Positions 1 to 64,000 of a stretch of DNA of 64,000 bases are shown here, piece after piece. Both the position numbers and the translations under genes were made by a program. Under the pieces are notes generated by a model. That model was not told where the DNA came from, did no database searches, and saw nothing but the letters and a program-made list of their open reading frames with translations. Origin of the DNA: Prochlorococcus sp. AG-402-P16 (GTDB lineage Bacteria > Cyanobacteriota > Cyanobacteriia > PCC-6307 > Cyanobiaceae); contig QCJB01000006.1 in assembly GCA_003216295.1 (NCBI GenBank), positions 1 through 64,000 on the forward strand, read 5' to 3'. The stretch's first letter is position 1. Every line of letters begins with the position of its first letter.

Positions 1-1
1 G

Positions 2-760
2 GGCTTAAATTATATTCCAATTAATTCAGAAAATGGTTTTCAGGCAGAAATACCAAAAGAAAAATTTGATTTAATTTATCTTTGTTTTCCCAATAACCCA
101 ACTGGAGCAGTTGCTACTAAAAAGCAACTTACATCTTGGGTCGAATATGCAAAGAAAAATAATTCTTTGATTCTTTTTGATGCTGCGTACGAGGCTTTTA
201 TTAAGGATGATTCCATACCTCACTCGATTTACGAAATTGAAGGAGCTAAAGATTGTGCAATCGAGTTTCGTTCTTTTTCTAAAAATGCTGGTTTTACAGG
301 AACCAGATGTGCTTTTACTGTCATACCTAAGTCCTTGAAAGGTCAGGGAGGAGGAGTAGATGTTGATTTGTGGTCTCTATGGAATCGTCGTCAAAGTACA
401 AAATTTAATGGTGTTAGTTATATAGTGCAGAGAGGAGCAGAGGCTGTGTACTCAAATGAGGGACAAATTCAAATTAAAAAATTAATAAGCTTTTATATGG
501 ATAATGCTCAAATAATTAAAGCAAATCTGACTTCTGCAGGATTTGAAGTTTTTGGTGCTACAAATGCACCATATGCTTGGATAAAAACCCCACAAAAAAT
601 GAGTTCTTGGGATTTCTTTGATTTTCTGCTAAAAAAGGCAAATGTGGTTGGAACGCCTGGAAGTGGTTTTGGTGCGGCTGGTGAAGGTTATTTTCGATTA
701 TCAGCCTTCAATAACAGGGAGAATGTAGAAAAAGCTATGCAAAGGATTGTAAAATTGTGA
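2..760 (+). CDS. dapL: LL-diaminopimelate aminotransferase, 3' part (5' end outside window)
   Basis: Open frame runs from the window edge: [13 protein letters not shown]...[19 protein letters not shown]...[10 protein letters not shown]...[22 protein letters not shown] aminotransferase motifs ([17 protein letters not shown]). The ORF track start at 167 is internal. Confidence 0.92.
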
Positions 761-819
761 TGAAAAATATCATGGTAAATTCCTTTTCGAAAAGTGTGAT
801 TCATTCAGGCATTTTAATT

Positions 820-1131
820 ATGGCTAATTCTGTAAATCAAACTGATGGAGATACAGCTGTTATTGATAGAGATGTTCAACGAGTACGAAAAATATCTCCA
901 AAATATAAGGTCTTACTCCATAATGATCCAGTTAATACGATGGATTATGTAGTTGCAACTTTAAGGCAAGTAGTACCTCAATTAAGTGAACAGGATGCAC
1001 TAGATATTATGCTAGAAACACATAATAATGGTGTGGGACTTGTCATTACTTGCGACTTAGAGCCAGCTGAGTTTTATTCTGAGTCTTTAAAAGCAAAAGG
1101 TTTAACAAGCACAATAGAATTAGAAAGCTGA
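820..1131 (+). CDS. clpS: ATP-dependent Clp protease adaptor ClpS
   Basis: KYKVLLHNDPVNTMDYVVATLRQVVPQLSEQDALDIMLETHNNGVGLVITCDLEPAEFYSESLKAKGL is the ClpS signature; start chosen at ATG 820 (MANSVNQ) rather than 757. Confidence 0.93.
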   Translation: MANSVNQTDGDTAVIDRDVQRVRKISPKYKVLLHNDPVNTMDYVVATLRQVVPQLSEQDALDIMLETHNNGVGLVITCDLEPAEFYSESLKAKGLTSTIELES

Positions 1132-1163
1132 AATACTTAATTAATCAATTTTGGAGAAGGTGG

Positions 1164-2027
1164 TTGCATCAGAGAATGCAATGGATACCAACATTTACTC
1201 TGTTTTTATTCTTATATCCAATCGGGTGGTGTGCTAGTCATCTTTTTTATATTCTAAATCAGGATATTAGCTCAAGTGATTTAAGTATTTTAGGTACAAT
1301 AATAACATTTTTTTTATTTATAATTATCCTACCTAGCTGGGGAAGAAGGAGATGGAAAACTTGTCAAGTATGGTTGTATTTAGGTTTGGATTTTCAAAAT
1401 AAATTGAAGTCATTAATTGTTTTATTTAATGGATTCCTGTGGTCATTTTTACTTTTATTAATTCTTGTTCTATTTTTGTTTTTATGTGGTTGGGTTGAGA
1501 ATTTTAATTATACAGATATCAATTCTTTATTAAATGCCATTTTATTAATAGTGGGTGTTGTTCTCGCTGAGGAGATTATTTTTCGTGGATGGTTAATGGA
1601 AGAAATGATATTGTTGTTTGGTCGAAAAACCGGAATAATTTTTCAATCTGCAATTTTTAGTTTCGCTCATTTTAGATCTGACATTGGCTTATTAGCATTA
1701 ATTCCTTTTTTGAGTGGACTTTTCCTTTTTGGGTTGGTTCTCACATTGAGACGTATTAGTGATAAAGGGTCGCTATGGGGTTGTATAGGCTTGCATGGTG
1801 GGTTGGTTGGAATGTGGTATTTATTTGATTCTGGATTGATTATTTTTTCTAATGAAATCCCTTTTTATTTTTTAGGACCAAGCAAAGAGATGGTGAATCC
1901 AATAGGAAGTATTTTGGGGATAGTAATTTTATTAATAGTCTTATTTTGTCAACGAAGACTTTTTGAAAGGACTGGTCGATTTTTTGCTTCAACAGTTAAG
2001 GCTTCTTTCAAAGAAGAAATACCATAA
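1164..2027 (+). CDS. CPBP (CAAX/Abi) family intramembrane metalloprotease
   Basis: Multi-TM protein with EEIIFRGWL motif and later FSFAHF / GLHGG motifs. Confidence 0.85.
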   Translation: MHQRMQWIPTFTLFLFLYPIGWCASHLFYILNQDISSSDLSILGTIITFFLFIIILPSWGRRRWKTCQVWLYLGLDFQNKLKSLIVLFNGFLWSFLLLLILVLFLFLCGWVENFNYTDINSLLNAILLIVGVVLAEEIIFRGWLMEEMILLFGRKTGIIFQSAIFSFAHFRSDIGLLALIPFLSGLFLFGLVLTLRRISDKGSLWGCIGLHGGLVGMWYLFDSGLIIFSNEIPFYFLGPSKEMVNPIGSILGIVILLIVLFCQRRLFERTGRFFASTVKASFKEEIP

Positions 2028-3583
2028 TCGCGTTCTAATAAGTTCATCACTGTTCTGCCAAAATCATTTGGATTTGTATCAAAGGCTTCCAGGCAAATCC
2101 TCCCAAAATCTTTTCCCATTGGCTCGGGATTCCATAGAAGTTTTCTCGCTGTCCAAGGCATTAAACTCATAGGATTATACCCAGGCTTTAATAAATCATT
2201 TTGGAGCCCATATTCTTCTAATAAGGTATGAGGTTGAAGTCCAATAAAAAATATAGAAGGCTCAACGACATTTACACCAAAAATATTTTCTAATTCCCTA
2301 TGATAAGCAACAGTTTGTCTTATGGTTTCTGGACGTTCGTCAATAACATTAAATGAGTAATTGACTGAAACTTGATCTTTAAAACCTGCTTTTGATAGAA
2401 GTTCGCAATTTTTGAGAACAGTTTTTAAGTTATATCCCATTTTCATTTTTCTAACCAGTTCTTGAGAACCAGAAGTGATCCCAATCTCAAAATAGCTCAT
2501 ACCTGTACGAACCATTAAGTCAGCTAATTCTTCATCTAAATTGTCTGCTCGAATGTATGCTGCCCATTTGATGTCATCTAGTCCTTCGTCAAGGATAGCT
2601 TGAAGAATATCTTTAGCATTTTGAATGTGACCTCTTGATGGTATGAATTGAGCATCAGTAAACCAGAATCCTCTAACTCCAAGGTCGTACAATTGTTTTA
2701 TTTCTCTAATAACTTCATTCACAGGATTAATTCTTACTTTTTTTCCTTCAATGACTGTATAAATACAATAACAACAGTTGTGTGGGCATCCTCTTTTGGT
2801 TTGAACTCCAATGTAGAAATCACCACCATCTAAGTACCATTTAAATGCGGGCCAAATTTTCTTGATGTAGCTGTAATTACATGCAGTTTTAATTATATTA
2901 TTTGGCTTTTCATGAATAAGTTTTTCTCTGGGATCCTCTCCAACTACAAAACATCTTTCACTCTTGATACATTGTTTTCTTATTAACTTTTCTATTAATA
3001 ATTCTCCTTCTCCTAATGATATAATGGTTCCCTTGGGTAGAGACTTCTTTAATTGGTTATAGAAAACACTAACCGCTCCCCCGCCAATTATTGCAGTAGC
3101 ATTTGGTTTGAGTTTTTTTGCATATTTTAATCCTTTTTTGATTAATTTTTGGTTTCTCCATATTTCACCATAATGGCTTTTCATTAGCTGAAGGCCACCG
3201 ATAGCACCGCGAATCTTTTTTAATGGATTGCGAGCATAGAACACTTCAAATGAGTTTTGTAAAGGATTTCCTCCTCTTCCATCTACAGGGGCATATATTT
3301 GTATATCTCTCCATGAGAAAACAATTAAAGTAGGTTCAAATCTTTTAATAGTATTTATTAATATTCTCTCTACATCTAATATGGGTATTGAGGCTAAATC
3401 TACAATTAATTGTTCGATTTCTGGAAAACATTTATGAATATGATCAGCTAGGTAAATAGGACCTATTGGAAAAATTGGATTGCATGGCAATCTGACATAC
3501 AAAACCCTAACCTCTAATTCGGGTCCAAAAGAATTCAATTTAGAAATTAAATGAGCTTCCATTAGGCCATCAAGTACTACCAA
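1949..3583 (-). CDS. B12-binding domain radical SAM protein
   Basis: Cobalamin-binding-like N-terminus followed by RGCPHNCCYCIY (CxxxCxxC variant) and radical SAM elements (GVRGFWFTDAQFIP). A cyanobacterial family is likely; the function is not determinable from sequence. The true start may be 3562. Confidence 0.85.
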   Translation of the reverse strand: MVVLDGLMEAHLISKLNSFGPELEVRVLYVRLPCNPIFPIGPIYLADHIHKCFPEIEQLIVDLASIPILDVERILINTIKRFEPTLIVFSWRDIQIYAPVDGRGGNPLQNSFEVFYARNPLKKIRGAIGGLQLMKSHYGEIWRNQKLIKKGLKYAKKLKPNATAIIGGGAVSVFYNQLKKSLPKGTIISLGEGELLIEKLIRKQCIKSERCFVVGEDPREKLIHEKPNNIIKTACNYSYIKKIWPAFKWYLDGGDFYIGVQTKRGCPHNCCYCIYTVIEGKKVRINPVNEVIREIKQLYDLGVRGFWFTDAQFIPSRGHIQNAKDILQAILDEGLDDIKWAAYIRADNLDEELADLMVRTGMSYFEIGITSGSQELVRKMKMGYNLKTVLKNCELLSKAGFKDQVSVNYSFNVIDERPETIRQTVAYHRELENIFGVNVVEPSIFFIGLQPHTLLEEYGLQNDLLKPGYNPMSLMPWTARKLLWNPEPMGKDFGRICLEAFDTNPNDFGRTVMNLLERDYGISSLKEALTVEAKNRPVLSKSLR

Positions 3584-3853
3584 AAATAATCATTCAGAAA
3601 TAAACACTAACAATTTGTTGACCTTTTTGATTGGAAATTTTGTTAAGAGTTAAAAGTAAAAAATCGAAAAAAATTTTAGATCTTACGAAAACTTAGTGAG
3701 GGTCTGATTTTTCTTGTTTGTCTCAGATTTGTAAAATAATTATTGCATTGAAGTGCAAAGTCTCCACAGCGATTTTTTGATTGATATTAGAGGAATTTAT
3801 TAAAAAAACAAAAAATAGATCAGAATACAGTGAAAGGTATTAAGGCTAAGGTT

Positions 3854-4375
3854 ATGAATCCTCTCATTACTTTGATCATATACATACTTGGTGGAGCGGC
3901 TCTAGGTAGTTTAATGCTGCTTAGTGGGATTCCTGCCGCTCCTCTTCTTGGTTCGATTTTAGCGGCGGGGTTTTTAAGCATAAGTGGTCAATTTGAGCCT
4001 GCTCAGTGGCCGGTGGGTACAAAAACTTTGCTTGGAATTGGAGTGGGAACTGTTATTGGAACTGGTATTAATAGAGATACGTTAGATGAATTACAAACGC
4101 TTTGGAGACCAGCGATTTTAATTACTTTTACTTTGATTTTGACAGGCCTTTTGGTTGGGTTTCTAGTTGTCAGATTATTTGGAATTGATCCTTTAATAGC
4201 TTTACTAGGCTCTGCCCCTGGAGGTACTCTTGGGATGAGCTTAGTAGGCGCTGAACTTGGAGTAGGGGCTGCAGTAGCCGCTATTCATGCATTTAGATTG
4301 ATAACAGTCTTATTAATTATTCCAGCGGTTGTTAAGTATTTAACACCGCTTTTAGGAGTAAATTTTAATCAATGA
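3854..4375 (+). CDS. AbrB-duplication-type membrane protein (TIGR03082-like)
   Basis: Hydrophobic, Gly-rich repeats: GAALGSLMLLSGIPAAPLLGSILAAG...LGSAPGGTLGMSLVGAELG; typical of the AbrB/ammonia-monooxygenase-like membrane family. Confidence 0.75.
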   Translation: MNPLITLIIYILGGAALGSLMLLSGIPAAPLLGSILAAGFLSISGQFEPAQWPVGTKTLLGIGVGTVIGTGINRDTLDELQTLWRPAILITFTLILTGLLVGFLVVRLFGIDPLIALLGSAPGGTLGMSLVGAELGVGAAVAAIHAFRLITVLLIIPAVVKYLTPLLGVNFNQ

Positions 4376-4419
4376 AACTAGCTATGAAAATTTAATTTTC
4401 TTGATAATGATTAGCAATT

Positions 4420-4644
4420 TTATATGATTTTCCACACAGGATTATTTGGTATATTTGGCTCTTTGTATTTATCTTTTGGCTCTGTTGTAGTTATTCTCCA
4501 ATCAGGAACGCGACATTGTACATATGCTGGACTTTGGATAAGCACACCTGGCTTCTCGTCTTTTCTATAAGTAAATCCACCCTTCCATGCCCCTCCTTCT
4601 TTTAGGGAGCCTTTAAACCAAACCCAACAGTTTTCACTTTCCAT
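4420..4644 (-). CDS. TIGR02450 family Trp-rich protein
   Basis: CWVWFKGSLKEGGAWKGGFTYRKDEKPGVLIQSPAYVQCRVPDWRIT; Trp-rich small conserved protein. Confidence 0.75.
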   Translation of the reverse strand: MESENCWVWFKGSLKEGGAWKGGFTYRKDEKPGVLIQSPAYVQCRVPDWRITTTEPKDKYKEPNIPNNPVWKII

Positions 4645-4705
4645 TAAATTTAGACTGAAAAAAAATCTTGATATAGTTTTTATTTTTCATTTTTTAAAAT
4701 TTTAT

Positions 4706-4882
4706 TCACCTTCTTCTGCTTCTTCGTCTTTGTTGCAACTTACGTTTGTATTTCTCTACAGGAGTCTCATGATGACGAAGGCGCTTCAATTCCCCAAAAA
4801 TTCCCGCTTTGGAAACTTGACGTTTAAATCGACGAAGTGCTGATTCAATGCCTTCGTTTTCTCCAACTGTTACTTGAGTCAA
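4706..4882 (-). CDS. rpsU: 30S ribosomal protein bS21 (58 aa, TTG start; not in ORF track)
   Basis: Manual reverse translation: [58 protein letters not shown]; frame length 177 nt checks. Confidence 0.93.
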
Positions 4883-5076
4883 AAAGATTAAAAATGCAAT
4901 GATTTAATTTTACAGGACGATAAAGCAAATTTTTGTTTTGACCTTTTTGGGATAAAAAGATCTAGAATCTTCGAGAATTATCCAAATAGCTTTCTTCAGG
5001 TTTTGGTTATTGGCCAAATAATTGAAGTTTTCCCCTTTTCGGACCATTCATTATTACTACATAGGTCCGTTATCCA

Positions 5077-5325
5077 ATGACTATTTACATCGGGAATCTT
5101 TCATTTGATGCTGAGATAGAAGATATTGTTGGAGTCTTTAGCAGTTATGGGGAAGTAACCAACTGCAAGCTTCCATTAGAAAGGGAAACAGGGAGAAAAA
5201 GAGGTTTTGCTTTTGTTGATATGGGTGACGATGCACAAGAACAAAAAGCAATCGATGATCTACAAGATGTGGAGTGGATGGGGAGAGCTATTAGGGTTAC
5301 CAAAGCTAGACCTAAAAATAGCTAA
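5077..5325 (+). CDS. RNA-binding protein, RRM domain
   Basis: IYIGNLSFDAEIEDIVGVFSSYGEV...GRKRGFAFVDMGDD: RNP2 and RNP1 motifs. Confidence 0.93.
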   Translation: MTIYIGNLSFDAEIEDIVGVFSSYGEVTNCKLPLERETGRKRGFAFVDMGDDAQEQKAIDDLQDVEWMGRAIRVTKARPKNS

Positions 5326-5487
5326 TAAAGTCTCTTCTCTAGCCTTTACTGGAAGATCCTTGAATAGCTTGAATCCTAAAATTTTTTTAAACTATCAAGT
5401 TGCTTTTAGATTTCAGTCTATTAGGGCTTAAAGCATTTTTTTAAATTAATGCTCTAATGATTAGAAGTTAAGAGAAATGCCTTTTTA

Positions 5488-5760
5488 ATGGTTTACTCAT
5501 CAATCCCTTTTTCAACAATCACATTTGGTGGATTTAATCCTTTGGCTGCGATTGCAGGTTTGGTTATCTTTTTTCAGATTTCTCAAATTTACTATTATGG
5601 ACTTCCCGAGAATGAACCAACTGTTGAGCTTTCTGAAACTGGTTCTTATCAGTACCTTAAAAAGCAATTTATTGGTGTTCAAATAGTTACTGCTCTTATT
5701 GCCGCTTCAGTTATGCTTGCTGGTCCAGATAAAATTTTCTTCCCTTTTAAATATTTTTAA
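5488..5760 (+). CDS. Conserved hypothetical membrane protein (two predicted TM segments)
   Basis: MVYSSIPFSTITFGGFNPLAAIAGLVIFFQISQIYYYGLPENEP...; followed by a strong terminator. Confidence 0.6.
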   Translation: MVYSSIPFSTITFGGFNPLAAIAGLVIFFQISQIYYYGLPENEPTVELSETGSYQYLKKQFIGVQIVTALIAASVMLAGPDKIFFPFKYF

Positions 5761-5790
5761 GTGATACTACACAACAATTGATGTCCATCT

Positions 5791-5822
5791 GAAAGGCAGC
5801 TTGAAAAGCTGCCTTTCTTTTT
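5791..5822 (+). terminator. Rho-independent terminator
   Basis: Perfect 12-bp stem GAAAGGCAGCTT-gaa-AAGCTGCCTTTC followed by TTTTT. Confidence 0.88.
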
Positions 5823-5992
5823 AATTGGATTTAATTCGTTACATAAGAAACGCGATAAATCGATTAATTTAAATTGTATGAATTATGTTATTTCTGAGAA
5901 TATTTGCTTCGTCTGGGAATGACCATTTAGTTCATAGTGAACATCATTTTGCTGATTTGATCGATTAACTATATAAATATAACTTATTTATT

Positions 5993-6181
5993 ATGGAATT
6001 TAATCAAATCAATATTGACGATTCTATAGATGTGGTTAATTACAATAAAAAATCTTTTCAAGGTAAAGAAATTAATGAAAATTTAAATTATTTATATCCA
6101 AATGGACATCGAACTACTCATCAAATGAGATGGTTTAAAGGTAGTAGAGATAGAGGGATAAAGACCGATATTGCTGCATAA
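5993..6181 (+). CDS. Hypothetical small protein (62 aa)
   Basis: Open ATG frame MEFNQINIDDSIDVVNYNKKSF...; no recognised domain. Confidence 0.5.
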   Translation: MEFNQINIDDSIDVVNYNKKSFQGKEINENLNYLYPNGHRTTHQMRWFKGSRDRGIKTDIAA

Positions 6182-6207
6182 AAATAAACAAAATATTAAC
6201 TATAATA

Positions 6208-6336
6208 ATGAAAAAAAATAATAGAAATAACCATAGTTCTCCTGATCCTTATGAAGACATAATCAGACTTGAGAAACTTGATCCGTATGAAACTCTTATT
6301 CAACAAAGTGCTATTCCTAAGCAAAAAAAAGAATAA
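6208..6336 (+). CDS. Hypothetical small protein (42 aa; not in ORF track)
   Basis: MKKNNRNNHSSPDPYEDIIRLEKLDPYETLIQQSAIPKQKKE*; upstream of a hairpin terminator. Confidence 0.45.
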   Translation: MKKNNRNNHSSPDPYEDIIRLEKLDPYETLIQQSAIPKQKKE

Positions 6337-6388
6337 AACCAATGATATTTAAATTATTATATTTTAGTAAAATTAATTTTTTATAATA

Positions 6389-6420
6389 AAAAACCCCCCA
6401 ATTTAAATTGGGAGGTTTTT
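6389..6420. terminator. Bidirectional terminator between convergent genes
   Basis: AAAAACCCCCCAATTT / AAATTGGGAGGTTTTT inverted repeat with A-tract and T-tract on opposite sides. Confidence 0.8.
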
Positions 6421-6435
6421 ATTACATATTGAAGA

Positions 6436-7443
6436 TTAGAAACTAAATGCAGTTTCAACAACAACTCCAGAGTCATCATCACCAGTATTGTCTTCTACAG
6501 TGAAGAAACCAGGAGTGATTGTGACATAGTCATTTAGTGCATAGGTGTAAGAGACTTCAAAACCTGTTGCATCTTCATCATCACCACCATCAACATCAGT
6601 TGAGTTGTAAGCAGCACTTAATGTTCCAGGGCCAACTTCGTAGTCAACGCCGATGAACAAGTCAGTTGCATCAGAACCAGACTCTGGATCAGTTGTGTCA
6701 TAAGCAACGCTGAATGTTGCATCTATTGATTCAGGGCTGTAATAGATACCACCACCAAATGTGTCGTATCCAGTTGTTCCGCCTTCACCATCATTAGAAG
6801 CGATTACAAGACCGCCACCAAATCCTTCGCCGTTATAGCCAAGAGTGAAAGTTGAAACATCATCAGCATCATCAGCACCGATGCCGGTAGTTGCGTCGGC
6901 ACCACCTACAGAGACGAAGCTAACAGATGCAACTACACCACTGTCATTAGAGTATGCAACACCAACTCCAGGACCAGTCTCTCCACCAGCTAGAGAATAA
7001 GGCATGCTTCCTAGTCTGAAAGCGTCTGAATAAGCAGAAGTTGTTGCAGCAACAACATCATCCTGATCGAGCAAAGGACCAGCAGTTACTTCAAGATCAC
7101 CAACAGGGAAGGCATAAAATAAAGAGTGTAATGTGATAGCACCTGTTCCACCTGTTGCGCTATCCATGCTTGCTAATGGACCACTGGCATTACCAGTTTC
7201 CATGCCCATATAAAGCATGTCTTCACCAGTAAAGCTGGAAGTAACATCAAGGCCATATGCATACTGCATATAAAGCTCTTCTTCCTTATCAGTTGTTCCA
7301 CCGTCAGCTACAGAACCAACTGTGAAATATGCACCACCAGAAAGAGATGTACTTGATGAAAATGCAGTATCTGCATTAGCTGCGACTGGAGCCATTAGGC
7401 CCAATGCAGCAGGAGCTACCAGCAAACGCTGAAAAAGCTTCAT
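6436..7443 (-). CDS. Outer-membrane porin-like protein (no SLH domain)
   Basis: Signal peptide MKLFQRLLVAPAALGLMAPVAANA; acidic, Gly/Ser-rich beta-strand pattern ending in aromatic F (VVVETAFSF). Homologous to the ORF at 30762. Confidence 0.78.
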   Translation of the reverse strand: MKLFQRLLVAPAALGLMAPVAANADTAFSSSTSLSGGAYFTVGSVADGGTTDKEEELYMQYAYGLDVTSSFTGEDMLYMGMETGNASGPLASMDSATGGTGAITLHSLFYAFPVGDLEVTAGPLLDQDDVVAATTSAYSDAFRLGSMPYSLAGGETGPGVGVAYSNDSGVVASVSFVSVGGADATTGIGADDADDVSTFTLGYNGEGFGGGLVIASNDGEGGTTGYDTFGGGIYYSPESIDATFSVAYDTTDPESGSDATDLFIGVDYEVGPGTLSAAYNSTDVDGGDDEDATGFEVSYTYALNDYVTITPGFFTVEDNTGDDDSGVVVETAFSF

Positions 7444-7593
7444 TGTGTCCTCACACAAAATAATATCAATTTATTTTTATATTTTTAAACTTTAATTGAA
7501 GTAGTATTTAATACATAAATAAGAAATTTTTAGTATCTAGTGCTACATTTTTAAGTCATGAATTTAAGATTTTTGTTTAATGTAAATAATAAA

Positions 7594-7773
7594 CTATTCA
7601 CTATCTATTGATTCTGCTTCCGGTCCTAAAGCTGTTGCAATCCATTTTGATACTACCGGAGAAATGCTTGACAACTTTTTAAGAAAAATTCTTTCCTCTA
7701 ATGAAACTAATTTATTATTTTCTATTCGATTCAATATATTCCTAACTTTTATTCTTGTTGTAGTTGAAATCAT
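7594..7773 (-). CDS. Hypothetical small protein (59 aa; not in ORF track)
   Basis: MISTTTRIKVRNILNRIENNKLVSLEERIFLKKLSSISPVVSKWIATALGPEAESIDSE*; ATG to TAG, 60 codons. Confidence 0.55.
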   Translation of the reverse strand: MISTTTRIKVRNILNRIENNKLVSLEERIFLKKLSSISPVVSKWIATALGPEAESIDSE

Positions 7774-7932
7774 GAAAAAAACTTTTTATTTTTATAATTA
7801 AATGATTTTTCTGAGGCTGTTCATTTTGAACAAATTTAGAAAATTTTTATATTTTAAATTGCATTTTTGGTATTAAAAGTTACAAATATTTGATAGATTT
7901 TTTGTTTTAATTTCCACGAATAATTCTTTGTT

Positions 7933-8160
7933 ATGGTCGATTTCTCTTATCGAAACATTACCTCAAATATGGTTGTTTTGAAATGCATTGGACCAGATAA
8001 TTTTTTTCTAGAAAGAGTTGTTTTTCCCCAAGAAGTCTTTTCATCTGTTGCGCCAGACGGATCTCAGTTGGAAATTTGGGGTATACAATCATATGGTCCA
8101 AGGCTGGAACAACGTTTAAGAGTATCCGCAAAAAAGAAGGAAGATCCAGTAGCTGCTTAG
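7933..8160 (+). CDS. DUF1830-like small protein
   Basis: YRNITSNMVVLKCIGPDNFFLERVVFPQEVFSSVAPDGSQLEIWG resembles the DUF1830 pattern. Confidence 0.7.
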   Translation: MVDFSYRNITSNMVVLKCIGPDNFFLERVVFPQEVFSSVAPDGSQLEIWGIQSYGPRLEQRLRVSAKKKEDPVAA

Positions 8161-8176
8161 TTTTTTAAATTAATAA

Positions 8177-9886
8177 TTAAAGCAATAGATATCTTTGAGC
8201 TAGAGGTAGTGATTCAGCAGGTTCACAAGTTAAAAGTTCACCATTTGCAAAAACTTCATAGGTTTGAGGGTCAACCTCTATTTTTGGCATTAAATCATTT
8301 AGCTTCATTGATTTTTTAGATATGTCTCTGGTGTTTTTTATGGCTGCATAAGATCGTTCCAATTTAAGTTGTTCTGGTACACCTAATTCTATTGAAGATT
8401 CACTTAAGAAAGTAAGGCATGTGGAATTTATAGCTTTCCCAAACGAAGAAAACATTGGTCGGCCATGTACTGGTTGTGGTGTTGGAATTGACGCGTTTGC
8501 ATCTCCCATTTGTGCCCAGGCGATTGACCCTCCTTTTACCACTAGGTCTGGTTTGATCCCAAAAAAACCTGGTTTCCAGATTACTAGATCTGCAAGTTTA
8601 CCAATTTCTATAGAACCAACATGACTGCTAATTCCGTGAGCTATTGCAGGATTGATAGTGATCTTTGATATATATCTCTTCAGACGATTATTATCATTCT
8701 TTTCATTATCTTCTGGTAAAGCACCTCTTTGAATTTTCATTTTATGAGCAGTTTGAAAAGTTCGACTAATTACCTCACCAACTCTTCCCATCGCCTGAGA
8801 GTCACTTGCAATAATAGAAAAGGCTCCTAAATCGTGGAGTATATCCTCAGCAGCAATAGTTTCACGACGTATTCTTGACTCGGCGAATGCAACATCCTCT
8901 GGAATTTTGGGATCCAAATGATGGCAAACCATCAACATGTCTAAATGCTCTTCAAGAGTATTTAGAGTGAAAGGTCTAGTAGGATTGGTGCTGCTTGGAA
9001 TCACATTAGACTCTCCACAAATTTTGATAATGTCAGGAGCATGACCACCTCCAGCTCCTTCTGTATGAAAGGTATGAATTGTTCTTCCTTTTATTGCCTG
9101 AATCGTATCCTCGACAAAACCAGCTTCGTTTAGTGTATCTGTATGAATACAAACTTGTACGTCTAATTGATCTGCAACACTTAGGCATGAATCAATACAA
9201 GCTGGTGTTGTTCCCCAATCTTCATGAAGTTTCAACCCACAAGCTCCTGCTCTTACTTGTTCTTCTAATGCTGTTTTATTAGTTGCATTGCCTTTCCCAA
9301 AGAAACCTAAATTCACAGGGAATCCCTCCGCTGATTGCAACATGCTAGAGATGTGAAATACTCCTGGAGTACAGGTGGTTGCATTAGTACCTGTTGCTGG
9401 ACCAGTTCCTCCTCCAAGCATAGTTGTAACACCACTTGCTAACGCAGTTTCTATTTGCTGTGGACATATAAAATGAATATGACTATCGATGGCACCTGCA
9501 GTAATAATGTTTCCCTCTCCTGCGATTGCTTCTGTGCTTGCTCCAACAATAATGTCGACCCCTTCTTGAGTATCGGGATTTCCAGCTTTTCCGATACCTG
9601 AAATTTTTCCGTCTTTAATACCAATATCTGCTTTAACAATTCCCCACCAATCCAGAATAAGTGCATTGGTAATAACTGTATCTACTACTCCATTATCTCT
9701 ACTTTGTTGAGATTGCCCCATCCCATCACGAATGACTTTACCTCCACCAAATTTAATTTCGTCTCCATAGTGAGTACGGTCCTCTTCAACTTCGAGGATT
9801 AAGTCTGTATCTGCAAGTCTAATGCGATCTCCTTTAGTGGGACCATAAGTTTCAGCATAAGCTTGGCGAGAAATTTTGTAAGGCAT
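8177..9886 (-). CDS. ureC: Urease subunit alpha
   Basis: [37 protein letters not shown] (carbamylated Lys); MVCHHLD (active-site His). Confidence 0.99.
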
Positions 9887-9887
9887 T

Positions 9888-10208
9888 TTATTTTTGAAGT
9901 GAGTTGTTTATAAGTCCGTTAAATCCAAAAACTTTACGATTTCCTGCATATGGGACAAGATCAACTTTTCTTTGGTCACCAGGCTCAAACCTGATAGCTG
10001 TACCAGCTGGGATGTCTAACCTTTTACCCAGAGATCTTTGTCGATCAAATTCTAGACCTTTATTTGATTCAAAGAAGTGATAATGAGAACCTATTTGTAT
10101 TGGTCTATCAGAAATATTTGCGACTGTGAGTGTTGTGACTTCTCTTCCTTTATTCAGTTCGATAAAACCTTCTTCGGGAATAAGTTCTCCAGGAATTAAA
10201 TAAGACAT
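9888..10208 (-). CDS. ureB: Urease subunit beta
   Basis: [43 protein letters not shown]. Confidence 0.98.
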
Positions 10209-10216
10209 AATTGTAG

Positions 10217-10519
10217 TTAGCTAATTGGATTGTGAAGTGTTACAAGTTTCGTTCCATCTGGAAAAACAGCTTCTATTTGAACTTCATGGATAAGTTCAGG
10301 CACTCCCTCCATTACTTGTTCTTTTTTTAACCATGTTGTCCCTTCATTCATTAAAGTTGAGACACTTTTTCCATCTCTTGCCCCTTCAAGGACTTGAAAG
10401 CTAAGCCAAGCCATAGCTTCTGGATGGTTTAACTTTAAACCTCTATTTAATCTCCTCTCTGCCAGAAGAGCAGCCGTAACTACAAGTAACTTGTCTTTTT
10501 CTTGTGGACTTAAGTACAT
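10217..10519 (-). CDS. ureA: Urease subunit gamma
   Basis: [35 protein letters not shown]. Confidence 0.98.
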
Positions 10520-10571
10520 TTTTTAATCCTTACAACAAAATTTTACTAGTAATAACATGCTTAAACGTTCA

Positions 10572-11492
10572 TCATGAACAATCTAAGTCTGTTGATGGAT
10601 CCTCTTGCATTGGCCAAATCCTCATATATTCAGGGATGTTTGATTTTCTTAAAACTCTTGTGAGACTCCAAATTCTATAAAACCAAAACCGAGCTGATTG
10701 TGTTGATGAGCCTGTGTACCTTGCAGATATGCCATTTTCGAGAAGGCTACAAGTCATAAAACCTGGCAGCCCCGCTCTTTGTTGTCGGCATTTCACTAGT
10801 AAATCAGATAATGCTTTTTGGTTTATTCCTTTAGGTGTTATCCAAGTGAAAGAGCCAAAAACTGGTTGTTCTTCTAGACCATGAATAGATTTTAGGGCTT
10901 TTCCAGATAGTTCTAGGCGATCACTAAATTCATAATGTTTTCCTTGAGTACTCTCTCTAAAGATTTCTAAAGATGATCTCCATACTCCATTACCAAGTTG
11001 TTCTTGAGCGGCAGTTCGTCCTAAACGAACTAAGTCAATACATAAAAAACTTGATGAAGGATCAAGCTTAACTGTCATATTTTGTTCAAAAAGTCCCCCT
11101 TCATAAATAATTAATTCTTGAGGAATCCATTCAAAGTCTGCATTCTTTTCAATCTGAAATAAACATTTTTGATTTGCCCAGCTCCCTTTTGGATTTATTT
11201 TTGACCTCCCTCTACTTCCATAAACTTTTTGAGCTGCTACTGAAGAACATATGGCACGACTATTTTCCTCAGAAGTTACATTTATTGTGAGTTGATCACC
11301 TCCAACAATTCCTCCAGCACTATGGAGAATTGGTATCTCACATCTCCCATCTTTTTTATCATTGAATACTCTCATTAATTTCAATGGAGCAGTGCATTTT
11401 GCTTGATGAATTGTTTTGAGATTGTCGATATTCTTATCTATTGACTTTTTGTAAAGCCTTAGATCACAGGTTCCATGCCATTGAGATGTCAT
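10572..11492 (-). CDS. ureD: Urease accessory protein UreD
   Basis: HSAGGIVGGDQLTINV... / WIPQELIIYEGGLFEQ: UreD motifs; adjacent to ureABC. Confidence 0.96.
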   Translation of the reverse strand: MTSQWHGTCDLRLYKKSIDKNIDNLKTIHQAKCTAPLKLMRVFNDKKDGRCEIPILHSAGGIVGGDQLTINVTSEENSRAICSSVAAQKVYGSRGRSKINPKGSWANQKCLFQIEKNADFEWIPQELIIYEGGLFEQNMTVKLDPSSSFLCIDLVRLGRTAAQEQLGNGVWRSSLEIFRESTQGKHYEFSDRLELSGKALKSIHGLEEQPVFGSFTWITPKGINQKALSDLLVKCRQQRAGLPGFMTCSLLENGISARYTGSSTQSARFWFYRIWSLTRVLRKSNIPEYMRIWPMQEDPSTDLDCS

Positions 11493-11548
11493 TGAATATT
11501 GGTCCCGATTTTCCTCATTTAGCTTTAAGAGAATAATTAATGTCTTAT

Positions 11549-11562
11549 GTTGTAGACATAAC
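11549..11562. promoter_or_regulatory. Possible degenerate NtcA-like site (GTT-N8-AAC) in divergent ureD/ureE promoter
   Basis: GTTGTAGACATAAC fits minimal GT-N10-AC; overlaps the palindrome TGTCT-N8-AGACA at 11541-11558. Confidence 0.35.
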
Positions 11563-11594
11563 CTTTAAAATTTAGATCTTCAAGGAATTTAAGC

Positions 11595-12035
11595 TTGTCA
11601 CACGAATTAATCTATCTCACCGAGAGAATTAGTGCTCAAGTGATAGAACATTGCCTTTCGCTTCCCTTGTCTGCAAAAGAGAGGACTCAACTTCGAGGAA
11701 AGCGATCAACTTTAGATGGGATCGATGTCATTTTAAATTTGCCTAGAGGAGGAGGTAGGTTGATCCCTGGAGAGGTATTGAAAAGTGAGAATGCACAAAT
11801 TTTTGTAAGCATAAAGGCCGCTCAGGAAGATGTAATAAAAATTAGCTCAGAAAATAGATTGAAATTGTTAAAAGCTGCTTATCATTTAGGTAATAGACAT
11901 GTTGAGATTGAGTTGCATGATAACGAGTTATATTTACTCAATGATGTAGTTATGAATAAGATGTTAGAAAAACAAGGTTTTGCAATAGAAAGTTTCAAAA
12001 GACCTTTCTATCCCGAGATTGGTGCTTATGAGTAG
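11595..12035 (+). CDS. ureE: Urease accessory protein UreE
   Basis: LPRGGGRLIPGEVLKSEN...LLKAAYHLGNRHVEIELHDNELYLLND; TTG start. Confidence 0.95.
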   Translation: MSHELIYLTERISAQVIEHCLSLPLSAKERTQLRGKRSTLDGIDVILNLPRGGGRLIPGEVLKSENAQIFVSIKAAQEDVIKISSENRLKLLKAAYHLGNRHVEIELHDNELYLLNDVVMNKMLEKQGFAIESFKRPFYPEIGAYE

Positions 12036-12053
12036 AGGTTGGATTAACCCTTT

Positions 12054-12725
12054 ATGAAACTTGAATTTTTACAATTAATAAGTCCGTCTTTACCAGTTGG
12101 AGCTTTTAGTTATTCAGAAGGATTGGAATGGCTTGTTCAAAATAAAAAAGTTTATGACGAGATAAGTCTTTTCAATTGGATTGAAAGCGAACTTTCTCGA
12201 GGTCAAATAACAATTGAGGCAAGTTCAATTGTGTACATAATGGAAGATTTAGTTGATTGGCGGGATAAGCAAGGTGATCAATATAAGTCGCCTATTGAAG
12301 AGTGGAATTCTTGGCTTAGTTCACTCAGAGATTCTCCAGAGGTTAGATCTCAACAAGCACAAATGGGTGAATCTCTTTTACAGCTTCTCATTGATCTTGA
12401 TCATCCTCTCCCTGACAATGAAAAGAAATTTATATGGCCAATAGCGTGGGCTTGGGCTGGAGTCTGTTGGGACATACCTCGAATTGATTTAGTGGAGGGA
12501 TTTTTATATAGTTGGGTGGCTAATCAATTAAGTGCGGCATTAAGACTCTTGTCATTAGGGCCAACAAAAGCTCAACAGCTTCAAATGAAATCACTAATAC
12601 TTATTAAGTCTCAAGCAAGTTACTTATTGGAACAGAATCCTAAAGAAATTTGGATTAGCGATGTCGGCGCTATTATGGCACAACAGTCGCATGTAGAACT
12701 TTATTCAAGATTATTCAGAAGCTAA
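12054..12725 (+). CDS. ureF: Urease accessory protein UreF
   Basis: [23 protein letters not shown]. Confidence 0.97.
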
Positions 12726-13333
12726 TGGAAAGTAAATTAAGGGTTGGCATAGCTGGTCCAGTAGGATCTGGTAAAACGGCTATTATTCAGAGGCTATGTG
12801 AAAACCTTAAGGATAAATTAGAGATTGCTGTAGTAACAAATGATATCTATACGCAAGAAGATGCAAAATTTTTGACTAATTCAAAGGCTTTAGCACCTGA
12901 ACGTATCAAAGGAGTTGAAACTGGTGGATGTCCACATACAGCGATAAGGGAAGATTGTTCTATTAATCGTATTGCTGTTGAAGAGCTAGAACAGAGATTT
13001 GAAACTCTAGATTTAGTATTTGTTGAAAGTGGTGGAGATAATCTTGCTGCAAGTTTTAGCCCTGAGTTGGTAGATATATGTATATACATAATTGATGTTG
13101 CCGCTGGAGATAAGATCCCCAGGAAAGGAGGCCCAGGCATAACACGTTCAGACTTATTAGTGATCAATAAAATAGATCTTGCTAAAATGGTTGGCGCAAG
13201 CTTGAAAATAATGGAGAGGGATACTCTTTTAATGAGAAAAAATCTTCCCTGGTGCTTTACCAATACCAAGACAGGGGAGGGGATAGAAACAATCGAGCAG
13301 TTTTTGTATGATCAGATACTTTTTTCTCGGTAG
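12725..13333 (+). CDS. ureG: Urease accessory GTPase UreG
   Basis: [15 protein letters not shown] (P-loop); [38 protein letters not shown]. Confidence 0.99.
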
Positions 13334-13336
13334 ATA

Positions 13337-13350
13337 GTATTAACCGATAC
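13337..13350 (+). promoter_or_regulatory. NtcA binding site (perfect GTA-N8-TAC) upstream of urtA
   Basis: GTATTAACCGATAC immediately after the ureG stop (TAG 13331-13333) and 127 bp upstream of urtA. Confidence 0.75.
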
Positions 13351-13476
13351 GAAAAATTATGTTCGTTTACTGAAATAGCTAAATTGGTCTCATTGGCTAC
13401 AAAAAGAGGGGTGTTCGGTTGGATACTTTCCCTACACCCCCAAAGGCGGGTAAACAACTAATTTAGTTAGTAATTC

Positions 13477-14754
13477 ATGAAGCTTTCAAAGCGTATTTTT
13501 GCAGGTTTAGCTACTGCATCATTGGCCGTAACTGTTACTGCTTGTGGTGGATCAGATTCCTCAGGCAATTTTGATGACACTGTAACTGTTGGAATTCTCC
13601 ATTCTCTATCAGGGACAATGGCAATCTCCGAATCAACTCTAGTTGATACAGAGAAAATGGCTATTGAGGAGATCAATGCAGCTGGTGGTGTAACAGTCGA
13701 CGGTAAAAGCTATAAAATCGAGTACATCGTTGAAGATGGGGCTTCAGATTGGCCTACCTTTGCTGAAAAATCTAAAAAGTTAATCGACCAGGATGGAGTA
13801 CCAGTTGTCTTTGGTGGCTGGACATCTGCAAGTCGTAAGGCAATGCTTCCGGTTTATGAATCTAAGGATGCATTCCTTTATTACCCAATTCAATATGAAG
13901 CCCAAGAGTGCTCAAATAACATTTTCTATACCGGGGCGACGCCTAATCAGCAATCTGAGCCTGCTACCGATTTCATGTACAAGCGCTCACCAGCGGCTGG
14001 AGGAGATTTCTTCTTAGTTGGTTCTGATTATGTTTTCCCAAGAACTTCTAATACAATTACTAAAGCTCAAGTTAAACAACTTGGCGGTAAAGTTGTAGGT
14101 GAAGATTATCTTCCTTTGGGTAATACAGAGGTAGCACCTATTATCTCCAAGATAAAAGTTGCTCTTCCTGATGGCGGAATCATTGTTAACACTTTGAACG
14201 GTGACCAAAACGTTGCTTTCTTCAAACAAATCCAGGACGCAGGAATCACTCCTTCCAATGGTTATTACGTAATGAACTACTCCATTGCGGAAGAAGAGAT
14301 AAGTACGATTGGGCCTGAGTTCCTTGAGGGGCACTATGGTGCTTGGAACTACATGATGTCTATTGATACGCCAGCTTCTAAGAAATTTGCTAAGAGCTTT
14401 AAGAAGAGATGGGGCAGTGATCGTGTTGTAGCGGATCCTCAAGAATCTGCTTATAACATGGTTTATCTATGGAAGCAGGCAGTTGAAGATGCAGGTACAT
14501 TTGATGACAATGCCGTTAGAGAAGCATTGGTTGGTCAGACATTCGATGCTCCTCAAGGGCCAGTAGAAGTTATGGCAAATCATCACCTATCTCAAACAGT
14601 GAGAATCGGTGAAATCAACGCAGAGGGTGGATTTACAATCCTTGAAGAAACTGGAGTTGTTGAACCACAAGCATGGAACCAAAAACATCCAAGTTCAAAA
14701 GGTTACGCATGTGATTGGACTGATCCTAAGAAAGGTGAAAAATATAGGATGTAA
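13477..14754 (+). CDS. urtA: Urea ABC transporter substrate-binding lipoprotein
   Basis: Lipobox-like VTVTACGG; TVGILHSLSGTMAISESTLVDTEKMAIEEINAAGGV; adjacent to urtBCDE. Confidence 0.97.
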   Translation: MKLSKRIFAGLATASLAVTVTACGGSDSSGNFDDTVTVGILHSLSGTMAISESTLVDTEKMAIEEINAAGGVTVDGKSYKIEYIVEDGASDWPTFAEKSKKLIDQDGVPVVFGGWTSASRKAMLPVYESKDAFLYYPIQYEAQECSNNIFYTGATPNQQSEPATDFMYKRSPAAGGDFFLVGSDYVFPRTSNTITKAQVKQLGGKVVGEDYLPLGNTEVAPIISKIKVALPDGGIIVNTLNGDQNVAFFKQIQDAGITPSNGYYVMNYSIAEEEISTIGPEFLEGHYGAWNYMMSIDTPASKKFAKSFKKRWGSDRVVADPQESAYNMVYLWKQAVEDAGTFDDNAVREALVGQTFDAPQGPVEVMANHHLSQTVRIGEINAEGGFTILEETGVVEPQAWNQKHPSSKGYACDWTDPKKGEKYRM

Positions 14755-14782
14755 TTCAATTTTTGACTTATAAATAGTTTCT

Positions 14783-14812
14783 AATAAGGAGCCTTCGGGC
14801 TCCTTATTTCTT
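14783..14812 (+). terminator. UUCG-tetraloop hairpin between urtA and urtB (attenuator/terminator-like)
   Basis: Perfect 11-bp stem AATAAGGAGCC-ttcg-GGCTCCTTATT followed by tctttaaa. Confidence 0.8.
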
Positions 14813-14832
14813 TAAAAAAATCAACCAAGCTA

Positions 14833-15990
14833 GTGCAACTTATTCTTGAAAGCCTTTTTAATGGCGTTGCTATTGGCTCAGTTTTGCTCGTCGCAGCACT
14901 GGGACTAGCAATTGTCTTCGGTTTAATGGGTGTCATCAATCTTGCTCATGGGGAATTGATGATGCTTGGTGCTTATTCAACATACATAACCCAATTAATT
15001 TTCAAACAAGTTTCTTTCTTAAAACCTTTTTATGATTCGTATGTCATAGTTGCAATTGGTATTGCTTTTTTAGTTAGTGGAACAGTTGGAATTCTTTTAG
15101 AGCGAACAGTTATTAGACGCCTCTATGGAAGTCCTCTTGAAACACTTTTAGCCACATGGGGAGTGAGCCTAATCCTTCAACAATTTGTTAGAAGTGTTCC
15201 GCTGGCCTATGCCAGTGGTTTGGTTATAGCACTTTTCTTTGGCCTATTTACACCGCTATTTATTTCTGATGACTTACTTCATGGTGCAAAAGGTAAATTA
15301 ATAAGAGCATGTACTTGGGGGTTCTCAGCTTTATTAGGTGTAGCAACAGGAGGTGTTTTATCGTCTTTAGTAAGTAAACTTAGTCGCGCTAGTGCAAGGA
15401 ATGTTGATGTTACAGCTCCCTCTTGGATGAGAGGTGGAATTGATTTTGTTGGAATTACTTTTCCTAAAACGCGTCTTTTAATAATCCTCATTACCTTAAT
15501 ATCTGTTTTAGTAGTAATTTTCTTTCTTGATAAAACAGCTTGGGGAATGAGAATTAGAGCAGTAACTCAAAATAGACCAATGAGTGATTGTTTAGGTATA
15601 TCCACTGAAACAGTAGATATTATTACTTTTGGAATAGGTTCTGGTCTCGCTGGTGTTGCAGGAGTTGCAGTTTCACTCCTTGGCTCAGTCGGACCAAATG
15701 TTGGTGGCAATTACATTGTGGGATGTTTTATGGTTGTTGTTCTTGGTGGAGTGGGCAATTTATTAGGAACAATCCTTGCTTCTTTCTCTATTGGAATAAT
15801 GACTGATTTGATAGGAGCAGGAAGACTACTTACTATTTGGCCAGATATGCCTTCCCCTCTTTATTCAACAATAGATTTTTTTGCGACAACAAGTATGGCT
15901 AGAGTAATGATATTTGCTCTGATAGTAATATTCCTTCAATTTAAACCAACTGGGATGTTCCCACAAAAAGGAAGAATGGTGGAGTCTTGA
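14833..15990 (+). CDS. urtB: Urea ABC transporter permease UrtB
   Basis: LFNGVAIGSVLLVAALGLAIVFGLMGVINLAHGELMMLGAY (LivH-like); GTG start; operon context. Confidence 0.97.
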   Translation: MQLILESLFNGVAIGSVLLVAALGLAIVFGLMGVINLAHGELMMLGAYSTYITQLIFKQVSFLKPFYDSYVIVAIGIAFLVSGTVGILLERTVIRRLYGSPLETLLATWGVSLILQQFVRSVPLAYASGLVIALFFGLFTPLFISDDLLHGAKGKLIRACTWGFSALLGVATGGVLSSLVSKLSRASARNVDVTAPSWMRGGIDFVGITFPKTRLLIILITLISVLVVIFFLDKTAWGMRIRAVTQNRPMSDCLGISTETVDIITFGIGSGLAGVAGVAVSLLGSVGPNVGGNYIVGCFMVVVLGGVGNLLGTILASFSIGIMTDLIGAGRLLTIWPDMPSPLYSTIDFFATTSMARVMIFALIVIFLQFKPTGMFPQKGRMVES

Positions 15991-15993
15991 TTG

Positions 15994-17118
15994 ATGAGTA
16001 TTTTTTCTACAAAAAAAAGTTGGATTAACTTAACTATTTGGGTATTACTTATTGCCCTAATTATTGCTGCACCCTCAGTGCTTCCTGTTTTTAGATTAAA
16101 TCTATTAGGAAGATATTTATCGCTTGCAATAGTGGCATTAGGAGTGGATTTGATTTGGGGATTCACAGGAATGTTGAGTTTAGGTCAAGGAATTTTCTTT
16201 GCACTTGGTGGATATTGTGCTGCGATGTTCCTCCAATTGAATAGTGCAGGAGAATTCCCAAATGGTATACCTGAGTTTTTTGGTTTATATGGAGTCGAAA
16301 AGCTTCCATTTTTCTGGGAACCTTTTAAAAGTTCAATTTTTACTCTTATTTCCATTTGGCTGATACCGGCTATTATTGCTGGTCTTCTTGGGTATTTAGT
16401 TTTTAGAAATAGAATTAAAGGCGTTTATTTTTCAATCCTTACACAAGCGGCTCTTTTGGTTTTTTTCAATTTCTTTAATGGACAGCAGAAATTGATTAAT
16501 GGAACAAATGGTTTGAAAACAGATGTGACTCAACTTTTTGGACAAATGGTAGGTTCAGAAATAATGCAAAGATGGTTCTTTTGGGTATCAGCTGTTTTAG
16601 TAATACTTACCTGGTTTTTTGCCCGGTGGATTGTTCGAGATAGATTTGGAAATATCCTTATTGGAATTAGAGACGATGAGGCTCGAGTTCGTTTCACTGG
16701 TTATAATCCAGTAATTTTTAAAACAATAATATTTTCAATAGCAGGAGGATTAGCTGGTATTTCAGGGGCTTTGTATACAGTTCAATCTGGAATAGTTTCT
16801 CCACAGTTTATGACTGTCCCTTTCTCTATAGAAATGGTTGTTTGGGTTGCCGTGGGTGGTAGAGGAACTTTGCTAGGCGCAATACTTGGAGCTGTTTTAA
16901 TTAATTATGCAAAAAGTTTGGTAAGTGAAGCATTACCAGCAAGCTGGATGTTTATTCAAGGTGGATTATTTATTCTTGTTGTAACAGCTCTTCCAGAGGG
17001 GGTACTAGGATGGATTAGGAAAGACGGTCCAAAGAAATTATTGTTTTTACTTGGGATTAATAAAAAATTAGAAACATATCCAAGTCTTGAAGTCAATGAA
17101 CAAGGGGAGGTAAAATGA
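15994..17118 (+). CDS. urtC: Urea ABC transporter permease UrtC
   Basis: LGVDLIWGFTGMLSLGQGIFFALGGYCAAMFL; VRFTGYNPVIFKTIIFSIAGGLAG (LivM-like). Confidence 0.97.
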   Translation: MSIFSTKKSWINLTIWVLLIALIIAAPSVLPVFRLNLLGRYLSLAIVALGVDLIWGFTGMLSLGQGIFFALGGYCAAMFLQLNSAGEFPNGIPEFFGLYGVEKLPFFWEPFKSSIFTLISIWLIPAIIAGLLGYLVFRNRIKGVYFSILTQAALLVFFNFFNGQQKLINGTNGLKTDVTQLFGQMVGSEIMQRWFFWVSAVLVILTWFFARWIVRDRFGNILIGIRDDEARVRFTGYNPVIFKTIIFSIAGGLAGISGALYTVQSGIVSPQFMTVPFSIEMVVWVAVGGRGTLLGAILGAVLINYAKSLVSEALPASWMFIQGGLFILVVTALPEGVLGWIRKDGPKKLLFLLGINKKLETYPSLEVNEQGEVK

Positions 17119-17870
17119 TGACTACTCCATTACTAGAGCTAAAACAAATTTCAGTTAGCTTTGAAGGCTTTCTTGCTCTTAATGACCTTAATTTGGTTTT
17201 GAATCAAGGTGATCTTAGAGCAGTTATTGGGCCAAATGGTGCAGGTAAAACTACATTTTTAGATGTAATCACTGGGAAAGTAGCACCTACAAAGGGTGAC
17301 GTGATTTTCAAAGAAAAATCTTTGATTGGTCAAAAAGAGTTTCGTATAGCGCGTAAAGGTATTGGGAGAAAGTTTCAAAGTCCAAGGATTTTTGAAAATT
17401 TAACAGTACAAGAAAACCTAGCTTTAGCAGTTAGTAGACCTAAAACTCCTTTGTCGTTATTGATGAATAGTTTAAAGGTTAAGAATTTAGATGAAATTCA
17501 ACGCTTAATGAGTATTGTCAACCTTCAATCAAAAGCCAATATTAGGGCTGGCGCGCTTTCTCATGGTCAAAAACAATGGCTTGAGATTGCAATGCTAGTT
17601 GGACAAGATCCTGATCTTTTACTTGTTGATGAACCCGTTGCTGGCTTAACTGATGAAGAAACAGATTTAACCGCTGATCTTCTTAAATCTTTAGCGGGTG
17701 ATCATACTGTTTTAGTCATTGATCATGATATGGAATTTATTCGTAGACTTGATTGCCCTGTTAGTGTGTTGCACCAAGGTCATGTATTGAAAGAGGGTTC
17801 CATGAGCGATATACAAAAAGATCCATTGGTGATAGAGGTTTATTTAGGCAAATCTGAGGAGGAAGAATAA
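17115..17870 (+). CDS. urtD: Urea ABC transporter ATP-binding protein UrtD
   Basis: GPNGAGKTTFLD; LSHGQKQWLEIAM; LLLVDEP; ATGA-type overlap with urtC. Confidence 0.97.
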   Translation: MMTTPLLELKQISVSFEGFLALNDLNLVLNQGDLRAVIGPNGAGKTTFLDVITGKVAPTKGDVIFKEKSLIGQKEFRIARKGIGRKFQSPRIFENLTVQENLALAVSRPKTPLSLLMNSLKVKNLDEIQRLMSIVNLQSKANIRAGALSHGQKQWLEIAMLVGQDPDLLLVDEPVAGLTDEETDLTADLLKSLAGDHTVLVIDHDMEFIRRLDCPVSVLHQGHVLKEGSMSDIQKDPLVIEVYLGKSEEEE

Positions 17871-18577
17871 TGACTATGCTTCAGATAAAAGGCTTGAATA
17901 CCTACTATGGCGAAAGTCATATTCTTCGAGATGTTGATATGAATATCAATCAAGGTGAGATGATTTGTCTTATAGGTCGAAATGGAGTAGGTAAAACAAC
18001 TTTGCTTAAATCTTTAATAGGGTTATTAACTCCACGGCGTGGAGAGATTGTTTTTAATGGAGATTTGGTTAATAGAAAGCCTCCTCATCAAAGGGCTCGT
18101 TCCGGAATTGCGTATGTTCCCCAAGGACGAGAAATAATACCTTATTTGACTGTCGAGGAAAATCTTCAACTTGGATTGGAAGCTTTACCAGGAGGTTTAG
18201 CAAAGCATAAACAGATTGATGAATTGGTATATGAACTTTTCCCTGTCTTAAAACAATTTCTATCTCGTAAAGGAGGTGACTTAAGCGGAGGGCAGCAGCA
18301 ACAACTTGCAATTGCTCGAGCATTACTTGGGAAACCAAAGTTGCTTTTACTTGATGAACCAACTGAAGGAATACAACCGAATATCGTTCAAGATATTGAG
18401 TCTGCAGTTAAAAGGATCATTAGTGAGACTGGTGTTGGGGTTTTATTGGTAGAGCAACATCTGCATTTTGTGAGGCAAGCAGATCGTTATTATGCAATGC
18501 AACGCGGAGGCATAGTTGCAAATGGACAAACTAGTGAATTAAGTAAAGCTGTGGTAGAGAAATTCCTTAGTGTTTAA
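17870..18577 (+). CDS. urtE: Urea ABC transporter ATP-binding protein UrtE
   Basis: GRNGVGKTTLLKSL; LSGGQQQQLAIARALL; LLLLDEPTEGIQPNIV. Confidence 0.97.
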   Translation: MTMLQIKGLNTYYGESHILRDVDMNINQGEMICLIGRNGVGKTTLLKSLIGLLTPRRGEIVFNGDLVNRKPPHQRARSGIAYVPQGREIIPYLTVEENLQLGLEALPGGLAKHKQIDELVYELFPVLKQFLSRKGGDLSGGQQQQLAIARALLGKPKLLLLDEPTEGIQPNIVQDIESAVKRIISETGVGVLLVEQHLHFVRQADRYYAMQRGGIVANGQTSELSKAVVEKFLSV

Positions 18578-18579
18578 GT

Positions 18580-18723
18580 CTATTTTGTTTGAGTAAAAGC
18601 AGTTTCTTGCTCTATTTTGTCTTGGCAAGTAGAGCAAAGAATATGACCTTTTTTTTTCCAAAAAGTCTTTGTTGACCTTTCGATATTTTGTCCACAGCCA
18701 AGGCATTTGAAGAGTGGACTCAT
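18580..18723 (-). CDS. Small zinc-ribbon-like protein (47 aa; not in ORF track)
   Basis: MSPLFKCLGCGQNIERSTKTFWKKKGHILCSTCQDKIEQETAFTQTK*: two CxxC knuckles. Confidence 0.6.
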   Translation of the reverse strand: MSPLFKCLGCGQNIERSTKTFWKKKGHILCSTCQDKIEQETAFTQTK

Positions 18724-18917
18724 TTATTACTGAATCTTTTTTATATAGTTCTTTATTATACTATTTTCATTCTGTCTTAACAGATACAAGATTTTTTTGG
18801 CCGTAGACTTTGATTTTTAAAGATAATACTAATTTATTTAATTAACATTAAAAAGCATTTTTTGATACTTGCTCTATTTATTTAGTTTGTTATAAGTTGA
18901 TCAAGTGCTTCTATTGC

Positions 18918-19028
18918 ATGTCCTTCGAAAGATTAAGCAAAACTGAGATAGTCAATGGCAGAATTGCAATGTCAGGTGTATTAGTTATTTTATTACTTGA
19001 AATATTATCTAAGTTAAGTATTGCTTAG
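18918..19028 (+). CDS. hli: High-light-inducible-protein-like ORF (36 aa; not in ORF track)
   Basis: MSFERLSKTEIVNGRIAMSGVLVILLLEILSKLSIA*: Chl a/b-binding-like motif ExxNGRxAMxG in a single TM helix. Confidence 0.75.
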   Translation: MSFERLSKTEIVNGRIAMSGVLVILLLEILSKLSIA

Positions 19029-19075
19029 ATACTATATATATGAAATTAATTTGGTTTTAATAAAACCTACTTAAA

Positions 19076-19606
19076 TTAAGCTACTTTTAAAAATAGAGAA
19101 TCTTTTATCCTTTTGATTTCTCCATCTTTCCATAACCAGATAATAGGCTCTGTAGATTTTGCGTGTTGTAGATCAATTCTGTTTTCAATACTTATAGGAT
19201 TAAATTCTGTATTCGATTCAAATTGTTTGTCTCTAATTGCCTGATTGATAACAATACTTCCATCTTTTCCAGATATTGATCTATGAAATGTACCGATAGG
19301 TATTTGAAGTGCACCCATGAATCTATGGAGATAAATTATGTGATGAGGTTCATCCCAAAGAGGATTTAATAGTGTGAAAGTTCTATCTCCCTCAAGTACA
19401 AGATTATTATCTGTTTGATGATGGTGTACATAATATTGCTCAAAGCCATTTAAATCAGGAGGTGAAGTTGCCCCTCCTCTATGAATAACGACATCACTAC
19501 CATTTGAGCCTTCAACACTAGCATCTAAAAAAGTCACTTCAGGAGTCTCTCGAAAAATATTAACCGGTACAAAATTGAGTTTCATCAAAAAATTTATTTG
19601 TTCCAA
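19076..19606 (-). CDS. Hypothetical protein (possibly cupin-like)
   Basis: Long ATG ORF in an otherwise sparse region; HHHQTDNNLVLEGDRTFTLLNP...GTFHRSISG suggests a beta-rich cupin-like fold; weak. Confidence 0.6.
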   Translation of the reverse strand: MEQINFLMKLNFVPVNIFRETPEVTFLDASVEGSNGSDVVIHRGGATSPPDLNGFEQYYVHHHQTDNNLVLEGDRTFTLLNPLWDEPHHIIYLHRFMGALQIPIGTFHRSISGKDGSIVINQAIRDKQFESNTEFNPISIENRIDLQHAKSTEPIIWLWKDGEIKRIKDSLFLKVA

Positions 19607-19808
19607 ACATTACTGGAATAAATACATCTAACTGTATTAATTAATTCACTTTTAGCGAATTAATTATCTTGTGTGCAAGAAGAAGAGTATTTGATTTTAC
19701 TAAAAGGCATCAAATATGATTTGTTCTAGTTAGCTCACAAAGCAATTAATGATACATAAGATTATGAAAAATATTAATAAGTTAGATTACATAAAATATT
19801 ATTAAGTC

Positions 19809-19919
19809 ATGGCTAAATCAACTATTAAAAACAAAAAACTTTTGGTTGATGAAATGATTAAAACCTTTAAATCTATCCCCGCAACAGCGATAACTTTTTC
19901 GAACATAAAAAAAAATTAA
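19809..19919 (+). CDS. Hypothetical micro-ORF (36 aa)
   Basis: MAKSTIKNKKLLVDEMIKTFKSIPATAITFSNIKKN*; length alone is weak evidence. Confidence 0.3.
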   Translation: MAKSTIKNKKLLVDEMIKTFKSIPATAITFSNIKKN

Positions 19920-19941
19920 ACTCATAACTTACGATATATTT

Positions 19942-20148
19942 TTGAGATACTTCGCTAGCGGATTATTTTTATTATCACATGGCCTTTTGGTTTTAGATCA
20001 TCTAGGAGTAGGAGCAGCTCTTCATGGGATTGGTGAGGTCTTTTTTGCTCCATGGGCTATTAAGCAGAAAGCATGGGACTTGGTTTTTATAGCTTTTTTA
20101 TTTGGCGCATTTGATCTTTGGGGAACTTTGAAACTAGGATTTAATTAG
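19942..20148 (+). CDS. Hypothetical small membrane protein (68 aa)
   Basis: MRYFASGLFLLSHGLLVLDHLGVGAALHGIGEVFFAPWAIKQKAWDLVFIAFLFGAFDLWG...; two hydrophobic segments. Confidence 0.5.
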   Translation: MRYFASGLFLLSHGLLVLDHLGVGAALHGIGEVFFAPWAIKQKAWDLVFIAFLFGAFDLWGTLKLGFN

Positions 20149-20189
20149 TAAATTCATTAGATAAACTTGTTTTTTCTTTAAGATTTGGG

Positions 20190-20255
20190 AGGGAGGTCAA
20201 AACCCTTCCCAGTAGTGGTGACCTCCCTACAGAAAACTTTGGAACGGGTTTTCTG
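20190..20255. other. Tandem stem-loops with a competing long-range pairing (candidate structured RNA)
   Basis: Stem 1 AGGGAGGTCA (20190-20199)/TGACCTCCCT (20219-20228); stem 2 CAGAAAAC (20230-20237)/GTTTTCTG (20248-20255); alternative AAAACCC (20199-20205)/GGGTTTT (20246-20252). Confidence 0.5.
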
Positions 20256-20345
20256 ATAAAATAGTTATAGGAATTTAGTTGAATAAGTTAAGACTTAATT
20301 GATACAAAATCAAAAATCTATGAACAATTTATATATCTTATGAAT

Positions 20346-20555
20346 TTATTTAATCAATTCTTTATTAGATAGTATTTTTTTTCGTTTGACTTTTTTCAAC
20401 TCGTGCATACCTTCTATTTGTTGGTAAATAGACTGTAGTTGATCGCAAATATGTTCAGTATTTTCTACTTTGTTTAATCTGAGTAGCATCTTCTCTATTT
20501 GCTCTTTGCATTCTATGAAGACATGGCAATCTATCGTCCCCGGCTCATATTGCAT
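20346..20555 (-). CDS. Hypothetical protein (69 aa)
   Basis: MQYEPGTIDCHVFIECKEQIEKMLLRLNKVENTEHICDQLQSIYQQIEG...; helical. Confidence 0.5.
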   Translation of the reverse strand: MQYEPGTIDCHVFIECKEQIEKMLLRLNKVENTEHICDQLQSIYQQIEGMHELKKVKRKKILSNKELIK

Positions 20556-20724
20556 GTTTAATTTAAAAAGAGTTTATTTTTAAGGCATTAATTCAATTAA
20601 ATCTGTAGTGATTGATTCAATATTTTTATAAACTATTTTATTATTTAGTTTATAAATAATAAAATTCAAATATATAATTAAAAACTATATTTAACTAGTG
20701 GAAAGACTTTTTAGTAATTCTTCC

Positions 20725-20865
20725 TCAACCCATTTCAGCTTTCATGGCTTCATGGATTCTCTTACTCATGATTTCATGACCACAATATTGCAAATGCACT
20801 TCTTGAGAGCTTTTAACAGATTTATTTTGAGAGTACTTAAGTCCTCTGTAAGTTAGTTCAGCCAT
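20725..20865 (-). CDS. Small DUF4278-like protein (46 aa; not in ORF track)
   Basis: MAELTYRGLKYSQNKSVKSSQEVHLQYCGHEIMSKRIHEAMKAEMG*: ELTYRGxKY motif. Confidence 0.6.
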   Translation of the reverse strand: MAELTYRGLKYSQNKSVKSSQEVHLQYCGHEIMSKRIHEAMKAEMG

Positions 20866-20960
20866 TAGAAAAATTGTAATTGTTCAAGTCCCCGTTCCAT
20901 GGCTTGAATCTGACTGCGACTCGAGTAGAGCTGAACGTCAGTAGATAATACACAATTCAT
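20865..20960 (-). CDS. Hypothetical micro-ORF (31 aa), stop/start coupled to the downstream 46-aa ORF
   Basis: MNCVLSTDVQLYSSRSQIQAMERGLEQLQFF*; TAATG overlap. Confidence 0.3.
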   Translation of the reverse strand: MNCVLSTDVQLYSSRSQIQAMERGLEQLQFF

Positions 20961-21136
20961 TCTCAATCTGTTGAAGTTTCTTCAAAAATTATTATCAATT
21001 TAGATCAGAAACTTTTTGTCTTTTCAAGCATAAAGTCTGGTTGGGCAAAAATTATTGCTGATGGACTCTATGGAGAGATGGACAAATCTTGTCTCTACCT
21101 TGAAAAAATAATTGTGTAAGAATATTTTTCTATTAA

Positions 21137-21766
21137 TTAACTTGCCAGTCTGGAAATGTATGAGTCTCTTGAACCCGCATTGATCCAACCAGTTGCAATT
21201 GTCTTGGAATGAATTTTGTTAACTCTTCCTCTATGAATATGTGTCAATCCAGCAGGGAAAATAACTAATTTTCCTCGTTCAGCTGTCTCATGATATTCCT
21301 GCCAGTGGAATTCTGTACCTCCAGATTCGACATCATTGCAATAGAGAATCCAAGCTAAAACTCTATGAACCGGTTCGGTTGCTTCTTCGCTAATCGTCCA
21401 GTCACAATGCCATTTTTTAAATCCTTCTCCAGGGGCGTAACGTTGTATGTTGAAAATTGGATTGACAAATAATGATTGTTCTGGGGAGCACTCTTTAAAG
21501 AGAGGACGATCTTGGAGGTATTTTTGAAGCCCAGCATCGACGCCTCTTACAATGACCTCAGAGAGTGCAAATGCTTCTGGGTCGCTGCGATCTATGGCTA
21601 CAAGGCTGATATCAGTAGAAATTTTTGCAGGATCTGAATCATTATTTGATCCATTGCTGAAGGCGATTCCATTGCGATGCAAGTCTGTGCGACGATCGAA
21701 AAATGACATCACACCATCTGCAACAGATTCAAAACCTTTATTTCTATAACTAGCTATTAAATTCAT
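21137..21766 (-). CDS. 2OG-Fe(II) oxygenase family protein
   Basis: HCDWTI...RVLAWILYCNDVESGGTEFHWQ...GKLVIFPAGLTHIHRGRVN: HxD...H double-stranded beta-helix pattern. Confidence 0.85.
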   Translation of the reverse strand: MNLIASYRNKGFESVADGVMSFFDRRTDLHRNGIAFSNGSNNDSDPAKISTDISLVAIDRSDPEAFALSEVIVRGVDAGLQKYLQDRPLFKECSPEQSLFVNPIFNIQRYAPGEGFKKWHCDWTISEEATEPVHRVLAWILYCNDVESGGTEFHWQEYHETAERGKLVIFPAGLTHIHRGRVNKIHSKTIATGWINAGSRDSYISRLAS

Positions 21767-21918
21767 GGAATTTTTTTAAGGGTTTTTCGATCTCTGGATA
21801 CTTTAAATCCCTTGAAAGTACTAATTCAATAAAAATCCTATAGGCACTTTTACCCTCTTTTAGTTGGCTAGGGGTTGTGTTTGATTTAGATGAAGTTGTT
21901 TTATTAAAAGGCTATAAA

Positions 21919-22074
21919 TTAAGCCACAGCTTTGTCTTTCAGAGATCTTAAATATCTCTTTCTTTGACCGCTACCTTCAACTTCAAAATGCCAAGTAGGT
22001 TGCTTCTTGTCGGTTTTTTTTAAGTTAACGCCAGAATTGCTTGTGCTTAACTTCTTCTTAATCTGTTTATTCAT
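21919..22074 (-). CDS. Hypothetical basic small protein (51 aa; not in ORF track)
   Basis: MNKQIKKKLSTSNSGVNLKKTDKKQPTWHFEVEGSGQRKRYLRSLKDKAVA*. Confidence 0.5.
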   Translation of the reverse strand: MNKQIKKKLSTSNSGVNLKKTDKKQPTWHFEVEGSGQRKRYLRSLKDKAVA

Positions 22075-22200
22075 GGGCTTATTAAAGCACATTCTCTAAT
22101 TCTTTATGGTTCGGTCGTTACTTTCTCTTCTCGTAATAGATAATAAAAAAGAGGCCCAGTTGAACCTCTCTTTGAAATTTAAAACAATTTTGACCTTGAC

Positions 22201-22344
22201 CTATGCAATTCCTCGGTTCTTGTAAGGGTCATCCCTGAAAGGCTGTGCCTCAAAACTTGGAGGTGAGTTCTCTTGATAAGGATGAAATAGAGCATTTCCC
22301 ATTGAAATGAGTAATTCTTGAAGCCAAAGAATTGTTTTTTTCAT
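22201..22344 (-). CDS. Hypothetical small protein (47 aa; not in ORF track)
   Basis: MKKTILWLQELLISMGNALFHPYQENSPPSFEAQPFRDDPYKNRGIA*. Confidence 0.5.
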   Translation of the reverse strand: MKKTILWLQELLISMGNALFHPYQENSPPSFEAQPFRDDPYKNRGIA

Positions 22345-22492
22345 TGAGTCCTCTGGTGGGATATAACCATATATAAGTTATGTGGAATATTTATACATCA
22401 GTAAAAACTCCTCTTGTTGAATTTTAATTTTCTAAGCAATAGCAATCGAGCAGCTCTCGAGTATCTATTGAAAATAAGAAATTTTGACCTTA

Positions 22493-23563
22493 TCAGAATC
22501 CTTGAGGTGCTGTTTTTGTCCGAACCTTAAACTCCCAAACCGTAATTCCTCCATTTGCATTTATTGCAGCTAAGGCAGTGTCATTAGGGTGCCAAGCGAT
22601 TTGGCTTACAAGGTCACCTGCAAATGCGCCACCAACTGGATCACCCTGACCATCGTTTTGGAGAAACCAAGAAAAAACCGAACCATCTCGCGCACCAGAT
22701 GCTAAAAGCATCCCGCTATGTGAGAAAGAAAGGCATGAAATGGGTTCCGTGTGAAGCATTAACTCTCCTGGCACAGTGCCCTCAGGACCATCGCCTTGAA
22801 AACTCCAAACCGTCACTCGATCACTCCCCCCGGTAGCAAGGACTGTGCCGGTTTGATCAAAAGCTAGATGGCTTGGTTTACCTGGGTAGCCTGTCATCTC
22901 TGAATCTTGATCAGTTGAACGACGCCAGAAATGAACAGAATTATCCTGACTGCCGCATGCCACTATGTCTCCATCTGGACTAAGTACCATAGATACCAGT
23001 GAGCCTCGCCACTCCAACTTTTGATTGATCTTGTCGTTTACTACATCAAAAAAAGTTACTTGGCCGTAGCATGCTGTGGCTAATTCATTGGAATTAGACC
23101 AAGCAATCGCGCTGACAGTGCTGGGATGCTCCTCTGATCGCCAATGTTCTTGACCGTTTTCATCAAAAACATAGACGTATTTAGTAAAAACTACTGCTAA
23201 AAATTTTCCGTCTGGGGACCACTTGATGTGTTCAACCCATCCTTTCCCAAGTTCCAAATTTTTAGTTGACTTACCCTCTTTGCTTTCCCATATAGACACA
23301 TTTCCATCCTGGCCGGCAGTTGCGAAAGTATTTCCATCTGGATGAATAGACATTGCTAGTAAGCCACCTTTATGTATGTCTTTTGATTGCCAAATGAGCT
23401 TTCCAGATTTTCCCTCAAATGCGTTAAGCCCTCCAGCAACATCACCTACTAAAAAGGTTTTACCTTGTAGTGCCCAGCCGCAGACAATCGCATAGTCGTC
23501 AACTTGAGCAGACCAACCTTCATGAAGCATTCCCTTTGGACTAAATGCTTCTATACCAGACAT
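22493..23563 (-). CDS. WD40 repeat protein
   Basis: Repeated beta-propeller motifs: GNTFATAGQDGNVSIWES, GDIVACGSQDNSVHFWRR, GTVLATGGSDRVTVWSF, GMLLASGARDGSVFSWF. Overlaps the 3' end of the upstream GTPase by 13 nt. Confidence 0.92.
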   Translation of the reverse strand: MSGIEAFSPKGMLHEGWSAQVDDYAIVCGWALQGKTFLVGDVAGGLNAFEGKSGKLIWQSKDIHKGGLLAMSIHPDGNTFATAGQDGNVSIWESKEGKSTKNLELGKGWVEHIKWSPDGKFLAVVFTKYVYVFDENGQEHWRSEEHPSTVSAIAWSNSNELATACYGQVTFFDVVNDKINQKLEWRGSLVSMVLSPDGDIVACGSQDNSVHFWRRSTDQDSEMTGYPGKPSHLAFDQTGTVLATGGSDRVTVWSFQGDGPEGTVPGELMLHTEPISCLSFSHSGMLLASGARDGSVFSWFLQNDGQGDPVGGAFAGDLVSQIAWHPNDTALAAINANGGITVWEFKVRTKTAPQGF

Positions 23564-24933
23564 TTGTCAAACTCTTTACACATTTCTGCTTCATCAAGGT
23601 TTCTACCGATAAAGACGAGTTGGTTTCGGCGAGGTTCATTGCCCCATTCTTTATCAGGTTGAGCTGTAAAGAGCATGTGTACACCTTGAAAAACTATTCG
23701 CCTAGATTCTCCCGCATAACTAATAAACCCTTTTGTACGAAAGATATCCACCCCTTTTTCTGATAGAAGTCGACTTAACCACCTATTGAGTTTTTCAGGA
23801 TCTACATTGCCTACTCGCTCGATAGCAAATGAACCCACTTCATCGTCGTGCTCGTGCTCGGCGACCCAAGTTCGCTCAGCTATTGGAGAAATTGTAGAGA
23901 TGTTTTGATCATTATCTATCTCGTCTGTAGAAGGAGTAGTTACTTTCGTTAATTTCATATTAAATTCTTCGGCTGTATGTTGAGTGAATAGACCTATATC
24001 CCTTGCCTTATCAACATCTATGAAGAAGGACTTAGTCCCTTCGGATTGAAGTTGAAGGCTCACATGCTTGCCGACTGGAACTATATCTCCTGGATTCATA
24101 AGTTGTTCTTGCTCTGCGTAGAGTCTCACGCATGATTCAGCACCTGTGTTAAGAGCTGTCTCGTCTTTACCTTGGTCTAATAACAGGACGAGAGACATTG
24201 TGGGGTCTGGACCTTCTTCGAGCATAAGTTCATAGCGACCTTTTTCAAGTGAAAAAACACCTGTCCACTCAAATGGATATTCTGGTTCAAGAAAAGTTGG
24301 ACGACGCTGAAGTACTTGATCTAGATCAAAAGCACTTAGATTTAGCACAGTATCAATTGAGACGTCTGCTTGTTTACTGCGTATGACACGAGCCATACGA
24401 TTCATATCGCGTAGCCGTGATTCTAAGTTGTCGAGTGATTCATCTGAAACTAGATCGGTTTTATTTAGGACAAGGACGTCAGCAAAGGCAACTTGCTCCG
24501 AACTTTCATCACTTCGACCAAGTTGCTGTTCTATGTGGGCTGCATCCACAAGTGTGACTATGCCATCAAGTGAAAACTCCTCACGGATTTCATCGTCCAT
24601 AAAGAATGTCTGAGCGACAGGACCAGGATCAGCAAGGCCAGTAGTTTCAACTAATACATAGTCAAATTTGTCTCGCCTCTTCATGAGGTTTCCAAGTACA
24701 CGAATAAGATCACCCCGAACGGTGCAGCAGATGCAACCATTCGACATCTCGAAGACCTCTTCATCAGCATTGATGACTAATCCTTGATCAATACCAACTT
24801 CACCATATTCATTTTCAATAACAGCTATTTTTTTACCGTGTTCTTCGCTCAAGATTCGATTAAGTAGAGTCGTTTTGCCAGATCCTAGGAAACCAGTCAA
24901 TATGGTCACCGGTACTTTTTGCTTAATGCTCAT
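23551..24933 (-). CDS. COG0523/CobW-family GTP-binding metallochaperone with central inserted domain
   Basis: VTILTGFLGSGKTTLLNRIL (P-loop), EVFEMSNGCICCTVRGDL (CxCC), VETTGLADPGPVAQTFF, VLNKTDLV; CobW_C-like tail (ISYAGESRRIVFQGVHMLFTAQPDKEW). Middle region FEWTGVFSLEKGRYEL...GLFTQHTAEEFNM appears to be an insertion. Confidence 0.93.
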   Translation of the reverse strand: MSIKQKVPVTILTGFLGSGKTTLLNRILSEEHGKKIAVIENEYGEVGIDQGLVINADEEVFEMSNGCICCTVRGDLIRVLGNLMKRRDKFDYVLVETTGLADPGPVAQTFFMDDEIREEFSLDGIVTLVDAAHIEQQLGRSDESSEQVAFADVLVLNKTDLVSDESLDNLESRLRDMNRMARVIRSKQADVSIDTVLNLSAFDLDQVLQRRPTFLEPEYPFEWTGVFSLEKGRYELMLEEGPDPTMSLVLLLDQGKDETALNTGAESCVRLYAEQEQLMNPGDIVPVGKHVSLQLQSEGTKSFFIDVDKARDIGLFTQHTAEEFNMKLTKVTTPSTDEIDNDQNISTISPIAERTWVAEHEHDDEVGSFAIERVGNVDPEKLNRWLSRLLSEKGVDIFRTKGFISYAGESRRIVFQGVHMLFTAQPDKEWGNEPRRNQLVFIGRNLDEAEMCKEFDKCLV

Positions 24934-24942
24934 TTCCTTTAA

Positions 24943-25260
24943 CTAACGATGTGAACAATGAGAGTTGTCAATAGAAATATCATTTAGCCAATTCTCTTGT
25001 ATTCCCAATAAATCTAGTGACTTTGATTCAAAATCATCTAGCTCGAAATAATTGTATGGAACTTTTAATCTTACTGTATTTTTTCCATTTTCTTTCTTAA
25101 GCGAATGATTTGAAAATTGAAGTTCTTTTAAATTGTCGTCGAAGTCAGTTGAGATAGTAAGTTTTAAGATTTTATCTCTATCCCATGGTGGTTTATCCAT
25201 AAAACTTGCCTGATCTTCCCAGTGCTGTCTATAGGCATTAAACCCTTTAGTTGTAAACAT
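24943..25260 (-). CDS. Hypothetical protein (105 aa) upstream of the COG0523 gene
   Basis: MFTTKGFNAYRQHWEDQASFMDKPPWDRDKILKLTISTDF...NSHCSHR; separated from the GTPase gene by 9 nt. Confidence 0.65.
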   Translation of the reverse strand: MFTTKGFNAYRQHWEDQASFMDKPPWDRDKILKLTISTDFDDNLKELQFSNHSLKKENGKNTVRLKVPYNYFELDDFESKSLDLLGIQENWLNDISIDNSHCSHR

Positions 25261-25269
25261 TTTTGTTTT

Positions 25270-25304
25270 AATCCTGTCTACATTTTATAAATGTAGACAG
25301 GATT
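25270..25304. repeat. Perfect 16-bp inverted repeat with 3-nt loop in the znuA/105-aa-ORF intercistronic region
   Basis: AATCCTGTCTACATTT-tat-AAATGTAGACAGGATT; no T-tract downstream on the minus strand; 9 nt upstream of ATG 25260. Confidence 0.85.
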
Positions 25305-25317
25305 GTGCTTGTAAAAG

Positions 25318-26832
25318 TTAAGGGTTACTTAAATCATTCCATTTACTCTCAAGTTCAGCACCCTTTGTCTCGTCACATTCTCCACCAAGCGAATCAACAA
25401 TTGTACATGTGTTGTGTACTGCTACTGAAACAGTATTACCTTCTAGCATTAGACCATCAACAAAGATCTGATTTCTTGCAATAGGGGTGGAAGTTTGTCT
25501 GCTCAGGTTTTTCAATAGCTTTGAAGGAGGCTTTTGCTCAGCGAATAATACGTTCACGTTTTCTTCTTTCAGCTCAGCTATTACCGTTGAAATAGTCTCT
25601 GGTCTTAGGCTGGAAGAATCACCAAGGAAATCTAATAGACTCAAAGTCTTCAAGCCAAATGCATCTCCGTAATATTCCATCGCTTTGTGCTTAGAAACGA
25701 TTGTCCTTCGATCAGTAGGAATTGTGGCAACTTGTTTTTGAGTCCATAAGTCGAGATCTTCCAAAATAGAATTAACGGCTTGAGTTCTTTCTTTTAAAAC
25801 TTTTTTAGTTTCTCTGTCAAAGAAGCCAATTTTCTTGTTGATATTTTTGGAAATGACATTTCCCATCTTGATGATGTTATGTGGATCATGCCAGATATGA
25901 GGATCTAAACCACCATGATCATGGTGATGATGATGATCGCCTTCATCTGGGACTTGAGCTATCGGTTCAACATCGTCGCCTGAAACATCCTTAAAGAAAT
26001 GTTCATCGGCTTCAAACTCAAAAGGCATATGCTCAGTAAAGAATGCATATTTACCAGCTTTTTTGATTTCTACAGTAAATGTTGTGATGTCTTTCTTCTC
26101 ATTGAATGAAAGAAAATATGCTTTTTCCTGCGCAACAAGTTTGTCATTATTGCGTTTGGTTTCTGAATTCTTAGACCCTAATAATTCTTTAGCAAGCTCT
26201 TCTGATGCTTCAATATCACCAGAGTTGAGAATAACCATTTTCATGGCAGGATCAGCATAGTCTCCATCGACTTTGGCAAAAGACCATTTGTATGTTCCTG
26301 CTGAAAGATCAAAAACACCAGCCCATTCAAAAGCTCCTTCTCCATGGCTATCGCCATGATCATCGTGGTCATCATGATCGTCATGTTTAGCAGCTGAATG
26401 ATCATCCTTAGCAGCCGAATGATCGTCATGATCATCGTGATCGTCATGATGATCGTCTATTTCTATTGCACTTACGCCAACAACAACAGTTAAGGGATTA
26501 TCTAACCATTTTTTAATCGCAGGGGTCATCTCTGAACCAAGTGTAAATACTTGCTTCGCACTTTTTAGCGTTTGAGCTTGCTTCGGAGTGATCTTGACAT
26601 CATGAACATCTTGTTTTCTGTCAATTAAGCAAGTTACGGGCGTTGAGGGTGGTGCAATCGCAGAGACAACATCGCAAACTAATGGCTCTACAGCAACAAT
26701 TGATTTTGTATTTGCCTGTGCTGTTTGATTGATTCCAGAAAATAAAAATGCTCCAGCAACAAGAGAACTTTTCAGAACTGTTTGATTGATTATGGGTTTA
26801 GTCTTTTTTGACTGATTCGAGAAATTCGACAT
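25318..26832 (-). CDS. znuA: Zinc ABC transporter substrate-binding protein ZnuA with large His/Asp-rich and domain insertion
   Basis: VAVEPLVCDVVSAIAPPSTPVTCLIDRKQDVHDVKITPKQAQTLKSAKQVFTLG; GLDPHIWHDPHNIIKMGN; IVSKHKAMEYYGDAFGLK; (DDH)n-rich loop plus FEWAGVF...FTEHMPFEFEADEH segment. Confidence 0.95.
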   Translation of the reverse strand: MSNFSNQSKKTKPIINQTVLKSSLVAGAFLFSGINQTAQANTKSIVAVEPLVCDVVSAIAPPSTPVTCLIDRKQDVHDVKITPKQAQTLKSAKQVFTLGSEMTPAIKKWLDNPLTVVVGVSAIEIDDHHDDHDDHDDHSAAKDDHSAAKHDDHDDHDDHGDSHGEGAFEWAGVFDLSAGTYKWSFAKVDGDYADPAMKMVILNSGDIEASEELAKELLGSKNSETKRNNDKLVAQEKAYFLSFNEKKDITTFTVEIKKAGKYAFFTEHMPFEFEADEHFFKDVSGDDVEPIAQVPDEGDHHHHHDHGGLDPHIWHDPHNIIKMGNVISKNINKKIGFFDRETKKVLKERTQAVNSILEDLDLWTQKQVATIPTDRRTIVSKHKAMEYYGDAFGLKTLSLLDFLGDSSSLRPETISTVIAELKEENVNVLFAEQKPPSKLLKNLSRQTSTPIARNQIFVDGLMLEGNTVSVAVHNTCTIVDSLGGECDETKGAELESKWNDLSNP

Positions 26833-26856
26833 TAAAAATATAAAGCGTATCTGAAA

Positions 26857-26871
26857 CGATAATCATTTTCA
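26857..26871. promoter_or_regulatory. Candidate Zur box in the divergent znuA/znuC promoter
   Basis: CGATAATCATTTTCA: by eye 13/15 to a TGATAATCATTATCA-type palindrome recalled from cyanobacterial Zur boxes. Confidence 0.65.
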
Positions 26872-26921
26872 TTTGATCCTGGCAAGTATATTATGTTTCT
26901 TGTCAGCAAATCCTCTAATTC

Positions 26922-27617
26922 ATGCCTAGCTTGATTGCTGAAAATTTGACATATTCTTATTCAAATAAAATTAAACCTGCCTTAAGCAAGGTTTCTCTAA
27001 AGCTTGAGCAAGGTACTTTGACTGCTCTTGTTGGTCCCAATGGTGCTGGTAAGTCCACATTATTAAGCTTGCTGCAAGGAAGTAGTAAGCCGGATCAAGG
27101 AGAAATTACTGTTGACGGAAAACCACTTAGAAATAATCGATCTCAAGTGGCTTTAATGCCTCAGAGGGGGAAGCTGAATTGGAATTTTCCAATTACTGTT
27201 GAAGGATTAGTTTCTTTAGGTCGAGTCAATCATTCGAAATCAACTTGTTGTGAATTAGAAGCGGCTCTTCAACGTGTTGGAATATCTCATTTAGCAAAAA
27301 GGCGACTTGATTCTTTATCCGGTGGACAGCAACAAAGAGCATTACTCGCAAAAACCTTGATGAATCCTGCCGAAATATTTCTACTTGATGAACCTTGTTC
27401 CGCATTTGATCCCCCCGCAAAGGAAGATTTCCTATTAATCATCCGTCAGTTAGCTGATTCTGGATTGACAGTGTTCGTCAGTAGTCATGATTGGGGAACA
27501 TCATTAAATGCTTATGACAAGGTTGTTGTTCTAGATAAGATTATTTTGGCTTCTGGTAACCCTGAAGAGGTGCAGGAAAAACTTAGTTCAATTAATTATC
27601 TGAGATGGAAAATATAG
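26922..27617 (+). CDS. znuC: Zinc ABC transporter ATP-binding protein
   Basis: GPNGAGKSTLLSLL; LSGGQQQRALLAKTLM; FLLDEP; divergent from znuA. Confidence 0.93.
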   Translation: MPSLIAENLTYSYSNKIKPALSKVSLKLEQGTLTALVGPNGAGKSTLLSLLQGSSKPDQGEITVDGKPLRNNRSQVALMPQRGKLNWNFPITVEGLVSLGRVNHSKSTCCELEAALQRVGISHLAKRRLDSLSGGQQQRALLAKTLMNPAEIFLLDEPCSAFDPPAKEDFLLIIRQLADSGLTVFVSSHDWGTSLNAYDKVVVLDKIILASGNPEEVQEKLSSINYLRWKI

Positions 27618-27643
27618 TTGTGATTGATATTTATGCAATTCGA

Positions 27644-28051
27644 TCAAGCATTCAATCCTTGGGAACAATTTTGGCAGAGGCCAAAGTATTCAAGAGTATG
27701 AAACAACAGCTCGAATTTTTTAGAGGCTTTCTGGGGTATGTGCATTGCTTTGACGGGGCATCCCTGCAATCGAGTAGTTTCTCCGCAGCTTACGCAAGTT
27801 AAATGATGAATATCTCTTTCAACTGGCGCATAAAGTACCTCGCCGTTAGGGAGGTGTCTCGAGCGGATCAAACCTTGCTTTACTAACGCTTGCAAGTTCC
27901 TATATACAGTCGTCAGACCCATTGCCTTTTCACCATTATGAAATTTTCTATGCAGTTCTTGTCCACTCAACTCATCAGTACATCTCCTGAGTTCATTGAG
28001 AAGTTGTTGCTGTCTCTTAGTTATGACAGGCTTGTTTTTATTCATTAGCAA
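27644..28051 (-). CDS. zur: Fur-family regulator, probably Zur
   Basis: TKRQQQLLNELRRCTDELSGQELHRKFHNGEKAMGLTTVYRNLQALVKQGLIRSRHL...HHLTCVSCGETTRLQGCPV...GLCQNC; located within the znu locus. Confidence 0.88.
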   Translation of the reverse strand: MLMNKNKPVITKRQQQLLNELRRCTDELSGQELHRKFHNGEKAMGLTTVYRNLQALVKQGLIRSRHLPNGEVLYAPVERDIHHLTCVSCGETTRLQGCPVKAMHIPQKASKKFELLFHTLEYFGLCQNCSQGLNA

Positions 28052-28098
28052 GATCTTAATTTGATCTATCTAACTGACCATACTAAATCATTTGCTTA

Positions 28099-28884
28099 AT
28101 GTCTTTTATCAATACAAATTGGTGGTTAATTCCTCTTCTGATAACTTCTTTTTCAGGAGTGCTTTGCCCTGCCATGGGAACTGTATTGATAACTCATAAA
28201 AGGCTTCTTCAAGTAAATTTAATTTCACACTGTGTTTTGCCAGGACTTGCCTTGGCTATGGCGCTTGGGATTGACCCATCTATTGGAGGTGTCTTAAGCG
28301 GATTAGTGGGAGCTATTGCAGCAGAGAGTTTGACAAATAAAAAAAATCAAAATTATGAAGCTGTAATGAATACAATTCTTGCTGGTTCGATGGGACTTGG
28401 TGTTTTGCTTATACCTCTACTTGGAATCAGGATTGATTTGGAAGCTGTTTTGTTTGGAGATTTATTAACTGCAAATTTGAGCGATTTGTTAAGAACTTTG
28501 ATTGCTTTCTCGGCATTCATTTGCTTAATGCTTTTTGGTTACGACAAGCTTGTTCATATTGGTTTAGATCCAGAAGGAGCTGCTTCAAGTGGCGTTAATG
28601 TGTCTTTTTTAAATTTAGCTCTGGGATTTACCACTGCACTTGTCATTGTTAGCTCAATGTCAGCAGTTGGGGTCATCCTTGTGATTGCGTTACTCTCAAC
28701 ACCAACTTTGTTGGGTTTACAGAAAGCTAGATCTCTGTGGGTTGCTATGGTTCGATCTTCCATATTTGGATTGGCTTTATCGATCATTGGTTTTTCGCTT
28801 GCTATGGTTATGAATTTGCCTCCTGGCCCTCTTATTAGTGTTCTTTGTGTAATTTCATTGATTTTGCTACCAAATAATAGATAG
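28099..28884 (+). CDS. znuB: Zinc ABC transporter permease
   Basis: ABC-3 family TM protein: GTVLITHKRLLQVNLISHCVLPGLALAMALGID...VVSSMSAVGVILVIALLSTPTLLGL. Confidence 0.93.
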   Translation: MSFINTNWWLIPLLITSFSGVLCPAMGTVLITHKRLLQVNLISHCVLPGLALAMALGIDPSIGGVLSGLVGAIAAESLTNKKNQNYEAVMNTILAGSMGLGVLLIPLLGIRIDLEAVLFGDLLTANLSDLLRTLIAFSAFICLMLFGYDKLVHIGLDPEGAASSGVNVSFLNLALGFTTALVIVSSMSAVGVILVIALLSTPTLLGLQKARSLWVAMVRSSIFGLALSIIGFSLAMVMNLPPGPLISVLCVISLILLPNNR

Positions 28885-29044
28885 ATTTATTTTTACTCTT
28901 AATTGCTTCTAAGAGGTGCTTTGTGGATGGATGAAAAGAGATAGCTTCTTAAAGATCAAGAAATCTAAAAATGCTAACGATATGTTTTTGAATTCAATAA
29001 AATATTAATTAATTGGATATTCCCACCCTTTCATTGATTAACTC

Positions 29045-29662
29045 ATGAAGAGAACGCAACTCAATGTAAGTATTGACCCAAAACTTTTAGAAAAGATTAA
29101 AGAGAGTGCGAGGATTTCGGGAAAATCATTGGTTAGTTATGTCTCTGATTGTTTTGTTAATCAAATAGATAATATGCCTGTTGAATCGATAGATTCTCGA
29201 TTTCACACGATTGAACAAAGACTGCAATCAATAGAGAAGAAACTTGACTTTCCTAATTATGAAAGCCATGTCACACCATCTTTTACACCTCATGAATTGC
29301 AGAATTTTAATGAATTCATTAAAGCTGTTTTCAGCAAAGAGTTAAAAAGGAAGGGATATAGATCAATGAAAGAAGCATGGAATGATTTTATAAACCATAT
29401 AAATTGTTTTGAACAATGGAATGAGACATGTTCTTTTAGGCTTAAAGAGTCTCTTTTTATTGAACATGCTGATCCTTTAACAAGCGAAGAAATTAATCAC
29501 CTTAAAGAAGGACAAGTATGTCCTCAACCAATCCGAACAGGGATTATTAATTGGATCAACAATTCAGATAAAGGAGAATGTTGTTGCTCCGATAAAGAGT
29601 TCCCTTCACAGCAGCAAATTTGCGAAAAGGGTTCAATATTAGTTGAAGATATATATTCTTAG
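29045..29662 (+). CDS. Hypothetical protein with ribbon-helix-helix-like N-terminus and Cys cluster near C-terminus
   Basis: N-term MKRTQLNVSIDPKLLEKIKESARISGKSLVSYVSDCFVNQ (RHH pattern); C-term GECCCSDKEFPSQQQICEKG. Confidence 0.65.
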   Translation: MKRTQLNVSIDPKLLEKIKESARISGKSLVSYVSDCFVNQIDNMPVESIDSRFHTIEQRLQSIEKKLDFPNYESHVTPSFTPHELQNFNEFIKAVFSKELKRKGYRSMKEAWNDFINHINCFEQWNETCSFRLKESLFIEHADPLTSEEINHLKEGQVCPQPIRTGIINWINNSDKGECCCSDKEFPSQQQICEKGSILVEDIYS

Positions 29663-29794
29663 ACCAATTAAGATCACTTTTTAAAAGTTAATTAAATCCT
29701 AATTTGTTAAAAAACAGGGAGATGAATTGAGTCGTTTGTAGATATATTGCCAAGGATTTTATACCGCAACTTTAAATTCTTAATTACTTCAAGA

Positions 29795-30235
29795 TTAGTT
29801 AGGGTTGATATGGATTGCACAAGGCATCCATAATTTACCCATCTTATGGACACCATTGCATCCGAGCTTTTTGGCTTCGATCTCTGCCTGAGCTTTGGTT
29901 GGATATGCATATATATTTTTTGACGAAGAATTAGAACGATTGATTGACTCCTGAATAGCATTGTTTTCTGGACTCCATACCTTTAGACCCATGGTTGTTA
30001 TTCCGGCAGAAAATATTCCCATTCCTACTATTGAGGCATTTATTACTCCCATGGCTACAGCACCAATAGAAACGACACCCATGGGAACAATTCCAATGCT
30101 AACAATACCCATGGGAACAATTCCAATGGAAATGAATCCAAGTGGTGCTATGCCAAATGCAATTTTTTTTGGTTTGCTTCCACAATGCGAAGGTGCTTCG
30201 ATATCTTTTTGATTTGTACTATTTTTGGTTGTCAT
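29795..30235 (-). CDS. DUF3721-domain protein with Gly-Ile-Val repeat transmembrane/solenoid region
   Basis: Repeats GFISIGIVPMGIVSIGIVPMGVVSIGAVAMGV; C-term YPTKAQAEIEAKKLGCNGVHKMGKLWMPCAIH. Confidence 0.75.
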   Translation of the reverse strand: MTTKNSTNQKDIEAPSHCGSKPKKIAFGIAPLGFISIGIVPMGIVSIGIVPMGVVSIGAVAMGVINASIVGMGIFSAGITTMGLKVWSPENNAIQESINRSNSSSKNIYAYPTKAQAEIEAKKLGCNGVHKMGKLWMPCAIHINPN

Positions 30236-30250
30236 TTATTGTTCGACAAT

Positions 30251-30508
30251 CTAGTGATGATGGTGATGATCATTGCTTGGCTTGTTATTTTCTTTATCCT
30301 CATGAGCAGAATGACTTTTACAAGGCATCCATTTGTCACCCATTTTATGAGCTCCAGTGCAATTGAAATCCTTGGCTGCTTTTTCGGCTTCTATTTTTGT
30401 CTCAAAAAGAGAGGGAGTACCTTTTGTTTGAGAATTATCTGAACATCCTATTAGTGAAAATGATATAGAAAGAATAATTGTAGAGAGAATAGGCTTGAAT
30501 TTGTTCAT
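30251..30508 (-). CDS. DUF3721-domain lipoprotein with C-terminal His tail
   Basis: Lipobox SLIGC; FETKIEAEKAAKDFNCTGAHKMGDKWMPCKSH; ends NDHHHHH*. Confidence 0.8.
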   Translation of the reverse strand: MNKFKPILSTIILSISFSLIGCSDNSQTKGTPSLFETKIEAEKAAKDFNCTGAHKMGDKWMPCKSHSAHEDKENNKPSNDHHHHH

Positions 30509-30761
30509 TTATCTAGTTTTTTCTAGTACACCTAGTCTCTAGACTAATGAAGCCTATAGCTTTGTCATTAAGTATTTCAGAAAATAAGAATAGACAAGTA
30601 ATTAATTAATCCAACTATTCTTTATCTCTTCTTCTTGAGACTAGATTTCGATGGAAATTGGTTTGCAGTTTTTTCCTGGCAAAGACTAAAAACACAATTT
30701 TTTGTATTCAAAAGCACATTTTTCATACCTTAACAAGCCTGGGAAGCTAGCTTCAGTGGGT

Positions 30762-31991
30762 ATGAATAGTTTTTCTAGTTCTACTAGCTTTTCAAGGCCT
30801 ATGAGACTCTTTGCTCAATTACTCTCTATCCCTGCTGTCTTAGGTTTCATGACTCCAATTGCTGTTCAAGCAGGAGGTGAAAAGCACCAAGGTCATCATG
30901 ATCACCATGGTAGTCATATGAATATGGGAGACTCATATCCCTCAACTATGTTTATGGGTAAAACGACTTTTGTTTTGGGTGGAGTAGATGGCGTGAGCGA
31001 TTCTGGAATGGGTGGAATGGGTGGGATGGGTGGAATGTCTACTACTGACGAAAAGGATGGAACAGTTTTTCATTACGATACAAAGCTAATGTTTATGACC
31101 AGTTTCACAGGTCAAGACATGCTTAAAACTGCTGTTCGTATTGGCAATTTTGGCATGATGGAACCCTTTGGAATGATGGGTGAGGCAAGATTAGATACTG
31201 CTTTCAGTAGTAATGATTCGTTAGAACTTCATAAGGCTTTTTATCAGTTTCCTGTTGGAGATGATATTCATGTAACTTTTGGTCCCAAGCTCCGCCAAGA
31301 TGATTTGCTTGGAGTTTGGCCTAGTGCTTATCCAAGTGATGGAGTTTTGTTTGTCTTGAATCAGGCAGGTGCGAATGATACTTATTCCAAGAAGATGGGT
31401 GCGGGCGCAGGAATTACTTGGTCCCATAAAAAATTAGTTGCCTCTGCACTTTTCGTTTCAGAAGACGCATCAAATTCTTCGATTGGCTTTTTAGCTGATG
31501 AAGGCAAAGACCACATCACCACTCAGTTGGCATGGGTTGATGAGAGATATACTCTTGCAGCTGCATTCACACAGTCTGACAACGGGAGAACTGACAATTC
31601 TCCTGATATTAACGACTACTCCTCTTTCGGGGTCAGTGGTAGCTATCAATTTGGAGACGACTACAGCTTGAGTGGAGGGATAGGATGGAAGAATCCTGAA
31701 AACGATGATTGTCCTGATACTTCTATGAATAAAGTTGAAGATGGAAATACATGGTCTATTGCATTTTTATGGAATAATGCGTTGATTGAAGGTAATAAGT
31801 TTGGTTTTGGTATTGGAACAGCAGAAACTCATAGAGATGATAGTGGTTATGACGATCCTTTAGCTTGGGAAGCTTTTTACGATTTGAAAGTTAACGATAG
31901 TGTCATAGTCACCCCAGCTATCTTTGTTATCGAGAAAGATGGTAAAGAGGACGTTAATGGGGCTTTGGTGAAAACCACTTTTAAATTCTAG
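30762..31991 (+). CDS. Outer-membrane porin-like protein with His/Met-rich N-terminus
   Basis: Signal peptide MRLFAQLLSIPAVLGFMTPIAVQA then GGEKHQGHHDHHGSHMNMGDS; GMGGMGGMGGM; beta-barrel-like end VNGALVKTTFKF; homologous segments to the 6436-7443 porin. Confidence 0.8.
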   Translation: MNSFSSSTSFSRPMRLFAQLLSIPAVLGFMTPIAVQAGGEKHQGHHDHHGSHMNMGDSYPSTMFMGKTTFVLGGVDGVSDSGMGGMGGMGGMSTTDEKDGTVFHYDTKLMFMTSFTGQDMLKTAVRIGNFGMMEPFGMMGEARLDTAFSSNDSLELHKAFYQFPVGDDIHVTFGPKLRQDDLLGVWPSAYPSDGVLFVLNQAGANDTYSKKMGAGAGITWSHKKLVASALFVSEDASNSSIGFLADEGKDHITTQLAWVDERYTLAAAFTQSDNGRTDNSPDINDYSSFGVSGSYQFGDDYSLSGGIGWKNPENDDCPDTSMNKVEDGNTWSIAFLWNNALIEGNKFGFGIGTAETHRDDSGYDDPLAWEAFYDLKVNDSVIVTPAIFVIEKDGKEDVNGALVKTTFKF

Positions 31992-32053
31992 TTTTGAAAT
32001 CCCGTGAGTTCTTGAGGGTTCACTTTTAGATCAGTTGATATTCAAAAAACTTT

Positions 32054-32800
32054 CTAATAATTTTTACCGAAGTTTGATTGCTGTTTAACAAGTTCGAAGA
32101 ACTCCTGCTTCAAGCTGGCATCATGGCGAAAATCACCCCTAACAATTGAGTTGATCATGCTAGTTTCAGGTTCTTTTACTCCTCTCCATTTCATACAATA
32201 ATGTTGAGCTTTAACAAGTATTGCTAGACCTTTGGGTTCACATAATCGCTCTATTTCATCAGCAAGAATCATGACAGCTTCTTCTTGAATGTGTGGCCTA
32301 GAAAAGACCCAATCAGCTACTCTTGCAAATTTTGATATCCCAATAACTTTTTCTCCAGGTTTGATTCCTATCCAACAATCTCCAAGAATTGGAACAAAGT
32401 GATGAGAACATGCGGATCGAACAGTTATTGGTCCAAGTGTATAGATCTCATCTAAATTTCTATCGTTAGGAAAATTAGTTACTTTAGGTTGAGGATGATA
32501 TCTGCCTTTAAATACTTCATTTAAATACATTCTGGAAACGCGTTCTGCAGTTTCTTGAGTGTTGTGGTCATTATCAACATCAATCAATAAAGTTTTGAGT
32601 AGATCCCTAACTCTGGTTGCAACTTCTCTCTCAAGAGTTTCAAGCTCTCCTGGCTGAATGAAATCAGAAATATTATCATTTGCATGAAATCTAGCCCCAT
32701 TGGCTTGTATGCGTTCACGAATTATTTCAGAGACTAATTTGCAAGAAATTTGATCTTTTAAATTATCCTTAATATTCTCATTAGGAGCTGTAGAAGTCAT
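32054..32800 (-). CDS. folE: GTP cyclohydrolase I
   Basis: TLGPITVRSACSHHFVPILGDCWIGIKPGEKVIGISKFARVADWVFSRPHIQEE...VKAQHYCMKWRGVKEP. Confidence 0.97.
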   Translation of the reverse strand: MTSTAPNENIKDNLKDQISCKLVSEIIRERIQANGARFHANDNISDFIQPGELETLEREVATRVRDLLKTLLIDVDNDHNTQETAERVSRMYLNEVFKGRYHPQPKVTNFPNDRNLDEIYTLGPITVRSACSHHFVPILGDCWIGIKPGEKVIGISKFARVADWVFSRPHIQEEAVMILADEIERLCEPKGLAILVKAQHYCMKWRGVKEPETSMINSIVRGDFRHDASLKQEFFELVKQQSNFGKNY

Positions 32801-33061
32801 AACCTTTATATGTAAGGGAAAACCGATGACATACATTTAGAGCGCTAAGACCCTAACATATCGAGATCACTTTCGTTATGAAGAGAATACCTAAGTGCGT
32901 TTCTTAGAAGCATTAGTCACAGTTGTTGGGTAAGAGAAAGTTCTGAGTTTTTTCAACAGTTTTCAAAGTTTTTTTAATTGAGGTGGCATCTTCATTAAAT
33001 GCTTTAAGTAAAAGGCTTCTTCTTTTAGTAGATTCCTCTCCTCAAACTTGTAGTGACAAGA

Positions 33062-33133
33062 TGCCGATGAGTGGAATTGAACCACCGACCTACTGGTTAC
33101 GAATCAGTTGCTCTACCCCTGAGCTACACCGGC
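33062..33133 (-). tRNA. tRNA-Thr (anticodon CGT)
   Basis: Minus strand GCCGGTGTAGCTCAGGGGTAGAGCAACTGATTCGTAACCAGTAGGTCGGTGGTTCAATTCCACTCATCGGCA folds as a cloverleaf; anticodon loop TTCGTAA. Confidence 0.93.
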
Positions 33134-33167
33134 ATTAGAATTAAAGTATCATCTTTCAATTTTACTT

Positions 33168-33434
33168 TTGCGTAATCCTAATAAGCCTGAATCCAATTTG
33201 GATCCTAATTTAAGATCTAGACTTTTGAAGGAGTCTAAAAATCCTTTTCGAGGATTAAGAAGAGCTGTATGGATTGCACTTTTTGGATCTGCTGCATTAG
33301 GTTTTTTTATTATGTTTTCCAAGATAATTACCGGAGATAACGTTTCTATTAATGACTTTGCAATCCAAACGTCTGCATTATTAATCCTCGGCGTTTTGTT
33401 ATTTAAGGATAGGAGTAAAGAAGTTGGCGATTAG
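33168..33434 (+). CDS. DUF3493-like (LPA3-related) small membrane protein
   Basis: RSRLLKESKNPFRGLRRAVWIALFGSAALGFFIMFSKIITGDNVSINDFAIQ; TTG start. Confidence 0.7.
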   Translation: MRNPNKPESNLDPNLRSRLLKESKNPFRGLRRAVWIALFGSAALGFFIMFSKIITGDNVSINDFAIQTSALLILGVLLFKDRSKEVGD

Positions 33435-33487
33435 CTATATCTTCAATTAACTGAATATAGTTAGCTTAAAGTTGGAATTGATAGAAC

Positions 33488-36400
33488 TTAATTGGTTAAT
33501 TTTCTTCTTTGAGTTACAAGCTTGAATGCTTCTATTTGATCTCCTTCTTGCCAGTTTGCAAAACGATCGCAACCTATTCCACATTCAAAACCTGTTGAGA
33601 CATCCTTAACATCATCTTTATTTCTCTTGAGAGAATCTAAATCTCCTTCAAAAACAATTTGATTTGCTCTTCTAACTCTAACTCTGCAATTACGTTGTAT
33701 TTTTCCATTAGTTATATAGCATCCAGCGACTGCACTTTTCCCAATTGAAAATATTGCTCTTACCTCAGCAATCCCAAGATCTTCTTCTATCATTTCTGGT
33801 TCTAGAAGTCCTTCCATAGCTAATTGGATATCTTCTAATAATTTATAAATAACCTCATAATCTCTTACATCAACACCATTTGCATCAGCTGCACGTTTTG
33901 CACCCGATGCCATTGAAGTATTGAAGCCTACAATTACCGCTCCTGAGGCTGCTGCTAAGTCAACATCAGTTTCGGTTATTTCTCCAGGAGCTGATAGCAA
34001 AACTCTAACTTGCACCTCGTCTTTAGGTAATTGTTCCAGAGATCCTAAAATTGCTTCTAAGCTGCCTTGCACATCAGCTTTAAGAATTATATTGAGCTCT
34101 TTAAGTTCACCTTCGCTAGCTTGGCCAGACATTGCTGCAAGAGAAACTCGCCTAGAAGCCATTTGTTGAGCAAGTCTTGCAGCGCGAGCGTCTGTAGCTC
34201 GTTCTCCAACTACAGATCTTGCTGCTTTTTCATCTGGATATACCTCAAACTCGTCGCCTGCAGTTGGAACTTCACTGAACCCAAGAGCTTCTAATGGACA
34301 GGATGGACCAGCTTCTTTAAGTCTATTCCCATTCTCATCAACCATTGCACGTACTTTGCCTAGTACTGGACCTGCGGCTACTACATCTCCAGATTTAAGA
34401 GTACCGTTTTGAACTAGTAATGTTGCGACTGGACCTTTGGCTTTATCTAAGTGGGCTTCTATTACGGTTCCTTTTGCCAATCTTTCAGGATTTGCTTGTA
34501 AATCTTCTACTTCAGTTACAAGCAAAACCATTTCTAGAAGTTTTTCAATGTTTTCTCCTTTAACAGCACTGACAGGGACCATTACGACATCTCCTCCCCA
34601 TTCTTCGGATAATAAATCTTGCTCTGACAACTCTTGTTTAACTCTGTCAGGAGATGCTCCCTCTTTATCAATCTTATTAATTGCGACGACGATAGGAACT
34701 TTAGCTGCTCTTGCATGGCTTATAGCCTCAAGCGTTTGAGGCCTAACACCGTCATCAGCAGCTACAACCAAAATTGCTACATCAGTGACTCTAGTGCCTC
34801 GAGCTCTCATTGCTGTGAAGGCTTCATGGCCAGGAGTATCTAAAAAAGTTAGTTTTTTAGTTGATCCGTCATGCTCAGTCTCAATTTGATAAGCACCAAT
34901 ATGTTGAGTAATACCTCCTGCTTCTCCTGCGGCAACTCTTGCCTTTCTTATTGCATCTAGTAATGATGTTTTCCCATGGTCAACATGCCCCATGACAGTA
35001 ACAACAGGAGGCCGTCTTATCAAATGATTTAAATCTCCTTCCTCGATCATTTCTCCAGTCTTTTTAGCTGCTTCTTCAATATCATCTTGGAGTACAGGTA
35101 CTCCGAACTCCTCTGCAACTGTCTCGATAGTCGCTAGATCTAAGGATTGAGTTACCGTGGCAGTAATTCCTTTGAAAAATAAAGACTTTATGATTTCAGA
35201 GCTTTCGACACTTAACTTGTCAGCGAGTTCTTGAACTGTAAGATTATCTTCTGGAACTACTATCATTTCTGGCCTTACAAGCTTTGCCTCTCTGGCGGCT
35301 CTTAATTCCATTGCGCGTCTTCGTTGTCTTTGTCGAGTTGTTTCTTTTTTTCGTTTTTTGAGAGCAGTTAAAGGTTTTCCATTATTTTTCTTACCTGACT
35401 TGGGTTTCGATGGTCTGGCTAAGCTAGCCGATAGAACCACTGCTTGTTGTTCTCCAGCAAATCCACTCGTTTCAGTGGTTAGAGCATCATCATTTTCTCC
35501 AATAATGTGAACTTTTTGGCGTTGTTTTTGTGGAGATTTATTTCTTAAAGCATCTAGTTTTGCACTGTCATCCCAATCAGGCCTGCCTGACTTTCTTGGG
35601 ACCGGAGTGCTTCCAGGTCTATGAGGAGGCTTTTTAGGAGCGGCTGGAGTGGGCCTATTTACTGGTGGCCTTGCGCTATCAGAGCCTTCTCGTTTTGATT
35701 TGGCATTTGTTGGTGTATCTGTTCTTCTTTGAGGGGGGGGGGTTGGCCTTGCTTGAGGTTTTTGCAGTTGCATTAATTCACTTGGTGCAACTGGCTTTCT
35801 CATCCCAGACGGAACTCCAGGACGATTATTAGTACGAGAAGGACTTCCAGAAGTTCTATTAGGAACTCCAGGCCTATTTTGACCGCCTCCTCTGCCTGGA
35901 GAACCAGTTCGAGGAGGTCCTCCAGCAGTCCGACTATTGAATTGACGGTTTTGAGCTTGAATAGGCCTATTAGGAGCACCACCTCGGTTAGAACCTTGCT
36001 TGCTAGGAGCGCCTGGACGAGTTGGACCTCCTACTCGGTTATTTGATATGGGTCGATTTGGTAATCCTTGTCGATTTACGGTTCCTGGCCTTTTTGGCGC
36101 TCCAGGTCTTGAGGGTATTGTTGGCTTATTTGTTAAGTCATTATTTTGGGATTTGTTTAAAGGTTTTTCCCTTCGAATGGGAGCTCCAACAAGTTCCAGT
36201 GTGCTCCCTCTCTTAGGGGGCTGTGGAGACTTTGATGGTGCATTTTGTATAGGTTGATTTTTAATCCGTTGAGGATTATTAAGGGGGGCAACTTTCTGTG
36301 GTGAAATATTATTTTGTTTTGCTTTGGGTCTCTGATTATTGATTGGAGGTTGTTTTTTATCTTGAATGTTTAACTGGGGTCTACTTGGAGGAGCTAATGG

Positions 36401-37036
36401 AGGCTTTGGTCGTGGGCGATTAGTTAATTCTGCTTTATTAATTGGTTGGTTGGTTGGTCCAGACTTTTTTTGTTGAATATTTAACTGACTAGATTTGTTT
36501 TGTTCGGGAATAATTAAGTTCTTCTTTGCCTGATCTCCATCTCTAGAAATACTTGGTTTATTTTCTTCTCTTGGTTGAGGGGGGAGAGGCTTATTTGGCT
36601 TAGAAGGGGCAGTTATTTGTTTTTCAGTTGATTTATTTTGTAATAGTTGAGGGTTTCTAATAGAAGAAGGGGCATTTGGAGATTCAATTAAAGTTTGAGT
36701 AGGTTTTTGAGGGACTTTTAGGGTTGATTTGGTATGAGCTGATCTATTTGGAGTCCTTTGCTTTATTTCTGGCTTTTGAGCTTTTTGTGTTTTGGAAGGA
36801 CTTTTTTTAACTGAAAGGATTTCTTTTTCTAGTTTTTCAGTTGGTTTCTTTATTTTACTAGTCCCAGAATTCTTTTTCAGAAAATCTTTAATTCGGTTCG
36901 CTTCAAGATTGCTAATTGAACTGCTATGACTCTTTGCTGCAATAGCAAGTTTCCTAGCTGCGTCTAGCACATCTTTATTGTCAAGGCTCAAGTCCTTAGA
37001 CAATTCATAAATTCTGATTTTGCCGCTGCTGGTCAT
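33488..37036 (-). CDS. infB: Translation initiation factor IF-2 (1182 aa, long Pro/Arg/Gly-rich N-terminal region)
   Basis: [54 protein letters not shown]. Confidence 0.98.
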
Positions 37037-37096
37037 TAATGTTGTGCTTGAACTATGGATTTGGTTTTTGAGTTAATTTATATCTCTTCATCCTCA

Positions 37097-37372
37097 TCAT
37101 GCCTCAGTATCTGAATCAATGCAGGTATTAAGTTGTTTTTGGAGCATATTGAAAACGCTTGAACAAACATTACATCTCAAGGCTTTTTGCAATCGTTTTC
37201 GCTTCCAAGCTTCTTCAAGGCATGATTCAGTTCGACAGACATAAGCTGATCTTCCCATTCCTCCGTAGAGAACTACTCCATTCTGAAAATCTCTTGTAAC
37301 TCTTAAGAGGTACTTGCGATCAAGAACTTTCTTGCAAGCTACACATCTACGCAGAATGGGACTTTGACTCAC
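37097..37372 (-). CDS. ylxR: YlxR family (DUF448) RNA-binding protein
   Basis: RRCVACKKVLDRKYLLRVTRD...GRSAYVCRTESCLEEAWKRKRLQKAL; between nusA and infB. Confidence 0.9.
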   Translation of the reverse strand: MSQSPILRRCVACKKVLDRKYLLRVTRDFQNGVVLYGGMGRSAYVCRTESCLEEAWKRKRLQKALRCNVCSSVFNMLQKQLNTCIDSDTEA

Positions 37373-38808
37373 CGCGTTCCTTCCTCTTCATCAATTTCTT
37401 CATTTTGACTAAATTCTTTATCTTCAGGGGATTTCTCAAGGTTACTTTCAGGAGGTGTGATTTCTGAATCATCAGAGTTAATCTCTGTTGATTGTTCATC
37501 TGGGAACTCCTCTTCGTCTTCTGGTAAAGGATAAAGCTGTCTTAATCGTTCATCTTCCTCGGCTCTTGCAGCTTGCTCTGCTTCCAATCTTTGCTCAGCT
37601 TCTCTTTGTAAAGACTCTTCTTCTTCTCTTTGAGTAATCAGCTCAGCAACTTCAGAATCTTCCGCTTCTTGATCATATTCCTGAGAATTCTTTATATCTA
37701 TTTTCCACCCAGTAAGCCTTGCGGCCAATCTTACATTTTGCCCTTCACGACCAATGGCAAGACTAAGTTGATCTGGAGGGACTAAAACATGAGCATGCTG
37801 ACCTTCAGGATCGACAAGTCTAACTACCTCAACTCTTGCGGGGCTTAATGAATTGCAAATATATTGAATAGGGTCAGATGACCATCGGATTACATCTATT
37901 TTTTCGCCGCGAAGTTCATTTACTACTTGTTGAATTCGAGCTCCCCTAGCACCTATACAAGCGCCTACTGGATCGACTTCTCTTTCAATGCTATCCACAG
38001 CTACTTTGGTTCTCGGACCAACAGCTCTTGAAGGAGGATTTGCTTCACGAGCAACAGCAACAATACGAACTGAACCCTCTTGAATTTCGGGAACTTCATT
38101 TTCAAATAAATAAACAACGAGTCCTGCGTTTGATCTGCTTACAAAAAGCTGGGGTCCTCGTCTTGGGACTTCACTAACTTCTTTAAGGAAAACTTTAAAT
38201 GTTGCATTTGCTCGATAATTATCATTTGGTAATTGGTCTCGCCTTGGGAGTTCTGCCTCTACTTCTGGTCTTCCTAGACCTGAACTAACTGCCATGATCA
38301 CTGATTGCCTCTCAAATCTGATTACTCTTGCTGTTAAAACAGGATCTTCTAAATCAGCAAATTCTTCTTGAATCATTCTTCTTTGCTGGTCTCTCAATTT
38401 TTGAGCCAAAACTTGTTTAGTTGTAGCCGCAGCCATTCTTCCGAAATCTTCTTTTTCGGGGGTCACATCTAGTACTACCGTGTCTCCCACTTGAGCATCA
38501 TCAGCAACTTGCATAACTTCTGCTATTGCTATTTGATGATCTTCACTCTCTACTTCTTCGACAATGATTTTGCTTGCTAGGACCCTATAGCCTTCTTCAT
38601 CTAAATCAAGACCCACATCAAAATTACTGAAGTAGTCCTCTTCGAATGGATCTTCACTAATGCCTAAGTAAAGAGTTTTTCGATATCTTTCGTAACCTTT
38701 AAGTAGAGCTTCTCTTAAGGCAGCTTCAACAACTTGTGATGGAAGCTTTTTTTCCTCACTTATGTCTTCGATTAAGTTATTTAAGCCAGGGAGTAGAACA
38801 AGAGCCAT
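37369..38808 (-). CDS. nusA: Transcription termination/antitermination factor NusA
   Basis: KVAVDSIEREVDPVGACIGARGARIQQVVNELRGEKIDVIRWS (KH); LAIGREGQNVRLAARLTGWKIDI. Confidence 0.97.
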   Translation of the reverse strand: MALVLLPGLNNLIEDISEEKKLPSQVVEAALREALLKGYERYRKTLYLGISEDPFEEDYFSNFDVGLDLDEEGYRVLASKIIVEEVESEDHQIAIAEVMQVADDAQVGDTVVLDVTPEKEDFGRMAAATTKQVLAQKLRDQQRRMIQEEFADLEDPVLTARVIRFERQSVIMAVSSGLGRPEVEAELPRRDQLPNDNYRANATFKVFLKEVSEVPRRGPQLFVSRSNAGLVVYLFENEVPEIQEGSVRIVAVAREANPPSRAVGPRTKVAVDSIEREVDPVGACIGARGARIQQVVNELRGEKIDVIRWSSDPIQYICNSLSPARVEVVRLVDPEGQHAHVLVPPDQLSLAIGREGQNVRLAARLTGWKIDIKNSQEYDQEAEDSEVAELITQREEEESLQREAEQRLEAEQAARAEEDERLRQLYPLPEDEEEFPDEQSTEINSDDSEITPPESNLEKSPEDKEFSQNEEIDEEEGTR

Positions 38809-38863
38809 CGAGGATGGGATATGGAGATGTGAATGATTGGATTAGATAGTTAATATCTAGATT

Positions 38864-39331
38864 TTAACCAGAAGGTGTTGTAAGTCGGACTTCGATAACA
38901 TCCTCAACTGGGATTCGTTGGATTTTCCCCTTTTGATTTATCTGTAATTCATTATCAGCCCTTTTTAGAAGCAAACCAACTGTTTGTTGTTCAATTTTTT
39001 TTAAATCCTGATAAGTAACTTTAATTGGAAAACCTTTGAAGATTTCAAAATCTTTGTTTTCAGTTAAAATTTCTCCAACTCCCTCGCTGCTTATTTCTAA
39101 AGTAAAAGGCCTATTTAAAATTGATGAGTTCTCAATTTCTTCATCTAAAAGATTACTAAGGATAGTGCAATCATTAATAGTGACCTTTTTATTATGGGCT
39201 TTGTGGCGGATATTTATTTGAATTAATAAAGGATTAGAATTCAACATCTTGAAAGCAGTTACATCAAAGCCATTTTTAAAAGCTGACTTTGAAGCGATGT
39301 CTCTTAAATCTTTAATGGTTTGATTAGACAA
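38864..39331 (-). CDS. rimP: Ribosome maturation factor RimP
   Basis: Position upstream of nusA and FTLEISSEGVGEIL...FEIFKGFPIKVTYQ. Confidence 0.9.
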   Translation of the reverse strand: MSNQTIKDLRDIASKSAFKNGFDVTAFKMLNSNPLLIQINIRHKAHNKKVTINDCTILSNLLDEEIENSSILNRPFTLEISSEGVGEILTENKDFEIFKGFPIKVTYQDLKKIEQQTVGLLLKRADNELQINQKGKIQRIPVEDVIEVRLTTPSG

Positions 39332-39429
39332 AAGGCAGTGTCGAAATCGGGCAATTAGCCCGAGCGGTTAAGTTTTGACCCGCCTATAAAGAGGAGGTAC
39401 CGTTCAGGCTATTAAATCTTACTAGATAA

Positions 39430-40656
<1,227 letters not shown>

Positions 40657-40692
40657 AAATCTTGCTACTGTCACTTGAAAAGGGATGACTAA

Positions 40693-41403
40693 ATGGATCT
40701 TCAAACTCAAATGAAAAAAGCGGTAGCTCAAGCTGCTGTAGATCAAATTGAAAATGGAATGGTTCTTGGCCTAGGTTCAGGTTCAACTGCAGCTTTGATG
40801 ATTGAGGCTCTTGGCCAGAAAATTAAATCAGGTTCAATTAGGGATGTTGTTGGAGTTACAACTTCTTTTCAAGGCGAAGTTCTAGCTAGTGAATTAGGAA
40901 TTCCATTAAAAACTCTTTCTGCAGTTTCAAAGATTGACTTGGCAATTGATGGAGCAGATGAAGTTGACCCAAGTTTTCAATTAATTAAAGGTGGAGGGGC
41001 ATGTCATGTGCAGGAAAAACTTGTCGCTGCTTTGGCTGAGAAATTTATAGTAGTAGTTGATTCATCCAAAATTGTTGAAAAATTGAACCTTGATTTCAAA
41101 TTACCGGTAGAAGTTCTTCCCTCTGCTTGGAAACAAGTTCAAAAAACATTGGGAAATATGGGGGGATTAGGAGATTTAAGGATGGCGCAAAAAAAAGCTG
41201 GACCTGTGGTGACTGATCAAGGGAACCTCATACTTGATTTGACCTTTAAAAATGGTATTGATCAGCCTAAGATTCTTGAATATCAGATTAATAATATTCC
41301 TGGCGTTCTTGAAAATGGACTTTTTGTAGACCTTACTGATGAAGTACTAGTGGGGAAGATAAAGAATGGAGTTGTGGAGGTTGATTCTCTTAAGAAAGTT
41401 TAG
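40693..41403 (+). CDS. rpiA: Ribose-5-phosphate isomerase A
   Basis: [44 protein letters not shown]. Confidence 0.97.
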
Positions 41404-42739
41404 AATCTCTAATTTTTATTGATTCGGCATGACTATGTAAACCCTCGCTTTGCGCCAGTTCTATAACTGAATTTTTTGTTTCATTAAAGGCTTCTTTAGA
41501 AAAATCTATTAATGACGTATTTTTCATAAATGTTTCGACTCCAAGAGCGCTTGAAAACCTGGCAGTGCCTGAGGTGGGAAGAGTATGATTCGGACCACCA
41601 AGATAGTCACCTATGGCTTCTGGGCTCCAAGACCCTATAAATATGGCCCCCGCATTTTTGATGCTTTCTGATAATTTTTTAGGATTTTCTACAAGTAATT
41701 CAAGATGTTCTGGTGCAAAGCTATCGCTCAATTCTGTACAAGCATCTAAGTTGTCACAAATAATGATTAAACCCCAATCCTTTATTGATTTTTTGCATAT
41801 GTCTAATCTTGGATGATTGACTAATTGACGTTCAATTTCGTGTGGTAGTTTTTCAGCTAATTTTTTATCTGTTGTTATTAATATTGCTGAGGCCAGTGGA
41901 TCATGTTCTGCTTGCGCAAGCATGTCTGATGCAACATGTTCCAACTTTGCAGAGTTATCAGCGATTATTAAAACTTCACTTGGACCAGCCAATGAATCAA
42001 TTCCTACTTTCCCGTACACATGTTTCTTAGCCAAAGTTACATAAATATTTCCTGGTCCAGTAATTACATCTACTTTAGGAATTGATTGAGTTCCATTGGC
42101 AAGTGCTCCAATGGCCTGAGCTCCTCCAATACGAAAAACTTTATTGATTCCTACGATGTGAGCTGCAGCTAAAACAGTTGTATTGATTTCTCCGAAAGAA
42201 TTTGCAGGAGAAACCATTATTGTTTGATTTACACCTGCAACATTTGCAGGAATAGCATTCATTAGAACAGTGCTTGGATATGCAGCTCTTCCACCAGGAA
42301 TATATATCCCAGCTCTTTCAACTGAACTCCATCTTCTTCCTAGCGATTCTCCATGAGGTCCAATGTAAGAAATATTTTTCGGTACTTGAAGACTATGAAA
42401 ATTTTCAATTCTTTTTTTTGCAACTAATAGTGCATCTTGCAGAGATTTAGGAGTCTTTTCCCAAGCATTCAATATTGAATCTGTTGAAACCTGCAATGGT
42501 TCAGGAACAAATCCATCAAAGCGTTGAGTGTATTGCTTGAGAGCCTCGTCACCTCTCTCTTTTACGTTCTCAAGAATATCTTTAACTACTTTGATTGCTT
42601 TTTCTTGAACCGCGCCAGATGTTCTATTGGTAATTCTTTTGAGTTGAAGCTTAGCGTTGTCAGCATCTGAGACTATTTTGATAATACATTCTTCAGAAAA
42701 GGTTTTTTCAACCCAATCTTTATTGATTATTTCCATCAT
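41390..42739 (-). CDS. hisD: Histidinol dehydrogenase
   Basis: [65 protein letters not shown]. Confidence 0.98.
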
Positions 42740-42766
42740 GAACTTTTGGTTATTGGTCCAATTTGA

Positions 42767-43153
<387 letters not shown>

Positions 43154-43202
43154 GAACAAATAATCTAGAATTTAAAATAGAAATTCCACATTATTTTCTA
43201 TT

Positions 43203-43994
43203 TTGAGCGATCAAAAAAGATCAATTATAGATAGCCATTGTCATATTGTTTTCTCTAATTTTGATGAAGATAGAGAAAAAGTAGCTCAAAGGTGGCGTTC
43301 TGAAGGGGTTAAAGCTCTTTTGCATGCATGTGTAGAACCTTCTGAAATTCCTGCTATTAGATTAATTGCTGATCAATTTCAGGAACTCCGTTATTCAGTT
43401 GGAGTCCATCCATTGGATTTTAATCATTGGGGACCAGAGACTTTAAACATTTTAAAAAATGCTGCACTTGATGACAGTAGAGTTGTTGCGATTGGAGAAT
43501 TAGGCCTTGATCTTTTTAAAGCAGAAAATTTAAGTGAACAATTATCTATTCTGATACCGCAACTGAACCTTGCTGCCCAATTAAATTTGCCAGTCATAGT
43601 CCATTGCAGAGATGCCGCAAAAGAAATGCTAGAAGTCTTTTCCAGCCTTTCTCAAGCTAAGACCTGCCCAAGAGGCGTAATGCATTGCTGGAGTGGAAAT
43701 GTTGAAGAGATGAGAGGATTCCTTGAACTAGGTTTTTATATAAGTTTCAGTGGGAATGTGACCTTTAAGAACGCCATTGATATTCATCAGTGTGCGATAG
43801 AAGTGCCTGAAAATAGGTTTCTAGTTGAGACTGATAGCCCTTTCTTGTCACCGGTCCCTCATCGCGGCAAGAGGAATGAGCCCTCTTTTGTGAAGTATGT
43901 AGTAGAAAAAATAGCAGATCTTAGAGGAGATAGTTTTTCTGAAATTGCAGACAAAAGTACTCAAAACGCAAGGAAATTGTTTGGGTTGCCTTAA
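43203..43994 (+). CDS. tatD: TatD family metal-dependent hydrolase
   Basis: IDSHCHIVFSNFDEDREKV; IGELGLDLF; VIVHCRDA; VETDSPFLSPVPHRGKRNEPSFV. Confidence 0.95.
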   Translation: MSDQKRSIIDSHCHIVFSNFDEDREKVAQRWRSEGVKALLHACVEPSEIPAIRLIADQFQELRYSVGVHPLDFNHWGPETLNILKNAALDDSRVVAIGELGLDLFKAENLSEQLSILIPQLNLAAQLNLPVIVHCRDAAKEMLEVFSSLSQAKTCPRGVMHCWSGNVEEMRGFLELGFYISFSGNVTFKNAIDIHQCAIEVPENRFLVETDSPFLSPVPHRGKRNEPSFVKYVVEKIADLRGDSFSEIADKSTQNARKLFGLP

Positions 43995-44132
43995 ATATCT
44001 AGATTTCCCCTAGTTAATTATCTAATTTGAGTGTAGAGTTATTTATTGTCTTGTATAGCGTGTTATTAGCGCTTCACCATTAGGTGCTACCTTTTTAGTC
44101 AGTTTGTTCGTCTATTAAGTTAATTCATTCAA

Positions 44133-44170
44133 TAACCCAGCCTTTTAGAAGGCCTGGGCATATGTTTTTC
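44133..44170 (+). terminator. Hairpin with T-run upstream of rpoB (probable terminator of tatD transcript)
   Basis: CCCAGCCTT-ttag-AAGGcCTGGG followed by catatgttttt; one bulge. Confidence 0.6.
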
Positions 44171-44246
44171 TTAGTAAAGATCATTTTTGACATGAAAATA
44201 TCAAGACATCTCCCCCCGTCCTCTAAATATAAACGCAGGTCCTCGA

Positions 44247-47200
44247 ATGAGCAGAAGCGCAATTCAGGTAGCTAAAGCAGCTACATATCTGCCTGATTTG
44301 GTTGAGGTGCAAAGATCAAGTTTTAAGTGGTTCTTGGACAAAGGCTTGATAGAAGAATTAGATAATTTTTCTCCAATTACTGACTACACAGGGAAACTTG
44401 AATTACATTTTATTGGATCAGAATATAAGCTAAAGCGTCCTAGACATGATGTAGAAGAAGCTAAACGAAGAGATGCAACTTTTGCTTCTCAAATGTATGT
44501 TACATGCCGCCTAGTTAATAAAGAAACTGGGGAAATTAAAGAACAAGAAGTTTTTATAGGTGAACTTCCATTAATGACCGAACGTGGAACTTTTATAATA
44601 AATGGCGCAGAAAGAGTAATAGTTAATCAAATTGTTAGAAGCCCTGGTGTTTATTTCAAAGATGAACAAGATAAAAATGGTAGAAGAACTTATAATGCAA
44701 GTGTTATTCCTAATCGTGGAGCATGGTTAAAATTTGAAACTGATAAAAATGATTTATTGCATGTTCGAGTAGATAAAACTAGAAAAATTAATGCTCATGT
44801 CCTAATGAGGGCAATGGGTTTATCAGATAATGATGTTATAGATAAGTTGCGTCATCCTGAGTTTTACAAGAAGTCAATTGATGCGGCAAATGAAGAGGGT
44901 ATAAGTTCAGAAGATCAAGCATTATTAGAGCTTTATAAAAAGTTAAGACCGGGGGAGCCACCATCAGTTAGTGGAGGGCAACAGTTACTTCAATCAAGAT
45001 TTTTTGATCCCAAACGTTATGACTTGGGAAGAGTTGGAAGATATAAAATAAATAAAAAATTACGTTTAACTATTCCTGATAACTTAAGAACACTTACCAA
45101 TGAAGATGTCCTCTCGACTTTAGACTATTTGATTAATTTAGAATTAGATGTTGGTGGTGCAACTTTGGATGATATTGATCATTTAGGTAATAGAAGAGTT
45201 AGATCTGTGGGAGAACTCTTACAAAATCAAGTTCGTGTTGGATTAAACAGACTTGAGAGGATAATTAAAGAGAGAATGACCGTTGGAGAAACAGATTCTC
45301 TTACTCCTGCCCAATTAGTTAATCCAAAACCTTTGGTCGCTGCGATAAAAGAATTCTTTGGTTCAAGTCAATTAAGTCAATTCATGGATCAGACTAATCC
45401 ATTAGCAGAGCTAACCCATAAAAGACGTATCTCGGCTTTAGGACCAGGAGGTTTAACACGAGAAAGAGCAGGTTTTGCCGTTAGAGACATTCATCCATCT
45501 CATTACGGTAGGCTTTGCCCAATTGAGACCCCTGAAGGTCCCAATGCAGGTCTAATAAATTCACTAGCGACGCATGCCCGAGTAAATGAATATGGTTTCA
45601 TTGAAACTCCTTTTTGGAAGGTGGAAAATGGACGTTTAATAAAAGAAGGAGATCCTATTTATTTGTCAGCTGATTTAGAGGATGAATGCAGGGTCGCACC
45701 TGGTGATGTAGCTACCGACGAAGAAGGGAAAATATTGACAGAACTTGTTCCGGTGAGATATCGACAAGACTTTGAAACTGTCCCACCTGAGCAAGTTGAT
45801 TATGTCCAACTTTCACCTGTGCAGGTTATTTCAGTAGCTGCATCGTTAATTCCATTTATTGAACATGATGATGCGAACCGAGCTTTGATGGGTTCCAATA
45901 TGCAAAGACAAGCAGTTCCTCTTTTGCGTCCAGAAAGACCTCTTGTTGGGACTGGTTTAGAAACTCAAGTTGCTAGAGATTCAGGTATGGTTCCAATTTC
46001 AAAAGTAAATGGAACTGTCACTTATGTAGATGCTAATGCAATTGTCGTTACTGATGAAGAAGGAAATGACCATACTCATTACTTACAAAAATATCAGAGA
46101 TCTAATCAAGATACGTGTTTAAATCATAGGCCTATAGTTATTAATGGTGATCAAGTTATTGTTGGCCAAGTATTAGCAGATGGATCAGCATGTGAGGGAG
46201 GAGAAATCGCCCTTGGTCAAAATGTTTTAATTGCATATATGCCATGGGAGGGCTACAACTATGAAGATGCAATTCTGGTTAGCGAAAGATTAGTTACAGA
46301 TGATCTATATACCTCTGTTCACATAGAAAAATATGAAATAGAAGCACGTCAGACAAAGTTAGGTCCTGAAGAAATCACAAGAGAGATTCCAAATGTCTCA
46401 GAAGAAAGCCTTGGGAACTTGGATGAAATGGGAATTATTCGAATAGGAGCTTTTGTAGAGAGTGGAGACATACTTGTCGGGAAAGTAACTCCCAAAGGTG
46501 AATCAGACCAACCACCCGAAGAAAAACTTTTAAGAGCAATTTTTGGAGAAAAAGCCAGAGATGTTAGAGATAATTCTCTTCGAGTCCCTTCAACTGAGAG
46601 AGGAAGAGTAGTCGATGTAAGAATCTACACCAGAGAACAAGGAGATGAGTTGCCACCTGGGGCTAACATGGTAGTTAGAGTTTATGTGGCTCAGCGCAGA
46701 AAGATACAAGTTGGCGATAAAATGGCAGGTAGGCATGGTAATAAAGGAATCATTAGTAGGATTCTTCCAAGGGAGGATATGCCTTATCTTCCTGATGGTA
46801 CCCCTGTAGATATCTGCCTTAACCCCCTAGGTGTGCCAAGTCGAATGAATGTAGGACAAGTCTTTGAGCTTCTCATGGGATGGGCTGCCTCTAATTTAGA
46901 CTGTCGTGTCAAAGTTGTTCCGTTTGATGAGATGTATGGACCAGAGATGTCAAATCAGACTGTTCAAGCTTATTTGGAAAAGGCGGCTAAGCAGCCAGGA
47001 AAATCATGGGTATACAACTCTAAGGATCCTGGAAAGTTACTTCTTACAGATGGTCGAACCGGTGAACCTTTTGATCAACCAGTTGCTGTTGGTTATGCTC
47101 ACTTCTTAAAACTTGTGCATTTGGTTGATGACAAAATACATGCACGTTCTACAGGACCATATTCATTGGTTACTCAACAACCACTTGGTGGTAAGGCTCA

Positions 47201-47534
47201 ACAAGGTGGACAGAGATTAGGAGAGATGGAAGTCTGGGCTCTTGAGGCTTATGGAGCTGCATATACATTGCAAGAGCTTTTAACTGTTAAGTCTGATGAT
47301 ATGCAAGGTAGAAATGAAGCTTTAAATTCCATTGTCAAAGGCAAGCCAATTCCAAGACCAGGTACTCCAGAATCTTTCAAAGTCTTAATGAGAGAACTTC
47401 AGTCATTGGGCTTAGATATTGGTGTTTATACGGATGATGGGAAAGAGGTTGATCTCATGCAAGATGTTAATCCCCGTAGGAGTACGCCTAGTAGGCCTAC
47501 CTATGAATCGCTAGGTAAAGAGTATGAGGAGTAA
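44247..47534 (+). CDS. rpoB: DNA-directed RNA polymerase subunit beta
   Basis: [51 protein letters not shown]. Confidence 0.99.
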
Positions 47535-47575
47535 TTAACTCAAGTCGGATTTATCATCTATCACACTAATTTCTC

Positions 47576-49483
47576 ATGACTAATAGCAATCTACGAACAG
47601 AAAATCATTTTGATTACGTCAAAATCAAATTAGCTTCACCTGAAAGGGTAATGGAATGGGGGCAAAGAACATTGCCCAATGGACAAGTCGTTGGAGAAGT
47701 TACTAAGCCCGAGACGATAAATTATCGAACTTTAAAGCCAGAAATGGATGGATTATTTTGTGAGAAGATTTTTGGTCCTTCTAAAGATTGGGAATGTCAT
47801 TGTGGCAAATATAAGAGAGTTAGACATCGCGGGATTGTCTGTGAAAGGTGTGGAGTTGAAGTAACAGAAAGTCGTGTTAGAAGACATAGAATGGGTTTTA
47901 TAAAATTAGCTGCTCCCGTATCACATGTTTGGTATCTGAAAGGGATTCCTAGTTATGTAGCTATTTTGTTAGACATGCCTTTGAGGGATGTTGAACAAAT
48001 TGTTTACTTCAATTGTTATGTCGTTTTAGATATTGGCGATAGTAAGGACCTTAAATATAAGCAATTATTAACTGAAGATGAGTGGCTTGAGATTGAAGAT
48101 GAGATATATGCAGAAGATTCAACTATTGAGAATGAACCGATTGTTGGTATAGGTGCAGAGGCCTTAAAGCAATTGCTTGAAGATCTAAATCTTAAAGAAG
48201 TAGCCGAGCAGTTGCGAGAAGAAATTGCAACTAGCAAAGGTCAAAAAAGGGCTAAACTCATCAAAAGGCTCAGGGTAATCGATAATTTTATTGCTACTAA
48301 CGCAAGTCCAGAATGGATGGTTTTAGATGCGATTCCTGTAATACCTCCTGATTTAAGACCCATGGTCCAATTAGATGGGGGAAGATTTGCGACTTCTGAT
48401 CTAAATGATTTATATAGAAGAGTTATTAATAGAAATAATCGTCTTGCGCGCCTACAAGAAATTTTAGCTCCCGAAATTATTGTTAGAAATGAGAAAAGAA
48501 TGTTGCAAGAGGCTGTGGATGCACTCATTGATAATGGTAGGAGAGGGAGAACAGTTGTAGGAGCTAATAATCGTCCTTTGAAATCTCTAAGTGACATTAT
48601 CGAGGGTAAACAAGGTAGATTCCGACAGAACCTACTTGGAAAAAGAGTTGATTATTCTGGTCGTTCAGTAATTGTTGTTGGCCCAAAGCTGAAAATGCAT
48701 CAATGCGGATTGCCAAAAGAAATGGCAATAGAGCTTTTTCAACCATTTGTGATTCATAGATTAATTCGTCAAAATATTGTCAATAACATCAAAGCAGCAA
48801 AGAAATTAATACAGAGAGCCGACGATGAGGTGATGCAGGTTTTGCAAGAAGTAATAGATGGTCATCCAATTCTTTTAAATCGTGCTCCTACTCTTCACCG
48901 GTTAGGTATTCAAGCTTTCGAGCCTAAATTAGTTGCTGGTAGAGCTATTCAGCTACACCCATTAGTCTGCCCAGCTTTTAACGCTGATTTTGATGGGGAT
49001 CAAATGGCGGTTCATGTACCTTTAGCAATTGAGGCTCAAACAGAGGCAAGAATGTTGATGTTAGCCAGTAACAATATTCTCTCTCCTGCTACAGGGGATC
49101 CAATTGTTACTCCATCTCAAGATATGGTTTTAGGATCCTATTATCTGACTGCAATTCAGCCCGAAGCAATTCAACCCAAGTTTGGAGATTATTCTCATAC
49201 ATATGCATCATTGAAAGATGTTATTCAAGCTCTGGAAGATAAAAGAATAGATCTTCATGATTGGGTTTGGGTTCGTTTCTCTGGTGAAGTTCAGGATGAC
49301 GATGAGCTTCAGGAACCACGCAAATCGGAGACTTTAAAAGATGGAACTCGCGTTGAAGAATGGACATATAGACGAGATCGTTTAGATGAAGATGGAGGCT
49401 TAATTAGCCGTTATGTTTTAACTACAGTCGGTCGAGTGGTCATGAATCACACAATTATTGATGCGGTAGCTGCTACGTCATAA
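47576..49483 (+). CDS. rpoC1: DNA-directed RNA polymerase subunit gamma (RpoC1)
   Basis: [46 protein letters not shown]. Confidence 0.99.
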
Positions 49484-49491
49484 CAATTTAA

Positions 49492-53637
<4,146 letters not shown>

Positions 53638-53672
53638 AAGAATTTCCTCCAATTCTCTTTTAAATTTCCTAA

Positions 53673-54943
<1,271 letters not shown>

Positions 54944-54964
54944 AATTTTTTTTAGCTAACTCTT

Positions 54965-56716
54965 ATGCTATTTATTGATTGGTTGATCCTAGTCGTATAT
55001 TTGTTATGCTCTTTGGCATTAGGCATATATGTTTCACTGAAAAATAATAACGAAGCAGACTATTTTGTTGCTGGTCGTCGTCTAAATGGCTTGCTTGCAG
55101 GAATGTCTATGGCAGCAACAACTTTTTCAATAGATACACCACTATATGTAGCGGGCATTATTGGAACGAGAGGTTTAGCCGGGAATTGGGAATGGTGGAG
55201 TTTTGGACTCGCTCATGTAGCTATGACAGTTGTTTTTGCACCACTTTGGAGACGTAGTGGTGTCTTGACTGATGCTGCTTTTTCTGAATTGCGTTATGGC
55301 GGAAAAGCTGCAGCTTACTTAAGAGGTATAAAAGCTTTTTTACTCTCTGTTCCGATTAATTGTATAGGGATTGGTTATGCTTTTTTAGCAATGCGTAAGG
55401 TGGCCGAGTCATTAGGTGTGGTAGATGGACATTATGTCTTCGGATTTTTTACTGATACGACTCTTTTAATGATTTTCGTTGCTTTGTTTATGCTTATTTA
55501 TACCGTTCTTGGTGGGCTTTGGGCTGTGGTGTTGAATGATTTCGTACAACTTATATTAGCTCTTCTAGGTGCTTTTGCTGTTTGCTATGTAGGACTAGAT
55601 GCTTCAGGGGGGATGGGGCAATTATTGATTAAATTAGAGAGCTTGGGTCGACCTGAACTTCTTTCTTTATTTCCGTGGACATGGAATAAAGATGGTATAA
55701 ATTGGATTGATAGTTCTGGAATAAGTGTAACAACTTTTTTAGCCTTTATTTCATTGCAGTGGTGGAGCTTTAGGCGTAGTGATGGTGGGGGAGAATTTAT
55801 TCAGCGTTTATTGGCTACGAAGGATGAAAAGCAAGCGACTTTGGCTGGAATAGTTTTTTTAATTGTCAATTACATTATTCGAAGTTGGCTTTGGATTTTA
55901 GTTGGTTTGGCTGGATTAGTCCTTTTACCTTATCAAACAGATTGGGAATTAAGTTATCCAAATCTAGCTGTAAATTATTTACCACCTGTAGCTCTTGGAT
56001 TAGTGGTGGTTTCATTGGTAGCTGCTTTTATGAGTACTGTAAGCACTTCAATTAATTGGGGCGCAAGTTATCTGGCACATGACTTGTATAAACGCTTTTT
56101 GAGGCCATCGGCGGGTCCTAGCGAGATGATTCTTATAGGCCAGTTGGCAAGTATTGTATTGCTTTTAATTGGAGTCGTAACAGCATTATTTAGTAGCAGT
56201 ATTGGCTCAATGTTTAGACTTGTTATTGCGATAGGCACAGGACCAGGTGTTGTTCTTGTGTTGAGGTGGTTTTGGTGGAGAATTAATGCGCTAGCAGAAC
56301 TCTCTTCAATGCTCAGTGGTTTTTTTATAGGATTGCTAACTTCCGTCGCACCTTTTTTGAAAATTGAAGATTTTGGAAAAAGACTTTTATTTACAACTTT
56401 ATTTACTGCTGTAATTTGGTTGCTGACTCTGCTTGTAACTGAGCCAGAGTCAGAAGCTACACTTGATAGATTTGTTCGGCAGGTTAGGCCCCCAGGACCA
56501 GGTTGGAATAAGATAAGAAATAAATTAAATCTTGACCCACATGACTCTTTGTTAGTGCTTGTATTTCGCTTCGTATTAGGTTCAGGAATACTTTATGGTG
56601 GATTGCTAAGTATTGGAGCTTTTCTTCTACATCAAGAAAGAGGAGGTTGGATTGCTCTTTCCTTCGCTGTAAGTTGTATTTTTCTGATTAAAAAAACTCG
56701 ATTAATAACTCAATAA
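54965..56716 (+). CDS. Sodium:solute symporter (SSF) family protein
   Basis: DYFVAGRRLNGLLAGMSMAATTFSIDTPLYVAGI; multi-TM. Confidence 0.88.
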   Translation: MLFIDWLILVVYLLCSLALGIYVSLKNNNEADYFVAGRRLNGLLAGMSMAATTFSIDTPLYVAGIIGTRGLAGNWEWWSFGLAHVAMTVVFAPLWRRSGVLTDAAFSELRYGGKAAAYLRGIKAFLLSVPINCIGIGYAFLAMRKVAESLGVVDGHYVFGFFTDTTLLMIFVALFMLIYTVLGGLWAVVLNDFVQLILALLGAFAVCYVGLDASGGMGQLLIKLESLGRPELLSLFPWTWNKDGINWIDSSGISVTTFLAFISLQWWSFRRSDGGGEFIQRLLATKDEKQATLAGIVFLIVNYIIRSWLWILVGLAGLVLLPYQTDWELSYPNLAVNYLPPVALGLVVVSLVAAFMSTVSTSINWGASYLAHDLYKRFLRPSAGPSEMILIGQLASIVLLLIGVVTALFSSSIGSMFRLVIAIGTGPGVVLVLRWFWWRINALAELSSMLSGFFIGLLTSVAPFLKIEDFGKRLLFTTLFTAVIWLLTLLVTEPESEATLDRFVRQVRPPGPGWNKIRNKLNLDPHDSLLVLVFRFVLGSGILYGGLLSIGAFLLHQERGGWIALSFAVSCIFLIKKTRLITQ

Positions 56717-56779
56717 ATTTTCTGGATAGCCAAATGGTCAAAATTTAGAGCAGAATAGTAATCTAATTAAATTGCAATC

Positions 56780-56905
56780 TTGGGTTTTTTACGTACAACT
56801 CTTTTCCCTATCTTGATTGTTGCCCTTTTTGGTGTCGCTTTGTTTGCGGTCAGCGCTCGGATATGGCTTCCTGGGGATATGCTTGCACCAGCACCAGTTA
56901 ATTAA
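56780..56905 (+). CDS. Conserved-looking small single-TM protein (41 aa, TTG start; not in ORF track)
   Basis: MGFLRTTLFPILIVALFGVALFAVSARIWLPGDMLAPAPVN*. Confidence 0.6.
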   Translation: MGFLRTTLFPILIVALFGVALFAVSARIWLPGDMLAPAPVN

Positions 56906-56929
56906 GCTTGCTTTTCTTCAGTCAGGGCT

Positions 56930-57739
56930 ATGAATGATGCAAATCAAAAATTAGGTAAGGATGGTTTGGCTAACTTGGCCATAGATCAAGATCTTTTGGC
57001 TAGAGAATTAGCTGCCCAACTAGCGGGGGATCCTTTAGATGAAATTGACTTAGATGAAAATCCTGAAGATTTAGTTAATTCATCAAAAGAATGCGATCTT
57101 GCATTGGAATGGCTTCAAGCTGGTAATAAAGAAAAATTGCAGGGACTCAGAGTATTTTGTGAATATAGAGATCCAAGAGCATTCCCATTCTTAGTGCCTT
57201 TACTCAAGGAACCTTCTCCTGTTGTGAGAATGAGTGCTGTTTATGCGTTAGGAAGAAATCCTTGCCCTCAAGCTATTGATATTCTATTGAATATGTTGCG
57301 GTTTGATAGTAATGCTTATGTGCGAAAAGCTACTGCTTGGAGTCTCGGAAATTACCCTGAAGCGCCTGTTTTGGAACCGCTTATTAATGCATTAAAACAA
57401 GATGTTGCTGCAGTTCGTTTATGGGCATCAAGTTCTTTGGCTGAAGTTGGGTTGAACTCTCTTGAGGCCTCTTCCCCATCTGCTAATCAATTGCTTGAAA
57501 GTTTACAGATTGATGGCGAACCACTGGTAAGAAGTAATTGTATCTGGTCTCTAGGACGCCTTTACAGTTATTTGAGTGAGGAAATCAAAATTCAAATAGA
57601 AGAGGCTTTGATATCTGTTTTGTTAAATGACCTAGAGCCTTCAGTAAGGTATGAAGCTCGTATAGCTTTGGAGCAATTGGATAATCCCGAAGTACAGAAA
57701 AAATTAAAATCATTAATTGATGAAGGCCAACTGGTTTAA
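56930..57739 (+). CDS. HEAT-repeat protein
   Basis: RDPRAFPFLVPLLKEPSPVVRMSAVYALGRNPCPQAIDILLNMLRFDSNAYVRKATAWSLGNY... Confidence 0.88.
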   Translation: MNDANQKLGKDGLANLAIDQDLLARELAAQLAGDPLDEIDLDENPEDLVNSSKECDLALEWLQAGNKEKLQGLRVFCEYRDPRAFPFLVPLLKEPSPVVRMSAVYALGRNPCPQAIDILLNMLRFDSNAYVRKATAWSLGNYPEAPVLEPLINALKQDVAAVRLWASSSLAEVGLNSLEASSPSANQLLESLQIDGEPLVRSNCIWSLGRLYSYLSEEIKIQIEEALISVLLNDLEPSVRYEARIALEQLDNPEVQKKLKSLIDEGQLV

Positions 57740-57828
57740 TTTTTGGTACAAAAACACTTCGTTGTGATAAACAATTCACATATCCATGCTTTTTTTCTAT
57801 ATCATCAGTGACTTAGACCTGCTTGTTC

Positions 57829-58032
57829 ATGCCTCAACGCACTTTGCGCTTTAAAATCCGACAAGATGGACGAGTTGAAGAAACCGTCGAAGGTCTTGTG
57901 GGAGAAGCATGTATCGATCTAACTGAGAAGCTTGAGGATGCCTTAGGCACCGTTGAGCGAAGAGAACCCACCTCGGATGCCTTCATACGTGAAGAGGCCC
58001 AAAAACAGACAATTCCTGCAGAAATTTACTGA
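57829..58032 (+). CDS. DUF2997 family protein
   Basis: QRTLRFKIRQDGRVEETVEGLVGEACIDLTEKLEDALGTVERREPT; next to a DUF1257 protein. Confidence 0.8.
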   Translation: MPQRTLRFKIRQDGRVEETVEGLVGEACIDLTEKLEDALGTVERREPTSDAFIREEAQKQTIPAEIY

Positions 58033-58424
58033 TGTCACATTTCAGCACAGTTAAAACCCAGCTTCGAAAGAAAGAGTACCTAAAACAGGCTTTGATTGAT
58101 TTAGGTTATTTACCTCAAGAAGGGGAAAATTTAGTTAGAGGTTATAGGGGTCAAACAGTTAAAGCTGAAATGACCGTACAAATGCAAAAAGGGGCTGATA
58201 TAGGATTTCGGTGGAATAATGAGTCCAAATCATATGAACTTGTAACAGACTTAGATCTCTGGAAACAATCAATACCAGTTGAAAGATTTCTGGCTCAAGT
58301 CACTCAACGTTACGCATTAAATACTGTTCTTGATTCAACAGCTCAAGAAGGATTTCAAATTTCTGAGCAAAAGCAAAATTTAGATGGTTCAATAGAATTA
58401 GTTGTCACTCGATGGGATTCTTAA
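58032..58424 (+). CDS. DUF1257 (Ycf35-like) protein
   Basis: MSHFSTVKTQLRKKEYLKQALIDLGYLPQEGENLVRGYRGQTVKAEMTVQ. Confidence 0.85.
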   Translation: MSHFSTVKTQLRKKEYLKQALIDLGYLPQEGENLVRGYRGQTVKAEMTVQMQKGADIGFRWNNESKSYELVTDLDLWKQSIPVERFLAQVTQRYALNTVLDSTAQEGFQISEQKQNLDGSIELVVTRWDS

Positions 58425-58433
58425 TTTCTCAAA

Positions 58434-58859
58434 TTGACATTGACTTTTGATCCAAGCGCTGCTTATGAAACTAGCCATCGTCAATATCAGTCAATAACTG
58501 ATGTTTATGATCCAAAAGTTGCTTTTGAAGCTTTAAATAATGAAGATTTTAAGTTAAGTGGAAAGGATCCAGTTCTAGGAGGGAAATTAAGAGAAAAAGC
58601 TGTTTGGGTTGATGAAAGAAAGTGCATAGGCTGCACATACTGCAGCTCAGTTGCTACTAATACATTCGCAATGGAGCCTGAACAAGGTAGAGCTAGAGCT
58701 TTCAGACAAGATGGAGATAGTGAGGACTTAATTCAAGAAGCTATAGATACCTGCCCTGTTGATTGTATTGAATGGGTTTCTTTTGAAGAATTAATTAAAT
58801 TAAGAGACATATTGAAAAACCATCATTTTCGTAATTTAGGCTTGCCTCCAACTACTTGA
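58434..58859 (+). CDS. Ferredoxin-like [4Fe-4S] protein
   Basis: VDERKCIGCTYCSSVATNTFAME...AIDTCPVDCIEWV. Confidence 0.88.
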   Translation: MTLTFDPSAAYETSHRQYQSITDVYDPKVAFEALNNEDFKLSGKDPVLGGKLREKAVWVDERKCIGCTYCSSVATNTFAMEPEQGRARAFRQDGDSEDLIQEAIDTCPVDCIEWVSFEELIKLRDILKNHHFRNLGLPPTT

Positions 58860-60101
58860 TTGAACAAAAATAAATTGATACGTAATAAAGGCCTTAAAGA
58901 GTATTCAATACCTTGCAGACGATTTGGTCGTACAGAGATTCAGATGCCTATTCTATCTCTAGGAGGAATGCGTTTTCAACAAAGTTGGAAAGATTTAGAA
59001 CCTTCTGAGATAAATAATCATGAACAAAATATTTTGAAAAAAACTATTAACGAGGCTGTTAAAAAAGGTTTTCATCATATTGAGACAGCCCGTCATTATG
59101 GGACATCGGAACTTCAAATTGGATGGGCATTAGCTGAAATTGATGATCCAAAAAGAATCCTTCAAACTAAAATCCCACCAAATAACGATCCTTCATTATT
59201 TGAGCAAGAACTTGAGTTGAGTTTAAGTAAATTGGGAGTTGAGAAAATTGATTTATTAGCTATCCATGGCATTAATCTTCCAGAGCATTTGGATATGACT
59301 ATCCGTTCAAATGGATGTCTTGATGTCGCTCGTCGTTGGAAAAATAATGGTGTTATTGATCATATTGGGTTTTCAACTCATGCAGAGGTTGACCTGATAA
59401 TTAAAGCAATTGAAACAGGCTTCTTTGATTATGTAAATTTGCATTGGTATTTTATACGTCAAGATAATGAACCAGTTCTGGAAGTAGCTAGTGCAAATGA
59501 TATGGGCATTTTTATTATTAGCCCGACTGATAAGGGTGGTCATTTGCATACCCCGTCTCAAAAACTTTTAGACTTATGTAGTCCATTGCACCCAATAGAG
59601 TTTAATGATCTTTTTTGTTTGAGTGACAAAAGAGTTCATACATTAAGTGTTGGAGCATCCAAGCCTGAGGATCTTGAAATTCATTTAAGTGCAATTTCTA
59701 AAATAGATGATATGCATGAACTTACTCACTCTATTGTGAAAAAATTATTAAATGCCTCTTATAAGTCGTTAGGACAATCATGGTTGACTACTTGGGATGA
59801 AGGATTACCTCGTTGGGATGAGACACCTGGCGAGATAAATATACCTGTTTTGTTATGGCTTAATAATTTGCTTGAGGCTTGGGATATGGAAAACTTTGCT
59901 AGGGATCGTTATGGTCTCTTAGGTAGGGGAGGGCATTGGTTCCCAGGGGAAAATGCGGATTCCTTAGATTGTGAGGTGAGTGAGAATGATTTGCAAAAAG
60001 TTTTGATTAATAGTCCATGGGGTTCAGAAATACCATCTATTCTTAGGAAATTGAAAGATCGATTGGGTGGAAAGAGAAGAGATAGATTATGGGGAATTTA
60101 A
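58860..60101 (+). CDS. Aldo/keto reductase family oxidoreductase
   Basis: RRFGRTEIQMPILSLGGMRFQQ...HHIETARHYGTSELQIGWAL...KIDLLAIHGIN; TTG start directly after the ferredoxin stop. Confidence 0.88.
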   Translation: MNKNKLIRNKGLKEYSIPCRRFGRTEIQMPILSLGGMRFQQSWKDLEPSEINNHEQNILKKTINEAVKKGFHHIETARHYGTSELQIGWALAEIDDPKRILQTKIPPNNDPSLFEQELELSLSKLGVEKIDLLAIHGINLPEHLDMTIRSNGCLDVARRWKNNGVIDHIGFSTHAEVDLIIKAIETGFFDYVNLHWYFIRQDNEPVLEVASANDMGIFIISPTDKGGHLHTPSQKLLDLCSPLHPIEFNDLFCLSDKRVHTLSVGASKPEDLEIHLSAISKIDDMHELTHSIVKKLLNASYKSLGQSWLTTWDEGLPRWDETPGEINIPVLLWLNNLLEAWDMENFARDRYGLLGRGGHWFPGENADSLDCEVSENDLQKVLINSPWGSEIPSILRKLKDRLGGKRRDRLWGI

Positions 60102-60844
60102 GAACCTAATGGTTTCTTCATTGGTTTGCCAATTGATCGTGGATATTCATCGGGACATTTTTCAAAAGGATGGATTCTAATAACATTTCTTATACCACGA
60201 TTATCAGGGAGTTCAAATTCATTTATCTGCTGGATTTCAGCATTTAGGCTACTCAATGCTTTTTTTAGTATTTGTTGGTCTGCTTCTGTCCAGCTTCCTT
60301 TGTAAATAAGTGCATGTCCCTTAGATTTTAGAAAAGGGACGAGATACTCAGCCACTACAGCGGCAGGAGCCACGGCTCTAGCGATAGCATAGTCAAAACT
60401 ACCTCTAAAGATTTGATTCTGCCCTGCTAATTCAGCTCTTTCTGTAATGACATTTACACGAGAATTTAACCCTATTTCATTTGCAACTGCTTTTAAAAAA
60501 GTTGTTTTTTTAGTTGAGGAATCTAAAAGCGTAATATTTGAACTTGGTATTGCGATAGCTATGGCTAAGCCTGGGAAGCCGCAGCCTGAACCAACATCAA
60601 TATATTTATGAGAGAGTTTTGGATATTGAAGTTCTTGATAAAGTGGCCATAAGCTATCACTAACTTGTGTAATCCAGTAATCATCTCCATCGACTAAACG
60701 AGTAAGGTTTGTTTTCTTATTCCATTCTCTGAGGAGTTTTTGTAGCTGAACAAATTGATCTAGTTGTTTTTTTGTAGGATCCCACTTCAGCTTATTTAAA
60801 ATCTTGGAAGGAATGCAATTTTTGTTGTTTCTCAGAGTAGACAT
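60098..60844 (-). CDS. rsmG: 16S rRNA (guanine527-N7)-methyltransferase RsmG (GidB)
   Basis: KKTNLTRLVDGDDYWITQVSDSLWP; YIDVGSGCGFPGLAIAIAIPSSNITLLDSSTKKTTFLK. Confidence 0.95.
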   Translation of the reverse strand: MSTLRNNKNCIPSKILNKLKWDPTKKQLDQFVQLQKLLREWNKKTNLTRLVDGDDYWITQVSDSLWPLYQELQYPKLSHKYIDVGSGCGFPGLAIAIAIPSSNITLLDSSTKKTTFLKAVANEIGLNSRVNVITERAELAGQNQIFRGSFDYAIARAVAPAAVVAEYLVPFLKSKGHALIYKGSWTEADQQILKKALSSLNAEIQQINEFELPDNRGIRNVIRIHPFEKCPDEYPRSIGKPMKKPLGS

Positions 60845-60925
60845 TAAAAATTTATTTGTTTTATAATAGTCAGAATTGAGATATTCATATAAAATCTGTA
60901 CATTATTAGATTATATTTTCTTTAG

Positions 60926-61366
60926 TTGACTCCATCTTATAATTGTTACGAGCTGCTGGGAGTTCCTTCTTCTGCGAATAATGCAGAGCTGAGAAAAGCC
61001 TTTCGAGAGCTAAGTAAGCGACTTCATCCAGATACTACATCTTTACCTAGTGATGAGGCTACAAGACAATTTCAGATTGTTTGTGAAGCTTATGATTTAC
61101 TTAGTGATCCTGTTTTAAGGGCAAATTATGATATGAGCATAGCAAAAAAACATAATATTACTAATCAAACAATAGAGTCTAATTTAACAAATCAACAGCC
61201 TGTACAATTTTCCAAATCGATAGGAATAAGACGACCATTTTCGGGAGGAGAATTGTTTTCATTATTTCTCTTGATAGCTTCTATTTTACTTAGTCTGGTA
61301 TTAGGTGTTCTTGTCGCTTTTTTAAGAGGTGAAAATTTAAGTTTTACACCAAGTTGGTTAATGTAA
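60926..61366 (+). CDS. DnaJ-domain protein with C-terminal TM segment
   Basis: NCYELLGVPSSANNAELRKAFRELSKRLHPDTT...YDLLSDPVLRANYD. Confidence 0.92.
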   Translation: MTPSYNCYELLGVPSSANNAELRKAFRELSKRLHPDTTSLPSDEATRQFQIVCEAYDLLSDPVLRANYDMSIAKKHNITNQTIESNLTNQQPVQFSKSIGIRRPFSGGELFSLFLLIASILLSLVLGVLVAFLRGENLSFTPSWLM

Positions 61367-61519
61367 ATTGAATTCTCAGCAGAAAAAAAGGACTTACTTA
61401 AAGTTTTTTCTTGAAAAGACTGTTTTTAATCTTTCAATGATTCTTGATAATATTCCTGTGAAATCTAATATAAATAGATTAAGTTTAAAGTAAAGAAATT
61501 ATTTATGAGTGGGAGAATC

Positions 61520-62821
61520 TTAAGACAAGGATTTTAATCCTTTTTCGATTCCAAAATAGCATTTCTCTAATTCCTCATCGGAAATACAAAGTGGTGGCAT
61601 GAGATATACAACATCTCCTAATGGCCTAATGAAAACACCAACTTTCAAAGCACTTGCTTTCATGATTTTTCCAACTGAATTTAAGTATCCTTTTTTACCT
61701 TTTACTTTTATATTGAAAGCAGCAATAGTTCCTGTAACTCTTGGACATTCAATTCTTGAATCTTTAGCTACCTTTTTTAGATGAGGTAAATGACGCGACT
61801 CGAAATTTAAATACTTTTCAGGAAGCTTCTCTAATAGATCTAAACTAGCATTGGCTGCAGCACAGCCTAATGGATTTGCTGTAAAACTATGTCCATGCCA
61901 GAAAGTTTGCTTGGGATCCTCACTTAGAAACCCTTCAAATATCTTTTTGCTAGCCATAGTTACTCCCATTGGAAGGAATCCGCCGGTTAATCCTTTTGAT
62001 AGTGAAATTAGGTCTGGTTTTAGCCCAGCTCGTTGGAAAGCAAATAATTCTCCACACCTACCAAATCCTGTTAAAACTTCATCTGTAATTAGTAAAGAGT
62101 TAGCCTCTCGAATTCTTTTTTCAACCTCCACTAAAAATTCTGAACGTACCATTCGCATTCCTCCAGCTCCTTGGACTAATGGCTCTAAAATGACTGCAAT
62201 AGTAGGTGTCTTTAGAAGATTTTCAAGAGTTTTTAAAACTTCCTTTTCCCTCTTTTCAAAATCTTCGTCCCCCCACCATGTTTCAGGCCAAGGGACTCTA
62301 CTAACAGGGAAAAGCATTTGATCAAATGGTTCGCTGAAAATATTTCTTTCACCTACTGACATTGCTCCAAATGTATCTCCATGGTATGCACCGTCAAATG
62401 CAATGATTTGAGATCTATTATCACTTTTATTTTGCCACCATTGACGAGCCATCTTTATAGCAACTTCTACAGCTGTAGAGCCATTATCTGAGAAAAATAA
62501 TTTATCTAAACCTGTTAATTTGCTAAGTCTATTAGCTAATAATTCAGCTTGAGGATGAGTAAAATCTGCAAATATAATCTGCTCTAATTGCTCTGCTTGA
62601 GTTGCAATTGCTTTTGCTATATATTCATTTGCATGACCATGTAAAGTAACCCACCAGCTGCTAATACCGTCAATTATTGGAGGGCCATTAAATGGCAGTA
62701 AAAGGGCATCCTTTGCTTTCTCTACTAATAATTGAGATTTTGAGGATGGAAGTTGTGTAAAAGGTGGCCAGATATGAGGATTTTGAAGAGACTGATTTGA
62801 ATTTTCTTTCTCATTCATCAA
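61520..62821 (-). CDS. bioA: Adenosylmethionine-8-amino-7-oxononanoate aminotransferase
   Basis: HIWPPFTQL; LDKLFFSDNGSTAVEVAIKMA; DEVLTGFGRCGELFAFQRAGLKPDLISLSKGLTGGFLPMGVT; next to bioD. Confidence 0.95.
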   Translation of the reverse strand: MMNEKENSNQSLQNPHIWPPFTQLPSSKSQLLVEKAKDALLLPFNGPPIIDGISSWWVTLHGHANEYIAKAIATQAEQLEQIIFADFTHPQAELLANRLSKLTGLDKLFFSDNGSTAVEVAIKMARQWWQNKSDNRSQIIAFDGAYHGDTFGAMSVGERNIFSEPFDQMLFPVSRVPWPETWWGDEDFEKREKEVLKTLENLLKTPTIAVILEPLVQGAGGMRMVRSEFLVEVEKRIREANSLLITDEVLTGFGRCGELFAFQRAGLKPDLISLSKGLTGGFLPMGVTMASKKIFEGFLSEDPKQTFWHGHSFTANPLGCAAANASLDLLEKLPEKYLNFESRHLPHLKKVAKDSRIECPRVTGTIAAFNIKVKGKKGYLNSVGKIMKASALKVGVFIRPLGDVVYLMPPLCISDEELEKCYFGIEKGLKSLS

Positions 62822-62902
62822 ATTTAGTTTTCTCTCTTATTTCATTTAACTTGATTAGAGTCGAAAAAATCTATTGATTAACAAAAAAATAAAATTTTAA
62901 TC

Positions 62903-63577
62903 TTAAATATATTTTTTAAGCTTTTGATCTAACTGTTGATTCTTCCATTCTTGAGAAAGTACTTTTGCACTTATTTTTTTAAAGATAGGAAGCCATGCAA
63001 GAATTTTAGTATCTCCAAATTGCTCTAGAGTCTTGGGGTTGTCATTGTGTGGAGGACCATTTAATACAATTCCTAATACATTTATATTTCTGTTTCGCAA
63101 GGCCTCTAGGCTCAACAAGGTGTGATTGAGAGTCCCAAGACCAGTTCTTGCTACAAGAATGATGGGAGCCTTCCAAACTCTTAATTGATCTATTTGTAGC
63201 CAATTTCGATTTAAAGGAACCATTAAACCACCTGCAGTTTCGATGATTATTAATTTGTCTAAGTTAGGGATGTTTAAATTACTTGGTTCTATAAACCTAG
63301 ACTCTTTTTCAGCAGCCCAATGGGGAGAGACTGGAGCCTTAAATTTATATCTTTCAGAAAGATGACGGTTAGGTTCAAGGCCTAAGAGCTTGCAGACAGT
63401 CTTTGTATCAGTACCCTCCTCTGTTCCGCTCTGAATGGGTTTCCAGTAGATACCTTTAAGACCTTGCACGAAAAAACTACTGACTACGGTTTTACCTACA
63501 TCTGTATCTGTACCACAAATAATAATTCTTTTTAAAGAAGTACTCATCGTTTTATTAATAAAAACTGAATAGACCAA
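62903..63577 (-). CDS. bioD: Dethiobiotin synthase
   Basis: IIICGTDTDVGKTVVSSFFVQGL; IIETAGGLMVPLN. Confidence 0.95.
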   Translation of the reverse strand: MVYSVFINKTMSTSLKRIIICGTDTDVGKTVVSSFFVQGLKGIYWKPIQSGTEEGTDTKTVCKLLGLEPNRHLSERYKFKAPVSPHWAAEKESRFIEPSNLNIPNLDKLIIIETAGGLMVPLNRNWLQIDQLRVWKAPIILVARTGLGTLNHTLLSLEALRNRNINVLGIVLNGPPHNDNPKTLEQFGDTKILAWLPIFKKISAKVLSQEWKNQQLDQKLKKYI

Positions 63578-64000
63578 CTAAGGCTGACTTTTTTATCTTT
63601 ATTGAAAGCTGGCCAAAGAGACAATAGACGGCGCCAATCTGAAATACTTAATTGTTCCTTATTGCTGCTGTGTGCTCCGACCTTAATCATAGGTTTCAAC
63701 AATGAAGTTGCTCTCTCAGCTGTCTGTCTGATGATTTCAATTTTGTTATATAATATACTTTGATTCGGAACGACTCTTATTAATGAGTCGTGTGATGGCA
63801 ACTCAAGAGCCGTACATACTAAACCGGCTTGCTCTGCAGCTTCATACCATTCAGGAAAACTTCCTTTGATTGGGATTGCTAGCGCAAGCCATCCATCTGA
63901 ACTTAGAGAATTAAACCATGTCTTAAGTTGCAGTTGTGGGTTGTCAAGCCAATGTAATACAAAACTTGAAGCTAACAGACTTGGTTTTTCAGACCATTTA
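63544..64000 (-). CDS. bioC: BioC-like methyltransferase, C-terminal part (5' end outside window)
   Basis: Frame is open to the window edge: KWSEKPSLLASSFVLHWLDNPQLQLKTWFNSLSSDGWLALAIPIKGSFPEWYEAAEQAGLVCTALELPSHDS...; overlaps bioD start; biotin operon context. Confidence 0.8.
   Translation of the reverse strand, partial: KWSEKPSLLASSFVLHWLDNPQLQLKTWFNSLSSDGWLALAIPIKGSFPEWYEAAEQAGLVCTALELPSHDSLIRVVPNQSILYNKIEIIRQTAERATSLLKPMIKVGAHSSNKEQLSISDWRRLLSLWPAFNKDKKVSLSWSIQFLLIKR

Follow-up and report, generated by a model that had tools for sequence, protein, structure and literature searches.

A conserved pair of DUF3721 proteins beside a His-rich porin: a candidate metal-handling module in the cell envelope of picocyanobacteria

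In the streptococcal PhtD/AdcAII system, the gene for a zinc-binding histidine-triad protein accompanies that for the extracellular component of a zinc transporter (PMC3842936). The locus described here resembles this system in outline, in that a His-rich surface protein is proposed to hand zinc over to a binding protein of the cluster A-I type encoded nearby. It is likened by this outline and not by sequence, and it differs in its 33-residue Cys/His core, its Gram-negative host and its porin partner. In Synechococcus WH8102, the SynZur regulon includes the uncharacterised genes synw0972 and synw0973, which adjoin znuA (PMC9337993). The window, i.e. the whole stretch of 64,000 nucleotides from Prochlorococcus sp. 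AG-402-P16 that was analysed, likewise possesses znuABC and a zur gene which is an orthologue of SynZur by its best PDB match (7ne9), but its DUF3721 pair has no Zur box nearby. DUF3721 (PF12518) is a family without assigned function. Neither DUF3721 nor "GLTT repeat" was named in any paper found by literature search, and the zinc-related literature on Prochlorococcus and Synechococcus could not be mapped to the genes of the pair. Here the family is described from its sequences, with two architectures, a His tail, partner genes for a porin and a ribbon-helix-helix (RHH)-like protein, and an occurrence in phages.

A first-pass annotation of the sequence had proposed two tandem DUF3721 proteins that share a Cys/His signature, and both open reading frames were recovered (Table 1). 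Both proteins scored far above the curated PF12518 cut-off of 27 bits across the whole 33-position domain, namely 69.0 bits for the 85-aa lipoprotein (E 2.7e-19, domain positions 1-33) and 64.8 bits for the 146-aa fusion (E 5.5e-18, domain positions 1-32). The common motif is found literally in each protein (FETKIEAEKAAKDFNCTGAHKMGDKWMPCKSH and YPTKAQAEIEAKKLGCNGVHKMGKLWMPCAIH), both copies possess the C...H...WMPC core, and the Cys/His core is conserved in 225 domain sequences. The lipoprotein has a signal peptide with the lipobox SLIGC, a DUF3721 core at residues 35-67 and the C-terminal end SNDHHHHH, so that the lipobox and the histidine end were correctly read in that annotation. The claimed fusion of the 146-aa copy to a repeat region was borne out by a PF01744 (GLTT) match of 63.9 bits (cut-off 21): the protein has an HCGSKPKK N-terminus, carries a hydrophobic pentapeptide repeat at about residues 24-83 and has its DUF3721 domain at residues 111-142. 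Inspection of the N-terminus of the fusion revealed no obvious signal peptide, which counts against a reading of the locus as a metal module.

Table 1. Positions of the DUF3721 pair, its neighbouring genes and the associated DNA elements in the window.
Feature	Position	Strand	Basis and remarks
DUF3721 lipoprotein, 85 aa	30251..30508	-	ORF and PF12518 match
GLTT-DUF3721 fusion, 146 aa	29795..30235	-	ORF, PF01744 and PF12518 matches
Porin, divergent from the pair	30801..31991	+	NF033921 por_somb; mature N-terminus AGGEKHQGHHDHHGSHMNMG; GMGGMGGMGGM stretch
RHH-like protein, 205 aa	29045..29662	+	Weak RHH matches; candidate CTAG-repeat binder
CTAG direct repeats 5' of the lipoprotein	30513..30542		CTAG at 30513, 30523, 30532, 30539
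CTAG direct repeats, 9-bp period, 5' of the porin	30766..30787		ATAG 30766, CTAG 30775, CTAG 30784
zur, neighbour	27644..28051	-	PF01475, 60 bits; best PDB match 7ne9, E 6.6e-45
znuA, His/Asp-rich loops, neighbour	25318..26832	-	PF01297, 160 bits
znuC, neighbour	26922..27617	+	Identified from ORF translation
znuB, neighbour	28099..28884	+	PF00950, 145 bits at 28138-28860
Zur-box-like palindrome GATAATCATTTTC	26858..26870		Between znuA and znuC; pattern scan, 1 mismatch

These two proteins were the only DUF3721 matches in the window genome (1.59 Mb, 51 contigs, 83% complete). Nearly all genomes of the same genus contain two DUF3721 matches, mostly about 500 bp apart, and both the lipoprotein and the fusion architecture were found again in the loci of relatives that were read. 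Because the pair is conserved across Prochlorococcus, its occurrence by chance is excluded. Three DUF3721 subtypes were distinguished. One is secreted or a lipoprotein and has a His-rich tail, another is the GLTT fusion, and the third has the pattern HGKGLY...CxxVHxNNxxWMPC. At least three His residues among the last six were found in 78 of 108 distinct lipoprotein-type homologues but in only 1 of 85 fusions and in none of 13 proteins of the third form, which identifies the His tail as a conserved trait of the lipoprotein copy. A simple regular expression detected a lipobox-like pattern in 73 of the 108 lipoprotein-type homologues. The repeat region of the fusion was nearly invariant over eight divergent orthologues, its conservation being at least that of the DUF3721 half. 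AlphaFold2 predictions for the fusion, made with eight sequences, gave a pLDDT of about 80-86 for the DUF3721 part and of about 40, which is not confident, for the repeat. In some Prochlorococcus, at eight of the loci, a GLTT-repeat protein of about 80-90 aa without DUF3721 is encoded by a third tandem gene 3' of the pair. At one locus (L214, genome G147) a DUF3721 gene of the third subtype (HMSGIF...CEGIHKNKDKWMPC) has a DUF411-type gene on one side and, on the other, a gene for a short membrane protein with a weak match to PepSY_TM.

Both Cys residues were invariant (100%) in 206 distinct cellular and 19 distinct viral DUF3721 sequences, and in the cellular set the Trp was present in 100%, the first His in about 98% and an additional His, three residues past the second Cys, in 89% of the copies, with WMP nearly invariant; these values are biased upward because a motif-based search supplied part of the loci, further loci having come from a profile search. 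Most viral copies and the third subtype have this last His at another position or lack it, and in a few homologues the core His is replaced by Phe or Tyr while both Cys are kept. The spacing C-x3-H-x8-C-x2-H would be compatible with a metal site; retention of the Cys pair where the first His is lost would also be compatible with a disulfide. In the AlphaFold2 model of the lipoprotein, residues 31-60 reached a pLDDT of about 85-91 and form a strand, a helix (38-48) and a hairpin (54-61), the confident part being a core of about 30 residues only. A fold search with this model gave no significant match in the PDB; the top-ranking structures, none of them significant, were disulfide-rich plant defensins. 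A sequence search of the PDB with the lipoprotein gave no meaningful match, nor did a PHROGs search with the two window proteins return anything informative.

Within the sample of Cyanobiaceae, DUF3721 was found in 223 of 250 genomes (about 89%) and in 38 of 40 genera, with up to seven copies per genome. A phylum-wide draw of 291 genomes contained 37 with DUF3721, every one in this same family, and no profile match was found in 14 named control genomes. The best 80 DUF3721 loci in the genome collection all belonged to picocyanobacterial or cyanobacterial records. Close relatives that carry names were mostly Prochlorococcus single-cell genomes, together with MIT 9302.

The neighbouring genes named in the first-pass annotation, znu and a His-rich porin, were confirmed in that znuA, znuC, znuB, a Zur orthologue and a por_somb-like porin are all present. 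Zur-box-like matches with up to 2 mismatches are common by chance (9 found, 6.7 expected), so that support for the palindrome between znuA and znuC comes from its position. Around 30490-30810 no GATAATNATTATC-like site was found at up to 2 mismatches, and control of the DUF3721 pair by Zur was rejected because of this lack of a Zur box near the pair. The relation of DUF3721 to metal genes elsewhere, on which the annotation had staked its proposal, was surveyed in 37 genomes of the family, in which 81 merged DUF3721 loci were compared with the positions of all ABC-3 metal permeases and Fur-family (FUR) genes. A FUR gene lay within 5 kb of DUF3721 at 20 of the 81 loci (0.97 expected from genome size) and in 8 of 11 genera; a metal ABC permease (ABC-3) did so at 10 loci (0.83 expected) and in 5 of 11 genera. 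This corresponds to an enrichment of about 21x for Fur-family genes and about 12x for metal permeases, in statistics that, like those on co-occurrence below, ignore shared ancestry; genomes of one genus are not independent, and the genus counts are therefore the safer figures. DUF3721 was found near Zur and a znuB-type permease in g1, g33, g32 and g54, and divergent from the best-scoring FUR gene of the genome in g28, g44 and g48. It is moreover part of a second metal cluster in g48, where a ZnuA-type binding protein, HupE/UreJ, an ArsP-type permease and DUF1980 are encoded as well. Since these arrangements differ, they do not represent one inherited block. In the 12 sampled genomes of g37 Prochlorococcus, neither a FUR gene nor a metal ABC permease was found within 10 kb of DUF3721. 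The outcome of the survey was thus mixed but mostly favourable to metal-related neighbourhoods. A fusion or a pair beside a FUR gene and a radical-SAM/DUF3641 gene recurred in Synechococcus-type genomes, at seven loci.

In MIT 9302 and other relatives, what survives of the neighbourhood of the pair is the divergent porin and the RHH-like protein of about 205 aa; at many other loci the pair is kept without either of them. As judged from gene content, the conserved unit is the DUF3721 pair with the divergent His-rich porin and the Cys-rich RHH-like protein, not znu. The best reading of its scope would be the window lineage and several relatives, zinc transport being a lineage-specific neighbour. 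The porin is related to the Som/iron-uptake porin family, which it matched below the cut-off (NCBIfam NF033921 por_somb, 90 bits with a cut-off of 100, E 1.4e-25, residues 93-410). Its start was moved from 30759 to the ATG at 30801 (MRLFAQLL), as inferred from orthologues; the first ATG of the open reading frame (30759-30800) lies upstream of the CTAG repeats. The N-terminus of the porin, HQGHHDHHGSHMNMG, is His-rich. A His-rich N-terminus recurs in five divergent relatives (L103, L110, L095, L191, L094), and it is seen as well where the porin of a relative still has an SLH-like segment.

The RHH-like protein resembles, as we presume, NikR, MetJ and other RHH repressors in that a short N-terminal RHH-like segment is followed by a C-terminal region with conserved Cys residues, and tandem short DNA repeats at target promoters are a feature that we likewise take to be shared with repressors of the NikR/MetJ type. 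It differs from them in that its matches to RHH-type profiles were weak and below the Pfam cut-offs (DUF6364, E 0.0019; RHH_1, E 0.18) and that its C-terminal region matched no Pfam family above cut-off. An alignment of 15 homologues revealed a conserved N-terminal pattern KRTQLNVxIDPxLL and a conserved Cys-rich C-terminal region, CPxPIRTGIINW...GxCCC...FPSQQxICEKG.

Alignment of the spacer between pair and porin from 14 loci demonstrated that CTAG repeats with a period of about 9 bp are conserved at both ends, the rest of the spacer being divergent. The nearest CTAG begins 5 nt before the ATG of the lipoprotein at 30508. The porin-side repeats stop 13 nt before the ATG at 30801 and lie in the porin leader if this is the start. 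The doublet CTAGN4-6CTAG was counted at loci whose sequence could be read for 400 bp upstream of the lipoprotein, a locus being RHH-positive when a homologue of the RHH-like protein lay within 3.5 kb. It was found 5' of the lipoprotein in 32 of 33 RHH-positive loci but in 1 of 68 RHH-negative ones (Fisher p 5e-24, shared ancestry ignored), with a density of 5.3 versus 0.035 per kb. The exact triplet CTAGN5CTAGN5CTAK occurs once in the searched sequence of the window genome, at the porin-side site, and once each at the same site in five complete relatives (G025, G002, G010, G033, G032); G147 likewise has a single copy, in the homologous position. In several genomes this strict triplet was not rarer genome-wide than a reversed control pattern, and the case for an operator therefore rests on position and co-occurrence, not on rarity. 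Upstream of the lipoprotein-side repeats, the alignment contained a conserved TGACAA and a TAATCT-like hexamer, whose position would place the repeats near a transcription start, as expected for a repressor; the closeness of the repeats to the start codons also suggests repression. The CTAG repeats are candidates for elements that join pair, porin and RHH gene into one regulatory unit. A known RNA element in the leaders was rejected, as Rfam gave no match in 28800-32100.

Triplets were also seen about 100 bp upstream of RHH paralogues at two loci (L233 in G114, L235 in G068), and within about 50 bp of the starts of predicted envelope proteins at three others (L222, L239 in G094, L231 in G019), all uncorrected for chance. 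In the window genome itself an RHH-like paralogue (L217, 1143-1736, contig C9) is preceded, close to the contig end, by CTAG repeats at a distance of 85-210 bp. A wider family or regulon of CTAG-repeat RHH regulators may be considered as a lead only.

Taken together, the proposal that the pair takes part in metal capture is partly supported by the conserved core, the His tail confined to the lipoprotein, the His-rich porin and the excess of Fur and permease genes. It did not stand with regard to znu, which is a lineage-specific neighbour; the lack of a Zur box near the pair and the g37 genomes without metal genes nearby count against a metal module, as does the occurrence of DUF3721 in phage proteases without any obvious link to metal uptake. 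The few homologues that lose the core His yet keep both Cys, the outcome of the fold search and the RHH matches below cut-off also weigh on that side. We estimate a probability of roughly 50% that the pair belongs to an envelope metal-handling module of picocyanobacteria. In such a module the DUF3721 core would hold a transition metal, with the two Cys and one or two His residues as ligands. The lipoprotein would be anchored at the periplasmic face of a membrane, where its core and His tail would collect metal entering through the porin, whose own His-rich segment may concentrate the metal at the pore. The metal could then be handed to ZnuA, which is encoded next to the unit in the window lineage, or to another periplasmic binding protein, or it could just be buffered. 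The fusion would present its DUF3721 domain at the membrane through the hydrophobic repeat, and the RHH-like protein probably binds the CTAG repeats. Given the flanking zur and znu genes, zinc would be the likeliest metal at this locus, with cobalt, iron, copper and nickel also possible. A narrower version, which we put forward only tentatively, is a previously undescribed acquisition route from the outer membrane to the periplasm, in which the His-rich porin would feed the His-tailed lipoprotein and its membrane-associated GLTT-DUF3721 partner. Control would lie with a new RHH repressor that senses metal or redox state through its Cys-rich region and has the CTAG repeats as its operator.

The same ligand-rich anatomy of lipoprotein and fusion would equally suit a metal sponge, which would sequester excess zinc, copper or cobalt in the periplasm while the regulator lowers entry through the porin under metal stress, so that the system would protect the cell and not feed it. 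The repeats common to porin and pair would fit this alternative as well, and so would the third DUF3721 subtype beside a DUF411-type gene in one genome, DUF411 being a family found together with copper-resistance genes. However, ABC-3 uptake permeases and Fur/Zur, which mostly belong to the uptake side, are among the neighbours, and the loci that were read showed no efflux pump next to the pair. We consider detoxification unlikely.

DUF3721 was also found in 37 uncultivated viral contigs from IMG/VR (L136-L172). By its translation, the gene on 36 of these contigs encodes what reads as a single type of head-maturation protease, and for two of these 36, profile searches confirmed DUF3721 (58-66 bits) together with Peptidase_S78_2 (PF14550). 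The remaining contig (L172) encodes a different protein with DUF3721, of 264 aa, which matches phrog_32036. A structure comparison with predicted viral proteins returned an XkdF-domain protein (E 0.017, probability 0.95), and the sequenced phages of INPHARED gave no convincing DUF3721 match. The XkdF-type protease has a genuine DUF3721 domain embedded in it, but it is expected to be a cytoplasmic assembly protein of about 340-560 aa and it has no lipoprotein character, His tail or metal neighbours. This reuse outside the envelope indicates a general mini-domain not dedicated to metal capture, and the presence of the domain alone is thus no sign of metal uptake. It also favours the view that DUF3721 is a structural element, held by a periplasmic disulfide or a structural metal, which serves protein contacts in porin assembly, gating or envelope organisation, the metal neighbours reflecting co-regulation with general nutrient uptake. 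The invariance of the two Cys even where His is lost, the cysteine-stabilised folds among the best, non-significant structural neighbours, and the usual presence of the porin where the RHH gene is present would agree with such a role. On the other hand, it leaves unexplained the His tail specific to the lipoprotein, the His-rich N-terminus of the porin and the excess of Fur and ABC-3 genes in unrelated arrangements, and a disulfide is unlikely in phage proteins expected in the reducing cytoplasm. A purely structural function therefore appears doubtful to us. That the unit adjoins zur/znu in the low-light lineage by chance, through inherited gene order without functional tie to metals, is very improbable: it would agree with the units lacking a znu neighbour in other Prochlorococcus (L105, L110, L120, L212) and with CTAG repeats, not a Zur box, as the mark of the unit, but DUF3721 lies independently beside metal permeases or Fur genes in other genera, in differing arrangements and at about 12x and 21x expectation.

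Few photosynthetic cells on Earth are as abundant as Prochlorococcus and marine Synechococcus, and their acquisition of zinc and cobalt, at concentrations that are vanishingly low, still awaits an explanation. DUF3721 provides a concrete candidate, with its presence in about 89% of the sampled genomes of the family, its absence in the sampled rest of the phylum, its ligand-like conservation and its metal-gene neighbours. The shared repeats and the adjacent regulator make the proposed metal-handling module testable with one protein, one short operator and one inducing signal. As read from its genes and repeats, this module points to a mode of trace-metal handling in the envelope of these organisms that had not been described before.
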